64,000 bases of DNA from Thiemannella venezuelensis (GTDB lineage: Bacteria; Actinomycetota; Actinomycetes; Streptosporangiales; Streptosporangiaceae): assembly GCF_014203605.1 (NCBI RefSeq), contig NZ_JACHJJ010000015.1, positions 124,001 through 188,000 on the forward strand, in the 5' to 3' direction. The position numbers were made by a program, and so were the translations under genes. Under the pieces are notes generated by a model. It ran no database searches and had not been told where the DNA came from. It worked only from the letters and a program-made list of their open reading frames with translations. Positions within the stretch are counted from its first letter, which is position 1, and every line of letters begins with the position of its first letter. Positions 1 through 64,000 of the stretch are shown here, piece by piece.

Positions 1-275
1 GCGGCGGCCTCCGCGCCGGGGGCGCGCGCCGCAGCGGCCAGGGCGGACAGCCGGGCGCGGATCCCGGCCGGATCCGCGCCCGGCGCGACGACCAGCACGG
101 TGGCCGGACCGGGAACGATCTCCGTCACCCCGGCGGGCCGGTCGGCCCGCAGCAGCGCGTCCAGCCGGTGCGAGACCTCCAGCGTCCCGGTCTCCACCAG
201 GAGCCCGTGCTCCCCGGCCCGCCGGATCACGGCCGTCTCTCCGGCCGGACCGCCGCCGACACCCCCCGGGGTCAC
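1..275 (-). CDS. pxpB: 5-oxoprolinase subunit B (PxpB), N-terminal part only
   Basis: Read leftwards from a GTG at 275, the first 91 codons give a protein with IRRAGEHGLLVE, SHRLDALLRA and EIVPGPATVLVV, the start of the KipI / allophanate-hydrolase-subunit-1 fold now known as PxpB. With PxpA and PxpC it cleaves 5-oxoproline to glutamate using ATP in the cytoplasm. The start overlaps the pxpA stop in a GTGA, so the two are translationally coupled. The gene runs off the left edge, so its C-terminus and any following pxpC cannot be seen. The extra Gly/Pro-rich lead (VTPGGVGGGPAG) means an internal start is possible. Confidence 0.85.
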   Translation of the reverse strand, partial: MTPGGVGGGPAGETAVIRRAGEHGLLVETGTLEVSHRLDALLRADRPAGVTEIVPGPATVLVVAPGADPAGIRARLSALAAAARAPGAEAA

Positions 276-1036
276 GCGAAGGCCCTGACGGTCACCCCGG
301 CCGCGGCGAGACCGTCCCGGACGGCCCGCGCCAGCCGTACGGCCCCCGGGGTGTCGCCGTGCACGCAGATCGAGCGGGCCTCCAGCGGGACCTGGGAGCC
401 GTCGGCGGCGGTCACGACCCGGGCGGTCGCCATGCGCACGGCCCGGGTCGCGACGGCGTCCGGGTCGTGGATCACCGCGCCGGCCTCGCGCCGGGGGACC
501 AGCGTCCCGGCGGGGGTGTAGGCGCGGTCGGCGAAGGCCTCGGTGACGGTGGCGACCCCGTGGCGGGCGGCGACCCCGTGGACGGCCGAGCCCGGCAGGG
601 TGAGCACCGGCAGGCTCCGGTCGTAGCCGGCCACGGCGGCCACGACCGCCTCGGCCTGCCCGGGGTCGCGGCAGATCCGGTTGTAGAGGGCGCCGTGCGG
701 CTTGACGTAGGAGACCCGCCCGCCCATCGCCCTGGCGATGCCGTCCACCGCCGCCAGCTGGTAGAGCACCTCGGCGCACAGCTCCTCGGGGTCCACCTCC
801 ATCTCGCGGCGGCCGAACCCGGCCAGGTCCCGGTAGGAGACCTGGGCGCCGATGCGCACGCCCCGGTCGACCGCGGCCGCGCAGGTCCGGCGGATCGTGG
901 CGGGGTCGCCCGCGTGGAAGCCGCAGGCGACGTTGGCGCTGGTCACCACGTCGAGCAGGGCCTCGTCGTCACCCAGCCGCCAGATGCCGAAACCCTCCCC
1001 GAGGTCGGCGTTGAGGTCGATCTCCCTGTCGGTCAT
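272..1036 (-). CDS. pxpA: 5-oxoprolinase subunit A (PxpA, LamB/YcsF family)
   Basis: A 254-residue protein of the usual family length. It opens with DLNADLGEGFGIW and carries TSANVACGFHAGDP, SYRDLAGFGRREM, YVKPHGALYN and the C-terminal ICVHGDTPGAV, all signature stretches of LamB/YcsF proteins. With PxpB and PxpC it forms the ATP-dependent prokaryotic 5-oxoprolinase that recycles spontaneously formed pyroglutamate. The ATG lies 11 nt after the stop of the large upstream gene, and its own stop overlaps pxpB, so at least three genes are probably co-transcribed leftwards. Confidence 0.95.
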   Translation of the reverse strand: MTDREIDLNADLGEGFGIWRLGDDEALLDVVTSANVACGFHAGDPATIRRTCAAAVDRGVRIGAQVSYRDLAGFGRREMEVDPEELCAEVLYQLAAVDGIARAMGGRVSYVKPHGALYNRICRDPGQAEAVVAAVAGYDRSLPVLTLPGSAVHGVAARHGVATVTEAFADRAYTPAGTLVPRREAGAVIHDPDAVATRAVRMATARVVTAADGSQVPLEARSICVHGDTPGAVRLARAVRDGLAAAGVTVRAFA

Positions 1037-1047
1037 CGGGGCCTCAC

Positions 1048-2622
1048 CTACAGCGGAGGTTCGTCGGGGATGTCGGCGATGTCGTCGAGGGCGGTGGCGA
1101 GCTCCTCCGGATCGTCGCCGATCCGCTCGGCGATCTCGATCAGCACGTGCAGCACCTCGTGCCGGTCGTGGCCGAGGTCCAGCAGCCGCTGCGCGGCCTC
1201 CCACAGCTGCGGCGGGTCGCCCTCCCACAGGCGGGTGGCGATCTCCTCGTGCCAGGCCAGGTGCTCGTCGTAGTCGAACCGGTCGCGGTCGTCGCCGTGG
1301 TCGATCTCGAGCAGGGTCCGGCGGTCGGTCTCGTCGGCCGGGTTGAGCAGGTCCAGCTTGATCTCGCCGTGCACGCCCTGCAGGAAGGGGAAGGCGAAGA
1401 CCCGCCGGGCCAGCGCCGACAGGTCGCCGTCCGGCAGCAGCCGCTCCACGAGGTCGCGGTCGAGGCCGAAGGTCGTCGGGTCGCGGTAGTTCTCGGCGAA
1501 CTTGGCGGTCGCCTCCCAGATCCCGTCGAGCGTGGCCCGCAGGCCCTCGTCCGCCAGCCCGGTGCGGCGCGCGGCGAAGCGGGCCCAGGCGGACAGGGCG
1601 TACGGCATCGCCTCCTGCTCGGCCGGGCTCAGCATCACCTTGCGCGGCAGCCAGTCGAGCAGGAACGTCTCGCACTTGGTCGGGCTGACCCGCAGGGGCC
1701 GGCCGAAGTCCTGGTCGCAGCCGTAGTCGATGATGTGGTCGGCGCACCGGGAGGCCGCCGACGGGTCCGACAACTGCTCGGCCGCCTCCGAGGAGAGGAA
1801 CTCCGCGCCCAGCATCGCCCGGCGGTCGCGGCTGTAGGGGGCCTCGCTGTGCAGGGGGGCCGGGCGCTTGCGGCCGGGCGGCAGCGCCTTGAGCCGGGAG
1901 CGGGCGAAGGCGTGGTAGGTGCTGTAGCTCTCGCTGACCGGGGCGGTCGTCTTGCGGTCGCCGTACTCCGCCGTGGCCTTCATGGCCGACTCGAGCAGAG
2001 CCCTGGCCTGCTGCGGCTCGATCTCCTCGAACCGGAGCATCGCGTTGGCCTCGGCCTCCGCCCGCGCCCGGTCCAGCAGCCTGTCCACGTGCGAGGAGAC
2101 CCACGCGTCGCGGGCGATGCCGCGCATGTTGTAGTCGACGACCACGACCAGCGCGTGCCGGTCCTCGCCGCTGTCGGCGCCCCGGTAGCCGAAGGTGCAC
2201 ACCACGGTGTCCTGGTCGCCGTAGGCGTCTCTGGAGACGTAGCAGCCGGTCGGTTTGACCACGCCCAGCCGGTCGGCCCAGCGGGGCCGGGCCACTCCGC
2301 GCTCGATGAGCGCCAGCGCCGCGCCCTCGGCCTTGGCCGCCTGCCGGGCGGTGCCGAGGTAGGCCAGCGCGATCAGCAGGGTCAGCGCCGCGGGGGAACC
2401 CGCCTTGGCCGCGTAGTCGACCAGCCCCTCGCCGAGGACCTGTTCGGCGTCCCCGCGCCGGAGCCGCCGCCCCCACCAGGCGCCGACCATGTCGGAGACC
2501 ATGAGCTCGGCGTCCAGAGGGCTGCGGACGGCAAGCAGCTCGCGGGCGGCCAGCAGCATCTCGGAGAACACCTCGTCGGGTGCCTGGCTCTCCCGGGGGT
2601 CCCTGCGGTGTCGGCGGCTCAA
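1048..2622 (-). CDS. large conserved protein of unknown function upstream of pxpA
   Basis: A 524-residue soluble protein that I do not recognise. The TTG start at 2622 is chosen because GGAGGAAA lies 5 nt ahead of it, whereas the frame upstream is only low-complexity read-through. It is rich in acidic residues and Trp/Tyr, with no signal peptide or membrane segment. Notable stretches are DMVGAWWGRRLRRGD, VVVVDYNMRGIARD, DYGCDQDFGRPLRVSP and FLLDWLPRKV, and the last 80 residues are helical and acidic. The size and helical repeats suggest a scaffold or regulatory protein rather than a known enzyme, but that is a guess. It lies 11 nt before pxpA and probably heads that operon. Confidence 0.8.
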   Translation of the reverse strand: MSRRHRRDPRESQAPDEVFSEMLLAARELLAVRSPLDAELMVSDMVGAWWGRRLRRGDAEQVLGEGLVDYAAKAGSPAALTLLIALAYLGTARQAAKAEGAALALIERGVARPRWADRLGVVKPTGCYVSRDAYGDQDTVVCTFGYRGADSGEDRHALVVVVDYNMRGIARDAWVSSHVDRLLDRARAEAEANAMLRFEEIEPQQARALLESAMKATAEYGDRKTTAPVSESYSTYHAFARSRLKALPPGRKRPAPLHSEAPYSRDRRAMLGAEFLSSEAAEQLSDPSAASRCADHIIDYGCDQDFGRPLRVSPTKCETFLLDWLPRKVMLSPAEQEAMPYALSAWARFAARRTGLADEGLRATLDGIWEATAKFAENYRDPTTFGLDRDLVERLLPDGDLSALARRVFAFPFLQGVHGEIKLDLLNPADETDRRTLLEIDHGDDRDRFDYDEHLAWHEEIATRLWEGDPPQLWEAAQRLLDLGHDRHEVLHVLIEIAERIGDDPEELATALDDIADIPDEPPL

Positions 2623-2864
2623 GCGGTTTCCTCCACCGGCCGCGTGACTGTCACCCGCGGATCTTAGCCGGTCTCCGCGGGTGTTCTCCGTGCTTCCCGG
2701 GGCGGGGACCGCCCTGCGACGCCACATCGGGGTGATCGCCCGCTCCGGCCCGGCCCTCGCCGTCACACGCGATCGGAGGCAATCCTAGCCCGAGAGCCCG
2801 TCCCCACGGATGAATCCGGGGATTCCGGCTCCCGGCGGGACGGGATTTCCGCGGACGCCCCGCG

Positions 2865-3107
2865 TTACCGGAGGCCCCGGGGCGGCGGGGCGGAGTTGAC
2901 GATGGCGAGGAGGTGCTCACGGGCGACGCGTTCGATCACTTCGGGCGTGGCCTCGACGCCGAGGTGCTCGGTGCAGGCGCGGACGTCGGCCACGCACCTG
3001 TCCACGGTGTCGAGGGGGACGGTGAGGAACTCCGCGGCCAGGCGGGTGCTCACGGGCTCGGGGAGCGTCGTCGTGCCGGTGGTGGAACGGGTGGCGAGAG
3101 CGGGCAT
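2865..3107 (-). CDS. small conserved three-helix actinobacterial protein
   Basis: About 80 residues, with the core RLAAEFLTVPLDTVDRCV...VIERVAREHLLAIV. The pattern of three amphipathic helices with a terminal REHLLAIV resembles the small three-helix-bundle dimerisation proteins common in actinomycetes; no function is known to me. The start is ambiguous: the ATG at 3107 has GGAGG 12 nt upstream, while a GTG at 3116 has the same GGAGG only 3 nt away. A SigA-type promoter lies about 90 bp upstream. It appears to be a single-gene transcript. Confidence 0.7.
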   Translation of the reverse strand: MPALATRSTTGTTTLPEPVSTRLAAEFLTVPLDTVDRCVADVRACTEHLGVEATPEVIERVAREHLLAIVNSAPPPRGLR

Positions 3108-3172
3108 GGATGTCACATTCCTCCGGGTTACCGGGGACATCCCCCGGATGGGCGGCGGGGACGTGCGTTTTC

Positions 3173-3200
3173 ATTCCATAACGTATCGCGCCCGTGTCAA
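3173..3200 (-). promoter_or_regulatory. SigA-type promoter for the small three-helix gene
   Basis: On the minus strand TTGACA (3200-3195) is followed after 16 nt by TGGAAT (3178-3173), a near-consensus -35 and a fair -10. It points at the start of the gene ending at 2865. Confidence 0.5.
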
Positions 3201-3630
3201 GCCTCCGGTGGGTGAGAGGGAAAGCGGACCCCTGCCTTGACGGCCCACGGCCCAGAGAAGGTAAACGGGTGTCCTCGAAGGGGAAGCCAAACCTGACCGG
3301 AGTCAGTAGTCTGATCTTACTCGGGGCGTTGATCGAGGTGAGGTGAACGGTTGTCGGGACGGTCCCGCGCGATCCTGCTAGTGTCCTGGCCGCGAGCGCT
3401 CGAGGGCGCTGGTGACGCATCCGCTCTCATGCCGCGGTCCGGCGCGTTACCGTGGGCATCCCGGCCCTCGGCCAGGGGGTCCATCGCATCGTGGGCGGGA
3501 CTTCCGTCCGTAGGTGCCCATCGCCGATGATGTAGTGCGGGATCCGGTCCCACGGATCCGCGCTACGCCGATTCGCAAGTTTGGAGATGTGCCTCGTGGG
3601 AGACCCTGGCACGCGACGGAGGTGCCGACC
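3201..3630. other. intergenic region upstream of the PAS-GAF phosphatase gene
   Basis: About 430 bp without a supportable gene. A -10-like TAGTCT lies at 3307-3312 without a convincing -35, and two GGATCCG copies at about 3540 and 3554 form an imperfect dyad. The open frames crossing this region are low-complexity and lack ribosome sites. The 5' leader of the phosphatase gene probably lies here. Confidence 0.4.
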
Positions 3631-5724
3631 ATGAGCGCCGAAACCTCCGTGCCCCGTCCCCGGGAGTCGGATGTGGACATCTCAGACGCCGGCCTGCTGC
3701 AGGGCCTGCTGTCCCAGTCGCCGTTCGCCTTCGCGTTCTTCGACCCCGCCGGTCGCTTCCAGCGGGTGGACGAGGTCTTCGCGGGTGTGGTGGGCCTGCC
3801 CGCCGAGCGGCTGATCGGCCGCGCTCCGGGCGAGCTGCTCTCCGCCGACCTGACCGCGCTGATCGAGGGCTCGGTCCGCGGCGTCGCGGAGGGCGCCGAG
3901 GTCGAGGCCGGTCAGCGCGTCCGGGTCCGTACGGCCGGCGGGGAGACCCGCCACTGGTCCCTGACCTTCTCCCCGGTCCACGACGACAAGGGCGTGCTCC
4001 GCGCGGTCTGCCTGGTGGGCGTCGACGTCACCGAGAGCAGGCAGATCGAGGAGGACCTGCGGCGCAGCGAGGAGCGCTACCGCTCACTCGTGGAGGCGCA
4101 GTCGCAGCTCGTGTGGATCACCGCCCCCAACGGGGGGATCCTGGAGGACGCGCCGCAGTGGCGGGCCATCACCGGCCAGGGGCTGGAAGACTACCTCGCC
4201 TACGGCTGGCTGGAGGCCGTCCACCCCGAGGACCGCGCCTACACCGAGGAGGCGTGGCGGGAGGCGCTGCGCGGGCAGACCATGTTCGAGTGGAACTACC
4301 GCGTCCGCACCCGGGCCAGCGGCTACCGCCACTTCGAGGTGCGGGCCGTGCCGATCATCCGGCACGGCAAGGTGGTCGAGTGGGTCGGCGCGAACACCGA
4401 CGTCACCCCGCAGCGCGAGGCGGAGGAGATGCGCGGCCGGCTGACCGACCAGCTCGGCGCCGCGGCCCTGCGCACGGCGCGGCTGCAGGGGGCCACGGCG
4501 ATCCTCGCCGAGGCGCTCACGGTGGAGCAGGTCGTCCAGGTCATCATCGACGTGGGCCGTACGGCGCTGGCCGCCGACCGCTCGGCGGTGGCGCTGCTCG
4601 ACGCGGACCGGGCCGCCCTGAAGCTGGTCAACGGCGGCGGCATCCCGGACGTCCCCGGCGCGCCGGGGGAGGAGATCCCGCTCTCGCACTCCAGCGTCAT
4701 GACCATGGCGGTCAACAGCCGCCGCCCGGTCTTCGCCGAGTCGCCCGAGAGCCTGCGCTCCCAGCTCGTGGACGCGGGGGGCGACGAGGAGGTCATCAAC
4801 GGATTCCTCGCCCACAGCGACGAGCGGGCGTGGGTGGGCCTGCCGCTGCTGGCCGCGGGCCGCGCCCTGGGCGCGCTGCGGTTCTCCTTCACCCGCCCCC
4901 AGAAGATCTCCCAGGAGGACGGCGTCTTCCTGGAGGCCCTCGCCGGGCAGTGCGCGCTCGCCGTCGAGCGGGCGACCCTGTTCGAGCGGGAGCACCGCAC
5001 CGCCGAGACGCTCCAGCGCAGCCTGCTGCCGGACCGCCTGCCGGTGGTGCGCGGCCTGACGCTCGCCCAGCGCTTCCGCTCCGGAAGCCGCCACGTCCAG
5101 GTGGGCGGCGACTGGTACGACGCGTTCGTCCTGCAGGACGGCCGGGTGGCGGCGGTGGTCGGCGACGTCATGGGCAAGGGCGTCAAAGCCGCGGCCGGGA
5201 TGGGCCGCATCCGCAACGCGATGCGGGCGCTGGCCCTGACCAACCCGCCGCCCGCGGCCGTCCTCACCGGCCTGGACCGGGTCTTCGAGGCGACCGAGGA
5301 GGAGGAGCAGGTCACCACTCTCGCCTACATGGTGGTCGAGCCGGGGACCGGAGAGGGCACGCTGGCGCTGGCCGGTCACCCGCCGCCCCTGCTGGTCACG
5401 CCGCAGGGCGTGCCGGTGCTGTGCGAGGGGGAGCCCGGTACCCCGCTCGGCTGGCCGGCGAGCCGGCGGCAGTTCCGGTTCTGCGTCCCGCCCGGTCACA
5501 CCGCCGTCCTGTACTCCGACGGCCTCGTGGAGAACCGCAAGCGCGGACTGGACGCCGGACTTGCCGAACTTTGTTCTGTTGTGACGGAGGCGCCCCCGGA
5601 GGTCGTGGGAAGTCCGCATATGCTGCTGGATTTCCTGGTGGATCGGATGCTGGCAGGGTATGAGCAGGATGATGACGTCACGGTGCTTGCAATTCATGTT
5701 CCTCCGGCGACGAAGAGTGACTGA
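3631..5724 (+). CDS. PAS-PAS-GAF-SpoIIE (PP2C) signalling phosphatase
   Basis: 697 residues from the ATG at 3631, chosen because GGAGGT sits 7 nt upstream. Two PAS domains (about 22-135 and 150-265) are followed by a GAF domain (about 300-455) and a C-terminal SpoIIE/RsbU-type PP2C phosphatase. The phosphatase retains the metal-site motifs GGDWYD, GDVMGKG, YSDGLVE and DDDVTVL. Such proteins usually dephosphorylate anti-anti-sigma factors, coupling a ligand, redox or light signal to a stress sigma factor; the partner is not encoded nearby. There is no membrane segment, so it is cytoplasmic. It ends 240 bp before the principal sigma gene, with which it may only be a positional neighbour. Confidence 0.93.
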   Translation: MSAETSVPRPRESDVDISDAGLLQGLLSQSPFAFAFFDPAGRFQRVDEVFAGVVGLPAERLIGRAPGELLSADLTALIEGSVRGVAEGAEVEAGQRVRVRTAGGETRHWSLTFSPVHDDKGVLRAVCLVGVDVTESRQIEEDLRRSEERYRSLVEAQSQLVWITAPNGGILEDAPQWRAITGQGLEDYLAYGWLEAVHPEDRAYTEEAWREALRGQTMFEWNYRVRTRASGYRHFEVRAVPIIRHGKVVEWVGANTDVTPQREAEEMRGRLTDQLGAAALRTARLQGATAILAEALTVEQVVQVIIDVGRTALAADRSAVALLDADRAALKLVNGGGIPDVPGAPGEEIPLSHSSVMTMAVNSRRPVFAESPESLRSQLVDAGGDEEVINGFLAHSDERAWVGLPLLAAGRALGALRFSFTRPQKISQEDGVFLEALAGQCALAVERATLFEREHRTAETLQRSLLPDRLPVVRGLTLAQRFRSGSRHVQVGGDWYDAFVLQDGRVAAVVGDVMGKGVKAAAGMGRIRNAMRALALTNPPPAAVLTGLDRVFEATEEEEQVTTLAYMVVEPGTGEGTLALAGHPPPLLVTPQGVPVLCEGEPGTPLGWPASRRQFRFCVPPGHTAVLYSDGLVENRKRGLDAGLAELCSVVTEAPPEVVGSPHMLLDFLVDRMLAGYEQDDDVTVLAIHVPPATKSD

Positions 5725-5829
5725 ATGAAACAGTCATAAGGGTTGCTTTCGGGTATCGGTGCCCTGCTTCCGTACGCACTACTGTCTTCGTCGGCCTAGG
5801 GTGGAGGGCAACCGCCAGGAGGCGGCCGT

Positions 5830-5901
5830 ATGAATCTCGGTGCCGTGCCAGAATGTTGTGCAGGTGCGTCGCGGTTCCGCGGCCTCGCTGACCACAACTA
5901 G
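5830..5901 (+). CDS. candidate 23-residue leader peptide upstream of sigA
   Basis: ATG at 5830 preceded by a perfect AGGAGG (5817-5822) with a 7-nt spacer, ending at TAG 5899-5901. The peptide is short and contains an adjacent Cys-Cys pair (PECCAGASR). It lies 63 nt before the sigA start. The ribosome site is the strongest in the region, so translation is plausible. Whether it regulates sigA is unknown, and it may be chance. Confidence 0.4.
   Translation: MNLGAVPECCAGASRFRGLADHN
5851..5876 (+). promoter_or_regulatory. possible SigR-type promoter for sigA
   Basis: GAAT at 5851-5854 and GTT at 5874-5876 are separated by 19 nt, close to the oxidative-stress SigR consensus GGAAT-N18/19-GTT, with one mismatch at the first base. 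In Streptomyces coelicolor hrdB has a SigR-dependent promoter, which makes the position meaningful. It overlaps the candidate leader peptide. Confidence 0.3.
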
Positions 5902-5964
5902 AGGCATCCGCCCCTAGCGGGCATCTGAGTCCATTCTCGTCTCGCTTCCCTTCGAGAGGTGTTC

Positions 5965-7602
<1,638 letters not shown>

Positions 7603-7670
7603 GACCGCATCGGCGGACTCCGAGCGGCAGGGCCCCTGCCGGTCGGACTCCGCCGGTAGGATTCGGCCGA

Positions 7671-7705
7671 CGAGCGGCCCGCGCCCACCCGGCGCGGGCC
7701 GCTCG
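7671..7705. terminator. bidirectional terminator between sigA and yaaA
   Basis: A perfect 15-bp G+C stem (7671-7685 with 7691-7705) around a 5-nt loop sits between the convergent sigA and yaaA genes. It has no U tract, as is usual in actinomycetes. Confidence 0.75.
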
Positions 7706-7782
7706 CGTCGTCCTTCGCCCGCGGCGTGAGAGGCGGGCCCGGAGCCCGCCCCGCGGTGCCCGGAGCCCGCGAGGGCGGCCGG

Positions 7783-8517
7783 TCAGATCAGGACGTCGAG
7801 GGTCCAGGACCGGCTGCCGGCCGGGGCCGGGCCGAGGACGACGGTGTGGCCCAGTTCGTCGAGCACCTTGACCAGCTCGTCCGGGGACTGCGGATCGGCG
7901 TCGCCCGTCAGCAGGGAGCGGGCGATCACGCCCCGCGTCGCCTTGGCCATGTGGCTGACGACCTTGCCGTCCTTGAGGACCCGCACCGTGACCGCCCGCC
8001 CGCCCGGACGCCAGGCCGTCGCGTAGGTGCTGGAGCGCAGGTCCACGACCAGGCCCGGCTCCGCGTCGAGGAGCGGGGTGATCGAGCGGCGCCAGAAGGC
8101 GCCCAGCCCGCCGAGCGGCGGCAGGTTGACGCCCATGGACAGCCGGTACGGCGGGATCCTGTCGGTGGTCCTGATCAGCCCCCAGAGTCCGGAGAAGATC
8201 AGCAGGCTCCGCTCCGCCCGGGCGGAGGCCTCCGGCGGGAGGGAACCCAGGCCGAGGTTGTCGTAGAGCACCCCGGTGTAGAGCTCGGCGGCCGTCAGCG
8301 TGGGTGCGGTCCGCAGCTCCCGGTTCTTGCCGATCTCGCCGAGCAGGCCGTCCGAGAGTCCGAGCACGTCGCGGGCCCGCGGGCCCGCGCACAGCGCGAT
8401 CAACGCGTCCAGGACGGCCTGCCGGGGCAGGGAGGGGAAACTCAGGGCGGACAGGTCGAGAGCGGGGCCGTCGCCCGCTCCGGCCTTGCCCTCGGACGGA
8501 GGCAGCAGGATCAGCAC
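7783..8517 (-). CDS. yaaA: peroxide stress protein YaaA (DUF328)
   Basis: 244 residues from the GTG at 8517. LILLPPSEGK at the N-terminus, YTGVLYDNLG, SGLWGLIRTTDRIPPYRL and the later VSHMAKATRG are diagnostic of the YaaA/DUF328 family. In E. coli YaaA limits intracellular free iron and protects DNA during peroxide stress; the fold binds DNA. The start is supported by the family N-terminus and a short GGAG 3 nt ahead. The gene converges on sigA and is divergent from the following GNAT, with 91 bp between starts. Confidence 0.9.
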   Translation of the reverse strand: MLILLPPSEGKAGAGDGPALDLSALSFPSLPRQAVLDALIALCAGPRARDVLGLSDGLLGEIGKNRELRTAPTLTAAELYTGVLYDNLGLGSLPPEASARAERSLLIFSGLWGLIRTTDRIPPYRLSMGVNLPPLGGLGAFWRRSITPLLDAEPGLVVDLRSSTYATAWRPGGRAVTVRVLKDGKVVSHMAKATRGVIARSLLTGDADPQSPDELVKVLDELGHTVVLGPAPAGSRSWTLDVLI

Positions 8518-8608
8518 GGTCTCCGAGCATAGGCGCTGTTCGCCGGGCTCTCCGCCCGGGAGCCCCGGCCGCCGGCGGAGCGCCGGACGCCCCCTAGAAT
8601 CTCCTGCC

Positions 8609-9394
8609 ATGATCACTGAGGTGTTCGACAGGCTCGTCGATCAGGCCTGGCCCGCGCTCGACCGGGTCGAGTCCGGCGGGTGGACGTTCCGTACGGCGGG
8701 CGGGGTGAGCAAACGGGCCAACTCCGTGCTGCCGCTGGGAGAGCGGGCGGACCTGGAGGCGGCCGTGGCCGGGGCGGAACGGTTCTACGCCGGGAGGGGG
8801 CTGCCGTGCGTGTTCTCCGTGGGCGGCGGTGCGAGCCCCGGTCTGGACGCGCTGCTGGAGGCCCGCGGCTACCGGGTGGTGGATCCGACGCTGGTGATGA
8901 CCATGCCGCTGGCGCAGGCCGTACCGGGGGGCCCGTACCCGTGCACCGGAGAGGGCGCGGGCGGCGCCGGAGGGCACGGAGGGGGCCGGCCGCCGGGGCC
9001 GGAGGTCCGGCTCGCGCAGGCGCCCGCGTGTGACTGGCTGGACGTCTGGTGGAGCGTGGACGGAAGGCCGGGGGGAGACGTGGAGACGGCCGGCCGGATC
9101 CTCACCGGAGTGCCTGCCGTCTACGCCTCGCTCACAGGAGCGGGGGGAGAGGAGGCGGTGGGTCGGGGCGTCGTGCAGGGGGAGTGGTTCGGGGTCTACT
9201 GCATGGCCACGCTGCCGCACGCCCGGCGGCGCGGTCACGCGGGACGCCTGCTGAACGCCCTGCTCTCACACGGACGAGAACAGGGCGCGGAGCAGGCGTA
9301 TCTGCTCGTGGTGGAGGCCAACACCGGAGCCCGGTCGCTCTACGAGCGGCTGGGTTTCACGGTGGCGGGCCGATATCACTATCGGGCCCGCTGA
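8609..9394 (+). CDS. GNAT family N-acetyltransferase
   Basis: 261 residues. The C-terminal half is a GNAT domain with the acetyl-CoA loop in ATLPHARRRGHAGRLLNALL and the family ending LVVEANTGARSLYERLGF. The N-terminal 130 residues form a divergent GNAT-like half, with a Gly-rich insertion (GEGAGGAGGHGGG) between the two. The substrate cannot be inferred. TAGAAT at 8595-8600 lies 8 nt before the ATG, so the mRNA is probably leaderless. GNAT genes of this kind commonly sit near hrdB in actinomycetes. Confidence 0.88.
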   Translation: MITEVFDRLVDQAWPALDRVESGGWTFRTAGGVSKRANSVLPLGERADLEAAVAGAERFYAGRGLPCVFSVGGGASPGLDALLEARGYRVVDPTLVMTMPLAQAVPGGPYPCTGEGAGGAGGHGGGRPPGPEVRLAQAPACDWLDVWWSVDGRPGGDVETAGRILTGVPAVYASLTGAGGEEAVGRGVVQGEWFGVYCMATLPHARRRGHAGRLLNALLSHGREQGAEQAYLLVVEANTGARSLYERLGFTVAGRYHYRAR

Positions 9395-9399
9395 GCCCT

Positions 9400-9630
9400 C
9401 TACCGTTCGTCGTTGGGCGCGATCGAGGGAGTGGCGCTGAGGCGCGCCGACTCGTCCTGGATGTCGGCGCCCTTGTCGCGGAGCACTGCCACGTGCTGCC
9501 GCCCGTGGTGGGCGCAGAACAGCAGCTCCCCACCGACGGGAAGGGTCGCGCGGATATAGGCCTGGGCGCCACACCGGTCACAGCGGTCCGTGGCGGTCAG
9601 CGGCTTGGCGGGGGCGAGAGCTCCAGTCAC
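9400..9630 (-). CDS. DUF7455 small zinc-ribbon-like protein
   Basis: 76 residues from the GTG at 9630, with AAGG 8 nt upstream. It contains CDRCGAQAY and, 20 residues on, LLFCAHHGRQH, giving a probable C-x2-C / C-x2-H zinc site. The function is unknown. Proteins of this family are found between hrdB and parE in many actinomycetes, as here, which suggests a conserved housekeeping role. It is convergent with the GNAT gene and divergent from parE. Confidence 0.88.
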   Translation of the reverse strand: MTGALAPAKPLTATDRCDRCGAQAYIRATLPVGGELLFCAHHGRQHVAVLRDKGADIQDESARLSATPSIAPNDER

Positions 9631-9872
9631 GTATCGCCTTTCGGGTCATCCCCGGGGTTGGGGGGATCTGGCGTCAGTCACTTGAGACAACATCTAACCC
9701 GATGCGGACGTTCCCAACCGACCTGCGGCTACGCCGAGAGCGGAATATATCCGAGAGTGATGGGGATCACGCTTGAAGTAACACGGTCGGCGACCGGATG
9801 GCAAGCTAGGACGCGCCGCAGCGGGAAGGACGGTAGGCTGCGCACACGTGTTCGAGCGCAGAGGGAGTGGGC

Positions 9873-11951
9873 GTGACCGCAGTTAGCACGGAGACGGGTT
9901 ATACGGCCCGTCATCTGTCGGTGCTGGAAGGCCTGGAGGCCGTCCGCAAGCGCCCGGGCATGTACATCGGGTCCACCGACAGCCGCGGTCTCATGCACTG
10001 CCTGTGGGAGATCGTGGACAACGGCGTCGACGAGGCCCTGGCGGGCCACTGCGACCGCATCGAGGTCGAGCTGCACGCCGACGGCTCGGTCGAGGTTCGC
10101 GACAACGGCCGCGGCATCCCCGTCGACATCGAGCCGAAGACCGGCCTGGCCGGGGTCGAGCTCGTCTACACCAAGCTCCACGCGGGCGGGAAGTTCGGCG
10201 GCGGCTCCTACGCCGCCTCCGGCGGCCTGCACGGCGTCGGCGCCTCCGTGGTCAACGCGCTCTCCTCCCGGCTGGACGTCGAGGTCGACCGCGACGGCCG
10301 GATCCACGAGATCAGCTTCCGCAGGGGCGTCCCGGGCGTCTTCGACGGCGACGGGCCCACCGCCAAGTTCAAGAAGAAGTCCGGGCTGCGCGACGGCGGC
10401 CCGCTCGCCGGCAAGGGCAAGGGCACCGGCACCCGCGTGCGCTTCTGGGCCGACCGCCAGATCTTCCTGCCCGAGGCCGAGGTCTCCCTGGACGAGATCC
10501 ACGTCCGCCTCCGCCAGACCGCGTTCCTGGTCCCCGGCCTCACCCTGACCGTGCGCGACAGCCGGGGCGAGGAGCCCACCGAGGAGGAGTTCCGCTTCGA
10601 CGGCGGCATCTCCGAGTTCACCGACTTCCTCGCCCGCGACGAGGCCGTCTGCGAGGTGCTGCGCCTGCAGGGCGTCGGCCACTTCCACGAGACCGTGCCG
10701 ATCCTGGACGACCTGGGTCACATGCACCCCACCGAGGTCCAGCGCGAGCTCACCGTGGACGTCGCCATGCGGTGGGGCAAGGGCTACGACGCCACCGTGC
10801 GCTCCTTCGTCAACGTGATCGCCACTCCCAAGGGCGGCACCCACGTCAACGGCTTCGAGCGGGCCCTGGTCCGCACGGTCAACGAGCAGTTGCGCGAGAT
10901 CCGCCTGCTCAAGAGCGGTGACGCCCCGGTCACCCGCGAGGACATCTTCGAGGGCCTCACCGCCGTGGTGACCGTCCGGGTGCCAGAACCGCAGTTCGAG
11001 GGCCAGACCAAGGAGGTCCTCGGCACCTCGGCCGCCAGCAGGATCGTCTCCCACGTCGTCTCCCGCGAGCTCAAGGAGCTGTTCACCAACCCGTCGCGCA
11101 CGCTCAAGCCGCAGCTGCGCGCGGCCCTGGAGAAGATCGTCACAGCGGCGCGGGCCCGCATCGCCGCCCGCGAGCACCGCGACAACCAGCGGCGCAAGAC
11201 CGCGCTGGAGAACTCCGCGCTCCCCGCCAAGCTGGTCGACTGCCGCAGCGACGACGTCGACCGCAGCGAACTGTTCATCGTCGAGGGCGACTCGGCCCTG
11301 GGCACCGCACGCGCGGCCCGCGACTCGGAGTTCCAGGCGCTGCTCCCGATCCGGGGCAAGATCCTGAACGTGCAGAAGGCCTCCGTCGCCGACATGCTGA
11401 AGAACGCCGAGTGCGCCGCGATCATCCAGGTCATCGGGGCGGGTTCGGGCCGCACGTTCGACATCGAGGCCGCCCGCTACGGCAAGATCATCCTGATGGC
11501 CGACGCGGACGTCGACGGCGCGCACATCCGGTGCCTGCTGCTCACCCTGTTCCACCGCTACATGCGGCCGCTGGTCGAGGCCGGACGGGTCTTCGCCGCG
11601 GTCCCGCCGCTGCACCGGATCGAGATCACCAACCCGGGCCGGGGCAAGGAGAAGTACGTCTACTGCTACTCCGACGCCGAGCTCCACCGCGTCCTGGCCG
11701 ACTTGGAGCGGCGCGGCAAGCGGTGGAAGGACCCGGTCCAGCGCTACAAGGGCCTGGGCGAGATGGACGCCGACCAGCTGGCCGAGACGACCATGGAGCC
11801 GCGCCACCGGACTCTGCGCCGGGTCCGGATCGAGGACGTCGAGCAGGCCGAGCGGATCTTCGACCTCCTCATGGGCAGCGACGTGGCCCCGCGCCGCGAG
11901 TTCATCGTGGGCAGCGCGGCCGAGGTCGACCGCGACCACATCGACGCCTGA
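9873..11951 (+). CDS. parE: DNA topoisomerase IV subunit B (ParE, GyrB-like)
   Basis: 692 residues from the GTG at 9873, 5 nt after GAGGGAG. VRKRPGMYIGS, EIVDNGVDEAL, DNGRGIPVD and GLHGVGASVVNA make the GHKL ATPase domain. EGDSALGTA and MADADVDGAHI are the TOPRIM metal motifs, and QRYKGLGEMD the C-terminal signature. With ParC it forms the type IIA enzyme that decatenates and relaxes DNA. The parC partner lies 2 kb away on the opposite strand, so the two subunits are not in one operon. A -10-like TAGGCT lies at 9834-9839. The true gyrB is expected elsewhere near dnaA. Confidence 0.96.
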   Translation: MTAVSTETGYTARHLSVLEGLEAVRKRPGMYIGSTDSRGLMHCLWEIVDNGVDEALAGHCDRIEVELHADGSVEVRDNGRGIPVDIEPKTGLAGVELVYTKLHAGGKFGGGSYAASGGLHGVGASVVNALSSRLDVEVDRDGRIHEISFRRGVPGVFDGDGPTAKFKKKSGLRDGGPLAGKGKGTGTRVRFWADRQIFLPEAEVSLDEIHVRLRQTAFLVPGLTLTVRDSRGEEPTEEEFRFDGGISEFTDFLARDEAVCEVLRLQGVGHFHETVPILDDLGHMHPTEVQRELTVDVAMRWGKGYDATVRSFVNVIATPKGGTHVNGFERALVRTVNEQLREIRLLKSGDAPVTREDIFEGLTAVVTVRVPEPQFEGQTKEVLGTSAASRIVSHVVSRELKELFTNPSRTLKPQLRAALEKIVTAARARIAAREHRDNQRRKTALENSALPAKLVDCRSDDVDRSELFIVEGDSALGTARAARDSEFQALLPIRGKILNVQKASVADMLKNAECAAIIQVIGAGSGRTFDIEAARYGKIILMADADVDGAHIRCLLLTLFHRYMRPLVEAGRVFAAVPPLHRIEITNPGRGKEKYVYCYSDAELHRVLADLERRGKRWKDPVQRYKGLGEMDADQLAETTMEPRHRTLRRVRIEDVEQAERIFDLLMGSDVAPRREFIVGSAAEVDRDHIDA

Positions 11952-11977
11952 GCCGGCCTGACCGCTTCGGGACCCGA

Positions 11978-12023
11978 GACGCGCCCGGTGCGCCCCCGGC
12001 GGCGGGAGCGCACCGGGCGCGTC
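11978..12023. terminator. bidirectional terminator between parE and carbonic anhydrase
   Basis: A perfect 16-bp stem (11978-11993 with 12008-12023) around a 14-nt loop, between two convergent genes. Confidence 0.75.
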
Positions 12024-12033
12024 CGGTCGAGGG

Positions 12034-12537
12034 TCACAGGTCGACGGGCATGAGCTTTCCGGTCCGCACGTCGTAGATGGCGCCGCCGATGGCCAGGTCC
12101 TGCGGGAGGAACGGGCTGCTCTTGATCCGGATCAGGTCGTGGCGGAGCGCGGCGTCCTGGTCGGGGACGGTGTGGAACTCCAGGCTCCGGGTGTCCACCC
12201 CGTGCCCGGCGGCGAGCTGGTGCACGTCCTCGTCGGTGGCCTTCGCCATGCCGCAGTCGGTGTGCGGCATGACCAGCACCCGGTTCACCCCCAGCAGGTA
12301 GACCGCCAGGACGAGCGTGCGCAGCACGTCGTCGGTCACCCGGGCGCCGGCGTTGCGCAGGATCTTGGCGTCCCCGGGCTTCAGGCCGAACACCCCCAGC
12401 GGGTCGATCCGGGAGTCCATGCACGTGACCACGGCAAGCCCGCGTGCGGCCTTGCCGGTCAGCTCCGAGCCGGCGAACGCGGCGGAGAACTCCTCGTTGG
12501 CGGCCAGCAGGTCGTCGAAGGCACTCACGTAATCCAC
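12034..12537 (-). CDS. beta-carbonic anhydrase
   Basis: 167 residues. The zinc and active-site residues are visible: Cys39 and Asp41 in VTCMDSRID, and His92 and Cys95 in PHTDCGM. The length and the NAGARVTDDVLRTL stretch match the small Rv1284-type clade of mycobacteria. It interconverts CO2 and bicarbonate in the cytoplasm, supplying carboxylases such as the acyl-CoA carboxylase encoded later in this window. The GTG at 12537 has only a weak ribosome site; a GTG at 12528 following GGGGTGG is an alternative start. Confidence 0.93.
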   Translation of the reverse strand: MDYVSAFDDLLAANEEFSAAFAGSELTGKAARGLAVVTCMDSRIDPLGVFGLKPGDAKILRNAGARVTDDVLRTLVLAVYLLGVNRVLVMPHTDCGMAKATDEDVHQLAAGHGVDTRSLEFHTVPDQDAALRHDLIRIKSSPFLPQDLAIGGAIYDVRTGKLMPVDL

Positions 12538-12637
12538 CCCTCGGTCAGCGAAATCATCGGATCAATGATCCCCCATGCCCGTTTCGTGAATATTTCCGGG
12601 GGGCCACAGGGGGCCAACTTCCGGAAGATCGCGCGAT

Positions 12638-12661
12638 CATCATTGACTATAGGTAATGATG
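12638..12661. promoter_or_regulatory. 24-bp operator-like inverted repeat
   Basis: CATCATT (12638-12644) and AATGATG (12655-12661) form perfect 7-bp arms around a 10-nt spacer containing a -35-like TTGACT (12643-12648). It lies 40 bp before the hypothetical gene at 12701 in an unusually A+T-rich stretch. A dimeric repressor or metalloregulator site is likely; no regulator gene is adjacent. Confidence 0.45.
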
Positions 12662-12700
12662 CCGTAACGCAAGGTGAATCGCTTTTTTGGAGAGAAGTAG

Positions 12701-13018
12701 ATGAGCAGGACCGAATCGCTGGCCGGCTATCTGCGTGACCAGGCCAGAAGGAAGCTGGACCGGGTGGAGATCCGGGACAGGGGACGCAACGCCCGCTCGG
12801 CGCTCGCTCTGCTGGATGCGACGGTCTACGTCGAGTCGTTGGCCGAGGACGACCCGTTCCTGGAGATCCTCGGGGAGGCCGGCTGCTTCGGCCCCCAGGG
12901 GTTCGGTGAGTTCCGGCCCGGGGAGGAGATCGCCAGGATCATCCGCTTCTGGGAGTCCGGCGAGCCCGGGCGGTTGCTCGCCGAGATCACGTCCGCCCTG
13001 CAGGGTTCGCCCGTCTGA
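12701..13018 (+). CDS. small hypothetical protein
   Basis: 105 residues, not recognised. The ATG follows GAGAGAAG. It is soluble and charged, with a predicted helical N-terminus (SLAGYLRDQARRKLDRVEIRD) and a C-terminal half containing one Cys and several Gly/Pro turns (EAGCFGPQGFGEFRPGEE). No membrane or signal segment is seen. The preceding A+T-rich stretch with a 24-bp dyad suggests tight control. Its base composition matches the neighbours, so it is probably a real native gene. Confidence 0.6.
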   Translation: MSRTESLAGYLRDQARRKLDRVEIRDRGRNARSALALLDATVYVESLAEDDPFLEILGEAGCFGPQGFGEFRPGEEIARIIRFWESGEPGRLLAEITSALQGSPV

Positions 13019-13171
13019 CCGGTCCGGCGGTCCCCTCCGGCCGGGATCGGGCCGGCGGTCATCGCGACGGTGCGGGCCGGTGGCTTCCCGGATCCGCCCG
13101 CCCGGGTCGGTGCCGTGCCCGTGCATGCTCCGGCGCCATCCGGTCAGAAGTCTTCCGTCGAACCGGCAGAT

Positions 13172-13198
13172 ACACCATCGTATGGTCTTCAGTGGTGT
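13172..13198. promoter_or_regulatory. nested inverted repeats upstream of a VOC gene
   Basis: ACACCA (13172-13177) and TGGTGT (13193-13198) are complementary, and inside them ACCAT-CGT-ATGGT (13174-13186) is a second perfect dyad. They end 17 bp before the VOC start, where a repressor would block transcription. Confidence 0.4.
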
Positions 13199-13215
13199 CT
13201 TAGATGGGAGGAACC

Positions 13216-13581
13216 ATGGGAATCGCCCGGATGCGATCCGTCGTCATCGACTGTCCCGATCCCAGGCGTCTGGCCGACTTCTACAGCGCTCTGCTCGGGT
13301 GGGAGGTCACCAGCGTCGAGGACGACTGGGTGGTGGTCACCGACGGCAGGCCGGGACGGCTCTGCTTCCAGAAGGCCGCCGACCACCGGCCGCCGGACTG
13401 GCCCGACCCCGACCGTCCCCAGCAGTTCCACCTCGACGTGACCGTGGACGACATGGACAAGGCCGAGGCGGAGGTGCTCGCGATCGGCGCGGTCAAGCAC
13501 GCCCACCAGCCGAGCGAGGACGACTCCTTCCGGGTCTTCCTCGACCCCGCCGGACACCCGTTCTGTCTCTGCGTGCCCTGA
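13216..13581 (+). CDS. VOC family (glyoxalase-like) protein
   Basis: 121 residues from the ATG at 13216, which follows GGGAGG with a 4-nt gap. VVIDCPDPRRLADFYSALLGWEV and the C-terminal FRVFLDPAGHPFCL are the paired beta-alpha-beta-beta-beta units of vicinal-oxygen-chelate proteins, as in the glyoxalase-like domain found widely in actinomycetes. These dimerise and bind a metal or small ligand; the substrate here is unknown. The gene is monocistronic, controlled by an apparent operator, and converges on parC. Confidence 0.85.
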   Translation: MGIARMRSVVIDCPDPRRLADFYSALLGWEVTSVEDDWVVVTDGRPGRLCFQKAADHRPPDWPDPDRPQQFHLDVTVDDMDKAEAEVLAIGAVKHAHQPSEDDSFRVFLDPAGHPFCLCVP

Positions 13582-13639
13582 GAGGCGTCGCCGGGCACGC
13601 AGAAGACGGCGGGCCCGGCTTCGTCCCGGTGGCGGGCCT

Positions 13640-13678
13640 CCCGTCCCGGAAGGCCCGCAGCGGGCCTTCCGGGACGGG
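13640..13678. terminator. bidirectional terminator between VOC gene and parC
   Basis: A perfect 19-bp stem (13640-13658 with 13660-13678) separated by a single base, between convergent genes. It is among the strongest hairpins in the window. Confidence 0.8.
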
Positions 13679-13716
13679 ACCGCCGGCAGCGCAGGGCCCC
13701 CGGGCCGGGGAGCGCG

Positions 13717-16227
13717 TCAGTCTTCGGCGCTCTCGGCCCGCGGAGCCCCTCCGGCGCCGGGAGCGTGAACGGTCGTGCCCAGGGCGCCGCCCACCGCCGC
13801 CACCGTGTGGGTGAGGCGGACACCGGAGCCGTCCCGGCGGCCGAGCTCCTCGGGGAGCGGGACGGGCTTGCCGGTGGCGGAGACGGCGCGGGCCGGGCCG
13901 GGGCCCGCCCAGGCGAGGAGCAGCACGTCCTCGCCCTTGAGGAACCGCTGGGCGCGGACGCCGCCGGTGGCGCGGCCCTTGGCGGGATACTCGGCGAAGT
14001 CGGAGATCTTCGCCCCGCCGACCTGGGTGCCGGGCAGGGCGGTGGAGGATCCGGCGATGGTCACGACCCTGGACTCCAGCGCGGGGTCCAGGGCGCCGAA
14101 CCAGATGACGCTCGCCGTGCCGTCCAGCCGGATGCCCGCCATGCCGCCCGCCGGGCGGCCCTGGGGCCGGACGGCGGAGGCGGGATAGCGCAGGAGCTGC
14201 GCGTCGGAGGTGATGAAGACCAGGTCATGGTCCTCGGAGGCCAGCTCCGCGGCGCCCACCACGGTGTCGCCGTCCTTGAGCCCGATCACCTCGAAGTCGT
14301 CGCGGTTGGCCGGGTAGTCGGGCACGACCCGCTTGACCACGCCCTGCGCGGTGCCCAGTGCCAGGCCGGGCCCGTCCGGGTCGAGGGAGCCGATGCCCAC
14401 GACCGTCTCACCCGGGTTCAGGGTGACGTATTCGGAGACGGGATGACCGCCCGACAGCGACGGCGGGTTGGCCGACGGCGGCAGCGTCGGCAGGTCGACC
14501 ACCTGGACCCGGATCATCCGGCCCTGGCTGGTGACCACGCCGACCTCGCCCCGCACCGTGCTGTTGACGACCGAGACCAGCACGTCGTGGGCCGATCGGT
14601 CGCCCTCGCCCGCCAGCGGGGAGGCGTCGGCCGTACGGGCCAGCAGGCCGGTGGAGGAGAACAGGACCAGGCACGGGTCGTCGGCGACCACCAGTTCTTC
14701 CGGCGCCGCCGCCTTCCTTGCGGCGCCGGAGGACTCCAGCAGGACCGTGCGGCGCGGGGTGCCGTAGGTCTTGGCGACCTGGGCCAGCTCGTCGGAGACG
14801 ACCTTGCGCAGCCGGGTCTCCGAGGACAGGATCTCGCTCAGCTCGGCGATCTCGTCCTGCAGGGTCTGCTTCTCCCGGTCGAGTTCGAGCTTGTCGTACC
14901 GGGTCAGGCGGCGCAGCGGGGTGTCGAGGATGTAGGTGGCCTGGATCTGGGAGAGCTCGAAGACCTCGGTCAGGCGCTCGCGGGCCTGGCCCGAGTCGTC
15001 CGAGGAGCGGATGACCTGGATGACCTCGTCGATGTTGAGCAGGGCGATGACGAGGCCGTCGACGAGGTGGAGGCGCTCCTCGCGCTTGCGGCGGCGGTGC
15101 GCCGAGCGGCGGCGGACCACGTCGAGACGGTGGTCCACGTAGACCTGGAGCAGCTCGCGCAGGCCGAGCGTGCGCGGCTCGCCGTCGACCAGCGCCACGT
15201 TGTTGATGCCGAAGCTCTCCTCCATCGGCGTCAGCCGGTAGAGCTCCTCCAGCACGGCCTCGGGGATGAAACCGTTCTTGATCTCGATGACCAGCCGCAG
15301 GCCCCGGTGCCGGTCGCTGAGGTCCTTCAGGTCGGAGATGCCCTGCAGCTTCTTGGCGGTGACCAGCTCACGGATCTTGGTGACCACCCGCTCGGGGCCG
15401 ACGTTGAACGGCAGCTCGGTGACGATGATGCCCTTGCGCCTGGGGCTGACCTGCTCGATCGTGCACCTGGCGCGCATCCGGAAGGTGCCCCGGCCGCGTG
15501 CGTAGGCGTCGCGGACGCCGTCCAGCCCGGTGATCGTGCCGCCGGTGGGCAGGTCGGGACCCGGGACGAACCGCATCAGGTCCTCGAGCGTGGCGTCGGG
15601 CTTCTTGATCAGGTGCCGGGCGGCGGCGACCACCTCGACGAGGTTGTGCGGCGCCATGTTCGTCGCCATGCCGACCGCGATGCCGGTGGCCCCGTTGACC
15701 AGCAGGTTCGGGATGGCCGACGGCATGACCGTGGGCTCGCTCTCCTGGCCGTCGTAGTTGGGCTTGAAGTCGACGGTGTCCTCGTCGATCGACTGCACCA
15801 TCGCCATGGCCGAGGCGGCCAGGCGGGCCTCGGTGTAGCGCATCGCGGCGGGCAGGTCGTCGGGGGAGCCGAAGTTGCCGTGCCCGTCGACCACCGGCAG
15901 CCGCATCGAGAACGGCTGCGCCATGCGGACCAGCGCGTCGTAGATGGCGGTGTCGCCGTGCGGGTGGAGCTTGCCCATGACGTCGCCGACGACCCGTGAC
16001 GACTTGACGTGCCCGCGGTCGGGCCGCAGGCCCATCTCGCTCATCGAGTAGAGGATGCGGCGCTGGACGGGCTTGAGGCCGTCGCGGGCGTCGGGCAGCG
16101 CCCGCTGGTAGATCACCGAGTATGCGTACTCGAGGAAGCTGGTTCGCATCTCCGCGGAGACGTCGATGTCGACGATCCGCTCCTCGAAGTCTTCGTCAGG
16201 CGGGGGTGTGGTCGTCCGTCGGGCCAT
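13717..16227 (-). CDS. parC: DNA topoisomerase IV subunit A (ParC, GyrA-like)
   Basis: 836 residues if it starts at the ATG at 16227, 7 nt downstream of a CAGAAT -10 on a leaderless transcript; an in-frame ATG 9 nt earlier is the alternative. Catalytic Tyr lies in [10 protein letters not shown] (about 131). The drug-pocket helix reads [12 protein letters not shown], with Thr at the position that is Ser83 in E. coli GyrA. The C-terminal pinwheel carries a degenerate GyrA box ([10 protein letters not shown]), which argues for ParC rather than GyrA. It pairs with ParE at 9.9 kb to decatenate DNA. It is transcribed towards parE. Confidence 0.95.
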
Positions 16228-16432
16228 GTCGAACATTCTGCCGAAGGGCGGGGGGTGCCCGCGACGTCAACGCGGCGGACGGGGCGTTATGGAGGGATAT
16301 GAGGCGCCGTGCGGGAGGCCGCCGTGCGGACGGGGCCCGCGTGGGCCCCTGCCCGGCGGCCTCGTCGTCGCAGGCGGGTACGGGTCCTCGCGGCGCGGAC
16401 GGGTACGGAGTCCGCTGTCACGTGGGCGCCTG

Positions 16433-17023
16433 TCACGGTCGGTCGCGGGGGCCGGCCCCGGGCCAGGGGCCGGGGGTGGCGCCCTCGTCCTCGTCGCCGG
16501 GCTCGTTGAGCCTCGTGTCGTAGATCCGGAATCCCCGCGCCTGGTAGGCGGCCAGCGCCACCGGGCCGTCGAGGGAGCAGGTGTGCAGCCACACCCGGCG
16601 GGTCGGCTCGCGGTCGGGGTGGCGCTCGGCCAGATCCCAGGCGCGGGCCGTGCAGAACTCCAGCAGGCGCCCGCCCGCGCCCTTGCCGATGGCCCAGTGC
16701 ACGAGCCCGAAGGAGGCCACCTCGACCGTCCCGCCGTCCTGCGGGACCAGCTCGGTGTATCCGGCCGGGGTGCCGCGGTGGTAGGCGACCCAGGTCTCCA
16801 CCCCCCGGCCCAGCCACTCGTCCCACTGCCGCCAGGTCCACGGCAGCCGGCCGGTCCACTGCCAGTCTCCGCCGACGGCGGTGTAGAGGAAGCGGTTGAA
16901 CTCGGGGGAGCGGACCTCGGAGCGGACGATGTCCAGCTCGATCGCGGGAGGCTTGGCCGCAAGCAGGTCGGAGGGCGAGGTCTGTTCGAGATACCAGGTG
17001 GTGACGTCCATAGTGAGGCTCAT
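16433..17023 (-). CDS. GNAT family N-acetyltransferase
   Basis: 196 residues. VETWVAYHRGTPAGYTELV, GLVHWAIGKGAGGRLLEFC and LAAYQARGFRIYDTRLNEP outline a complete GNAT fold, with the acetyl-CoA pyrophosphate loop in the second stretch. The Trp-rich DWQWTGRLPWTWRQW segment is characteristic of an actinobacterial subfamily often annotated simply as acetyltransferase. The substrate is unknown. The C-terminal 25 residues are a disordered Gly/Asp/Pro tail. It lies upstream of parC on the same strand, 205 bp away, with a separate lipoprotein gene starting divergently 59 bp away. Confidence 0.87.
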   Translation of the reverse strand: MSLTMDVTTWYLEQTSPSDLLAAKPPAIELDIVRSEVRSPEFNRFLYTAVGGDWQWTGRLPWTWRQWDEWLGRGVETWVAYHRGTPAGYTELVPQDGGTVEVASFGLVHWAIGKGAGGRLLEFCTARAWDLAERHPDREPTRRVWLHTCSLDGPVALAAYQARGFRIYDTRLNEPGDEDEGATPGPWPGAGPRDRP

Positions 17024-17070
17024 GTAACCATGCTCGGGACGGCCCGCCGCAGCCGCAGGTGATCAATCAC

Positions 17071-17082
17071 TAATATCCCGCC
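17071..17082 (+). promoter_or_regulatory. leaderless promoter of the lipoprotein gene
   Basis: A near-perfect -10 TAATAT (17071-17076) ends 6 nt before the ATG at 17083, so transcription should start at or next to the start codon. No good -35 is seen. Confidence 0.55.
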
Positions 17083-17898
17083 ATGTCTATTCATCGAATG
17101 AAGACGTTGGCCGCGGCGCTGTGCCTGGCGGGGACACTGACGGGCTGCGGCGCGGGCGACGCGGTCGCAGAGCTGTTCGCGGATCCGGCGGTGATCACGG
17201 AGGACGCGCCGTTCAGGGGGTCGCCCTCGGAGAAGTTCGCCGACGGCGCCGCGGGCATCGTGATCCCCGAGGCCGGGGCCGTGGCGGGCTTCTCCGCCGA
17301 GGACGTCCGCTCCGCCCTCGAGATCAGCAGCCGCATGCTGCAGGCCGCCTATCTCGACAGGAAGACGCTGCTCGGCGGGGAGCCGGACGCCTACGCGAAG
17401 GTGCTCGACCCCGAGCAGCGTAAGTCCTTCCTGGAGGACCTCGACCACAAGAGCCTGGAGAAGAACACCCGGGCCTGGGTCGTCAGCTTCGCGCCGGGCA
17501 CGACCGAGCTGGTCGGCGATGTCGTCAAGGTGCAGGCGAAGCTGAGCCCCGGGGCGGGCAAGGATGAGAACGGCGACCCGGAGCTGCGGGTCGACTACGA
17601 GGCGCGCTTCGTCTACGCGGTCCGCCCCGCGGGCAAGGCGGCGCCCATCGTCCGGGTGATGGCCTACGGCAAGGGGCGCCACCTGTTCTGGCGGGACGAG
17701 CCCAAGGGCAGGCTCCGCAACTGGGAGGGCGATTCGGTCGATTCGTGGAACGCGGGAACACTGTGCAACTCTCCCGACGCCTTCCTGAGGCCCGACTTCG
17801 CCGGAGAAGGGGGCGGATCCGGCCCGGTGGACGACGCCTACGGCGGCAAGTCCGCCCCGGTGAAGGAGGGGGAGTGCGGGTCGGTCGAGGAGATCTGA
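17083..17898 (+). CDS. putative secreted lipoprotein of unknown function
   Basis: 271 residues. The first 22 form a lipoprotein signal: Lys/Arg N-region, AAALCLAG core and lipobox LTGC, predicting lipid attachment at Cys22 on the outer face of the membrane. The mature part has about 210 residues with alternating beta strands (VVKVQAKLSPGAG, RVDYEARFVYAV) reminiscent of a mycobacterial Mce-associated or NTF2-like fold, plus a C-terminal Gly-rich region with two Cys that could form a disulfide. I do not recognise a family. It appears monocistronic and leaderless. Confidence 0.75.
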   Translation: MSIHRMKTLAAALCLAGTLTGCGAGDAVAELFADPAVITEDAPFRGSPSEKFADGAAGIVIPEAGAVAGFSAEDVRSALEISSRMLQAAYLDRKTLLGGEPDAYAKVLDPEQRKSFLEDLDHKSLEKNTRAWVVSFAPGTTELVGDVVKVQAKLSPGAGKDENGDPELRVDYEARFVYAVRPAGKAAPIVRVMAYGKGRHLFWRDEPKGRLRNWEGDSVDSWNAGTLCNSPDAFLRPDFAGEGGGSGPVDDAYGGKSAPVKEGECGSVEEI

Positions 17899-17932
17899 CG
17901 GGAGCCTCCGCACTCCGGGCGTACGGCTCCCG
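17899..17932 (+). terminator. probable terminator after the lipoprotein gene
   Basis: CGGGAGCC at 17899-17906 pairs with GGCTCCCG at 17925-17932 around an 18-nt loop, immediately after the stop codon. The stem is short, so this is moderate evidence. Confidence 0.4.
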
Positions 17933-18024
17933 CCCCGCTTCCGGTGGGATGCGGAGGTTCCCGGCGGGAGACCCGGTGCCCGCGGCCCCCGCCCGCCGGG
18001 TCTCCGCATCCGAACCGGGTCCTG

Positions 18025-18042
18025 GAGTGACCTACGTCACTC
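18025..18042. promoter_or_regulatory. CRP-like palindrome upstream of the dioxygenase gene
   Basis: GAGTGAC-CTAC-GTCACTC is a perfect 18-bp palindrome and contains GTGA-N6-TCAC, the core of the Crp-family consensus. It lies 141 bp before the dioxygenase start. Confidence 0.5.
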
Positions 18043-18075
18043 TCTTCCGTAAGGCGGTTCGGGCATATGCTTGAC

Positions 18076-18089
18076 CAAGCGGTTGCTTG
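18076..18089. promoter_or_regulatory. TetR-like operator upstream of the dioxygenase gene
   Basis: CAAGC-GGTT-GCTTG is a perfect dyad just downstream of a possible -10 TATGCT (18066-18071), placing it at the transcription start. Operators of this ACCAAGC...GCTTG type are common for TetR-family regulators; none is encoded next to it. Confidence 0.45.
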
Positions 18090-18182
18090 ATTGGCGCGGT
18101 CGGGCACCGCTGCGGCTGAACGGGCCGGGGCGGGCCCCCGCCCCCGGGACCGGCGTGCGGACACCGACACAGGAGCGTCAAG

Positions 18183-19019
18183 ATGATCGAGTTCAAGCAG
18201 GTGACCAGGCACATCGGCGCCGAGGTGAGCGGCGTCGACCTGCGCAAGCCGCTCTCGGAAGGCGAGGCCGAGGAGATCCGGCGGGGCTGGCTGGAGCACA
18301 AGGTGCTCTTCTTCCGCGACCAGCACATCACCGACGAGGAGCACATCCGCTTCGCCGAGAACTTCGGCACGATCAACCACCCGGCCTTCAAGAAGGACAG
18401 CGGCACCCCCATCCACGTCCTCGACCAGACCGACCCCAAGGGCGAGGGCGGCGACGAGTGGCACAGCGACAACACCTTCGAGCCGATCCCGCCCATGGGC
18501 TCGCTGCTGCGCTGCGTCCAGCTCCCCAGCGTCGGCGGCGACACCCTCTGGGCCAACGCCTGCATGGCCTACGAGACGCTCTCCCCGGCCATCCAGCGGC
18601 TCTGCGAGGAGCTCACCGCCGTCCACGACATCACGGCCTCGATGAAGAAGGCCATCTCCAAGGGCCACGACTTCGACCTGGCCGAGATCCAGGCCAAGTG
18701 GCCGCCGATCGAGCGGCCCGTCGTGCGCGTGCACGCCGAGACCGGCCGCAAGGCGCTGTTCGTCAACCGGGCCTCCACCACCCGGCTCGTGCAGCTGTCC
18801 GACCGGGAGAACGAGGCGCTGCTGCCGTACCTGATCGACCACATCCGCTCCCCCGAGTACCAGGTCCGGCTCAACTGGCGCCCCGGCACCCTGGCCTTCT
18901 GGGACAACCGCAGCACCCAGCACTACGCCGTGGCCGACTACACCGAGCGCCGCCGCATGCACCGGGTCACCATCAACGCCTTCCCCGAGCACCTGGACCC
19001 CGAGTACCGGAGCAGCTGA
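18183..19019 (+). CDS. TauD/TfdA family Fe(II)/2-oxoglutarate dioxygenase
   Basis: 278 residues, the usual family length. The iron-binding facial triad is visible as His/Asp in DEWHSDNTF and the distal His in FWDNRSTQHYAVADY; the 2-oxoglutarate Arg lies in RRRMHRVTINA. VTRHIGAEVSGVDL and VLFFRDQHITDEEH mark the N-terminus. The family hydroxylates taurine, alkylsulfates, phenoxyacids or related substrates; the substrate here is not identifiable. The gene stands alone, without sulfonate transporter genes, behind two operator-like palindromes. Confidence 0.9.
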   Translation: MIEFKQVTRHIGAEVSGVDLRKPLSEGEAEEIRRGWLEHKVLFFRDQHITDEEHIRFAENFGTINHPAFKKDSGTPIHVLDQTDPKGEGGDEWHSDNTFEPIPPMGSLLRCVQLPSVGGDTLWANACMAYETLSPAIQRLCEELTAVHDITASMKKAISKGHDFDLAEIQAKWPPIERPVVRVHAETGRKALFVNRASTTRLVQLSDRENEALLPYLIDHIRSPEYQVRLNWRPGTLAFWDNRSTQHYAVADYTERRRMHRVTINAFPEHLDPEYRSS

Positions 19020-19068
19020 AATCCGGCGGCCGGGCGAAACGGTCACCGGGACCTGATAGCAATGACCG

Positions 19069-21153
19069 GTGGACGAAGAGCTGATGCTGCGGGAAGAGGC
19101 CGAGGAGCGGCTGCGCGCGCTCGCCGGCGAGCACGCCCGGCTGCGCGACGACCAGTGGTCGGCGATCAAGGCGCTGGTCATGGACCGGCGCCGGGTCCTC
19201 GTCGTGCAACGCACCGGGTGGGGGAAGTCGGCGGTCTACTTCATCGCCACCGCGCTCCTGCGCGAGCTGGGCGAGGGGCCGACCGTCATCGTCTCGCCGC
19301 TGCTCGCCCTGATGCGCAACCAGATCGCCGCCGCCGAGCGGGCCGGCATCCACGCGGTCACCGTCAACTCGGCCAACCCCGAGGAGTGGGAGCAGATCTA
19401 CGGGCAGGTCGCCGACGGCCTGGTCGACGTGCTGCTGGTCAGCCCCGAGCGGCTCAACAACCCCGACTTCCGCGACCAGGTCCTGCCCGCGCTGGCCGAG
19501 AGCGCGGGCCTGGTCGTGGTGGACGAGGCGCACTGCATCTCCGACTGGGGCCACGACTTCCGCCCCGACTACCGGCGGCTGCGCACGCTGTTCGAGGACC
19601 TCCCGGAGGGCGTGCCGGTCCTGGCCGCCACCGCGACCGCCAACGCCCGCGTCACCCGCGACGTCGCCGAGCAACTCGGCGAGGAGACGCTCGTCCTGCG
19701 CGGGGCCCTGGAGCGCGAGAGCCTCCACCTGAGCGTGGTACGGCTGCGCGGCGCCGAACAACGCCTGGCCTGGCTCGCCCAGACCCTGCACGAGCTGCCC
19801 GGCTCCGGAATCGTCTACACCCTCACCGTGGCCGCCGCCCAGGAGATCGCCGCCTACCTGCGCGAGCAGGAGCACGAGGTGGCCGCCTACTCCGGCCAGA
19901 CCGAGCAGGCCGAGCGGCTGGCCGCCGAGCAGGCCCTGCTCGACAACAAGATCAAGGCGCTGGTCGCCACCTCCGCGCTGGGCATGGGCTTCGACAAGCC
20001 CGACCTCGGCTTCGTCGTGCACGTCGGCGCCCCGCAGTCGCCGGTCGCCTACTACCAGCAGGTCGGCCGGGCCGGGCGCGGGGTGGAACGGGCCGAGGTG
20101 ATCCTGCTGCCCGGCGCCGAGGACCGCGAGATCTGGGCCTACTTCGCCTCGCTGGCCTTCCCGCCCGAGCCGGTCGTCCGCACCGTGCTGGCCGCGCTCA
20201 CCGAGGGCGGGGTGATGTCCACCGCGGCCCTGGAGAACCGCGTCGACCTCAGCCGCACCCGTCTGGAGACCATGCTCAAGGTCCTCGACGTGGACGGCGC
20301 GGTCCGCCGGGTCAGGGGCGGGTGGGAGGCCACCGGCGAGGAGTGGGCCTACGACGCCGACCGCTACGCCCGGGTCGCCGCCGAGCGGGAGGCCGAGCAG
20401 AAGGCCATGCTCGACTACCTCGACACCCCCGGCTGCCGCGAGGAGTTCCTCCGCCGCCGTCTGGACGACGACTCCGCCGCGCCCTGCGGGCGCTGCGACA
20501 ACTGCACCGGCGTGCACCGCTCGCCCGAGGTCGGGGCGGAGGCCGTGCAGCGCGCGGCCGCGAGCCTGCAGCGGCCGGGTGTGGAGATCGAGCCGCGGCG
20601 GCAGTGGCCGACCGGGCTGAGCGACCTCAAGGGCCGGATCAAGCCCGAGCTGGGCGCCGAGTCCGGCCGGGCGCTGGGCCGCCTCACCGACATCGGCTGG
20701 GGCAACCGCCTGCGCGGCCTGCTCGCCGAGGGCGCCCCCGACGGGCCGGTCCCCGACGACGTGTTCGCCGCCGTGGTCGCGGTGCTGTCGTCGTGGGAGT
20801 GGGCCGAGCGCCCGGTCGCCGTGGTCGCGGCGCCCTCGGCCACCCGGCCGCAGCTCGTCCGGAGCCTGGCCGAGCGGCTGGCCCAGATCGGCCGTCTGTC
20901 CTACCTGGGTGATCTGGGCTACCGTGCGGGACCGCCCGGCCGGCAGTTCAACAGCGCCCAGCGGGTCCAGGCCGTCCGGGCCACCCTCGCGCTGCCGTCG
21001 GCCCTGGGCCCGGCGGTCGCCGCGGCGGGCGGCCCGGTCCTGCTCGTCGACGACCGGGTCGACACCGGCTGGACGATGACCCTGGGCGCCGCCATGCTCC
21101 GCCACGCCGGGGCGCCCGCCGTGCTCCCCCTGGCCCTGGCGGTGACGAGCTGA
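19069..21153 (+). CDS. RecQ-family ATP-dependent DNA helicase with phosphoribosyltransferase-like C-terminus
   Basis: 694 residues from the GTG at 19069. Motif I is RTGWGKSAVYF (about 47), motif II DEAHCISDWGHDFRPDYRRL, motif III ATATA, and motif VI QQVGRAGRG. C-REEFLRRRLDDDSAAPC-GRCDNC is the RecQ zinc module (about 455-482). The HRDC and winged-helix parts are replaced by a longer C-terminus ending in VLLVDDRVDTGWTMTLGA, the PRPP-binding loop of ComF-type phosphoribosyltransferases (about 648-694). The helicase should unwind forked or recombination intermediates; the role of the tail is unknown. It starts 49 bp after the dioxygenase gene. Confidence 0.92.
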   Translation: MDEELMLREEAEERLRALAGEHARLRDDQWSAIKALVMDRRRVLVVQRTGWGKSAVYFIATALLRELGEGPTVIVSPLLALMRNQIAAAERAGIHAVTVNSANPEEWEQIYGQVADGLVDVLLVSPERLNNPDFRDQVLPALAESAGLVVVDEAHCISDWGHDFRPDYRRLRTLFEDLPEGVPVLAATATANARVTRDVAEQLGEETLVLRGALERESLHLSVVRLRGAEQRLAWLAQTLHELPGSGIVYTLTVAAAQEIAAYLREQEHEVAAYSGQTEQAERLAAEQALLDNKIKALVATSALGMGFDKPDLGFVVHVGAPQSPVAYYQQVGRAGRGVERAEVILLPGAEDREIWAYFASLAFPPEPVVRTVLAALTEGGVMSTAALENRVDLSRTRLETMLKVLDVDGAVRRVRGGWEATGEEWAYDADRYARVAAEREAEQKAMLDYLDTPGCREEFLRRRLDDDSAAPCGRCDNCTGVHRSPEVGAEAVQRAAASLQRPGVEIEPRRQWPTGLSDLKGRIKPELGAESGRALGRLTDIGWGNRLRGLLAEGAPDGPVPDDVFAAVVAVLSSWEWAERPVAVVAAPSATRPQLVRSLAERLAQIGRLSYLGDLGYRAGPPGRQFNSAQRVQAVRATLALPSALGPAVAAAGGPVLLVDDRVDTGWTMTLGAAMLRHAGAPAVLPLALAVTS

Positions 21154-21208
21154 CCACCCCCAGGCCGAGCCGCTGATAGGAGCGTGACCGGCGGGGTAGG
21201 CGGGCGGT

Positions 21209-21352
21209 ATGAGCGACACCGAACGTGACGACAGCTGGGTGCCGGACCCCGATGCCCCCGCCGACCAGCGGATGGAGGACACCGTCGGCAGCGCGGGCTC
21301 GCCGCTGGAGACGTCCTACCCGGACGCTTCTATGCAGATTCAATCTACATAG
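21209..21352 (+). CDS. short ORF, possibly a truncated gene
   Basis: 47 codons giving an acidic N-terminus (MSDTERDDSWVPDPDAPADQ) that ends abruptly in SMQIQST at a sudden A+T-rich stretch. It resembles the disordered acidic N-termini of small actinobacterial stress proteins, but no family can be assigned. The composition changes at about 21330, suggesting that the 3' end was replaced. Confidence 0.35.
   Translation: MSDTERDDSWVPDPDAPADQRMEDTVGSAGSPLETSYPDASMQIQST
21331..21351. repeat. 21-bp near-perfect palindrome at a gene junction
   Basis: TATGCAGATT-C-AATCTACATA is symmetrical with one mismatch and A+T-rich in a very G+C-rich background. It ends exactly before the broken ATPase fragment. 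It could be that gene's operator or a mobile-element end. Confidence 0.5.
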
Positions 21353-21465
21353 ATGGGAATCGAAATGGCGCGTGGTTTCGTCGGACGTGAGAGCGAACTC
21401 GATCTCCTGCGCAAGCGGTTGGACCGGGTCGCCGCGTCGGGGGCGGGGAGGCCGCCGGCGCCGGT
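21353..21465 (+). pseudogene. 5' fragment of an AAA/STAND-type ATPase gene
   Basis: The reading frame gives MARGFVGRESELDLLRKRLD followed by RVAASGAG, the typical N-terminus of archaeal-type (DUF234-like) or STAND ATPases just before their Walker A motif. It then loses similarity at about 21450 and runs into the tetR stop region. Nothing resembling the nucleotide-binding domain follows, so about nine tenths of the gene is missing. This is a deletion scar. Confidence 0.55.
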
Positions 21466-21468
21466 CCG

Positions 21469-22080
21469 TCAGCTACGGGTCTGCGCGTGCTCGTCCTTCC
21501 CCGGAGCCAGCCAGCTCGCGGTCAGCTCGCGCAGGCCCTCGCACCAGCGGGTGCGTTCCTGCCCGGCGGCGACCGCGTCGGCCGCGGCGTGCAGCGCCGC
21601 GAACAGCAGCTCGGCCGCGACGTCCGGGTCCACCGGTCGCAGCGCGCCTTCCTCGGCGCCGCGGCGGATGATGCGGGCGAGCAGCGTGGTGGCCGAGCGC
21701 TTGTCGTCGACGGGGCTCAGGGCTGCGGAGGAGTGGAAGACCGCCTGGTGGAGCTTGCCGCAGTCGACCGTGAAGCTGACGAAGCGGTCGATCTCCGCCT
21801 CCAGGACCGCCCACCAGTCCTGGGGGGTTCCGGCGCTCAGCCGGTCCCGCAGTGGGGCGCCGTAGTCGTCCATCAGCCGGTCGCGCACCGCGGCCAGCAT
21901 GTCCTCCCAGGATGGGAAGTAGACGTAGAACGTGCCCTTGGCCGTACCCGCCGCGGCCGTGACCGCCGCGGCGCGGTTGACGGGTTCGCCGTGCTCCCGC
22001 AGCACGCGGATCGCGGCGTCGATCAACTCGGTGCGCCGCTCGTCCGGCGAGAGCCTGCGGCGGGTACGGGGTTCGCTCAC
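21469..22080 (-). CDS. TetR family transcriptional regulator
   Basis: 203 residues from the GTG at 22080. The N-terminal DNA-binding domain reads RRTELIDAAIRVLREHGEP...AAAVTAAAGTAKGTFYVYFPSWEDML, a standard TetR helix-turn-helix. The C-terminal helical domain carries a likely ligand pocket. It starts 11 nt after the VOC gene and is probably co-transcribed with it, although TAATCT 8 nt upstream of the GTG could give its own leaderless transcript. The twin-operator palindrome ahead of the VOC gene is its obvious target. Confidence 0.92.
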   Translation of the reverse strand: MSEPRTRRRLSPDERRTELIDAAIRVLREHGEPVNRAAAVTAAAGTAKGTFYVYFPSWEDMLAAVRDRLMDDYGAPLRDRLSAGTPQDWWAVLEAEIDRFVSFTVDCGKLHQAVFHSSAALSPVDDKRSATTLLARIIRRGAEEGALRPVDPDVAAELLFAALHAAADAVAAGQERTRWCEGLRELTASWLAPGKDEHAQTRS

Positions 22081-22091
22081 ATCGGCCGAGA

Positions 22092-22517
22092 TTAGAGCAT
22101 CGCCTGCTTCACCCCCTCCGGAAGGCCGTAGATCTGGAACACGTAGCCGTCGGGGTCCCGGACGAACGCCGAGGGGATGCCGGGCGGGATCGTCTCACGG
22201 TTGACCAGCTCGGCGCCGGCGTCGAGCACCTGCTCCAGGGCAGTGTCGAACCGCCCGATGTCGGCGACCTCGAAGCCGAAGTGGTCGATGCCGCCGATCT
22301 TCCCGACCCGCTCCCGGTCGGCCTCGAACTCGACGGGAACGGACTCCTCGCTCACCGTGAACATGTCCCCGCCTCCCGGCGTGACCATGATGATCATCTT
22401 GCCGTCGAACTTGTCGACCACCCGGCGCATCTCCAGCGCCTGGCCATAGAAAGCCGCGGCCCGCTCGGCGTCGCTCACCCGCAGGTGAAGGTGGCGCACT
22501 CCGGAGAACATGGACAT
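22092..22517 (-). CDS. VOC family (glyoxalase/dioxygenase-like) protein
   Basis: 141 residues from the ATG at 22517, with AAGGA upstream. VRHLHLRVSDAERAAAFYGQ, GGIDHFGFEV and AFVRDPDGYVFQIYGLPEG are the two VOC halves; His and Glu/Asp in these stretches could bind a metal. The substrate is unknown. With the downstream TetR gene it forms a two-gene operon that is probably induced by the substrate. Confidence 0.88.
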   Translation of the reverse strand: MSMFSGVRHLHLRVSDAERAAAFYGQALEMRRVVDKFDGKMIIMVTPGGGDMFTVSEESVPVEFEADRERVGKIGGIDHFGFEVADIGRFDTALEQVLDAGAELVNRETIPPGIPSAFVRDPDGYVFQIYGLPEGVKQAML

Positions 22518-22547
22518 GTGAAGATCCTTTCCTTGTGTGGACCGGCC

Positions 22548-22590
22548 ACTAATGACCTCAGGTCAATAATATTGACCTGAGGTCATTAGT
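22548..22590. promoter_or_regulatory. 43-bp perfect palindrome (two nested operators) before VOC-tetR
   Basis: Two 20-bp arms (22548-22567 and 22571-22590) are exact reverse complements around AAT. Each arm itself contains the dyad TGACCT-N-AGGTCA, so the region holds two copies of one operator in mirror orientation. It ends 31 bp before the VOC start codon, as expected for autoregulation by the TetR protein. Confidence 0.7.
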
Positions 22591-22730
22591 CAATGAGGAG
22601 TCCTGCCCCGAACGGGATGGGGTTCCGGCGCGATCACCCGTCGCACATGCCGAGGGCGGAGCATCCGGCCACCGGTACGAGCCGGAACGTCACCGGGCTC
22701 GCGGAGGCGCGGACCGCAGAACGGCCACAG

Positions 22731-22758
22731 GCGCGGACGGCGTGCTCGCCGTCCGCGC
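22731..22758 (-). terminator. terminator after the PfkB kinase gene
   Basis: A perfect 12-bp stem (22731-22742 with 22747-22758) and a 4-nt loop lie 29 nt beyond the kinase stop. Confidence 0.7.
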
Positions 22759-22787
22759 AGAACCAGGCAGTGACCTGCCGGAGGGTG

Positions 22788-23681
22788 TCAGAGGCGGGGG
22801 CGGGCGCCGAGGTGGGCGATGGCCTTGGCGGCCAGGCGGTTGCCGGCGGCCAGCGACTCGGCCGGGGGCTTGCCCTCCAGCCAGGCCGGAAGGAAGCCCG
22901 CGGTGAAGGCGTCACCGGCGCCGGTGCCGTCGACCACGCGCTCCACCGGCTCGGCCGGGGCCTTGACCGGCTCGCTGCGGCTGTTGGTGTACCACAGCGC
23001 GCCCTCGTCGTTGAGCTTGATCACGACCTGCGGGAACCAGGCGGTGAGCACCTTGGCGGCGGCGGCGGGGTCGTCTCGGCCGGTCAGGACCTTGGCCTGG
23101 TCGGCGTTGGCGAACAGCAGCTTGGCGTTCTGGGTCCACTCCAGGAACGGCTCGGCGCCGGTGCGCTCCAGCGGGGCCGAGGAGGAGCAGTCGACCGAGA
23201 TGGACATCCCCGCCCGGCGGGCCGTCTCCAGGGCGGCGAGACCGGCCTCGCGGGAGCCCTCGTTGATCAGGGTGTAACCCGAGACGTGCAGGTGGCCGCC
23301 CTGGGAGAACAGGTCGCGGGGCAGGTCCTCGGGCGACAGCGCCGCGTTGGCGCCGGGGTCGGAGAGCATGGTGCGCTCACCCTTGTGGGTGACGAGCACG
23401 ACGCAGGTGCCGGTGGGACGCTCGGGGTCCATGACGAGACGGGCGTCAACGCCGTAGCCCATGAGCTCCATGTCGCGGTTGCGGCCGGTGATGTCGGCGC
23501 CCCGGCGGCCGATGAAGGCCACCTCCGCGCCCTCCACGGCGAGCCAGGAGGCGATGTTGGCCCCCGACCCGCCGCCGTGCATGGTGACGACGGCCGGTGT
23601 GTCGCTGGCCCTGGCCAGCGGGTAGCGAGCCCGCGCGACCGCGTCGGTCATGAGATCGCCCACCACGACCACCCGCGTCAT
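22788..23681 (-). CDS. PfkB/ribokinase family carbohydrate kinase
   Basis: 297 residues. The N-terminal VVVVGDLMTDAV, GGGSGANIASWLAVEGAEVAFIG (ribokinase signature 1) and C-terminal VVDGTGAGDAFTAGFL (signature 2, with anion-hole GAGD and the catalytic Asp) are all intact. It should phosphorylate a sugar or nucleoside hydroxyl with ATP; pseudouridine, ribose or a related ring is likely from the sequence type, but no partner gene (psuG, transporter) is adjacent to decide. The ATG at 23681 follows AAGGTGG. It is divergent from the acetyltransferase gene. Confidence 0.92.
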   Translation of the reverse strand: MTRVVVVGDLMTDAVARARYPLARASDTPAVVTMHGGGSGANIASWLAVEGAEVAFIGRRGADITGRNRDMELMGYGVDARLVMDPERPTGTCVVLVTHKGERTMLSDPGANAALSPEDLPRDLFSQGGHLHVSGYTLINEGSREAGLAALETARRAGMSISVDCSSSAPLERTGAEPFLEWTQNAKLLFANADQAKVLTGRDDPAAAAKVLTAWFPQVVIKLNDEGALWYTNSRSEPVKAPAEPVERVVDGTGAGDAFTAGFLPAWLEGKPPAESLAAGNRLAAKAIAHLGARPRL

Positions 23682-23845
23682 GATGCCACCACCTTGCTGC
23701 CTTCGATGCCGACGTGCTTATGGAGCCGCCAAAAACCTAACAGTTTCCGGCCAGGCTAGGGGGCCCGGATCCGAGACCGGGGCATAGTCGATGCACAAGC
23801 GTTGTGTGAACCCATCCGGTTGGTCCCGCATGTGGGATTCACGTC

Positions 23846-23858
23846 TACTCTCGGGACT
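23846..23858 (+). promoter_or_regulatory. leaderless promoter of the PatA-type gene
   Basis: TACTCT (23846-23851) ends 7 nt before the GTG at 23859. This supports that GTG as the start over earlier in-frame codons. A CACAA-GCG-TTGTG dyad lies upstream at 23794-23806. Confidence 0.5.
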
Positions 23859-26516
<2,658 letters not shown>

Positions 26517-26540
26517 CGGTCCGCCCGGCGGCGCCGGCGG

Positions 26541-26563
26541 TCCGCCCGGCCCCTCCGGGCGGA
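26541..26563 (+). terminator. terminator after the PatA-type gene
   Basis: TCCGCCCGG (26541-26549) pairs with CCGGGCGGA (26555-26563) around a 5-nt loop, 25 nt past the stop. Confidence 0.6.
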
Positions 26564-26629
26564 TCAGCCGACGGCGGACCTCGCGGCGCCATGGTGAAAC
26601 AGGCCCCCCGGACAGGGCAGGATGGACCC

Positions 26630-27220
26630 ATGAGGGAAACCCGACTCTCGGCCGCCGGCCTGCGCGACGCGATCGACCGCAGTGGCTACTACCCCGACCT
26701 GGTCGCCGACGCGGTCGAATCCGCCCTGGGCAAGGAGCAGGTGGGCGCCTACGTGGTGCACCACGAGGCCACCTTCGACCCGGCCATGGAGGTGCGCAGG
26801 CACGTCACCGTGCTGGTGCTCTCGCCCACCCGGCTGCTGGTCTGCCACACCGACGAGCACCCGGCGGTGGAGGGGGTCTCGGCCTCGCACGCCTCCACGA
26901 CCACCGAGGCCGTGCGGTTGAGCCGGATCCAGTCCGTGGCGGTCACCCGGGTCGTCCCCGACCCCGCCTCCTACGTGCCGGGCGTGCCGCCCACGGAGGT
27001 CACGCTCACCATCGGCTGGGGCGCGATCTCCCACGTCGACCTGGAGCCCGCCACCTGCGGCGACGAGAACTGCGACGCCGACCACGGATACACCGGCGCC
27101 ATCACGGCCGACGACCTCTCCCTGCGGGTGAGCGAGGCGGCCGACGGACCCGAGGCCGTCTCCCACGTGCTGGCCTTCGCCAAGGCACTGTCGGAGGCCA
27201 CCGCCCGCGCCGCCTCATGA
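26630..27220 (+). CDS. DUF5998 family protein
   Basis: 196 residues. It begins LRDAIDRSGYYPDLVADAVESALG and contains YVVHHEATFDPAMEVRRHVTVLVL and GWGAISHVDLEPATCGDENCDADHG, the pattern of a conserved actinobacterial family of unknown function (DUF5998). Two Cys and two His in CGDENCDADH may bind zinc. It is cytoplasmic. A CAGGAT -10 6 nt before the ATG suggests a leaderless message. It lies just upstream of a phosphodiesterase gene and may be co-transcribed with it (64-bp gap). Confidence 0.85.
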   Translation: MRETRLSAAGLRDAIDRSGYYPDLVADAVESALGKEQVGAYVVHHEATFDPAMEVRRHVTVLVLSPTRLLVCHTDEHPAVEGVSASHASTTTEAVRLSRIQSVAVTRVVPDPASYVPGVPPTEVTLTIGWGAISHVDLEPATCGDENCDADHGYTGAITADDLSLRVSEAADGPEAVSHVLAFAKALSEATARAAS

Positions 27221-27284
27221 CCGAGCTTGTCGAGGTCGTCAATAGACACAGCAGCTTGGTCAGGCGGCCGACGAAGGAGGGCGC

Positions 27285-28400
27285 ATGACCCCCCTCGTCC
27301 CGGCGTACGGCGAGGCCTCGCTCGCCGACCTGTCCGCCTCGCTCCTGGCCGTGCTGGGGATGGACTCCCCCAACCCGCTCGGGCTCGCCCCCGTCGAGCG
27401 GGTCCTGCTCTTCCTGGTCGACGGCCTCGGCGCGGAACTGCTGCGCGCCCATCCGGAGCGGGCCCCGTTCCTGTCCTCCCGGCTCGGCCGGACGCTCACC
27501 GCGGGCTTCCCCGCCACCACCGCGACCAGCCTGGGCACGCTCGGCACCGCGCTCACCCCGGGCGAGCACGGCATGCTGGGCTACCAGGTCGCCGCGCCCG
27601 GCACCGGCCACCTGTTCAACTGCCTGCGCTGGACCACCCCCGGAGAGCCGATCGAGCCCGAGGACTGGCAGCCCGCCCCGACCGTCTTCGAGCGGGCGGC
27701 GGCGGCCGGGATCGCCGTCGGCTACGTCGGCCCCGCCTACTTCGAGGGCACCGGGTTCAACCAGGCCGTCTACCGGGGCGTGCGGTTCGTCGGCGCCGAC
27801 GAGGTCGACGACCGGATCGAGGGGGTCCGCCGAGCCCTCGCCGAGCCCCGCGCCCACGTGACGGTCTACTACGGCGACCTCGACTCCGCCGGGCACCAGA
27901 GCGGTTGGGGCGGCCCGGCCTGGCTCGACCAGCTCGCCCGGGTGGACCGGATGGCCGAGCGGCTGGCCGGCGTCCTCCCGCCCGGCTCGGCGATGTACGT
28001 CACCGCCGACCACGGCATGATCAACGCTGCCGAACGCGTCGACGCCGACGCCGTCCCCGAGCTGCGCGAAGGCGTCGCGCTGCTCGGCGGCGAGGCCAGG
28101 GCCCGGCACGTCTACGCCGCGCCCGGGGCCGCCGGGGCCGTGCTGGAGACCTGGCGCGGCCTGCTGGACGGGAAGGCGTGGGCGGTCTCCCGCGAGGAGG
28201 CCGTCGACTCCGGCTGGTTCGGGCCGCGGGTGCGCGATACGTGGCTGCCGAGGATCGGCGACGTGGTCGCCGTGCCGTACACCGACGCCGTCATCATCGC
28301 TTCGGAGGCCGAGCCGAAGGAATCGTCGTTCGTCGGCTACCACGGCTCGCTGACCCCCGCCGAGCAGTACGTCCCCCTGCTGGAGGTGAGCACCCGCTGA
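27285..28400 (+). CDS. alkaline phosphatase superfamily (nucleotide pyrophosphatase/phosphodiesterase) protein
   Basis: 371 residues from the ATG at 27285, after AAGGAGGG. The metal ligands of the NPP fold are in place: Asp in FLVDGLGAELL, nucleophile Thr in PATTATSLGTLG, Asp/His in YYGDLDSAGHQSG, TADHGM, and the final His in GYHGSLTPAE. The family hydrolyses phosphodiester or phosphonate bonds; no signal peptide is present, so it acts in the cytoplasm. It follows DUF5998, an arrangement often seen in actinomycetes. Confidence 0.9.
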   Translation: MTPLVPAYGEASLADLSASLLAVLGMDSPNPLGLAPVERVLLFLVDGLGAELLRAHPERAPFLSSRLGRTLTAGFPATTATSLGTLGTALTPGEHGMLGYQVAAPGTGHLFNCLRWTTPGEPIEPEDWQPAPTVFERAAAAGIAVGYVGPAYFEGTGFNQAVYRGVRFVGADEVDDRIEGVRRALAEPRAHVTVYYGDLDSAGHQSGWGGPAWLDQLARVDRMAERLAGVLPPGSAMYVTADHGMINAAERVDADAVPELREGVALLGGEARARHVYAAPGAAGAVLETWRGLLDGKAWAVSREEAVDSGWFGPRVRDTWLPRIGDVVAVPYTDAVIIASEAEPKESSFVGYHGSLTPAEQYVPLLEVSTR

Positions 28401-28567
28401 CCCCGTCCCCGCCTCCGCTCCCGCGCGGTGGGCGGCGGCGCGGCGTCCGAGGGCCGGGCCGGATGATCGGCGGCGGCTTCTACGATGGGGGCGCCGGGGG
28501 CCGAGCACCCGGTCCGTCCTGCCCGTCATGGAGACCGCCCGGGGCGGTCACACGCTGAGGAGTCACG

Positions 28568-29380
28568 ATGAGCCCGCTGATCACGCCCGCAGACCTGGCC
28601 GGACTGGACGGGGCGGCCATCCTCGACGTGCGCTGGAAGCTCGGCGGGCCGCCCGGGATCGAGGAGTACCGCCAGGGGCACATCCCGGGCTCGGTCTTCT
28701 GCGACCTGAACGCCGACCTCGCCGCCCCGGCGGGCCCCGGGGGCCGTCACCCGCTGCCGGAGGCCGGGGACTTCCAGGCCGCGATGCGCCGTCTGGGCGT
28801 CTCGGGCTCCCGGCCGGTGGTCGTCTACGACGGAGCCGACTCCACGGCGTCCGCCCGGGCCTGGTGGACGCTGCGCTACTTCGGCCACCCCGACGTCCGG
28901 GTCCTCGACGGGGGCCTGCGCGCCTGGACCGGCGAGGGCCGCCCCGTCACGGCGGACGCGCCGCAGCCGCCGCCCGGTGACTTCACCGCGCGCCCGGGAG
29001 GCATGCCCGTGCTCGACGCCGACGGAGCAGCGGCGCTGGCCGCCGACGGGGTCCTGCTGGACGCGCGCGCCGCGGAGCGCTACCGGGGCGAGGCCGAGCC
29101 GATCGACCCCGTCGCCGGGCACGTGCCCGGCGCGGTCAGCGCCCCCACCGGGGAGAACGTCGACCCCGCCGGCCGGTTCCACCTGCCGGAGTTCCTGCGC
29201 GAGCGGTTCAACACCCTCGGGGCGGTGCCGGGCCTGGAGGTCGGGGCCTACTGCGGTTCCGGGGTGACCGCCGCCCACCAGGTGCTGGCCCTGGAGGTGG
29301 CGGGCATCCCCGCCGCCCTCTACGTGGGGTCGTGGTCCAACTGGGTGGCCGACCCCTCCCGGCCGGTCGCCACCGGCTGA
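28568..29380 (+). CDS. thiosulfate/3-mercaptopyruvate sulfurtransferase (tandem rhodanese)
   Basis: 270 residues with two rhodanese domains. The N-terminal one is inactive (Asp in VVVYDGADST where the catalytic loop would have Cys); the C-terminal one has the persulfide Cys in AYCGSGVTAAH. YRQGHIPGSVFCDLNADL and VAGHVPGAVSAPT are the CH2A-type motifs. It transfers sulfane sulfur to thiol acceptors or cyanide, like SseA of mycobacteria. GAGGAG lies 7 nt ahead of the ATG. Its last 61 bp overlap the end of the CHAT gene on the opposite strand. Confidence 0.93.
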   Translation: MSPLITPADLAGLDGAAILDVRWKLGGPPGIEEYRQGHIPGSVFCDLNADLAAPAGPGGRHPLPEAGDFQAAMRRLGVSGSRPVVVYDGADSTASARAWWTLRYFGHPDVRVLDGGLRAWTGEGRPVTADAPQPPPGDFTARPGGMPVLDADGAAALAADGVLLDARAAERYRGEAEPIDPVAGHVPGAVSAPTGENVDPAGRFHLPEFLRERFNTLGAVPGLEVGAYCGSGVTAAHQVLALEVAGIPAALYVGSWSNWVADPSRPVATG

Positions 29381-32139
29381 TCGCCGTACCCGAAGCAGGC
29401 GAACCCGGCGACCCCGGTCTTCCCGCTCGCCAGGGTCAGGGCCGGGGCGGGCGGGTGGCCGGCGGCCAGCAGGTCGTGGAAGGCCGTCATCAGGGCCAGG
29501 GTCTCCTCGTCGCGCACCGGGACCAGCCCGGCCACCACGCACCGCGTCCCCCGCGACAGGAACGTCCCGGCCAGCCCCAGCGGCGCCCCGTCGGCCGGTG
29601 CGCGGGCCATCCCCGCGTCGCACGCCGAGAGCACCACCAGGTCCGGCGGAGTGCGGAGCCGGAGCAGGTCGTAGGCCATGAGCCTGCCGTCGTCGAGGTC
29701 GATCCCGGACAGCAGCGGGCTTTGCGCGCAGAACGTGCCGTGTGCGGCCAGATGGGCGATCCTCGTCCGCTCCAGCGCCGCCATGACCGCGGACCTCGTC
29801 GCCGGGACCCGCTCGCCCCCCGGCCGGCACGCGGCGACCATGTCCGCCTCGGCCTCGGCGTACCGCAGCCCCGGCCCGGCCACCACCATGGTCCCGGCCG
29901 GAGGCGGGGGCCCCGCGTCCGGACCGCGCTCGGCCGCGGGCGGGATCCCCGCGCCCGGTACGGCTCCCGCGCGGTGCGCGGCCAGCCAGGCGGCCGCGCT
30001 CGCCGCGACGGTCACCGGCCGGTCCGTGTTCGACGGCAGCACCGGCCAGGGCAGGGTGTGCAGCGCACCGCACGGCACGACCACCACCGGCCGGTCGCCC
30101 AGCCGGTGGAGCAGCGGGCCGAGGACCAGCCGCTCCACCGTGGCGGCCTCCGCCGCCGTGCCGGGCTCCCGCCCGTCCCGCAGGTGCGTCCGGCGCAGGC
30201 CGTACCGGAGCCGGACCGTGGCCTCGGCGACGGGAGCGAAGGCCCCCAGCCGGCACAGCGCGACCCGCCCGGGCGTGACCGTGACGGCGACCAGCTCGTC
30301 CCCGTGCCGGACGAACTCCACCAGCGCGTGCTCGCCCAGCGCCGCGCGCAACTCCGGGAGCGCGGGGGCGGCGGGCCTGCCGGCGCCCCGGGCGACCGCC
30401 CGCCACCGCTCCGCCCAGGCCAGCACCGTCTGGGGCCGGCCGGTCTCCAGGGCGAGGGCCAGGCCGAGCGCGGCCAGCGGTTCGCCCGCCCGTACGGCGT
30501 GCGCCCGCACCATGGGGTCCTCCAGGAGGGTCGTCCCGGCGCCGACCCGGACCAGCCCCGCGCGGACCGCGGCGAACGCCCCGCGCCGGTCACCGGCCAG
30601 GGCCCGCCGCAGCGCCACCGCGTGGCGGCTCACCACGCCCTGTCCGGCCGAGGCCAGCAGGGCGAGCTGCTCCCCGGCGGCGCGGCGGTCGCCCAGCCGG
30701 AGCGCGAGCTCCGCGGCGGTGAGCCGCAGCGGTTCCGACGGATGGCCGGTGCGGTCGAGATCGGCCGCGCACGCCAGCATCTCGGCGAGCAGCCGCCCGC
30801 CCTCCGGTGCGGCCCCGCCCTGCCCGGTGTTCCCCGGGGGCGCGGTGTTCCGCGGGGTCGCGGTGCCCTCCGGGGGTGCGGTGTCGCCCGGGAACGCGGA
30901 ACCCTCCGGGGCGCCCGCCGGTCGGGTGCGGGGAGGAGGGGGCGCGCCGGGCCGTTCGAGCGCGAGCCGGGCGCGCAGGATGATCTCGGTGGCGCGCGGG
31001 ACGTCGGGCTCCCGCCCCTGGCCGAGCAGCTCGCACCGGGCCAGCTCCGCGCTCTGGCGGGCGCGGTGGGGGTCGCCGGTGCGCAGCTCGACCTCGGCCA
31101 GCGCCAGCCGGGCATCGGCCAGGGCCGTCCCCGCCCCCGCCGCCTCCAGCTCCGGGACCGCGCGGTCCAGCAGCACCCTGGCCTCGCCGGGCAGATGTGC
31201 GGCGATCAGCGCCTCGGCCAGGTCGCACCGGACGGTGGCGAGCCGTTCCGGGCAGCCGAACAGGCTCTGCTCCGCACGGCGGTAGGCGGCGAACGCCGCG
31301 GGCAGGTCACCGCGGCGTGCGGCCAGGAACGGCAGGTTGCCCTCCGCCAGCGCGAGCGTGTGCTTCAGACCCGCGGCCCTGGCCAGTTCCGCGCTCCGGG
31401 AGAGGTCGGCCTCGGCGGCGGCGAACTCCCGGAGGTACACGCGGGCGATCCCCCGGTTCAGCAGTGCTCCGGTGAGGAAGACGACCTCCTCGCGGGGGAC
31501 GCCGGAGGCACGGTCGGGGGGCCGGCCGGTGCGCGGGTCCGGGGCTCCGCCCGGATGCCCGCCACGCCGGTCGCCGCGGTCGTCGCGGCGGCTCTCATGG
31601 CGGCGGACGGCCTCGCCGAGGACCCGGGCGGCGTGGTCGCAGCGGCGGAGGGCCTCGCCGTGCCGGCCGAGCCGGATCAGCGCCCCCGCCCGGTTCACGC
31701 CGAGCATCGCCGATTCGAGCGGGGTGAGGTACGGCTCCGCCTCCGCGGCGATGTCCAGCGCCTGGCGGGGGTGGCCGAGCTCGGTCCGGAGCGGGACGAG
31801 CGAGAGCCGCGCCTGGGCCGCACGGCGGGCCAGCCCGCCCGCGGACGCGATCTCCACGGACCGCCGCAGCTGCTCCTCGGCCAGCGGCAGGTCGCCCAGC
31901 TCGCGCGCGGCCAGGGCCAGCGCCCGGTACGCGACCGCGGCGGTCTCGGCGGCCCGGACGCCGGCGCCCCCGCTCACCGGTGCGGCGCCCGCCTCCGCCC
32001 GGCCGGGGAGTGCCGGGGCGTTCAGTACGGCGTGCGCCAGGGCACGGGCGGTCGCGGGGTCGCCCGCGGCGAGGCGGACGGCGTGTTCGGCCGAGGAGAG
32101 CAGGTCACCGGGGGAGGCGTCAGGGGAGGCGGTGACCAC
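29320..32139 (-). CDS. TPR-CHAT domain protein (caspase-like protease)
   Basis: 939 residues. The first ~560 are helical repeats (TPR-like: AYRALALAARELGDLPLAEEQL, LNRGIARVYLREFAAAEADL) with a low-complexity Pro/Gly/Thr insertion near 395-435. The last ~300 form a CHAT peptidase domain with the catalytic His800 in HLAAHGTFC and Cys840 in VLSACDAGMA. CHAT proteins are caspase relatives; some, such as the CRISPR-linked TPR-CHAT/Csx29, cleave a partner once activated. The GTG start abuts the previous gene's TAA directly, so it is translationally coupled and is the last gene of the protease-sigma operon. Its substrate is unknown. Confidence 0.92.
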   Translation of the reverse strand: MVTASPDASPGDLLSSAEHAVRLAAGDPATARALAHAVLNAPALPGRAEAGAAPVSGGAGVRAAETAAVAYRALALAARELGDLPLAEEQLRRSVEIASAGGLARRAAQARLSLVPLRTELGHPRQALDIAAEAEPYLTPLESAMLGVNRAGALIRLGRHGEALRRCDHAARVLGEAVRRHESRRDDRGDRRGGHPGGAPDPRTGRPPDRASGVPREEVVFLTGALLNRGIARVYLREFAAAEADLSRSAELARAAGLKHTLALAEGNLPFLAARRGDLPAAFAAYRRAEQSLFGCPERLATVRCDLAEALIAAHLPGEARVLLDRAVPELEAAGAGTALADARLALAEVELRTGDPHRARQSAELARCELLGQGREPDVPRATEIILRARLALERPGAPPPPRTRPAGAPEGSAFPGDTAPPEGTATPRNTAPPGNTGQGGAAPEGGRLLAEMLACAADLDRTGHPSEPLRLTAAELALRLGDRRAAGEQLALLASAGQGVVSRHAVALRRALAGDRRGAFAAVRAGLVRVGAGTTLLEDPMVRAHAVRAGEPLAALGLALALETGRPQTVLAWAERWRAVARGAGRPAAPALPELRAALGEHALVEFVRHGDELVAVTVTPGRVALCRLGAFAPVAEATVRLRYGLRRTHLRDGREPGTAAEAATVERLVLGPLLHRLGDRPVVVVPCGALHTLPWPVLPSNTDRPVTVAASAAAWLAAHRAGAVPGAGIPPAAERGPDAGPPPPAGTMVVAGPGLRYAEAEADMVAACRPGGERVPATRSAVMAALERTRIAHLAAHGTFCAQSPLLSGIDLDDGRLMAYDLLRLRTPPDLVVLSACDAGMARAPADGAPLGLAGTFLSRGTRCVVAGLVPVRDEETLALMTAFHDLLAAGHPPAPALTLASGKTGVAGFACFGYGDQPVATGREGSATQLDHDPT

Positions 32140-32601
32140 TTACGGCCGGATCCGGGTCCAGCTCGTCGCGACGGGCGGGTGGCCCCGATGGTGGCAGACC
32201 ACGCTGAACCAGCCGGGCGGCAGGCCGGTGACGGCGAACTGGCCCGCCGGGGAGAGCTCCCGCGACTCCGTCAGGCAGGGGGTGCGGACCTCGATCCACG
32301 AGCCGGCCCCGGGCCAGGGGGAGACCTGGCCGGCGAGGTCGACCAGGCCGTCCGAGGAGCCGACCTCCAGGTCGACGGTGAGTGTGCCCGCGCCGAACCG
32401 GAGCAGGCGGTCCGGCTCGGCGGCGCGCACGCCGGCGGGCGCGGCCGCGGGCACCGGCCGCGCCGTGACGGCGCCGGGCAGCCGCAGGGCGAAGGCCGCC
32501 CGCGCGGCGGCCGAGACGTGTCCGGGCACGGGGTCCCGGCCCGACGCCAGGCGGAGGGCGGCGATCAGGGACTCGTCGTCGAGGGCGGGGGAAGGTCGCA
32601 T
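32140..32601 (-). CDS. small beta-rich protein between the sigma factor and CHAT genes
   Basis: 153 residues. The N-terminal 40 are helical (LDDESLIAALRLASGRDPVP), followed by an Ala/Pro linker and a C-terminal beta sandwich (LTVDLEVGSSDGLVDLAGQV, SPAGQFAVTGLPPGWFSVV) that looks like an Ig-like or carboxypeptidase-regulatory fold. No membrane segment is present. The ATG shares its first base with the sigma gene stop (TGATG), so the two are made together; an anti-sigma factor or a CHAT substrate or adaptor are the natural hypotheses. It has no recognised family. Confidence 0.8.
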   Translation of the reverse strand: MRPSPALDDESLIAALRLASGRDPVPGHVSAAARAAFALRLPGAVTARPVPAAAPAGVRAAEPDRLLRFGAGTLTVDLEVGSSDGLVDLAGQVSPWPGAGSWIEVRTPCLTESRELSPAGQFAVTGLPPGWFSVVCHHRGHPPVATSWTRIRP

Positions 32602-33182
32602 CACGGTGCGGTCTCCTGAACGGTGATCATGGAGCGGAGCCGGTCGAGGCAGCGGCCCCGGGTGGGACCGTAGCTGCCGGTGGGCATGCCCAGGCGGCCG
32701 GCCAGCTGGTGGACGCCCGCGTCGGGTGCCGCCGCCATCAGGCGCAGCAGCGACCGGCAGGGTTCGTGCATGGTCTCGACGGCCTGCCAGAGCCGGTGGC
32801 CCTCGTCGGCGGTCAGCACGGCCAGCGCGGGGTCCGCCGGGGTGTGCTCACCGGCGCCGGCCGGTTCGACCGGGTCGGCGACCAGCCGCTCGCCCCGGTT
32901 GCGCCTGCACAGCAGGGACGCCTCGCGCCTGGCCGTGGTGAACAGCCAGGCGCGGATCCGGCCGGGGTCGCGGATGGTGTGCAGGTTCTCCACCAGCCGC
33001 AGCCACGCCCCCTGCACGGCGTCGGCCGTGTCCGCGGGACCCAGCCCGTAGGCGCGGACCGCCGCCCAGATGAGGGGCTCGAACCGCCTGACCAGCACGT
33101 CCCAGGCCGCCTGGTCGCCGACCAGGACGGCGTCGATCGTGCGCTGGTCGAGCACCTGCGCCTCCGGAGTCATGTCGGACAC
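32601..33182 (-). CDS. ECF-like RNA polymerase sigma factor of the CHAT/subtilase operon
   Basis: 193 residues. Region 2 (AAWDVLVRRFEPLIWAAVRAYGL...ADAVQGAWLRLVENLHTI...RIRAWLFTTARREA) and a shortened, divergent region 4 (VETMHEPCRSLLRLMAA...VHQLAGRLGMPTGSYGPTRGRCLDRLR) give a two-domain ECF layout with a helix-turn-helix. The GTG at 33182 is chosen because TATTGT lies 8 nt upstream (leaderless); an ATG at 33173 is possible. It follows the subtilase gene by 34 nt and is coupled to the next gene. It should recognise a dedicated promoter, perhaps its own. Confidence 0.88.
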   Translation of the reverse strand: MSDMTPEAQVLDQRTIDAVLVGDQAAWDVLVRRFEPLIWAAVRAYGLGPADTADAVQGAWLRLVENLHTIRDPGRIRAWLFTTARREASLLCRRNRGERLVADPVEPAGAGEHTPADPALAVLTADEGHRLWQAVETMHEPCRSLLRLMAAAPDAGVHQLAGRLGMPTGSYGPTRGRCLDRLRSMITVQETAP

Positions 33183-33183
33183 G

Positions 33184-33203
33184 GTCAGTGACAATACACT
33201 GAC
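33184..33203. promoter_or_regulatory. 20-bp perfect dyad around the sigma-gene -10
   Basis: GTCAGTG-N6-CACTGAC is perfectly symmetrical, and the 6-nt centre is the -10 (TATTGT on the minus strand). A bound repressor would occlude the promoter; alternatively the repeat is the recognition element of an activator. Confidence 0.6.
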
Positions 33204-33216
33204 TTTGGGTGAAGCT

Positions 33217-34266
33217 TTACCCGGGGAGCGGCACGACGGTCCCCAGGCCCGCGATCCTCCGCCCGTGCCGGGGGTCCAGCACGTGGGCCACCGCCTCCTC
33301 CGGCGTCCTGCCCGCGGCGGCGGCCGCGACCGCCCCGCTGACCACGGCCGCGGAGAAGGAGGTCCCGCTCCAGCGGGCGTATCCCGCGAACGGGCCGTGT
33401 TCGAGGAATGCGCTGGTCAGCCACTCGCCCCGCGCGCAGGCGTCCACCCACGGGCCGTGCGCGGAGAACGGGGCCGGTGCCTCCTGGGCGGTGTCCAGCG
33501 CGGCGACCGCGACCACCTCCGGCAGTGCCGCGGGCCAGAAGGGCCGGTCCGACGCGGTGTTGCCCGCGCAGGCGACCACCGCCGTGCCGGCCAGCTCGCC
33601 CAGCGCGCTCTCCACGAGGGGGGAGGGGCGGTCGTCGAAGGTGTGCGCGCCGAAGGAGAGGTTGAGCACCTGCGGTGGATCGTTCCGCAGCCGGGCCAGG
33701 GCCCGCAGCAGTCCGGCCTCGTCCCCGACGCCGTGCCCGTCCAGGACCCGGATGTGGCGCAGCCGTACGCCGGGGGCGGAGCGCAGGATCAGCCCGGCGA
33801 TGAACGTGCCGTGCCCGGCCTGGGCGTCCGGGGTGCCGTCACCGTCGGAGTCGGGCGGTTCCACGGGGTCGCGCCGGTCCAGGAACCAGGGGCTCTCCCG
33901 CCACCACGGGTGCGCGGTCAGCCTGGTGTCGAGCACCGCCACGGTCACGGGGTTCTCGCCGGCGGGCGGTGCGGGGACGGGCTCGGCCGGGAAGGGCCGG
34001 GAGGCGGGGCCGCCGAAGAAGAGGGGCTGACCCGTCAGGACGTGGTTGGGGGAGGCGCGGTGCCCGCGGTCCCGGACGGTGGTCACGAGGTCGCAGACGT
34101 CCACGCCCGGCACGAGCCGTACCCGGAAGACCCCGTCGGCCTCGGCCACCGCGGCGGCCCAGCGGGAGGCGGCCTCCGCCCCGGAGGCGTCGGTCAGAAA
34201 CTGCCCCGGCCTGATCAGGGCGGGTGATCCTGGGACGGGCTCGACTCGCTCGATGCCGGCGTTCAT
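33217..34266 (-). CDS. cytoplasmic subtilisin-like (S8) serine protease
   Basis: 349 residues with an intact S8 catalytic triad: Asp113 in VAVLDTRL, His152 in AGHGTFIAG, Ser303 in SGTSFSAAVVSGAV, plus the oxyanion Asn236 in CAGNTAS. There is no signal peptide and no typical propeptide; instead a ~100-residue N-terminal domain precedes the protease. It therefore acts inside the cell. The ATG at 34266 follows GGAGGAGCG. It is the first gene of the operon with the sigma factor, beta-rich protein and TPR-CHAT protein, implying a proteolytic cascade controlling or controlled by the sigma factor. Confidence 0.92.
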   Translation of the reverse strand: MNAGIERVEPVPGSPALIRPGQFLTDASGAEAASRWAAAVAEADGVFRVRLVPGVDVCDLVTTVRDRGHRASPNHVLTGQPLFFGGPASRPFPAEPVPAPPAGENPVTVAVLDTRLTAHPWWRESPWFLDRRDPVEPPDSDGDGTPDAQAGHGTFIAGLILRSAPGVRLRHIRVLDGHGVGDEAGLLRALARLRNDPPQVLNLSFGAHTFDDRPSPLVESALGELAGTAVVACAGNTASDRPFWPAALPEVVAVAALDTAQEAPAPFSAHGPWVDACARGEWLTSAFLEHGPFAGYARWSGTSFSAAVVSGAVAAAAAGRTPEEAVAHVLDPRHGRRIAGLGTVVPLPG

Positions 34267-34659
34267 CGCTCCTCCGGGGTCGGTAGGCGGACTGCTGGAA
34301 ATCTTCCATCCGAACGATGGCGCATGCGGGCGGGCTGAGGCGGTGAACCCGGTTTTCCGCCCTGTCCGCCTCGGGACACCGCGTCGCCCCCTGTGCGGGG
34401 CGCCCGGACGGCATCGGCGCCAACTTTGCCCGGTGTTCGATAAATCTGGCGAACATATCTTAAAGCGGCAGGTCGGATGCTTGACGGGGTGTCAATTTTT
34501 GCTTCTTGTGGAGGGCGGGACCTCCGCGCTGTGCCATCTCGGTATGACCTCCCTCTGGTGTGATGTCGCAACCGACGGTAGTCTCTCCTTCAGTCACTTG
34601 TGATCATCCGTGGGCGAGGCCGTTGGGGAAGGCGCACCTCGTACGAAACGGGAGGTCCG
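34267..34659. other. 393-bp intergenic region between the S8 protease and DUF3145 genes
   Basis: Divergent promoters are expected here. TGTTCG-N10-CGAACA (34434-34455) and TTGAC-GGGGT-GTCAA (34481-34495) are perfect dyads in an A+T-rich patch. TAAGAT on the minus strand near 34460 and TAGTCT (34579-34584) on the plus strand are -10 candidates. I see no gene in it. Confidence 0.45.
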
Positions 34660-35154
34660 GTGTCTGCTCGTGGCGTGCTTTACGTCCACTCGGCTCAGCC
34701 CGCGCTGTGCCCTCATATCGAATGGGCGGTCGCGGGCGTCCTTGGCGTGCCCGTAGACCTGACGTGGACGCCCCAGCCCGCCGCGCCCGGTCATGTGCGC
34801 GCACAGGCCGAATGGCAGGGGCGGCAGGGGACTGCCGGGGCCATCACCTCGTCGTTGATGAACTGGCAGCGGATCCGATTCGAGGTGACCGAGGACGCCT
34901 CCGCCGAGGCCGACGGATCCCGGCACGCCTACACCCCGGCCCTCGGGGTCTTCACGGCGGTGATCGGGGCCAGCGGCGACATCATGGTGCCCGAGGACCG
35001 GCTGCGCTCCGCCATGCTGCTGGCCCGTCAGGGCCGGGTGGTGCTGGAGGAGGAGCTGGACCGGTTGCTGGGCAGGCAGTGGGACGAGGAGCTCGAGTCG
35101 TTCCGCTACGCGGGGGAGGGCGCCCCGGTCCGCTGGCTGCACGCCGCCGTCTGA
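34660..35154 (+). CDS. DUF3145 family protein
   Basis: 164 residues from the GTG at 34660, preceded by GGAGG. ARGVLYVHSAQPALCPHIEWAVAGVLG is the conserved start of DUF3145 and WQRIRFEVTEDASAEADGSRHAYTPALG its middle. The function is unknown, but the gene neighbours the fabF/accD end of the fatty-acid cluster in other actinomycetes (SCO2391 beside fabF in S. coelicolor, from memory), as it does here, hinting at a role linked to lipid synthesis. It is transcribed towards accD. Confidence 0.92.
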   Translation: MSARGVLYVHSAQPALCPHIEWAVAGVLGVPVDLTWTPQPAAPGHVRAQAEWQGRQGTAGAITSSLMNWQRIRFEVTEDASAEADGSRHAYTPALGVFTAVIGASGDIMVPEDRLRSAMLLARQGRVVLEEELDRLLGRQWDEELESFRYAGEGAPVRWLHAAV

Positions 35155-35176
35155 CCGGGCCTCGTACCGCGCCGTC

Positions 35177-35204
35177 CGACCGGACCCCGTGCGCCGTCCG
35201 GTCG
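35177..35204 (+). terminator. terminator after the DUF3145 gene
   Basis: CGACCGGAC (35177-35185) pairs with GTCCGGTCG (35196-35204) around a 10-nt loop, 22 nt past the stop. Confidence 0.55.
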
Positions 35205-35308
35205 CGCCGTACGGCCCGCCCGCCCCGCACGTTCCGGCGGCCCGGCCCGCGCCTCCACGACCTCCGGGCGCGGCGCCGTCGCCTCCGCGGCGATCCGCGC
35301 GCGAACGC

Positions 35309-35344
35309 CGACCGCCCCGCACGGAGGTCTCCGTGCGGGGCGGT
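35309..35344 (-). terminator. terminator of the fatty-acid operon
   Basis: A perfect 17-bp stem (35309-35325 with 35328-35344) with a 2-nt centre lies about 50 bp beyond the accD stop. It can stop transcription from either side. Confidence 0.75.
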
Positions 35345-35392
35345 CCGTCGTGTCCGGGCCGGAAGGGCCTGCAGGGGATCCCGGAAGGGCGC

Positions 35393-36814
35393 CTACAGGG
35401 GGATGTTGCCGTGCGCGCCGCGGGCCGGGGTGGCCTGCGCGAGGACCCTGGCGATGGCGCCGCGGGTCTCCTCGGGCTTGATCACCTCGTCCACCACGCC
35501 GAGCTCGATGGCCCGGTCCAGTCCGCCGGCGAGGACCTCGTGCTCCTCCGCCAGCCTGGTCTCCAGGGCGGCGCGCTCCTCCTCCGGGACCGCCGCGAGC
35601 TCGCGGCGCTTGAGGATGCGGACCGCGGCGACCGCGCCCATGACCGCCACCTGGGTGGTCGGCCAGGCGAAGACCTTGGTCGCGCCCAGGGAGCGGGAGT
35701 TCATCGCGATATAGGCGCCGCCGTACGCCTTGCGGGTCACCAGGGTGATCCGCGGCACCGAGGCCTCCGCGAAGGCGTGCAGCAGCTTGGCGCCGCGGCG
35801 GACCACGCCGTCGTGCTCCTGGCCGACGCCGGGCAGGTAGCCGGGCACGTCCACCAGGACGACCAGCGGCACCCCGAAGGCGTCGCACATCCGGACGAAC
35901 CGGGCGGCCTTCTCGGCAGAGGTCGCGTCCAGGCAACCGCCCAGGCGCATCGGGTTGTTGGCGATCACTCCGACGGTCCGGCCCCCGAGGCGGCCCAGCG
36001 TGGTGACGATGTTCGGCGCCCACTTGGGGTGCAGCTCCACGCCCGGCTCGTCGAGGAGGCCCTTGACCAGGGGCTTGACGTCGTAGGCGCGGCGCACGTT
36101 GTCCGGGAGCAGGCCGGAGAAGTCGACCTCGTCGACCTCGGTGCGGATCCGGCCCTGGTGGCCCAGGAGCACCGCCAGACGGCGCGCCTGGACGTAGGCG
36201 TCGGTCTCGTCCTTGGCGGTCACGTGCACCACGCCGCTGCGCTTGCTGTGCGGCTCCGGGCCGCCGAGCGCGGCCATGTCGATCTGCTCGCCGGTGACGC
36301 TGCGGACCACGTCGGGGCCGGTGACGAAGATGCGGCCCTCGTCGGCCAGGATCACGATGTCGGTCAGCGCCGGGCCGTACGCGGCGCCGCCGGCCGCGGG
36401 GCCGACGACCACCGAGAGCTGCGGGACCACGCCGGAGGCGCGGGTCATCGCGGCGAAGACCCGGCCGACCGCGTGCAGGGACTCGACGCCCTCGGCCAGG
36501 CGGGCGCCTCCGGAGTGCCACACGCCGATGATCGGGACCCGCTCGCGGACCGCGACGTCGTAGGCGTGCACGATGTGCTCGCAGCCCTCGCCGCCCATCG
36601 CGCCGCCCTGGACGCGGGCGTCGCTGCAGAACACGACGACCGGCACGCCCTCCACACGGCCCATGGCGGCCAGCACGCCGCTGCGGTCCACCGGCGTGAT
36701 CAGCCGGACCGACCCCTCGTCGAGGAGGGCCGCCAGACGCACCTGGGGATCCCTGGGATCAGCGGCCTCCTGGTCGGAGGCCTCGGTCACCACCCTGTTG
36801 TCGAGCACAGTCAT
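35393..36814 (-). CDS. acyl-CoA carboxylase carboxyltransferase beta subunit (AccD6-like)
   Basis: 473 residues with both carboxyltransferase halves: CSDARVQGGAMGGEGCEHIV and VVVGPAAGGAAYGPALTDI in the N-half, GFVR-equivalent VRMCDAFGVPLVVLVDVPGYLPGVGQEHDGVVRRGAKLL and RKAYGGAYIAMNSRSLGA in the C-half. It transfers CO2 from biotinylated AccA3-type protein to acetyl- or propionyl-CoA, making malonyl-CoA for the fatty-acid enzymes encoded beside it. Placement after fabF parallels mycobacterial accD6 after kasA/kasB. A 12-nt gap from fabF indicates co-transcription. Confidence 0.93.
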   Translation of the reverse strand: MTVLDNRVVTEASDQEAADPRDPQVRLAALLDEGSVRLITPVDRSGVLAAMGRVEGVPVVVFCSDARVQGGAMGGEGCEHIVHAYDVAVRERVPIIGVWHSGGARLAEGVESLHAVGRVFAAMTRASGVVPQLSVVVGPAAGGAAYGPALTDIVILADEGRIFVTGPDVVRSVTGEQIDMAALGGPEPHSKRSGVVHVTAKDETDAYVQARRLAVLLGHQGRIRTEVDEVDFSGLLPDNVRRAYDVKPLVKGLLDEPGVELHPKWAPNIVTTLGRLGGRTVGVIANNPMRLGGCLDATSAEKAARFVRMCDAFGVPLVVLVDVPGYLPGVGQEHDGVVRRGAKLLHAFAEASVPRITLVTRKAYGGAYIAMNSRSLGATKVFAWPTTQVAVMGAVAAVRILKRRELAAVPEEERAALETRLAEEHEVLAGGLDRAIELGVVDEVIKPEETRGAIARVLAQATPARGAHGNIPL

Positions 36815-36826
36815 AACGGGCTCCTG

Positions 36827-38059
<1,233 letters not shown>

Positions 38060-38107
38060 GTTCTGCGCTCCTTGTGTATCGCGGGTCGGTAAGGGGTCCG
38101 GGCGTCT

Positions 38108-38347
38108 TCAGCCCTGGATGAAGCCGATGACGTCCTTGACGGTCTTGAGGTTCTTGAGCTGGTCGTCGGGGATCTCGACGCCGAACTCGTCCTGGGCGGC
38201 GACGGCGATCTCGACCATGGACAGCGAGTCGATGTCGAGGTCGTCCACGAAGTTCTTCTCCGGGGTGACCTCGGCGGCCGGGATGCCGGTGATCTCGTTG
38301 ATGATCTTGCCGATACCAGCGAGGATCTCCTGCTCGGTCATGGCCAT
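38108..38347 (-). CDS. acpP: acyl carrier protein
   Basis: 79 acidic residues. The phosphopantetheine attachment Ser lies in DDLDIDSLSMVEIAVA, and VEIPDDQLKNLKTVKDVI is the usual helix III/IV region. It carries growing acyl chains between FabD, FabH and FabF. The ATG at 38347 is preferred (AAGGAGA upstream) over an in-frame ATG two codons later. It is the third gene of the operon downstream of fabH. Confidence 0.97.
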   Translation of the reverse strand: MAMTEQEILAGIGKIINEITGIPAAEVTPEKNFVDDLDIDSLSMVEIAVAAQDEFGVEIPDDQLKNLKTVKDVIGFIQG

Positions 38348-38421
38348 GTCGCGTGTTCTCCTTGGATCGGTTCTCTTATCGGGCTGCGCGGCGGGTCCGC
38401 GCAGGTACTGGGGGACAGAGG

Positions 38422-39378
38422 TCAGGGGATCTCGATGACCTGTCCGGCGTAGGTCAGGCCGGCGCCGAAGCCGAACAGCAGGGCCAGCCCGCCCGACGCG
38501 ACCTCGCCGCGCTCGATCATCCGGGACAGGGCCATCGGGATCGAGGCCGCGGAGGTGTTGCCCGACAGCACGATGTCCCTGGCGATGACGGCGTTGTCCG
38601 CGCCGATCTTGCGGGCGATGGCCTCGATGATGCGCAGGTTGGCCTGGTGGGGCACGAAGGCCGCGAGGTCGGCGGGGTCCACTCCGGCACGCTCGCACGC
38701 CTGCCTGGCCACGGGGTGAAGCGCCGTGGTGGCCCAGCGGAACACGGTCTGGCCTTCCTGGTGGAGGAAGGAGTTGCGGTCCTTGACCTGGATCGCGTCG
38801 GCCTTGTCTCCGTCGCTTCCCCAGACCACCGGGCCGATGCCGGGGGTGTCGGACGGGCCGACGACCGCGGCGCCCGCGCCGTCCGCGAAGATCACCGCGG
38901 TGGTGCGGTCGGTCCAGTCGAGCCACGGGGAGAACTTCTCGGTGCCGACGACCAGCACATGGGTGGCCGAGCCCGCGCGGATCGCGTCGTTGGCCACCGC
39001 CAGCGCGTAGCAGAAGCCGGAGCAGGCGGTGTTGACGTCGAACGCGCCGGGGGCCTCGATGCCCAGCCGGGCGGCCACCCGGCCCGCGGCGTTGGGGATC
39101 TGGGTCTCCAGCGTGCAGGTGGCGACGATCACCAGGTCGATGTCGGCGGCGGACAGGCCGCTGGCGGCGAGCGCCTTGCCGCCCGCCTGCACGGCCAGGT
39201 CGATCTCGGACTCGGACGGCGGGGCGATCCGGCGCTCCCTGATGCCGACCCGGCTCCGGATCCACTCGTCGCTGGTCTCCATCGTCTCGGCCAGGTCGTC
39301 GTTGGTCACCACGTTGGACGGCTGGTAGTGGCCGAAGGCCAGGACCTTCGCGCCGGGGGCGCCCTGGGAGATCTTCAT
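38422..39378 (-). CDS. fabH: beta-ketoacyl-ACP synthase III (FabH)
   Basis: 318 residues. The Cys nucleophile (about 118) is in FDVNTACSGFCYAL, His in VPHQANLRIIEAI and Asn in VLSGNTSAASIPMAL, the FabH triad. It starts chains by condensing acetyl- or branched acyl-CoA with malonyl-ACP, which decides straight versus branched fatty acids. GAGGAG lies 13 nt before the ATG, slightly long. It sits between fabD and acpP, with gaps of 78 and 74 bp. Confidence 0.96.
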   Translation of the reverse strand: MKISQGAPGAKVLAFGHYQPSNVVTNDDLAETMETSDEWIRSRVGIRERRIAPPSESEIDLAVQAGGKALAASGLSAADIDLVIVATCTLETQIPNAAGRVAARLGIEAPGAFDVNTACSGFCYALAVANDAIRAGSATHVLVVGTEKFSPWLDWTDRTTAVIFADGAGAAVVGPSDTPGIGPVVWGSDGDKADAIQVKDRNSFLHQEGQTVFRWATTALHPVARQACERAGVDPADLAAFVPHQANLRIIEAIARKIGADNAVIARDIVLSGNTSAASIPMALSRMIERGEVASGGLALLFGFGAGLTYAGQVIEIP

Positions 39379-39456
39379 CGGTCGCTCACCGCTCCTCGTT
39401 CGCTGCGTGGTGGTGCCCGGCCCCCGCCGGGCCGCCGTCTGCCGGTGCGCGCCGGG

Positions 39457-40413
39457 TCACGGGAGGAGGTCCCGGGCCGCGTCCAGGTCGGCGGGCGTCT
39501 TCAGCGCGACCGCCGTGACCCCGCGCAGTGCCCGCTTGGCCAGGCCGGTGAGGGTCCCGCCGGGCAGCAGCTCGATCATCGCGGTGGCGCCCCGCTCGGC
39601 CATCGCGGCCATGCAGGCGTCCCAGCGCACGGGGTTGGCGACCTGGTCGATCATCCGCTCCATGAAGTCGGCCCCGCCGCCGACCGCCGCGCCGTCCGCG
39701 TTGGACAGCAGCGTGACGGACGGGTCCCGGGGGGTGACCGAGGCGGCGGCCGCGCGCAGGCGCTCGACGGCCGGGGCCATGTGCGCGGTGTGGAACGCTC
39801 CGGCGACCGAGAGCGGGATCAGCCGGGCCCGGGCCGGAGGCTCGGCGGTGAAGTCCGCGAGCCGCTCCGTGGTGCCGCCGGCCACGATCTGGCCGGCGCC
39901 GTTGATGTTGGCCGGGGTGAGCCCGTGCTTGTCGATCGCGGCGAGCACGTCGTCCTCGACCCCGCCGAGCACCGCGACCATGCCGGTCTCGGTGACCGCG
40001 GCGGCCTCGGCCATGGCCCGGCCCCGCTCGCGGACGAGGGTGAGCGCCTGCTCGGGGGTGAGGACCCCGGCGAGCACGGCGGCGGTCAGCTCGCCGACGC
40101 TGTGGCCCGCCACCAGCCCGGCACCTCGGCCTGCGACCGTACCGGAGCCACCGTCCGCACCGGAGTCACGGTCCGGGGCGGGCAGCACCCCGAGCGCCTC
40201 GGCGGCGGCCAGTCCGGCGGCCACGAGCAGCGGCTGGGCCACGGCGGTGTCGCGGATCTCGTCCGCGTCCGCGGTGGTCCCGTAGGCGATCAGGTCGAGC
40301 CCGGTCACCTCGGACCACGCGGACAGCCGGTCCGCCAGGCCCGGTATCTCGAGCCACGGAGTGAGGAAACCTGGGGTCTGGGCGCCTTGGCCCGGAGCGA
40401 CGATGACGAGCAC
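39457..40413 (-). CDS. fabD: malonyl-CoA:ACP transacylase (FabD)
   Basis: 318 residues from the GTG at 40413, giving the standard start VIVAPGQGAQTPGFL. The nucleophile Ser (about 103) is in VAGHSVGELTAAVLAG and the catalytic His in VAGAFHTAHMAPAV. It loads malonyl groups on ACP. A low-complexity insertion DRDSGADGGSGTVAGRG lies just before the active site. It is the first gene of the operon, 117 bp downstream of fasR, with an operator-like dyad in the gap. Confidence 0.95.
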   Translation of the reverse strand: MLVIVAPGQGAQTPGFLTPWLEIPGLADRLSAWSEVTGLDLIAYGTTADADEIRDTAVAQPLLVAAGLAAAEALGVLPAPDRDSGADGGSGTVAGRGAGLVAGHSVGELTAAVLAGVLTPEQALTLVRERGRAMAEAAAVTETGMVAVLGGVEDDVLAAIDKHGLTPANINGAGQIVAGGTTERLADFTAEPPARARLIPLSVAGAFHTAHMAPAVERLRAAAASVTPRDPSVTLLSNADGAAVGGGADFMERMIDQVANPVRWDACMAAMAERGATAMIELLPGGTLTGLAKRALRGVTAVALKTPADLDAARDLLP

Positions 40414-40483
40414 GAAAACCAGCCTGCCCTGTAGAGGTCCGCCACACGGATAGAGATCCGGATGAACATTGTCCGGAATCTTT

Positions 40484-40498
40484 TGTAGGGAACCTACA
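40484..40498. promoter_or_regulatory. probable FasR operator upstream of fabD
   Basis: TGTAGG-GAA-CCTACA is a perfect 15-bp dyad 71 bp before fabD and 33 bp past fasR. AGGGAA is also directly repeated at 40487 and 40498. A FasR-type activator is known to control fabD in Streptomyces; the assignment of this sequence is inference. Confidence 0.45.
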
Positions 40499-40530
40499 GG
40501 GAAGGTTTCGCAGACGTTAAGTATGGGAGA

Positions 40531-41688
40531 TCAGGTCGCGACCGTCTCCGCCAGGCGCCCGAGGATGAGGCCCACCTGCAGGGTGAAGGCCGAGCGGCCC
40601 TCCGTCGGCTGGTAGCCGGTCAGCTCGGTGATCTTACGCAGACGGTAGCGCACCGTGTTCGGGTGCACGAAGAGCAGCCGGGCGGTCGCCTCCAGGGACG
40701 TGCCCTGCTCCAGGTAGGTCGCGAGCGTGTCGAGGAGCGGGGTGCCCACCAGGGGCAGGTAGACGTTCTCGACCAGCTGGGCCCTGGCGTCCTCGTCGCC
40801 GTCGATGGCCCGCTCGGCGAGCAGGTCCTCGGCGTGGACCGGCCGGGGCGCGTCCGGCCAGCCGGCGGCGGCGCGCAGCCCGGCGATCGCGGCCCGCGCC
40901 GAGCTCGCCGCCGTGTGCAGGTCGCCGACCTCCGGGCCGATCACGATCGGGCCGGGCCCGAAGCGCGGCACCACGTGCCTGGCCGCCGCGCTGACGCTGT
41001 CGGCCCCGCCCACGATCACGATCAGCTGGTCGCCCTGGACCCCGGCCAGCATGTCCATGCCGGCCCGGCGGCCCCGGTCGCGCAGCCCGTCGATCACCGC
41101 CTGCGGGTCGTCGTCGGGCGCCCGCCCGGCGAGCACGACCACCGGCGAGGACGTCCAGCCCAGTGCGGCGGCCCAGGAGTGCAGCCCGTCGTCCACCTCG
41201 CCGCGGACCAGGGCGTCCACGATCAGCGCCTCCAGGCGCGCGTCCCACGCCCCGCGCGCCTCGGCCTCGCGGGCGTAGACGTGCGCGGCGGCGAAGGCGA
41301 CGTCCCGCGTGTAGCGGAGCATCGCCTGCTGGAGCTGGTCCTCCCCGCCCGGCGCGGCCAGGTCCCCGGTCTGCGCCTCGACCACCTCGACCACGATCCG
41401 GACGATGTCCACGGTCTGCTGCAGGGAGATGGACCGCTTCAGCTCGCGGGGCGCGGTGCCGAAGAACTCGATGCTCGGCGTGGGCCGTCCTTCTCCGGCG
41501 TGCTGGAACCACTCCACGAACGCGGCGATCCCGGCCTGGGCGACCAGCCCGACCCAGGACCTGTCCTCGGCGGACAGGGCGCGGAACCACGGCAGCCGGT
41601 CGTCCATCCGGGCCATGGCGGCCGTCCCCAGGGAGCCCATGGCCCGCTCAAGCCTGCGCGTGGTGTCCTCGCGGATCCGATCGTTCAC
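40531..41688 (-). CDS. fasR: PucR/CdaR-family activator of fatty-acid synthesis (FasR)
   Basis: 385 residues. The C-terminal PucR helix-turn-helix reads LEATARLLFVHPNTVRYRLRKITELTGY, with a GGDEF-like/RsbR-type regulatory region before it. Position and length match FasR (SCO2386, from memory), which binds the fabD promoter and activates the fab operon. The GTG start at 41688 has no clear ribosome site, and TATTG lies directly upstream, so the message may be leaderless. It is transcribed in the same direction as fabD. Confidence 0.92.
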   Translation of the reverse strand: MNDRIREDTTRRLERAMGSLGTAAMARMDDRLPWFRALSAEDRSWVGLVAQAGIAAFVEWFQHAGEGRPTPSIEFFGTAPRELKRSISLQQTVDIVRIVVEVVEAQTGDLAAPGGEDQLQQAMLRYTRDVAFAAAHVYAREAEARGAWDARLEALIVDALVRGEVDDGLHSWAAALGWTSSPVVVLAGRAPDDDPQAVIDGLRDRGRRAGMDMLAGVQGDQLIVIVGGADSVSAAARHVVPRFGPGPIVIGPEVGDLHTAASSARAAIAGLRAAAGWPDAPRPVHAEDLLAERAIDGDEDARAQLVENVYLPLVGTPLLDTLATYLEQGTSLEATARLLFVHPNTVRYRLRKITELTGYQPTEGRSAFTLQVGLILGRLAETVAT

Positions 41689-41736
41689 GCAATAAGAGTG
41701 CCAGGTCGCCGGAGATGCACGGCCCGCGCCCGGTTC

Positions 41737-42216
41737 CTAGATCACGGCGACGGCGGTGATCAGGCCGATGGCCAGGTGGGTGACGGCGAGCAGGCGGGCG
41801 CCGGGCTGCAGCTCGCGCTCGGCGACCAGCTCGCGGACGGAGATCCCGACGACCTTGTCGAAGGCGACCATCGCCACCGTCTGCACGGCGATGCCGACCA
41901 GGCCGAACACCAGGGTGGCCAGCAGCCCCTCGTGCAGCGCGCCGCCCGAGGACCAGATGGAGGCCGCGATGATCAGGCCGACGGCGGCCAGCCCGGAGGA
42001 GGTGAGCAGGGTGGCGTTGGGGTTGCGGTCGGTCTTGATCAGCTGGCTGAGCTTCCCGGGGATGGCCAGGTCGAGCACGTAGAAGCCGACGATCAGCAGG
42101 ACCAGGCCGAGTACGGCGTAGCAGGCGATGGCGAGTGAGCCTCGGCCGAGGGTCTCGGCGAGCGAGACGGTGACGGTCTCGACGTCGACCGGCGCGGGCT
42201 GCGGGCTGGGACTCAT
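41737..42216 (-). CDS. DUF350 (YjfL-type) inner membrane protein
   Basis: 159 residues with four hydrophobic segments (SLAIACYAVLGLVLLIVGFYVL, SSGLAAVGLIIAASIW, GLLATLVFGLVGIAVQ, LLAVTHLAIGLITAVAVI). The internal repeat and length fit DUF350. Such proteins accompany glutathionylspermidine-synthase-like and YgiB-like proteins in an envelope-associated cassette. The ATG at 42216 follows GAGAGAG. It lies 102 bp downstream of the ATP-grasp gene on the same strand. Confidence 0.9.
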   Translation of the reverse strand: MSPSPQPAPVDVETVTVSLAETLGRGSLAIACYAVLGLVLLIVGFYVLDLAIPGKLSQLIKTDRNPNATLLTSSGLAAVGLIIAASIWSSGGALHEGLLATLVFGLVGIAVQTVAMVAFDKVVGISVRELVAERELQPGARLLAVTHLAIGLITAVAVI

Positions 42217-42318
42217 ATGGCTCTCTCCGGGCTCTGAGGGTCGGTGTTCTGCGGGTCCAGCGGCCGGCTGCCGGGGTCCGGTGGCCGGGGAACGGGTGCG
42301 GGCGTCACGATACGGCCC

Positions 42319-43479
42319 TCACAGCTCGATGCGGTGCGGGACGAAGGACGACGTGTCGTCGGTGATCAGACCCGAGGTCTCGCGGATGCCGAGCCCGGCG
42401 GACTCGTCGCAGACCACCCAGGCGCCGAGCACCGGCCGCCTGCCGTCGAAGGCGGGCAGCGCCTCGAACGCCTGGTGGACGTAGCCCTCGGCGCCGTAGT
42501 CTCCGCCGGTGGCGATCTCGCCGTCCGGGCCGGTGATCCGCATGCTCGCGCCCTCCCTGCCCAGCAGGGGCTTGGCGATGTGCGCCGGCAGGTCGCGGGG
42601 GCCGTCGAGGTAGGCGGGCAGCAGGTTCGGGTGGTCCGGGTACAGCTCCCACAGGACGGCGAGCAGCGCCTTGTTCGACAGGAGCATCTTCCACAGCGGC
42701 TCGATCCAGGTCATCGAGACCTGCTGGCGCACGGCCCGGTCCCCGAACGGGTCGGCGACCACCCACTCCCACGGGTAGAGCTTGCAGAGCGTGCGGATCA
42801 CGCGGCGCTCCTCGTCCACGAACCGGAGGTTGAGGCTGTCCCAGCCGATGTCCTCCATGGCGACCGCCACCGTCGTGAGCCCGGCGAGGCCGGCGGTCTC
42901 CTGGAGGTAGGCGACCGTCATCGCCTCCTCGCCGCTGGCGTCCATGGCGGTCCAGGCGAAGTGGGCGGGACCGGTGGGGAGGTTCTCCGCGATCCGCCGC
43001 CAGCGCTCGACCAGCCGCTCGTGGATGGAGTTCCACTGGTCGTCGTCCGGGTAGCGGTCCTTGAGCCAGAACCACTGCACGACCGAGCTCTCCAGCAGGC
43101 TGGTCGGGGTGTCGGCGTTGTACTCCAGCAGCTTGGCCGGGCCGGTCCCGTCGTAGCGCAGGTCGAACCGGCCGAACAGGTGCGGGTCGCGCCGCTCCCA
43201 GGAGCGGGCGATCTCCGGCCCGACCCACCCGGGGACGGCGAAGTCGGCGTAGCGGCCGGTCTCGACGACGTGCTCCACCGCGTGCAGGCACATCCGGTGC
43301 AGCTCCTCGACCTGCTCCTCCAGGGCCAGGACCTCGTCCATGGAGAAGACGTAGTGCGCGCTCTCGTCCCAGTAGGGGCGGTCGAGACCGCCGGGGTGCG
43401 CCGAGCGGTGGTAGGCCAGGCCCTGGCTCTCGATGATGTGCTCCCAGCCGTCGCGGGGGAGCGAGGACTCGCGTCTCAT
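42319..43479 (-). CDS. glutathionylspermidine synthase family ATP-grasp protein (YgiC/YjfC-like)
   Basis: 386 residues. FGRFDLRYDGTGPAKLLEYNADTPTSLLESSVVQW and ALLAVLWELYPDHPNLLPAYLD with KPLLGREGASM are hallmark ATP-grasp stretches of the GspS C-terminal family. E. coli homologues YgiC and YjfC lack glutathionylspermidine synthesis in vitro, so the product is probably another amide ligation, perhaps on a peptide or polyamine. The ATG at 43479 is 11 nt after the YgiB-like gene. The N-terminus matches family starts (RDGWEHIIESQGLAYH). Confidence 0.92.
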   Translation of the reverse strand: MRRESSLPRDGWEHIIESQGLAYHRSAHPGGLDRPYWDESAHYVFSMDEVLALEEQVEELHRMCLHAVEHVVETGRYADFAVPGWVGPEIARSWERRDPHLFGRFDLRYDGTGPAKLLEYNADTPTSLLESSVVQWFWLKDRYPDDDQWNSIHERLVERWRRIAENLPTGPAHFAWTAMDASGEEAMTVAYLQETAGLAGLTTVAVAMEDIGWDSLNLRFVDEERRVIRTLCKLYPWEWVVADPFGDRAVRQQVSMTWIEPLWKMLLSNKALLAVLWELYPDHPNLLPAYLDGPRDLPAHIAKPLLGREGASMRITGPDGEIATGGDYGAEGYVHQAFEALPAFDGRRPVLGAWVVCDESAGLGIRETSGLITDDTSSFVPHRIEL

Positions 43480-43490
43480 CGGGCGGCGGG

Positions 43491-43904
43491 TCAGCCGCCG
43501 GATCCGCCGCGGCCGCCGAAGCCGCCGCTCTGGATCACGGTGCCCTTGCGGCTGACGATGCCGACGTCGGAGGGCCTGACGGTGCTGCCCTTCAGCACGC
43601 GCGTGCCGCTGCGGGAACCGCCGTAGTACCAGCCGTAGGCGCCGTGGGACCCGTGGTAGCGGTCGTCGTCGCAGTATTCCTCGTCGACGACCTCGTAGGA
43701 GCCGTCGGACAGCCGGCTGTCGAGGTTGACGCAGTCGGCGCTGATCTCCGCGTAGTCGTCGTCGTCGGCCGCGCACGAGGCGATGACCGCCACGGCGACG
43801 ATCCCGATCGTGGAGAGCGTGATGACCGTGGACGCCTTCGAGCCGGACTTCTTCTGCGGGTCGGGCTTGCGAGGGGGCTGCGCCATCGGGTGTTTCTGCG
43901 CCAT
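43491..43904 (-). CDS. YgiB/YjfM-like membrane-anchored protein (DUF1190-like)
   Basis: 137 residues: a basic N-terminus, one hydrophobic segment (STVITLSTIGIVAVAVIASC, about 25-44) that could be a lipoprotein signal with Cys44 or an anchor, an Asp-rich Cys-containing middle (DDDDYAEISADCVNLDSRL) and a Gly-rich tail ending SGGFGGRGGSGG. E. coli YgiB has the same layout and ends in a similar GGFG tail, and its gene also pairs with ygiC. The surface-exposed domain may bind metal. AGGAG lies 3-4 nt before the ATG. Confidence 0.7.
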   Translation of the reverse strand: MAQKHPMAQPPRKPDPQKKSGSKASTVITLSTIGIVAVAVIASCAADDDDYAEISADCVNLDSRLSDGSYEVVDEEYCDDDRYHGSHGAYGWYYGGSRSGTRVLKGSTVRPSDVGIVSRKGTVIQSGGFGGRGGSGG

Positions 43905-44034
43905 CGGGCTCCTATGCGAAGTGTCAGGACAGGGTATCGATACCGTTTTCCCTGTTCAACTACGTGACCATGTTGTGAGGTTCCCGGCCGCCCCGGACGG
44001 GAGCGGGGCCGCCGGGGTTGTCGGTGGGGAGACG

Positions 44035-44047
44035 TAACGTCGAGGGT
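44035..44047 (+). promoter_or_regulatory. leaderless promoter of the WYL regulator gene
   Basis: TAACGT (44035-44040) lies exactly 7 nt before the GTG at 44048, fixing that codon as the start. Confidence 0.5.
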
Positions 44048-44749
44048 GTGAACCGTACCGACCGGCTCTACGCACTCGTCGAGGAGCTGCGCGCCGTCTC
44101 GCCCCGGTGCCGCTCCGCGCGCGAGCTCGCCGAGAAGTTCGAGGTGAGCGTCCGCACGGTCGAGCGCGACATCTCCGCGCTCCAGCAGTCGGGCGTGCCC
44201 ATCTACGCCGAGCCGGGCCGGCGCGGCGGCTACGTCCTGGACAAGAGGGTCTCCCTGCCGCCGCTGAACTTCACCCCGGCCGAGGCGGTCGCGGTCGCGG
44301 TGGCGCTCGGTCAGAACGCCGGCAACCCCTTCGCCTTCCACGCCCGCAGCGCCCTGCGCAAGCTGGTCGCCGCGATGCCCCCGCCCGAGGGCGACCGGGC
44401 CAGGGACCTGGCCTCGCGGGTGCACCTGCTCGTCGAGCCGGAGCCGTACCCCCGGGTGTCGCGGGTGATCGAGCAGGCGCTGCTGCACCGCCGCGTCCTG
44501 CGGATCGGCTACACCGACGCCAAGGGCCAGGTCACCGAGCGCGAGGTGGAGCCCGGCGTCTTCGTCGGCGGCCGCGGCGGCCACTGGTATCTCGTGGGCT
44601 GGTGCCGCAACCGCAGCGACGTGCGGGTCTTCCGGCTCGACCGGATCTCCCGGGCGGAGGAGACCGACGAGGTCTCGCCCGAGCACCCGCCGGAGAGCTT
44701 CTCGCCCAAGCTCCCCGGACTCGCCTTCGAGAATCCGAAAATAGAGTGA
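44048..44749 (+). CDS. WYL domain transcriptional regulator (YafY type)
   Basis: 233 residues. An N-terminal DeoR-like winged helix (RLYALVEELRAVSPRCRSARELAEKFEVSVRTVERDISAL) is followed by a WYL domain with HWYLVGWCRNRSDVRVFRLDRI. WYL domains bind ligands such as nucleotides or damaged-DNA signals and switch transcription. It is 77 bp upstream of a VOC gene on the same strand, its most likely target or partner. No operator palindrome was obvious in that gap. Confidence 0.92.
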   Translation: MNRTDRLYALVEELRAVSPRCRSARELAEKFEVSVRTVERDISALQQSGVPIYAEPGRRGGYVLDKRVSLPPLNFTPAEAVAVAVALGQNAGNPFAFHARSALRKLVAAMPPPEGDRARDLASRVHLLVEPEPYPRVSRVIEQALLHRRVLRIGYTDAKGQVTEREVEPGVFVGGRGGHWYLVGWCRNRSDVRVFRLDRISRAEETDEVSPEHPPESFSPKLPGLAFENPKIE

Positions 44750-44826
44750 AAACACCGACATAGGGTTGTCGCTGAGCCGGTTCATCGTAGAGGTGTTCGA
44801 GGAAATCACCCCCGGAGGGACACCTG

Positions 44827-45210
44827 ATGATCAACACTGTCGCCTGGTTCGAGATCGCCACCGACGACCCGCAGGGCGCGGAGAAGTTCTACGGCGAGCT
44901 GTTCGGCTGGTCCTTCGCCGCCGACGAGGAGTCGGCCAAGGGCGGCATGGACTACCGCCTCATCTCCTACCCGGGCGCCGACGGCCCCCGGGGCGGCGTG
45001 TACGGCACCGGCGGGAAGTTCCCCGGCCACGGCGTCTTCTCCGTCGTCGTCGCCGACACCGCGGCCACCTGCGCCCGGGCCGAGGGCCTGGGCGGCGAGG
45101 TCGTCTTCAAGCTGCTCGACAACCCGAACGGCCCCGACTTCGCCTACATCCGCGACGCCTCGGGCAACCTGTTCGGCGTCTTCACCCCGCCGAACGCCGC
45201 CGGGGCGTAG
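44827..45210 (+). CDS. VOC family protein (glyoxalase-like)
   Basis: 127 residues with GGAGGG upstream of the ATG. NTVAWFEIATDDPQGAEKFYGELFGWSF and FAYIRDASGNLFGVFTPP are the two VOC repeats. Proteins of this subgroup are commonly annotated as glyoxalase/bleomycin-resistance-like; no antibiotic role is implied by the sequence. It pairs with the WYL regulator. The 3' end overlaps the MarR gene tail by 29 bp on the opposite strand. Confidence 0.9.
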   Translation: MINTVAWFEIATDDPQGAEKFYGELFGWSFAADEESAKGGMDYRLISYPGADGPRGGVYGTGGKFPGHGVFSVVVADTAATCARAEGLGGEVVFKLLDNPNGPDFAYIRDASGNLFGVFTPPNAAGA

Positions 45211-45730
45211 CGGGCGGGGCCGCCCCCGGCCCGTCTCCCAGGGCCAGCACCACCTCGCGCAGGAGGTCGGCCAGGGCTCGCGCGGTCGCCGCGGGGACGT
45301 TCCCGAACAGGACGCCGTTGGCCTCCGTGGTCGCCGCGACGAGCTCCCCGGTCAGCCGGACGCCCTCCTGGGTCAGCCGGACCCAGGAGCTCCGGCCGTC
45401 GGCGGGGTCGGGCTCGCGTTCGACGAGCCCGGCCGCCGTGAGCCGCTGCAGGATGTTGCTCGTGCCCCCGGTGGTGAGCGCCGAGTTCGAGGCGAGGCGG
45501 CTGGGCTTGAGGCGGTAGGGGGTCCCCGACCGCAGCAGCGTCGCCAGGACGTCGAAGTCGGCGTACGTCAGGCCGTGCTCGCCGAGCACCGACTGGGTGA
45601 CCTCGCCGAGGCGGCCCTTCAGCCACGCGACGCGCTTGACGATCTCCAGCTCGACGGTCGCCGCCTGCGGCAGCTCGGCGCGCCAGGCCGCGACCAGCTC
45701 GTCGACGTGGTCCATCTTCCCGCTCGGCAT
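45182..45730 (-). CDS. MarR family transcriptional regulator
   Basis: 182 residues from the ATG at 45730, chosen because TATCCT (45742-45737) lies 6 nt before it, a leaderless arrangement. The winged helix reads YADFDVLATLLRSGTPYRLKPSRLASNSALTTGGTSNILQRLTAAGLVEREPDPADGRSSWVRLTQEG, typical of MarR. It is divergent from the amidohydrolase gene with 74 bp between starts that hold an A+T-rich dyad, so it probably represses both. Confidence 0.92.
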   Translation of the reverse strand: MPSGKMDHVDELVAAWRAELPQAATVELEIVKRVAWLKGRLGEVTQSVLGEHGLTYADFDVLATLLRSGTPYRLKPSRLASNSALTTGGTSNILQRLTAAGLVEREPDPADGRSSWVRLTQEGVRLTGELVAATTEANGVLFGNVPAATARALADLLREVVLALGDGPGAAPPATPRRRSAG

Positions 45731-45757
45731 GGATTGAGGATAGCTCTCCCATCTGTT

Positions 45758-45773
45758 AGCTTTCGTAAAAGCT
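45758..45773. promoter_or_regulatory. MarR operator candidate
   Basis: AGCTTT-CGTA-AAAGCT is a perfect 16-bp dyad midway between the divergent marR and amidohydrolase starts, in an A+T-rich island. Confidence 0.55.
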
Positions 45774-45804
45774 TTTCCGATTGCTATCACAAAAGGAGAA
45801 TGCC

Positions 45805-47076
45805 GTGAGCATCCTCATCACCGGCGGAACCGTGATCGACACCGAGCCGGAGCCGCACGTCATGCCCGGGACCGACGTGCTCGTCCGGGACGGCCTCATC
45901 GCCGCCGTGGCGCCCGGGATCGACGCGCCGGGCGCCGAGGTGCTCGACGCCTCGGGCATGATCGTGATGCCGGGCCTCGTCGACACCCACCGGCACGTCT
46001 GGCAGAGCGTCCTGCGCTCCCTCGCCGCCGACGCGACGCTGAACGACTACCTCGGTCTCGTCCTGGGCCGGCTGGCCCCCGCCTACCGTGCCGAGGACGT
46101 CTACGCGGGGAACCTGTGGGGCGCGCTGGAGGCGCTCGACGGCGGGATCACCACGGTCCACGACTGGTCGCACATCCAGCTCACCCCCGAGCACACCGAC
46201 GCCGCGGTCCAGGCTCTACGCGAATCAGGCATCCGGGCGGTCTTCGCCTACGGCGCTCCCGGTACGGACGCCGACGCCCGCAGGGACGACGAGGTACGGC
46301 GGGTCGCCTCGCTCCTCGGGAGGGACGGCCTCGTCACCCCCGGCCTGGCCTCGCTGGGACCGGTCTACGGGACGGAGGCGGGGGCGGCGGCCGACTGGCG
46401 GCTGGCGCGCGAGCTCGACCTCCCCGTCAGCCTGCACGCGACCGGGGAGGGGGCGGTCGAATGGCTGCACGGCGCCGGGCTGCTCGGCCCCGACGTCATG
46501 TTCGTGCACGGCAACGGCTTCACCGACCAGGCGGTCACGTTCATCGCGGACAGCGGCGGAACGGCCTCGGTGACGCCGGTCGTGGAGATGCAGATGGGCT
46601 TCGGCGCCCCGGAGACCGGCCGGTTCCGCACGGCGGGGATCCCGACGGGCCTGGGCGTCGACACGGTGCCGAACGCGCCGGGCGACCTGTTCTCCGCCAT
46701 GCGCGCCGCCTTCGCCGCCGAGCGGATGGGAGGAGGCGTTCTGACCTGCTCTGACGTGCTGCGGATGGCCACGCTGGAAGGCGCGGCCGTGCTCGGCCTC
46801 CAGGACCGGGTCGGGTCGCTGCGGCCCGGCAAGCAGGCCGACGTCGTGCTGCTGAACGCCGGCGCCCTCAACCTCGCCCCCGTCCACGACCCGATCGGCG
46901 CGGTGGTCACCGCTGCCGGACCGGCCAACGTGGACACCGTGCTGGTCGCCGGCGAGATCGTCAAGCGCGGGGGGCGCCTGCTCCGCGCGGACATGGCCCG
47001 GGCGCTCACCCTCGCCTCCCGCTCCGCCGCCCGCGTCGCCGCGGCCGCCGGAGTGGGCGCGGCCGGGGCGCGGTGA
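45805..47076 (+). CDS. amidohydrolase family protein (cytosine deaminase/chlorohydrolase-like)
   Basis: 423 residues from the GTG at 45805, after AAAGGAG. VLDASGMIVMPGLVDTHRHVWQS holds the HxH metal motif (about 62), LPVSLHATGEG a further His, and LGVDTVPNAPGDLFSAMRAAF plus LRPGKQADVVLLN the C-terminal part. The subtype TRZ/ATZ hydrolases deaminate or dechlorinate heterocycles; in the last catalytic region the usual S-D reads GVDTVPN, so the Asp is kept. It is controlled by the divergent MarR protein. The substrate is unknown. Confidence 0.9.
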   Translation: MSILITGGTVIDTEPEPHVMPGTDVLVRDGLIAAVAPGIDAPGAEVLDASGMIVMPGLVDTHRHVWQSVLRSLAADATLNDYLGLVLGRLAPAYRAEDVYAGNLWGALEALDGGITTVHDWSHIQLTPEHTDAAVQALRESGIRAVFAYGAPGTDADARRDDEVRRVASLLGRDGLVTPGLASLGPVYGTEAGAAADWRLARELDLPVSLHATGEGAVEWLHGAGLLGPDVMFVHGNGFTDQAVTFIADSGGTASVTPVVEMQMGFGAPETGRFRTAGIPTGLGVDTVPNAPGDLFSAMRAAFAAERMGGGVLTCSDVLRMATLEGAAVLGLQDRVGSLRPGKQADVVLLNAGALNLAPVHDPIGAVVTAAGPANVDTVLVAGEIVKRGGRLLRADMARALTLASRSAARVAAAAGVGAAGAR

Positions 47077-47157
47077 GGACGGCGCCCCGCTCCGCCTCCG
47101 CCCCGCCTCCGCACTGTGTAATGTTCTGGCAAAACGCCGTAGTACGAGGGGCCGGCG

Positions 47158-48969
47158 ATGCCAGAGATCGAACCGCTGCGGCCGGGGGACCCGCCGCGGC
47201 TGGGGGACTACGAGCTGAAGGGCAGGCTGGGGGAGGGCGGCCAGGGAGTCGTCTACCTGGGGGAGTCGGAGAAGGGTGAGCGCGCCGCCGTCAAGCTCCT
47301 GCACGTGCGCTTCACCGGGATGGCCCACGCCCGTTCCCGCTTCGCGCGGGAGCTGGCCGCCGCCCGGCGCGTGGAGGCCTTCTGCACGGCCCGGGTGCTC
47401 GACGCCGACCTCGACGGCGAGACGCCGTACATCGCCAGCGAGCTGATCGACGGGCCGTCGCTGCGCGAGGTCGTCGAGCGCGACGGGCCGCTGTCCGGCA
47501 AGGAGCTGGAGCGGCTCGCCATCGGCACGGCCACCGCGCTCACCACCATCCACCACGCCGGGATCGCGCACCGCGACTTCAAGCCGGACAACGTGCTGCT
47601 GACCGCCGACGGCCCCCGGGTCGTCGACTTCGGCATCGCGAAGATCATCGATGAGAGCGGGACCATCACCACCCGCGCGGTCGGAACCCCCGCCTACATG
47701 GCGCCCGAGCAGATCGCCGGGGAGGAGGTCGGCTGCCCGGCGGACGTGTTCGCCTGGGGCTCGACCATGGTCTTCACCGCCACCGGCAAGGCCCCCTTCG
47801 CGATGGAGACGATCGTGGCGACGCTCAACCGCGTCGTCAACCACCGGCCCGACCTGGACGCCCTCCCGGAGGGCCTGCGCCCCGTCGTCGCCGCCTGCCT
47901 GCACAAGGACCAGGCCCGCAGGCCCACCGCCGGCGAGGTGCTCCGGCGCCTGCTCGGCCACCCCGCGCAGGACGCCGAGGTCTCCGACGAGGTGCTGGCC
48001 GAGGGCGTCCAGGCGGCCACGGCCGACCTGACCCGGCCCGGCCCGCCCGCCCGGCGGCGCCGGCCCGCGCTGGCGGGCGGGATCGCGGCCGCCGGCCTGG
48101 CCGCGGCCTTCGCCCTCGTCCAGCTCGGCCCCACCTTCGGCGACGGCGCCACGGCCTCGCCCACGCCCGCCCCGTCCACGAGCCCGAGCCCGACGCCGGC
48201 GGTCCCCACCGGCTCGGACCTGCTCGACCGGATCAGGGAGACCGGGAAGCTGCGCGTCGGCTACCGCTCGGGCCTGCCCAAGATCGCCCTCGGTGATCCC
48301 CCCGAGGGGTTCGAGATCGACGTGGCCAGGCGCGTCGCCGAGGAGCTGGACGTGCCCGAGGGCGGCCTGACGTTCGTACCCGTCGGCTACGGCGATCGCG
48401 AGTCGAAGCTGGAGAACGGCAGGGTCGACCTCGTCATCGCCACCTTCTCCATCAACAGGGCCAGCGCCGCCCAGGTCTCCTTCGCCGGGCCGTACTACCT
48501 GGCGCACCGGGACATCCTGGTCCGCGCCGGTTCGGGGATCACCAGGGCCGGGCACCTGCGCGGCAGGAAGGTCTGCGTTCCGGCGGGGTCTTCGGCCGCC
48601 GTGGCGCTCAGAGACGACGGCATCGACTTCCGGACCGTCGACGAGGACGCGGCGGGCAACAGGTTCGACTCGTCCCAGTGCGCGGCCAAGGTGGCCGACG
48701 GCAGCGCCGATGCCATGGTCGGGGACGACCTGGTGATCGCCGGGTTCGGCGCCCGCCAGCGCGATCTCAGGATCGTCGGCGCCAGGCTCACCGACGAGCG
48801 GTACGGCGTGGCGCTCCGGCAGGGCGACCCGGTGGCCTGCCGGAGGATCAACGACATCATCACCGCCATGTACGACGACGGGACGGTCAGGGCGCGGCTC
48901 GCCCGCCACTTCGGCGCCGTGGACTTCCGCTACGAGACGAAGCGGCCCCGGCAGGAGTCCTGCCGCTAG
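47158..48969 (+). CDS. receptor-like Ser/Thr kinase with extracellular amino-acid-binding (SBP_bac_3) domain
   Basis: 603 residues. An Hanks-type kinase domain (GEGGQGVVYLG, Lys46, HRDFKPDN with Asp140, DFG at 157-159, APE) fills residues 15-270. A single membrane segment (RRRRPALAGGIAAAGLAAAFALVQL, about 304-323) and a Ser/Thr/Pro stalk lead to a type-3 periplasmic solute-binding domain (352-603: LLDRIRETGKLRVGYRSGLP, GFEIDVARRVAEELDVP, FSINRASAAQVSFAGPYY). Ligand binding outside should signal phosphorylation inside. PASTA repeats, usual in PknB, are absent. The gene stands alone. GAGGGG lies before the ATG. Confidence 0.94.
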   Translation: MPEIEPLRPGDPPRLGDYELKGRLGEGGQGVVYLGESEKGERAAVKLLHVRFTGMAHARSRFARELAAARRVEAFCTARVLDADLDGETPYIASELIDGPSLREVVERDGPLSGKELERLAIGTATALTTIHHAGIAHRDFKPDNVLLTADGPRVVDFGIAKIIDESGTITTRAVGTPAYMAPEQIAGEEVGCPADVFAWGSTMVFTATGKAPFAMETIVATLNRVVNHRPDLDALPEGLRPVVAACLHKDQARRPTAGEVLRRLLGHPAQDAEVSDEVLAEGVQAATADLTRPGPPARRRRPALAGGIAAAGLAAAFALVQLGPTFGDGATASPTPAPSTSPSPTPAVPTGSDLLDRIRETGKLRVGYRSGLPKIALGDPPEGFEIDVARRVAEELDVPEGGLTFVPVGYGDRESKLENGRVDLVIATFSINRASAAQVSFAGPYYLAHRDILVRAGSGITRAGHLRGRKVCVPAGSSAAVALRDDGIDFRTVDEDAAGNRFDSSQCAAKVADGSADAMVGDDLVIAGFGARQRDLRIVGARLTDERYGVALRQGDPVACRRINDIITAMYDDGTVRARLARHFGAVDFRYETKRPRQESCR

Positions 48970-49068
48970 TCCGGCGACCGGAGGCGCCCGCCGGCCCCGC
49001 TCCGCCGCCCGTGCACATCGGCGCCCGGACGGCGGGCACCGTGCCGGAGGGCCGCGCGGGGACCGGAA

Positions 49069-50607
49069 TCAGGAACCGGGGCAGGTGGTCCCCTCCGCGG
49101 GGACCTTCCCGTCCAGCAGGTAGGTGTCCACTGTCTTCTTCACGCAGGCCTCGCCGGACAGGTAGGCGCCGTGGCCCTCGCCCTTGTGGGTCACCAGCAC
49201 GGCCGTCTTGAGCTGCTCGGTCAGTTTCGGCCCCCACTCGTACGGCGTGGCGGGGTCGCCGGTCGTGGCGACGACCACGATCGGCGCCGAGCCGGTGGCG
49301 TCGACCTTCATGGCCTCGTCGTCGCCCGGGACCGGCCAGGCCGAGCAGATGACCCCCATGCCGCCGCCGCCGAACAGCGGAGAGATCTTCAGCGCCTCCG
49401 CCTCCGTCCTGGCCAGCGTCGCGGCGTCCGGCCGCTCGGCGGTGTCCAGGCAGCTGACCGCGGGGAAGCTGCTCATGATGGTCGAGTAGGAGCCGCCGGC
49501 GTCGCGGCCGTTGTAGCTGTCGGCCAGGGCCAGCAGCCCCCGGCCGTCGCCCTTCATCGCCATGCCCAGCGCCTGGTCGAGGAAGGGCCAGCTCAGCTCC
49601 GAGTAGAGGGCGGCGGCGATGCCGGTGACCGCGAGCCCCTGGGTGAGCCGCCGGTCCCCGACCGCGAGGGGAGTGCCGTCCAGGTCGCCGAGGAGCTTGT
49701 CGACGTTCTTGTTCGCGACGGTCGTGTCGGCGCCGGTCTCGCACTGGCCGTCCTTCACGCAGTCCGCCAGGAAGGACTCGTAGGCCCGCTGGAAGCCGGC
49801 CGTCTGGACCAGGGCGCGCTCCTCCATGGAGACGCTCGGGTCCAGCGGGGCGTCCAGCAGGAAGCGGCCCACCCGGTCGGGGAACTTCGTGGCGTAGACG
49901 GCGCCGAGCTGCGTGCCGTACGACATGCCGAAGTAGTTGAGCTTCGTGTCGCCCAGCGCCTCGCGGATCCGGTCCATGTCCTGGGCGGCGTTCACGGTGC
50001 CGACGTGCGGCAGGACCTCGCCGGAGGTCTTCTGGCAGGCGTCGGCGAACTCCTTGATGGTCCGCTCGGTCTCCGTGCGCTCGGCCGCGTCGCCGGGCAC
50101 GCTGTCCAGGGAGGTGTAGCGGTCCATCAGCTCGCTGCCGCCGCACCGGACGCCGGAGCTGCGCTCCACCCCGCGCGGGTCGAAGCTGACCAGGTCGTAC
50201 CGGCCGCCGAGGCTGCCGAACGACTTGGCGGCCTGGGCCAGAGTGTCGACGCCGGAGCCGCCGGGGCCGCCGAAGTTGAAGAGCAGGGAGCCGATGCGCG
50301 CCCCGGGGCCGGTGGCCTTGACCCGGACGAGGGCGATGTCGATCGTCTCGCCGCCGGGTTTCGCGTAGTCGAGGGGGACGGCCAGCGTTCCGCACTGCAG
50401 GTTCGGGTCCGGCGTCGCGGGCCCCTGCCCGTCGGGGCGCTTGATGTCGGTGCAGGTCTCCCAGGAGATCGCACCCCGCTCGGGCCCGCCCGGCGCCGTG
50501 GTGGCCGGTGCGGCGCCGCCGTTGCCGCCGGGGTCGCCCGAGCCGCTGCACGCGGCCAGCGCGGCGGTCAGGAGCGCCGCCGCGGCGGCCGCCGGAATCC
50601 TTCGCAC
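49069..50607 (-). CDS. secreted alpha/beta-hydrolase lipoprotein (tripeptidyl aminopeptidase family)
   Basis: 512 residues. The signal ends in a lipobox, LTAALAAC, predicting lipid attachment. The hydrolase core has the oxyanion stretch LLFNFGGPGGSGVDT, nucleophile Ser in NYFGMSYGTQLGAVYA (about 229), Asp in ATTGDPATPYEWG and His in THKGEGHGAYLSGEACV. This matches the Streptomyces Tap/SlpD-SlpE group that removes N-terminal tripeptides from secreted proteins. Paired Cys near the end probably form disulfides. It follows the aceE terminator on the same strand and is likely monocistronic. Confidence 0.92.
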   Translation of the reverse strand: MRRIPAAAAAALLTAALAACSGSGDPGGNGGAAPATTAPGGPERGAISWETCTDIKRPDGQGPATPDPNLQCGTLAVPLDYAKPGGETIDIALVRVKATGPGARIGSLLFNFGGPGGSGVDTLAQAAKSFGSLGGRYDLVSFDPRGVERSSGVRCGGSELMDRYTSLDSVPGDAAERTETERTIKEFADACQKTSGEVLPHVGTVNAAQDMDRIREALGDTKLNYFGMSYGTQLGAVYATKFPDRVGRFLLDAPLDPSVSMEERALVQTAGFQRAYESFLADCVKDGQCETGADTTVANKNVDKLLGDLDGTPLAVGDRRLTQGLAVTGIAAALYSELSWPFLDQALGMAMKGDGRGLLALADSYNGRDAGGSYSTIMSSFPAVSCLDTAERPDAATLARTEAEALKISPLFGGGGMGVICSAWPVPGDDEAMKVDATGSAPIVVVATTGDPATPYEWGPKLTEQLKTAVLVTHKGEGHGAYLSGEACVKKTVDTYLLDGKVPAEGTTCPGS

Positions 50608-50677
50608 GGTGGTGTGCCCCCTCTGAGTCGTTTGGGAACGTGCGCAATCGCTCGCAGGGGAAGTGATTCAACCCTAA

Positions 50678-50712
50678 CCGGGCGGGGCCTTCGAATCGAA
50701 GGCCCCGCCCGG
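50678..50712 (-). terminator. terminator after aceE
   Basis: A 17-bp perfect stem (50678-50694 with 50696-50712) around one base lies 64 bp beyond the aceE stop. Confidence 0.75.
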
Positions 50713-50775
50713 CCGGTTCTCCGAAAGCCGCGGACTTTTCAGTCTCCGCGGGCGTCTCGGAAGCCCATGGACGTC

Positions 50776-53526
50776 TCAGAGGCCCATGGACTGGGTGTCG
50801 TTGCTCTCGGCGCCGCCGGCCTCGGTCACGCCGTTCTTCAGGTGGTACCTGGAGATGGCCTCGCGCAGCACCTCCGCGTCCACCTCGCCGCGCCGGGCGA
50901 GCTGGGTGAGCACGGCCAGGGTGATCGAGGCCGCGTCCACGTGGAAGTGGCGGCGCAGCGCCGAGCGGGTGTCCGACAGGCCGAAGCCGTCGGTGCCGAG
51001 CGAGGTCCAGTCGCCCGGGACCCACTGGGCGATCTGGTCCTGCACCGCGCGCATGTAGTCGCTGACGCCCACGAACGGGCCCTGGGCCTGCGAGAGCGCC
51101 CGGGTCACGTACGGCACGCGCTGCTCGGCGTCGGGGTTGAGCAGGTTGTGCTCCTCGGCGGCCAGCGCCTCGCGGCGCAGCTCCGACCAGGAGGTGGCCG
51201 ACCAGACCTCGGCCGCCACGCCCCAGTCCTCGGCGAGCATGCGCTGGGCCTCCATCGCCCACGGTCCGGCCACGCCGGAGACCAGGATGTTGGCCTTCGG
51301 GCCGGAGACCCCGGCGGGTGCGGGGGCGAACCGGTAGAGGCCCTTCAGCAGGCCGTCCACGTCGAGGTTCTCCGGCTCTGCGGGCTGGAGGTAGGGCTCG
51401 TTGTAGACGGTCAGGTAGTAGAAGACGTCCTCCGGCCGCTCGCCGTACATCCGGCGCAGGCCGTCGCGGACGATGTGGCCGATCTCGAACGCCCAGGACG
51501 GGTCGTAGGAGACCGCCGCCGGGTTGGTCGAGGCGATCAGCGGGGTGTGGCCGTCCTCGTGCTGCAGGCCCTCGCCGTTCAGGGTCGTGCGGCCCGCGGT
51601 GGCGCCGAGCAGGAAGCCCCGGCCCATCTGGTCGCCGAGCTGCCACATCTGGTCGCCGGTGCGCTGCCAGCCGAACATCGAGTAGAAGATGTAGATCGGG
51701 ATCATGTGCTCGCCGTGCGTGGCGTAGGCCGTGCCGGCGGCGACGAGGGAGGCCATCGATCCGGCCTCGCTGATGCCCTCGTGCAGGATCTGACCCTCGG
51801 TCGACTCCTTGTAGGACAGCAGCAGCTCCCGGTCCACGGCCTCGTAGGTCTGGCCGTGCGGCGAGTAGATCTTCGCGGTCGGGAAGATCGCGTCGAGGCC
51901 GAAGGTGCGGGCCTCGTCCGGGATGATCGGCACGAACCGGTGGCCGATCTCCTTGTCGCGGATGAGGTCCTTGAGCAGGCGGACGAAGGCCATGGTGGTG
52001 GCGACGTTCTGCTTGCCGGAGCCCTTCTTGAGCTGCGCGTAGGCCGCGTCGCCCGGGAGCGTGATCGGCTTGGCGCGGACCACGCGCTTGGGCAGGACGC
52101 CGCCCAGGGCCGCGCGGCGCTCCTTCATGTAGGCGATCTCGGGGTCGTTCTCGCCCGGGTGGAAGTACGGCGGCAGGTCGGCGTCGAGCGCCGAGTCCGG
52201 GATCGGCAGGTAGAGCCGGTCGCGGAACTCCTTCAGCTCGGCCTTGGACATCTTCTTCATCTGGTGCGTCGCGTTGCGCGCCTCGAAGTCCTTGCCGAGC
52301 GTCCAGCCCTTGATGGTCTGGGCGAGGATGACCGTCGGCTGGCCGACGTGCTCGCGGGCCGCCTTGAAGGCCGCGTAGACCTTGCGGTAGTCGTGGCCGC
52401 CCCGCGAGAGCTTGCGGATGTCGTCGTCGGACAGGTGCTCGACCATCTTGCGCAGGCGCGGGTCGCCGCCGAAGAAGTTCTCGCGGATGTACCCGCCGGT
52501 CTCGACGGAGTAGGTCTGGAACTGGCCGTCGGGGGTGGTGTTCATCTGGTTGACGAGCACGCCGTCGACGTCGGCGGCGAGCAGCGGGTCCCAGTCGCGG
52601 CCCCAGACGACCTTGATGACGTTCCAGCCGGCGCCGCGGAAGTAGGACTCCAGCTCCTGGATGATCTTTCCGTTGCCGCGTACCGGGCCGTCGAGGCGCT
52701 GCAGGTTGCAGTTGATGACGAACGTGAGGTTGTCGAGCTCCTCGCGGGCGGCCAGGCCGATCGCGCCGAGCGACTCCGGCTCGTCCATCTCGCCGTCGCC
52801 GAGGAAGCACCAGACGTGGCTGCGGCTGGTGTCCTTCATCTGCCGGTTCAGCAGGTAGCGGTTGAACCGGGCCTGGTAGATCGCGCCGATCGGGCCGAGG
52901 CCCATGGAGACCGTGGGGAACTCCCAGAAGTCCGGCATGAGGCGCGGGTGCGGGTAGGAGGGCAGGCCCTTGAACCCGTGCGACAGCTCCTGGCGGAAGG
53001 CGTCGAGCTGGCCTTCGTTGAGGCGGCCCTCCAGGAACGCGCGGGCGTAGATGCCCGGTGCGGCGTGGCCCTGGAAGAAGACCTGGTCGCCGGACTCGCC
53101 GTGGTCCTTGCCGCGGAAGAAGTGGTTGAAGCCCACCTCGTAGAGCGACGCGGCCGAGGCGTAGGTGGCGATGTGGCCGCCGACGTTGGTGCGGGCGTTG
53201 GCCCGGGTCACCATGACCGCGGCGTTCCACCGGATGTAGGCGCGGATCCGCCGCTCGATGTGCTCATCGCCGGGGAACCAGGGCTCGCGCTCCGGGGGGA
53301 TGGTGTTGATGTAGTCGGTGCTGCGCAGGCCGGGCACGCCGACCTGGCGCTCGCGGGCCCGCTCCAACAGTCTGAGCATCAGGTAACGCGCCCGAGTGCG
53401 ACCCTCCGTCTTGATGACGTTGTCGAGCGACTCGAGCCACTCCTGGGTCTCGCTGGGGTCGACATCAGGGAGCTGACTGGGTAGGCCGTCGCTGATGACC
53501 GAGAAACGCTGGCGTCCGGAAGCCAC
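50776..53526 (-). CDS. aceE: pyruvate dehydrogenase E1 component (homodimeric AceE)
   Basis: 916 residues. [47 protein letters not shown] is the thiamine-diphosphate GDG...NN site, and [27 protein letters not shown] and [17 protein letters not shown] are typical of the large homodimeric E1. It decarboxylates pyruvate and acetylates the E2 lipoyl group, supplying acetyl-CoA, including for the fab operon upstream. The GTG at 53526 follows GGAAGGCGAG. E2 and E3 are not nearby. aceE, DUF3052 and ahpE together match the mycobacterial Rv2238c-Rv2241 region. Confidence 0.97.
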
Positions 53527-53652
53527 TGGGTCTCGCCTTCCGAGAATGGACTTTTGTCTGGTGTAGGTCGTCTTCCATCCTGGTCTCTTACCCCGGAAAG
53601 TGCATCTCTACTGACCGGTAACCATGATGTCCCTGCTGGCAGGGGGAGAGAA

Positions 53653-53666
53653 GTGGCCTAGACCAC
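53653..53666. promoter_or_regulatory. DasR-type (dre) operator candidate between aceE and DUF1918
   Basis: GTGGCCTAGACCAC agrees at 13 of 16 positions (with flanks) with the DasR consensus ACTGGTCTAGACCACT. It lies 127 bp upstream of aceE and 116 bp upstream of the DUF1918 gene. Confidence 0.45.
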
Positions 53667-53781
53667 CGATGGTAGGACGAATCACCATCCAAGGTAACAC
53701 CGGGGCCGCTCTTTTCTGGAGGGCGCCTGGGTACGAACCTGGAAGGAGCAGGACTCGTCCTGTTCGGAGGGAGGTACAGGA

Positions 53782-53976
53782 ATGAACGCGACGGTAGGCG
53801 ACCGGATCCTGGTCCACAGCCGTACGACCGGTCAGGGCGACCAGAGAGGAGAGATCGTCGAGGTGCGCGGGGACGGGGGTGAGCCCCCCTACCTGGTGCG
53901 CTTCGAGGACGGCCACACCGGCCTGCTCTTCCCCGGCCCGGACGCGGTCGTCGTCCCGGCGCAGCGCGGATCGTAG
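53782..53976 (+). CDS. DUF1918 protein
   Basis: 64 residues: MNATVGDRILVHSRTTGQGD, EIVEVRGDGGEPPYLVRFEDGHTGLLFPGPDAVV. The SH3-like small beta barrel of DUF1918 is recognisable, and the length is usual. The function is unknown; such proteins are widespread and abundant in actinomycetes. AGGAGG and GTACAGGA precede the ATG. It is divergent from aceE across a 255-bp region holding the DasR-like dyad. Confidence 0.92.
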   Translation: MNATVGDRILVHSRTTGQGDQRGEIVEVRGDGGEPPYLVRFEDGHTGLLFPGPDAVVVPAQRGS

Positions 53977-53986
53977 GATTCGGGAT
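53974..53986 (+). promoter_or_regulatory. leaderless promoter of the YjbQ gene
   Basis: TAGGAT (53974-53979), partly inside the DUF1918 stop, ends 7 nt before the GTG at 53987, setting the start. Confidence 0.5.
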
Positions 53987-54394
53987 GTGAGATCTCAGAC
54001 GATCGAGGTGGTGACGGGCTCCCGCGAGCGGGTGCACGACATCACCTCCGAGTGCGAGAGCTTCGCCCGCCTCTGCGGGGGCGACGGCCTGCTGCACGTC
54101 TTCGTGCCGCACGCGACCGCGGGGATCGCGCTGATCGAGCTCGGCTCGGGCAGCGACGACGACCTCCTCGCGGCCCTGTCGGACCTGCTCCCCGCCGACG
54201 ACCGGTGGAAGCACGCGCACGGATCCCGGGGGCACGGGCGCTCGCACGTCATGCCGGCCCTCATCCCTCCGTACGCCACCGTCCCGGTCCTGTCCGGGCG
54301 GCTCGCACTCGGCACCTGGCAGGCCATCGCCGTGGTGGACCTCAACGTGGACAACAGGGAACGCCAGGTCCGTCTGTCATTTTTGTCGGACTAA
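53987..54394 (+). CDS. YjbQ family protein (UPF0047)
   Basis: 135 residues from the GTG at 53987, which is supported by the -10 box. HVFVPHATAGIALIE and HGRSHVMPALIPPYATVPVLSGRLALGTWQAIAVVDLN carry the conserved histidines of UPF0047. E. coli YjbQ has weak thiamine-phosphate synthase activity in vitro, so it is often named a secondary thiamine-phosphate synthase; the true role is unclear. It lies between DUF1918 and DUF3052 genes. Confidence 0.88.
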   Translation: MRSQTIEVVTGSRERVHDITSECESFARLCGGDGLLHVFVPHATAGIALIELGSGSDDDLLAALSDLLPADDRWKHAHGSRGHGRSHVMPALIPPYATVPVLSGRLALGTWQAIAVVDLNVDNRERQVRLSFLSD

Positions 54395-54517
54395 TTCATG
54401 CGTAGCCCAGTCGTTGCCGTGGCGACCGTTGACGACTGAGGGTCACAGCGTGTGGACTGTGCCGAAGCACTGTGAGCACCGTGTGATGACGGGGCCGTCG
54501 AAGCAGGAGGGATAAAC

Positions 54518-54946
54518 GTGAGCGCGACCGCGGGTCAGGCGCAGGGCGAACGCAGCCTGGCCGAACGACTCGGCCTCAAGCCGGGTCAGGTGGTGCAGGA
54601 GATCGGCTGGGATGAGGACGCCGACGACGATCTGCGCGACTCCATCGAGGAGCTGACCGGTAACGAGCTGGTCGACGAGGACTTCGAAGACGTCGTCGAC
54701 GTCGTGCTGCTGTGGTGGCGCGACGGGGACGGCGATCTGTTCGACGCGCTGAGCAGCGCGGTGCCCAACCTGGCCGACGGCGGCCAGATCTGGCTGCTCA
54801 CGCCCAAGGCCGGCAGGGAAGGACACGTCGAGCCCAGCGACATCGGCGAGGACGCCACGACCGCGGGTCTCTCCCAGACCAGCAGCATCGGCGCCGCCCC
54901 CGACTGGTCGGGAACGCGGCTGGCCACGCCCAAGGCGCGCCGGTAG
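54518..54946 (+). CDS. DUF3052 family protein
   Basis: 142 residues from the GTG at 54518, with AGGAGG 8 nt upstream. SLAERLGLKPGQVVQEIGWDEDADDDLRDSIEELTG and VVLLWWRDGDGDLFDALSSA are characteristic of DUF3052, next to ahpE in M. tuberculosis (Rv2239c) and Streptomyces. Its long acidic N-terminal half and small C-terminal domain are cytoplasmic. The function is unknown. The palindromic terminator lies between it and ahpE. Confidence 0.94.
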   Translation: MSATAGQAQGERSLAERLGLKPGQVVQEIGWDEDADDDLRDSIEELTGNELVDEDFEDVVDVVLLWWRDGDGDLFDALSSAVPNLADGGQIWLLTPKAGREGHVEPSDIGEDATTAGLSQTSSIGAAPDWSGTRLATPKARR

Positions 54947-54963
54947 GGGACCGGCGCGCCCGC

Positions 54964-54997
54964 CCTGCCGTACGGCTCGCGCGAGCCGTACGGCAGG
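54964..54997 (+). terminator. terminator between the DUF3052 gene and ahpE
   Basis: A perfect 34-bp palindrome made of two 17-bp arms (54964-54980, 54981-54997), no loop. It would form a hairpin or cruciform just before the ahpE ribosome site and may also attenuate read-through. Confidence 0.65.
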
Positions 54998-55040
54998 ATG
55001 ATGGCGTCCGCCCGTCATCGGCGTGAAAGGACCGGCGAAC

Positions 55041-55514
55041 ATGGTCGAGGTGGGATCCCCGGCTCCGGACTTCGAGCTGAGGGACCAGCACGGCACCCCG
55101 GTCCGGCTCTCGGACCACCGGGGCGGCGCGGTCGTGCTGGTCTTCTACCCACTCGCCTTCAGCGGCGTCTGCCACGGCGAGCTCTCCGCACTCCGCGACG
55201 AGTTCGTCCCCGGCCTGCCGCGGGACGTGCGCCTGCTCGCCGTCTCCGTCGACTCGGTGTTCGCCCAGCGCGCCTGGGCCGACCGGGAGGGGTACGGGTT
55301 CTCCATGCTCTCCGACTTCTGGCCGCACGGACAGGTGGCCCGGGCGTACGGTGTATTCGATGACGAAAAGGGCGTCGCGCGGCGGGGCACTTTCATCATC
55401 GACGGCGAGGGCATGGTCCGCTGGCGCGTCGTGAACCCGGCCGCGCAGGCACGCGACGTCGCCGAGTACCGCCAGGCGCTCGCCGGCCTCTTCCCGGTGC
55501 CCCAAGTGTCCTAA
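55041..55514 (+). CDS. ahpE: AhpE-type one-cysteine peroxiredoxin
   Basis: 157 residues from the ATG at 55041, AAAGGA 9 nt before it (a GTG at 55023 has no ribosome site). The peroxidatic Cys44 lies in FYPLAFSGVCHGEL, matching M. tuberculosis AhpE Cys45; there is no resolving Cys near the C-terminus. It reduces peroxides and peroxynitrite. Gene order DUF3052-ahpE near aceE is conserved with M. tuberculosis (Rv2239c-Rv2238c). Confidence 0.93.
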   Translation: MVEVGSPAPDFELRDQHGTPVRLSDHRGGAVVLVFYPLAFSGVCHGELSALRDEFVPGLPRDVRLLAVSVDSVFAQRAWADREGYGFSMLSDFWPHGQVARAYGVFDDEKGVARRGTFIIDGEGMVRWRVVNPAAQARDVAEYRQALAGLFPVPQVS

Positions 55515-55572
55515 GCAGTGATCCGGCGGACGCGCATCCGGCGTCCACCGGTCTCGATCCTCGGAGGCGATC

Positions 55573-55890
55573 ATGCCCTGCTTCTCGTGCGGGGCCCGGC
55601 AGACCGACCCGGTCCGTGGCGCGAGCCCGTGGAAGCGCGGGGTGCGCCGGGAGATCCAGGTGCTCATCTGCCCGGACTGCCAGCGCACGCACGACCTGGA
55701 CCTCGACGCCTGCGGCTCGTGCGGCTCGAGCGCGCTCATCTGCCGGCTCGGCGAGGTGGAGTGCCGGTCCTGCGGTGCCGTACGGCTCGCCGGGCGGCGC
55801 CCGGAGAGCCCCCAGCGGCCCGACGGGCTGGCCGACGAGGTCGCGGCGGCACTGGACCGCGTGCTCGGCCGCCTGACCTCGCACGCCTGA
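55573..55890 (+). CDS. small zinc-ribbon protein
   Basis: 105 residues from the ATG at 55573, with GGAGG upstream. Four CxxC knuckles (CFSCGAR, CPDCQRT, CGSCGSS, CRSCGAV) could bind two zincs, with a basic patch (SPWKRGVRREIQVLIC) between. The last 30 residues are helical and Ala-rich. It resembles zinc-ribbon proteins found near ahpE genes in actinomycetes, but I know no function. It may bind nucleic acid. Confidence 0.75.
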   Translation: MPCFSCGARQTDPVRGASPWKRGVRREIQVLICPDCQRTHDLDLDACGSCGSSALICRLGEVECRSCGAVRLAGRRPESPQRPDGLADEVAAALDRVLGRLTSHA

Positions 55891-56035
55891 GACCCCGGTA
55901 CGGCGCGGCGGGCCGATGACCGTCGCCCTCCCGCTGGGTTAGGGTAAGTCGGCACAAAAAGGGCGGGCGGCCGGGATCTCGCGCCGCCCTCCCCGGACCG
56001 GGCGTTCCCGCGCCGCGACCGTGATGAGGGGCTGG

Positions 56036-57001
56036 ATGAGCGACTACGTGGTGGCCGTCGACGTCGGGGGCACCTCGATGAAGGGCGGAATCGTCACCGG
56101 GTCCGGTGAGATCGCCGCGACCGGCCGCCGCCCCACCGGCGCCGAGGGCGGCCCGGCGGGCGTGGTCGCCGCCATCCGCTCCTTCGTCGGCGACCTGGCC
56201 GACCGTGGCGCCGCGGCCCTCGGCACCGGGCCCGCCGCCGTGGGCATCGCCGTACCGGGCCTCGTCGACGACGCGACCGCCACCGCCCTGTACGCCGCCA
56301 ACCTCGGCTGGCGCGACGTCCCCGCGACCGATCTCGTCCCGCTGGACGTCCCCGTCCTGCTCGGCCACGACGTGCGGACCGGCGGCCTGGCCGAGAGCGT
56401 GCTCGGCGCCGGGCGGGAGCTCTCCGACTTCCTGTTCCTGCCCATCGGCACCGGCATCGCGGGCGCGATGATCATCGGCGGCGCGCCGTACGGCGGGACC
56501 TCCGGCTGGGGCGGCGAGATCGGCCACATCCCGGTCTTCCCCGACGGCGAGGCGTGCGCCTGCGGCCAGATCGGCTGCCTGGAGACCTACGCCTCCGCCT
56601 CGGCCGTCGGCCGCCGCTACTCCGCCCGCGCCGGCGCCTCCGCCACGGCCGAGCAGGTCGCCGCGCTGACCGCCGACGGAGACCCGGTGGCGGCGGAGGT
56701 GTGGGAGGAGGCCGTCGAGGCGCTCTCCCTGGCGCTGGCCACCTACACGCTCCTGCTGGACCCCTCCGCGATCGTCCTGGGCGGCGGCCTGGCCGAGGCC
56801 GGCCCCCTCCTGTCCGACCCGCTGGCCGTACGCCTCGCCAAGCGCCTGGCCTTCCGCGAGGCGCCCCCGCTGCGCCGGGCCGTCCTCGGGGTGGGCGCGG
56901 GCATGCTCGGCGCCGCGCTGCTGGGCTGGCGCGCGGCCGGAGTCCCGGACGCGGGCGCGTCATGGTCGCCCGATGTGCCGAGAACCCCGGTGGTGTCGTA
57001 A
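56036..57001 (+). CDS. ROK family sugar kinase
   Basis: 321 residues from the ATG at 56036 after GAGGGG. VVAVDVGGTSMKGGIVTGSG is the ATP phosphate-1 motif, GHDVRTGGLAE takes the place of the usual NDANAA catalytic loop, and EIGHIPVFPDGEACACGQIGCLETYAS is the ROK zinc motif (H, CxCGxxGC, E). It phosphorylates glucose, N-acetylglucosamine or mannose-type sugars. If the site at 53.65 kb is real, a GlcNAc link would be attractive but is speculative. It ends 32 bp before tRNA-Val. Confidence 0.93.
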   Translation: MSDYVVAVDVGGTSMKGGIVTGSGEIAATGRRPTGAEGGPAGVVAAIRSFVGDLADRGAAALGTGPAAVGIAVPGLVDDATATALYAANLGWRDVPATDLVPLDVPVLLGHDVRTGGLAESVLGAGRELSDFLFLPIGTGIAGAMIIGGAPYGGTSGWGGEIGHIPVFPDGEACACGQIGCLETYASASAVGRRYSARAGASATAEQVAALTADGDPVAAEVWEEAVEALSLALATYTLLLDPSAIVLGGGLAEAGPLLSDPLAVRLAKRLAFREAPPLRRAVLGVGAGMLGAALLGWRAAGVPDAGASWSPDVPRTPVVS

Positions 57002-57033
57002 AGTTGTGTCCCGTCTGTTCCGCCGGGACTCCC

Positions 57034-57105
57034 GGGCGCTTAGCTCAGCGGTAGAGCGCTCGCCTTACAAGCGAGATGTCACTGGTTCGAACCCGGTAGC
57101 GCCCA
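57034..57105 (+). tRNA. tRNA-Val (UAC)
   Basis: A 72-nt cloverleaf: acceptor GGGCGCT pairs with AGCGCCC, D-arm GCTC...GAGC, anticodon stem CTCGC/GCGAG with loop CTTACAA, so anticodon TAC, and TTCGAAC in the T-loop. The T-stem has one wobble pair. CCA is not encoded. It serves as an attachment site: 45 bp from its anticodon arm to just past its end recur at 58587. Confidence 0.95.
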
Positions 57106-57106
57106 C
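57062..57106 (+). repeat. attL-type copy of a 45-bp attachment core
   Basis: Identical to 58587-58631. The copy covers the 3' part of the tRNA-Val gene, as expected for a tyrosine-recombinase integration site that leaves the tRNA functional. Confidence 0.8.
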
Positions 57107-57112
57107 AGAAGA

Positions 57113-57151
57113 GCCCTGGGCCTGAAGAAACAGGTCCAGGGCCTTGTTTTT
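57113..57151 (+). terminator. intrinsic terminator with T tract after tRNA-Val
   Basis: GCCCTGG...CCAGGGC stem (57113-57142, one wobble) with a 6-nt loop is followed by CTTGTTTTT, one of the few U-rich terminators in this window. It lies inside the att-flanked segment, so it may have arrived with it. Confidence 0.8.
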
Positions 57152-57198
57152 CGATCAGTCGGCTGTTGACTGTGCCGCTCACGGACAGGTCGCCTGCC

Positions 57199-57528
57199 TC
57201 AGGCGACCTTGACGGAGTGCGGGCCGACACTGATCGTCACATCGACGTGTCCACCTAGCGCGGCCGCGTAAGCACGGAGAGTCTCCAGCTCCATGGCGTC
57301 GGGATCACCGTTTTCGATCTGGGAGACCCGAGACTGGGAGATGCCGAGCGCTGCGGCGACGTCGGCCTGGGTTTTGCCGAGAGACTTGCGCAGTTCCTTC
57401 AAGTGGTAACCGGCCACGTAGGCATCCAGCTTGGCTTCGGCGGCGGCCTGTCGCTCCGGGGCAGCCAACTCGGGATGGAGCCGGTGGGCCTCGGCCTTGA
57501 CCTCCTGCCAGCGGCGTGCAGGACTCAT
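57199..57528 (-). CDS. XRE-family antitoxin-like regulator (HigA type)
   Basis: 109 residues from the ATG at 57528, after GGAGGACAG. The helix-turn-helix reads LKELRKSLGKTQADVAAALGISQSRVSQIENGDPDAMELETLRAYAAALGG; the N-terminal 40 residues are helical and the C-terminus short. Its start overlaps the toxin stop (ATGA), the standard toxin-first HigBA order. The partner toxin appears truncated, so the antitoxin may now only regulate. It lies inside the att-flanked segment. Confidence 0.9.
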   Translation of the reverse strand: MSPARRWQEVKAEAHRLHPELAAPERQAAAEAKLDAYVAGYHLKELRKSLGKTQADVAAALGISQSRVSQIENGDPDAMELETLRAYAAALGGHVDVTISVGPHSVKVA

Positions 57529-57746
57529 CGCCTGTCCTCCTTGGTCTTCTGGGCCTTCTTCTCCGCGCGGTACTCCGCGTAGCGGGACTTGGCCAGCGGG
57601 ATCGCCTCGTCATACCAGCGCGACCACTTGCCTGCCTTGTCCCCGGCCACGAGGAAGATCGCTTCTCTGTCGGGGTCGAAGATGAAGACGATTCTAATCT
57701 CTGATCGCCCCCGGGAGCCTGGACGGAGTTCCTCTGGTCTTCCCAC
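57525..57746 (-). pseudogene. C-terminal remnant of a HigB/RelE (Gp49-like) toxin
   Basis: 73 codons match the second half of the toxin: EELRPGSRGRSEIRIVFIFDPDREAIFLVAGDKAGKWSRWYDEAIPLAKSRYAEY. Typical members have about 40 further N-terminal residues, but an in-frame TGA stands four codons before the GTG at 57746, and no matching sequence is found upstream in any frame. Truncation of the gene is therefore likely, leaving a remnant translationally coupled to the antitoxin. Confidence 0.65.
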
Positions 57747-57813
57747 GGATGCCGATCAATCCTCACGAGGTTCGGTGCGTCCGAGCGGGCGAAGCTCAAC
57801 GACGGATGGGACA

Positions 57814-58374
57814 TCAGCGTGCGTAGCGCATTCGCAGCTCGTCCATTGCGAGGTCCCAGAAGGACCTGTAGCGGTTAGCCCCGGGCAGCCACGGCGCGAG
57901 ATACCAGGCTTCCCACTCACCTTCAGCGGTGCTGACGCGGGGATTGAGGAGAGCCACCCCGTCATCCCAATATCCGATCAGGAGGGTGTCGGGCACATAC
58001 TCCCCTCGGTAACGGATGGAGTCCTGCTCCGGCCCGTAGACGAAGTAGAGCTCGTCGGGCACGCTCCATGAGTTCTCCTGCTTGGGCGCTGACCAGCTCT
58101 CGGCGATCGAGGGATCGACATCGCGGAGCCAACCGGCTGCTTCGACGCGTAGCAGGCAGCAGTCATCGTCGTTGCCCCACCCGTTGGCGAACAGGAGGAA
58201 CCGCCGGTAACTCGGCGGCAACTCCATGCCCAGCCGCTCTTCAAACCGGTGGACCTCTGCTTCGGCAGCTGGGGGATGCAGTTCACCGAGTGGACTGACC
58301 GCCGGGTGATCAGAACCCTCGATCACCGGACGCCTTGCAGGGAAGCGTTCAGGCCATGCGTACTGGGCACTCAT
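57814..58374 (-). CDS. SMI1/KNR4 (SUKH) family protein
   Basis: 186 residues from the ATG at 58374. AEVHRFEERLGMELPPSYRRFLLFANGWG is the N-terminal signature of SUKH proteins; LIGYWDDGVALLNPRV...EWEAWYLAPWLPGANRYRSFWDLAMDEL the C-terminal part. SUKH proteins are often immunity partners of polymorphic toxins. No toxin gene adjoins, so its target is unknown. Its lower G+C and position within the att repeats mark it as cargo. Confidence 0.85.
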   Translation of the reverse strand: MSAQYAWPERFPARRPVIEGSDHPAVSPLGELHPPAAEAEVHRFEERLGMELPPSYRRFLLFANGWGNDDDCCLLRVEAAGWLRDVDPSIAESWSAPKQENSWSVPDELYFVYGPEQDSIRYRGEYVPDTLLIGYWDDGVALLNPRVSTAEGEWEAWYLAPWLPGANRYRSFWDLAMDELRMRYAR

Positions 58375-58586
58375 TGTGCAGAAGGTATCCCTTTCGAATA
58401 GCTGCTGCACGTACAGCACAAAGCCAGAGCCGCCCCTCCCAAAGGAGCGTCGTTCTCCTGATGCGGTCTTAAGGATGTCTTCTGGGTGACAGCGACCGGG
58501 GACACGGCTGGACACTGGTGGACGGCCAGAGAGCGTAGTCCCAGCCCAGACCCGGTATCGGTCCTGGTCGGGGAGTCGTTGAGATT

Positions 58587-58631
58587 GCCTTACAAGCGAG
58601 ATGTCACTGGTTCGAACCCGGTAGCGCCCAC
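58587..58631 (+). repeat. attR-type copy of the tRNA-Val 3' end
   Basis: A perfect 45-bp repeat of 57062-57106, but without the 5' half of the tRNA. With the copy in the tRNA gene it bounds a 1.57-kb segment holding a toxin-antitoxin remnant and a SUKH gene and no integrase. Confidence 0.75.
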
Positions 58632-58641
58632 CAGCCAAAAT

Positions 58642-58669
58642 GCCTCGTTTCCGATCATGGAAACGAGGC
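58642..58669. terminator. hairpin after the attR copy
   Basis: An 11-bp perfect stem (58642-58652 with 58659-58669) with a 6-nt loop, placed just downstream of the att copy as a tRNA terminator would be. It may be the original terminator of the tRNA gene. Confidence 0.55.
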
Positions 58670-58702
58670 GTCGTGCCATTCGCCCACTGGCAGACGTTGC
58701 CG

Positions 58703-59223
58703 TCAGCTCTCGTCGAACAGATATTCCAGCATGGGGCGGGCACGGTCGGGAACGGGCTCGTCGGGGAAGATCTCCGTGCACAGGGCGAGGACCGTGTCTA
58801 CGGAGCCGAGCGTGAGCCGCTCGACGAGGGTGCGAATGTCGCCGGTGTCCCGTCGCCGAGCGGCCAGGACTTTCATCGCGAGCAGGTGTTCTGGTGAGGC
58901 CGCGGACACACGCAGTCCCGGATGGTCGAAGAGCCGGCGGGCCGAATCGTCCGTGCCAGGGGCGACATAGGCGCTGGCCTGCTCGTTGAGTCACCATGAC
59001 GGTAGTCCGAGTTCGGATGCGACTGCTCGCGCCTCGTCCAGGACGACTCCATGGGGTTCGAAGACGGCGCCGATGTCCCGGGTGGAGCGCCGGGGGTCGT
59101 AGGCGAGCACCAGGGCTGCCCCGCCGAACACGTAAAGATCGGCGATGACTCCGCGCCGGGCGAGACGGTCACCGAGGCGCCGGAAAGCGTCCTCGACCGC
59201 AGCCCGGGAGGGGCGTCGCTCAC
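58703..59223 (-). pseudogene. broken DUF6036-type nucleotidyltransferase gene
   Basis: Reassembled, the frames give VEDAFRRLGDRLARRGVIAD, LYVFGGAALVLAYDPRRSTRDIGAVF, then AYVAPGTDDSARRLFDHPGLR and HLLAMKVLAARRRDTGDIRTL, an AbiEii/DUF6036-type nucleotidyltransferase. Three lesions are visible: a one-base loss after the GTG start (59223), TGA at 58993-58991 where the family has Trp (W*LNEQ), and Gly in TRDIGAVF where the catalytic motif is normally DID. The length (521 nt, one less than a multiple of three) agrees. The start overlaps the previous gene in GTGA. Confidence 0.7.
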
Positions 59224-59611
59224 GCGACCTCCAGCTCCTGGGGGTGGATGAAAACACCGCGGCGGCGGAAGGACGCGGGGGCGTGGACGAAGGCGTCCAC
59301 GCGGGCGGCGGGGGTGTTGAAGGGGAACCAGAAGCGCCGGAGCCTCCGGGTCTCGGCCCACGGGGGGCTCCCGTACCGTCCCTGGCCGCGAGGTGCTCGG
59401 CCAGTGCGGCGAGAAAGACGTCCCATCGAGAGTCACCGATGCCGGGGGGTTCCATGGACAACAACCTCACCCGGGAAGAAGCCGGCTCGTGGCGGTACTC
59501 TTCCAGGAACTCGGCGAGCAGGCGCCAGCGTGTCTCCTCATCGGGATGATCGGCCAGCCAGCCCGCGAGCACCGCGATGGAGGCGGCCTGATACTGCTGT
59601 GCGCGCTTCAT
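59220..59611 (-). pseudogene. broken partner gene of the nucleotidyltransferase
   Basis: Frame 1 gives MKRAQQYQAASIAVLAGWLADHPDEETRWRLLAEFLEEYRHEP to LAALAEHLAARDG; the rest, PPWAETRRLRRFWFPFNTPAARVDAFVHAPASFRRRGVFIHPQELEVA, is in another frame. The switch coincides with a run of six G at 59362-59367; one more base restores a 130-residue protein. This helical protein normally precedes the nucleotidyltransferase, possibly as its antitoxin or partner. A homopolymer sequencing error is possible for this one lesion. Confidence 0.65.
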
Positions 59612-59737
59612 GGTTGCAACGTCAGTCCAATGCCAAGGACGGGACCGGTCCGTCAGCGCCGCCCGTTGAGAATACTGACTCGCTATATCATGAGCGTCTG
59701 AGCTCGTCGGCAGACCGGTCTCCGGGCGGCCCGTCGA

Positions 59738-60343
59738 TCAATCCTCAAGCGGTTCCGCGCCGAGGAAGGGCAGCTCCAGCATCTCCGGGGAGAGGGGAAG
59801 ACCGGTGATCCTGCCCGCCAGGGCGAACGAACGCTCCAGCCAGAAGTCGATGTGCGAGTCGCCGATGTCGTGGTCGGGGTCCAGCCCGACCTCGCGCATC
59901 TCCTCGACGAAGCGGTCCGGATCGCTGCCCGACCGCGCGTCCGGGAGCATCGGGTCGAACCAGACGACCGGCTCGCCGTCGACGACGTAGACGAAGCTGT
60001 CCGAGGCGTAGTCATGGCGGCAGACCGACACGACTTCGGTTCCCCGCGAGACCCGCGCCCTGATCTCCCGGTCGACGGCGATCTGCCATCCCCCCGGCTC
60101 GATGACCAGGGTCCAGGCCCCGACCTTCACGGCGCCGATGTAACCGGCCGCGTCGTCCCGCATGCTCTCCACCGAGCGCTCATCCAGCTCGTCGAACGCC
60201 ACCTCCTCCACGGTGCTCTCGTCCACGCCGAACCGGCGGAGGACCTCCTCCGGGGACAGATCCCGGACGAAGGAAACGCAGTAGATCTCACCCAGCCCTT
60301 CGTGCTCGGAGAGCCAGGGGAATTCTTGAAGGATCTCTGTCAT
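59738..60343 (-). CDS. DUF6461 family protein
   Basis: 201 residues from the ATG at 60343, following AGAGGAG. LCEIYCVSFVRDLSPEEVLRRFG-like stretch (here LGEIYCVSFVRDLSPEEVLR), GYIGAVKVGAWTLVIEPGGWQIA and SVCRHDYASDSFVYVVDGEPVVWFDP are features of DUF6461, common in actinomycete accessory regions. No function is known. It is divergent from the pRiA4b-like gene with only 27 bp between starts. Confidence 0.82.
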   Translation of the reverse strand: MTEILQEFPWLSEHEGLGEIYCVSFVRDLSPEEVLRRFGVDESTVEEVAFDELDERSVESMRDDAAGYIGAVKVGAWTLVIEPGGWQIAVDREIRARVSRGTEVVSVCRHDYASDSFVYVVDGEPVVWFDPMLPDARSGSDPDRFVEEMREVGLDPDHDIGDSHIDFWLERSFALAGRITGLPLSPEMLELPFLGAEPLED

Positions 60344-60370
60344 CGCCACTCCTCTGATCAGGTGAGTGGC

Positions 60371-61720
60371 ATGATCGCAGCAGTAGCCGACAAATCCGAA
60401 ACATGCGAACAAAGAGTCGATTTCTTTGAGACTTGGATGTTCCGTCGGCGCGCAGGGCGCCGAATCCGTTTTACTGGCACGGTGGATGCGGCGGAAGAGT
60501 CTCCGGTCGTGCGGGAGTTGCGGGCGTTCGTCGAGTGGGTGGGCGCGGGCCGGAAGCTGACCGCGACCGGCCAGATCACCTTGGCGGACGCGAGGGCGCT
60601 GGTCTCTCTGCTGGAGACCGGTGATGAGCTCGACCCGAGGATCGGCGACCGGGTGTTCCGGACCAAGTCCAGCGCGGAGTTGCCCGGGTTGACGCGGGTG
60701 TTCCTGTGGGCCAGGGCGGCTGGTCTGGTACGGACGGTCAAGGGGCGGGTGGTCCCGGTGAAGAAGGCCGCCGGGCTGCTGACGCGGCCGCACGCGTTGT
60801 GGGAGGCGGCGTTCGAGGCGTTCCCGACCCTGGCGGATGCGGTGTGCCCAGTAGGGTACTGGCGGTCCTCGCTGCTCCATGAGGAGTTCGCGCCGGTGGT
60901 CCGCCTGCTGCTGGCCCGGCTGTACGGCGGAGCCGTACCGGTGGCGGAGCTGCGCGAGCTGTCATGGGACCGGGCGTCGGCGCCCTTCATCATCGAAGAG
61001 CCGGAGCGGGTGGGGGTGCGGGGGATCAACGACCGGGACACCGATCGGGTGCTGGCGGTGCTGGACCACCTGGGGGCGATCAAGGTCGCCGGCGGGGTGG
61101 CCGAGTTGACGGCACTCGGCCTCGGGGCGCTGCGGCGGAGTCTGGGGGAGGCCGGTCCGGGAGAGCCGGTGTACGAGCTGAAGGTGACGCTGCTGGGCAC
61201 CGGGGATCCGGTGGTGTGGCGGCGGGCGCGGGTGTCGGCGGGGATCACACTGGCCCGGTTGCACCGGATCCTGGTGGCCGTGATGGGCTGGGAGGGCTAC
61301 CATCTGCACATCTTCACCGTGGGCGAGAAACGCTACGGCCACCCCTCGGGAGAGTGGGACCTCGACCTGGGCGACGAGACGGCGGTCAGGCTGGCCGACG
61401 TGGTGAGCGGGGCGGGCGCCCGGATCGGCTGGGAGTACGACCTGGGCGACAGCTGGGAGCACGAGATCGTCGTCGAGCAGATCCTGGCGGCTGGCGAGAG
61501 CGCGCGATATCCCGATGTCATGGCGGGGGAGGGGGCGTGCCCGCCGGAGGACTGCGGTGGGACGTGGGGCTACCGGGAGTTCCGTGCGGCTCTGGCCGAC
61601 CCCGCCCATGAGGATCATGAGCACCTGGTGGGCTGGGCCGGGCTGGCGAGCGCCGACGAGTTCGACGCGGCGCGTTTCGACCCGGACACGGCGCGGCGGG
61701 CGTTGCTGGAGCTCGCCTGA
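60371..61720 (+). CDS. plasmid pRiA4b ORF-3-like protein with extra N-terminal domain
   Basis: 449 residues if read from the ATG at 60371; an ATG at 60437 is another option. The C-terminal 180 residues (268-449) are a pRiA4b ORF-3-like domain: YELKVTLLGTGDPVVWRRA, HRILVAVMGWEGYHLHIF, WEYDLGDSWEHEIVVE and CPPEDCGGTWGYREF. The N-terminal ~265 residues are a helical domain that I do not recognise (AGLLTRPHALWEAAFEAFP). The family is spread on plasmids and islands. Start sequence is lower in G+C than the domain. Confidence 0.82.
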   Translation: MIAAVADKSETCEQRVDFFETWMFRRRAGRRIRFTGTVDAAEESPVVRELRAFVEWVGAGRKLTATGQITLADARALVSLLETGDELDPRIGDRVFRTKSSAELPGLTRVFLWARAAGLVRTVKGRVVPVKKAAGLLTRPHALWEAAFEAFPTLADAVCPVGYWRSSLLHEEFAPVVRLLLARLYGGAVPVAELRELSWDRASAPFIIEEPERVGVRGINDRDTDRVLAVLDHLGAIKVAGGVAELTALGLGALRRSLGEAGPGEPVYELKVTLLGTGDPVVWRRARVSAGITLARLHRILVAVMGWEGYHLHIFTVGEKRYGHPSGEWDLDLGDETAVRLADVVSGAGARIGWEYDLGDSWEHEIVVEQILAAGESARYPDVMAGEGACPPEDCGGTWGYREFRAALADPAHEDHEHLVGWAGLASADEFDAARFDPDTARRALLELA

Positions 61721-61851
61721 TCCGGTGTGCCGGCCTGGGACCGCATCGCCTGGGCGCACACGTGCCGGGGCCGGTGAACCAGGCTTGCCTGCGCGGGTCG
61801 GCGCCGATGAGCTCCAGACCACGGAGGTCCGCGCCTGCACGGTCGCACCGG

Positions 61852-62950
61852 CTACGGGTGTGTCTCCCAGAGCGCGCTCACCGGGACGGCCAGCATGCGG
61901 TCTCCGAAGGAGAAGGTGTGGGTGCCGGTGTGCAGGACCAGTCCGGCGACGAAGTCGGGGCCGACACGTTCGGCGAGGTGACGGAGCCCTCTGAAGTCCT
62001 CCGGCCGTACGGTGGACGCGGCCTTGACCTCGACACCTACCACTTGGCCCCGGCGGGTCTCCAGGATGGCGTCGACCTCCACCTTGTCCTTGGTCCGGTA
62101 GTGGTAGAGCTCGACCAGGGTGTCCGACCAGGTCGTCTGCCTGGACAGTTCCATGAGGACGAACCCTTCCAGCAGCGGGCCGAACGCGGAGCCCGGCCGG
62201 AGCAGGCCTCGGGCGTCGGCACCGAGCAGGTTCGCGGCCACACCCGAGTCGACGAAGGCGGTCTTGGGGGTGCGGACGGCCCGGTTGCCGATGTTCTTCG
62301 ACCAGGCGGGAACACGCTTCACCAGGAAGACCTCTTCCAGCAGCGCCAGGAACCTCGCGGTCGTGGTGCCGGGCAGCCCGAGATCACGGCTCAGTGCCTG
62401 GACGACGAACAACTGGCCGGACCTGGCCGCCAGCAGTTTGATCAACGCGCGTAGCTCCGCGGTGCGCTCGATCTCCGACAGCCGCATCACGTCGCGGTTG
62501 ATCAGGTCGCCGACGTAGGAGTCGAAGAATCGTTGCCTGCGACGGGCATTGGTGCGGGCGACCGCTTCGGGGTAACCGCCGCGCACCAGGCGCTCGGCGT
62601 AGTCCGCTCGGGTCTGCCGGGAGGAGCCGGTGAGCAGATATATGCCGGGCCTCGGGTCGGCGTCCACCTGCGATTTGATGGGGAGCAGCAGTTCGGGGGC
62701 CCGCTGGCTCCCGTCGATGACCATCCGCTCTGGAAAGTCGACGAATCCGCTGGGGTCGCTCAGCGCCGCCTGCCGGGTCATCGAGATCGCGCCACTCGGT
62801 GCCTCCGGTCTTGGCGAGTTGCCGGACCAGAGTGCTTTTCCCTGACTACCGGGCGCCGTTGACCAGGACGACGCGGGTATCGGTCAGAGCGTCCGCGACA
62901 GCCTGCTCCGCGCGACGTCGGACCAGATGCCCCAGAGGTGTGGTGACCAT
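61852..62950 (-). pseudogene. broken AAA ATPase (DUF4143 family) gene
   Basis: From ATG 62950 the frame starts TTPLGHLVRRRAEQAVADAL and reaches VVLVNGAR*SGKSTLVRQL, where a TAG replaces the Gln of Walker A. About 100 bp later an apparent 8-bp loss between GACCCGGC copies shifts the frame. The rest is open (61852-62781) and shows TRQAALSDPSGFVDFPERMVIDGSQRAPELL (Walker B D-E changed to DG), the DUF4143 part and a PD-(D/E)XK-like EVDAILE...GVEVKAA. It would be 368 residues intact. The remaining C-terminal ORF has no good start. Confidence 0.75.
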
Positions 62951-62968
62951 CCGCCCATCATGTCAGAG

Positions 62969-63060
62969 ACGGTGAGATAGACGCCATGATCACGGTGAGA
63001 TCGTCGCTGCTCTGATGGTGAAATGGTCGCTACCGTAATGGTGGAATGGTCGATGGCACG
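62969..63060. repeat. four tandem 23-bp repeats upstream of the ATPase pseudogene
   Basis: Units begin at 62969, 62992, 63015 and 63038, each starting ACGGTGAGAT or ATGGTGAAAT/ATGGTGGAAT and continuing with variants of GGTCGCT, then 6 variable bases. The array has an exact 23-bp period and lies 18 bp upstream of the ATG of the ATPase pseudogene. Confidence 0.65.
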
Positions 63061-63163
63061 CAGCAGATCTCGTTCAGGTCCTCGCCGCCGGAGGGCCAAC
63101 GGAACCCCTCGGGCGCCCCGGCCGCTGGTTTCCTTCACCGGTATGCAGCCACCCCGACCGGCG

Positions 63164-64000
63164 TCACTGTTGGATCATTCTGGCCGCGAGCCCGGCGAAG
63201 GCGTGGACCCTCGCGTTCTCGGCCGCGGTGCGCCAGGTCAGCACGGCGCGGGCCGCGGGCATGTCGATGATGGGCAGCCAGGTCACCCCCGGGTACCGGC
63301 GGAAGCGGGCGGTACCGCTGTCGGTGGGGAGCACGATCCGGCCGCGGGCGATGAGGTGGAGGGCCTCGCGGTAGGTGCCGTCCACCGTGATCCGGATGAT
63401 GGGCCGGCCGCTCGGCGTGCGGGCGGGCCAGTAGGAGTCGTGGAGCGCCGAGGGGATGCCGGGGGGCATGGCGGGCAGGTGGTAGTCGGCCAGGTCCTCC
63501 AGCCTCGCCCGTCCGGCGGCGGCGAGCGGGTGGTCGTCGGCCACGGCGAGCAGCCGCTCGTAGGTTCCGATGGCGGGACCGACGGTGAGACCGGGCTCGT
63601 CGACGGGGAGCAGGGTGGCCTGGATGTCCACCTCGCCGCTCCACGCCCTGGTCAGCTCCGTCATCGTGACCTGCCGCAGGATGACGGAGCAGCCGGGGTG
63701 GGCGCGGCGGAAGGCGTCGGCGACGTCGGTGAGCGGGGCGCCGCCGAGGCTCGGCAGATATCCGACGCGCAGTTCACCGCCCATGGTCCTGGAGGTCGCT
63801 CGTGCTCTGGCCAGCGCGTCGTGCAGGCCGTCGTAGGCGGGCGCGGCGTCCTCGCGCAACCGCTCTCCCAGTGCGGTGAGCGCGACCCGCCTGCTGGTGC
63901 GTTCGAAGAGCGGTCCGCCGGCCCGCCGTTCCAGGGACCTGATGAGCTGGCTGACCCGTGACTGCGACACATGCAACCGCGTCGCGGTACGTCCGAAGTG
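63164..64000 (-). CDS. LysR family transcriptional regulator, N-terminus beyond the window
   Basis: The visible 278 residues begin HFGRTATRLHVSQSRVSQLIRSLERRAGGPLFERTSRRVALTALGERL, the recognition helix and wing of a LysR-type regulator, then a type-2 periplasmic-binding-like effector domain (LRVGYLPSLGGAPLTDVADAFRRAHPGCSVIL, PIIRITVDGTYREALHLIARGRIVLP). The first ~20 residues lie past the right edge. Targets are unknown because the divergent neighbour is outside the window. Confidence 0.93.
   Translation of the reverse strand, partial: HFGRTATRLHVSQSRVSQLIRSLERRAGGPLFERTSRRVALTALGERLREDAAPAYDGLHDALARARATSRTMGGELRVGYLPSLGGAPLTDVADAFRRAHPGCSVILRQVTMTELTRAWSGEVDIQATLLPVDEPGLTVGPAIGTYERLLAVADDHPLAAAGRARLEDLADYHLPAMPPGIPSALHDSYWPARTPSGRPIIRITVDGTYREALHLIARGRIVLPTDSGTARFRRYPGVTWLPIIDMPAARAVLTWRTAAENARVHAFAGLAARMIQQ

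Follow-up and report, generated by a model that had tools for sequence, protein, structure and literature searches.

What is a 43-bp perfect inverted repeat doing directly in front of a small VOC-tetR operon? The repeat lies at positions 22548 to 22590 of the window (the whole 64,000-nucleotide stretch of DNA analyzed here), exactly where the sequence-only reading had placed a perfect palindrome, and it is fully complementary. Its arms (22548 to 22568 and 22570 to 22590) flank a 1-nt center and measure 21 nt each; the proposed mirror is thus confirmed, with arms longer than the 20 bp first given. Given the base composition of the window (72.3% GC; pairing probability 0.30), chance would produce perfect 21-nt arms around a 1-nt center 6.5e-7 times in a stretch of this size and 8e-5 times in 8.18 Mb, in agreement with the rarity claimed for it. 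The repeat is also the longest perfect inverted repeat in the window (loops of 0 to 10). The runner-up, at 13639 to 13679, has 20-nt arms and a 1-nt center; these arms are G+C-rich and overlapped by mechanical open frames, and that repeat is possibly a terminator.

A probable promoter with two dyads

The mirror is composed of two 13-bp dyads of the TGACCTSAGGTCA type, 20 bp apart from start to start, together with a 7-nt linker and 5-nt flanks, both of which are mirrored as well. The TGACCT-N-AGGTCA dyad attributed to each arm is present as TGACCT-C/G-AGGTCA, the plus strand reading TGACCTCAGGTCA at 22553 to 22565 and TGACCTGAGGTCA at 22573 to 22585. A near-consensus promoter on the minus strand (TTGACT-16-TATTAT, 10/12) overlaps the mirror. 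It was the better of two promoter-like matches in a scan of positions 21300 to 22900, the weaker of which scores 9 and lies inside VOC. The -35 hexamer TTGACT occupies 22588 to 22593, and the -10 hexamer TATTAT (22566 to 22571) falls inside the linker. Candidate operator dyad 1 (22573 to 22585, TGACCTCAGGTCA on the minus strand) sits within the spacer between the two hexamers, and candidate operator dyad 2 (22553 to 22565, TGACCTGAGGTCA on the minus strand) sits just 3' of the -10 box, where it likely covers the expected transcription start.

Two genes follow on the minus strand. The first (22092 to 22517) encodes a 141-aa protein of the VOC/glyoxalase fold, assigned to the VOC superfamily by Pfam PF00903 (E 1e-11; 45.7 bits against a cutoff of 20.6). 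The protein reaches no NCBIfam cutoff; the glyoxalase I (lactoylglutathione lyase) model TIGR00068 gives 28 bits against an equivalog cutoff of 120. The second gene (21469 to 22080), which begins with GTG 11 nt after the VOC stop codon, encodes a TetR-family regulator of 203 aa. It had been described as the third gene of the operon; the gene order corrects this, with tetR standing second, directly after VOC. Upstream, a pfkB-family gene (22788 to 23681) has the same orientation as VOC-tetR, and the mirror is therefore shared with no divergent gene of that kind. At the other end of the operon, a plus-strand frame at 21353 to 21468 starts with MGIEMARGFVGRESELDLLRKRLDRV, by eye resembles the beginning of an ATPase-type gene, and breaks off at the end of tetR; it has no Pfam match and is possibly a recombination scar.

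Several features place the regulator in the TetR family. The TetR_N domain is recognized by PF00440 (E 1.2e-8; 35 bits against a cutoff of 24), and an AlphaFold2 model (10 helices, pLDDT 89.2) has the all-helical TetR fold. The promoter of its own operon carries a palindromic operator-like site, as would be expected of a member of this family. Foldseek matches the model to Rv0078, FadR, YvdT, and EthR2 with probability 1.00 at 17 to 22% identity. Because the structural neighbors (FadR proteins, Rv0078, and EthR2) are only 17 to 22% identical, no ligand can be assigned. Fifteen named NCBIfam TetR subfamilies (among FadR, BetI, FasR, RutR, and others) matched at E≤0.1, none at its cutoff; the best scored 33.3 against 200.

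Related loci with the twin dyad

This arrangement recurs in Planomonospora parontospora, again in front of VOC-tetR, and in Nonomuraea and two further genera, there in front of P450-tetR. We assembled 19 loci, comprising 18 genomes (of 345) with a TGACCYNRGGTCA pair and P. parontospora; 14 of the 19 come from one genus, and the loci are therefore not independent. Any TGACCNNNGGTCA pair was found in 30 of the 345 genomes, and the 12 left out have other centers and linkers of 2, 6, 11, 17, 18, 20, 22, or 28 nt. At three of these excluded loci (L019, L041, and L043), a more distantly related TetR is encoded close by (29 to 39% identity). As side observations, the TGACCNNNGGTCA pairs with other centers at L020, L021, L041, and L043 have linkers of 2, 6, and 11 nt and come from further genera of the family, G218 and G230 share an identical pair with a 2-nt linker, and G028 has an additional pair, of a different type, with a 20-nt linker.

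A TetR relative adjoins the site in all 19 loci, and each dyad keeps its own symmetry well (217 of 228 positions). In 17 of these loci, dyad 1 is preceded by TTGAC, at a distance of 8 nt in the VOC type and 9 nt in the P450 type. The best -10-like hexamers in the linkers of the P450 loci are weaker, and their spacing from the -35 element is ambiguous (16 to 19 nt). Counting the more distant relatives described below, dyad spacings of 20, 21, and 22 bp occur, so that the helical phase is only roughly constant.

The P. parontospora locus has a VOC protein 86% identical and a TetR 79% identical to those of the window, with the same operator upstream and a mirror broken by a single mismatch. In G097 (L070), the TetR is 73% identical and the operator is present; only VOC fragments follow it, tblastn recovering residues 112 to 140 alone. 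A stretch resembling the first VOC residues can also be seen there by eye. G097 and G273 (L065) are the two loci that have lost the -35 TTGAC while keeping tetR and the twin operator, and in G273 no orthologous P450 follows the operator.

The 15 P450 loci (13 from the genus group g4, plus G028 and G120) run from operator to P450 to tetR, and their TetR proteins are about 47 to 53% identical to that of the window. The g4 group was identified as Nonomuraea through its G249 locus, which is identical to Nonomuraea gerenzanensis NZ_LT559118.1 across 3579 bases. The closest solved structure to the P450 of L006, the sole P450 tested, is CYP164A2 (3r9b). In G099 (L007/L059), the P450 in front of tetR is split between two reading frames, through either a frameshift or a sequencing error, and the gene may be broken. 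A search of a plasmid collection returned one TetR relative, in an 11.85-Mb record of N. gerenzanensis filed as a plasmid.

More distant relatives were found in two loci on metagenome-assembled (MAG) contigs, whose assignment to Desulfobacteraceae rests on binning. There, a TetR 45 to 47% identical to that of the window is followed by an MFS transporter, and tetR lies directly 3' of a variant dyad pair. The region 5' of tetR contains TTGACT and the dyad-like sequences TGACC-N4-GTCA and TGAC-N4-GGTCA, 22 bp apart. The half-sites are different, but the overall plan looks the same. By eye, a weak -10-like hexamer can be made out between the two dyad-like sites.

Co-occurrence with TetR and competing readings

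If the twin dyad is the operator of this TetR, the two might be expected to travel together. Among 54 Nonomuraea genomes, with TetR called by protein profile (E≤1e-45) and the operator by DNA pattern, 14 have both, 39 have neither, one has TetR alone, and none has the operator alone (one-sided Fisher p 4.6e-12, uncorrected for relatedness). Two of the 39 TetR-negative genomes (G235 and G246) carry a dyad pair of another type, with other centers and linkers of 17 and 18 nt. The exception, G249 (L071/L085), retains only about the last 30 P450 codons before tetR, and no TGACCNNNGGTCA occurs in its 3579 locus bases or in 7573 bases of the N. gerenzanensis record. A protein search made independently of the operator found the TetR (E≤1e-30) in at least 5 of 200 genomes of the family, its own included, and all five carry the pair. 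In the class (394 genomes), at least two matched, its own genome and G097. These searches scored 15 candidates per genome in the family and 8 in the class, and both may miss members. One other genome of the same genus was searched and has no such TetR.

Site, promoter match, gene order, conservation, and co-occurrence with TetR, all read directly from the DNA, make it very probable that the twin dyad is the operator of the adjacent TetR, through which the protein would repress VOC-tetR from an autorepressed promoter. Comparison among genomes thus supports both the pair of mirrored operators and the autoregulatory control of VOC-tetR that had been proposed: the twin dyad appears to follow this group of TetR proteins even when they are partnered with another gene, and tracks TetR in Nonomuraea (14 of 15 against 0 of 39).

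How many dimers the promoter would hold is a separate matter. In a variant compatible with this core, each dyad would take a pair of dimers in the manner of QacR or CprB, for four dimers in all. Several TetR-family regulators do load two dimers per operator, CprB on opposite sides of a 22-bp site (PMC4150764), but here two full and separate 13-bp dyads lie 20 to 21 bp apart in all 19 loci, with 15 linkers of 7 nt and 4 of 8 nt, and we regard the four-dimer arrangement as unlikely.

The dyads could instead belong to another regulator, perhaps a global one, and not to the neighboring TetR. This reading draws on six further TGACCNNNGGTCA sites in the genome, where the reversed control pattern occurs three times. 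One of the six, C32:37577, is the only other place in the genome that comes within one mismatch of TGACCTSAGGTCA and lies inside an open reading frame; by eye, the product of that frame resembles the solute-binding protein of a transporter. The exact dyad, in contrast, occurs in the 8.18-Mb assembly only as the two copies in the mirror, unlike the expectation for a global regulator, and the association with TetR across the 54 Nonomuraea genomes also argues against another protein, which we consider very unlikely. The search for single dyad copies, suggested as a way to find a regulon, therefore yielded no further exact site and a single near match within an open reading frame. Nor is the sequence a widespread repeat: beyond the one exact pair in this genome, no TGACCYNRGGTCA pair with a linker of 0 to 30 nt occurs in the 353 class genomes outside the family (394 scanned, 41 of them from the family).

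The perfection of the mirror, which most draws the eye, is the least conserved feature. Whole-mirror perfection is found in 1 of the 19 loci, that of the window itself, and the dyads mirror each other exactly in 8. Pairing between the dyads across the loci (228 of 247 positions, shuffled mean 224.8) and between the flanks (54 of 95, shuffled 50.7) was reached by fractions of 0.15 and 0.10 of the shuffles, respectively. Because one locus in 19 is perfect and pairing is not clearly above shuffling, the overall symmetry looks like an incidental by-product, the dyads and the promoter geometry being the features that appear to be kept. A structural role, whether as a cruciform or, at the RNA level, as a hairpin or terminator separating VOC from the pfkB-family gene, is accordingly most improbable. 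A single strand can form a hairpin of 20 pairs (-21.1 kcal/mol for DNA, with z -10.2 relative to shuffles), and the mirror does occupy the interval from the pfkB-family gene end (22788) to VOC (22517). Conservation, however, falls on the individual dyads, the length of the linker, and TTGAC, and the single match of a terminator scan has a stem of 5 pairs and, as its tail, the -10 region ATATTATTGA. The cruciform suggested by the sequence-only reading finds no support in a symmetry that is not conserved.

A candidate repression mechanism and its counterparts

In the preferred reading, the site would be the promoter-operator of the two-gene VOC-tetR operon. TetR dimers would bind both dyads and, because these lie 20 to 22 bp apart, about two helical turns, would occupy roughly the same face of the DNA. 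With one dyad between the -35 and -10 elements and the other on the start site, bound dimers would stand on either side of the -10 box and obstruct RNA polymerase, and the repressor would control both VOC and its own gene. A small molecule, probably one handled by the VOC protein, would release it. That each dyad takes one dimer is less sure than the operator assignment itself. Of the two arrangements suggested earlier, binding side by side fits better than looping, for which 20 bp would be too short.

The TetR repressor of Tn10 is autoregulated and uses two operators, tetO1 and tetO2, that serve divergent genes. The present locus shares with it a regulator of the TetR family, a promoter region containing two distinct palindromic sites as likely operators, and predicted autoregulation; it differs in having a single one-way promoter, tetR as the last gene of the operon, and the -10 box in the linker. 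The operator of RutR, TTGACC-N4-GGTCAA, has similar half-sites, and the DNA-binding part of the regulator shows weak profile similarity to RutR, at 27.4 bits far below the cutoff of 368; the center of the dyad is shorter here. A search combining RutR, TTGACC, and TetR found no paper in the open-access literature.

CprB binds a single 22-bp operator with one dimer on each of its opposite sides (PMC4150764), the operator of QacR is a single 28-bp palindrome, and cooperative binding is reported for both (PMC4150764, PMC4482099). The likeness would lie in two dimers per promoter, here set on two nonoverlapping dyads about two turns apart. FatR, a TetR-family repressor paired with the P450 gene cyp102A3 and one of several repressors of P450 genes that fatty acids displace (PMC3814354), offers a parallel to the Nonomuraea relatives in joining a TetR-family repressor to a cytochrome P450 operon. 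The parallel concerns the pairing of genes, and among solved structures the L006 P450 is closest to CYP164A2, in contrast to the cyp102A3 pairing. Among the titles and abstract openings listed from the open-access literature, none describes this operator or TetR, which is weak evidence of absence.

Autorepression by a TetR protein through a palindromic operator is ordinary regulation, and what sets this locus apart is a layout that is unusually tidy and conserved. The layout would belong to a regulator lineage whose partner genes vary, from VOC to a CYP164-like P450 and, in more distant relatives, an MFS transporter. We raise, tentatively and as a possibility rather than an expectation, that this undescribed lineage with its fixed -35/dyad/-10/dyad design forms an exchangeable cassette, in which the partner (VOC, CYP164-like P450, or Desulfobacteraceae MFS transporter) is swapped and all partners answer one class of toxic small molecules. 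If true, two same-face dimers astride the -10 box would constitute a distinct, cooperative type of operator. Worth keeping is the conserved promoter-operator TTGAC-N3/N4-TGACCYNRGGTCA-N7/N8-TGACCYNRGGTCA, which accompanies one regulator lineage with differing partner genes. It provides a candidate operator for the uncharacterized regulator of the Nonomuraea P450 genes and a means of testing how the cooperativity of TetR dimers depends on spacing, and it may possibly serve as a sensor part for actinobacteria.
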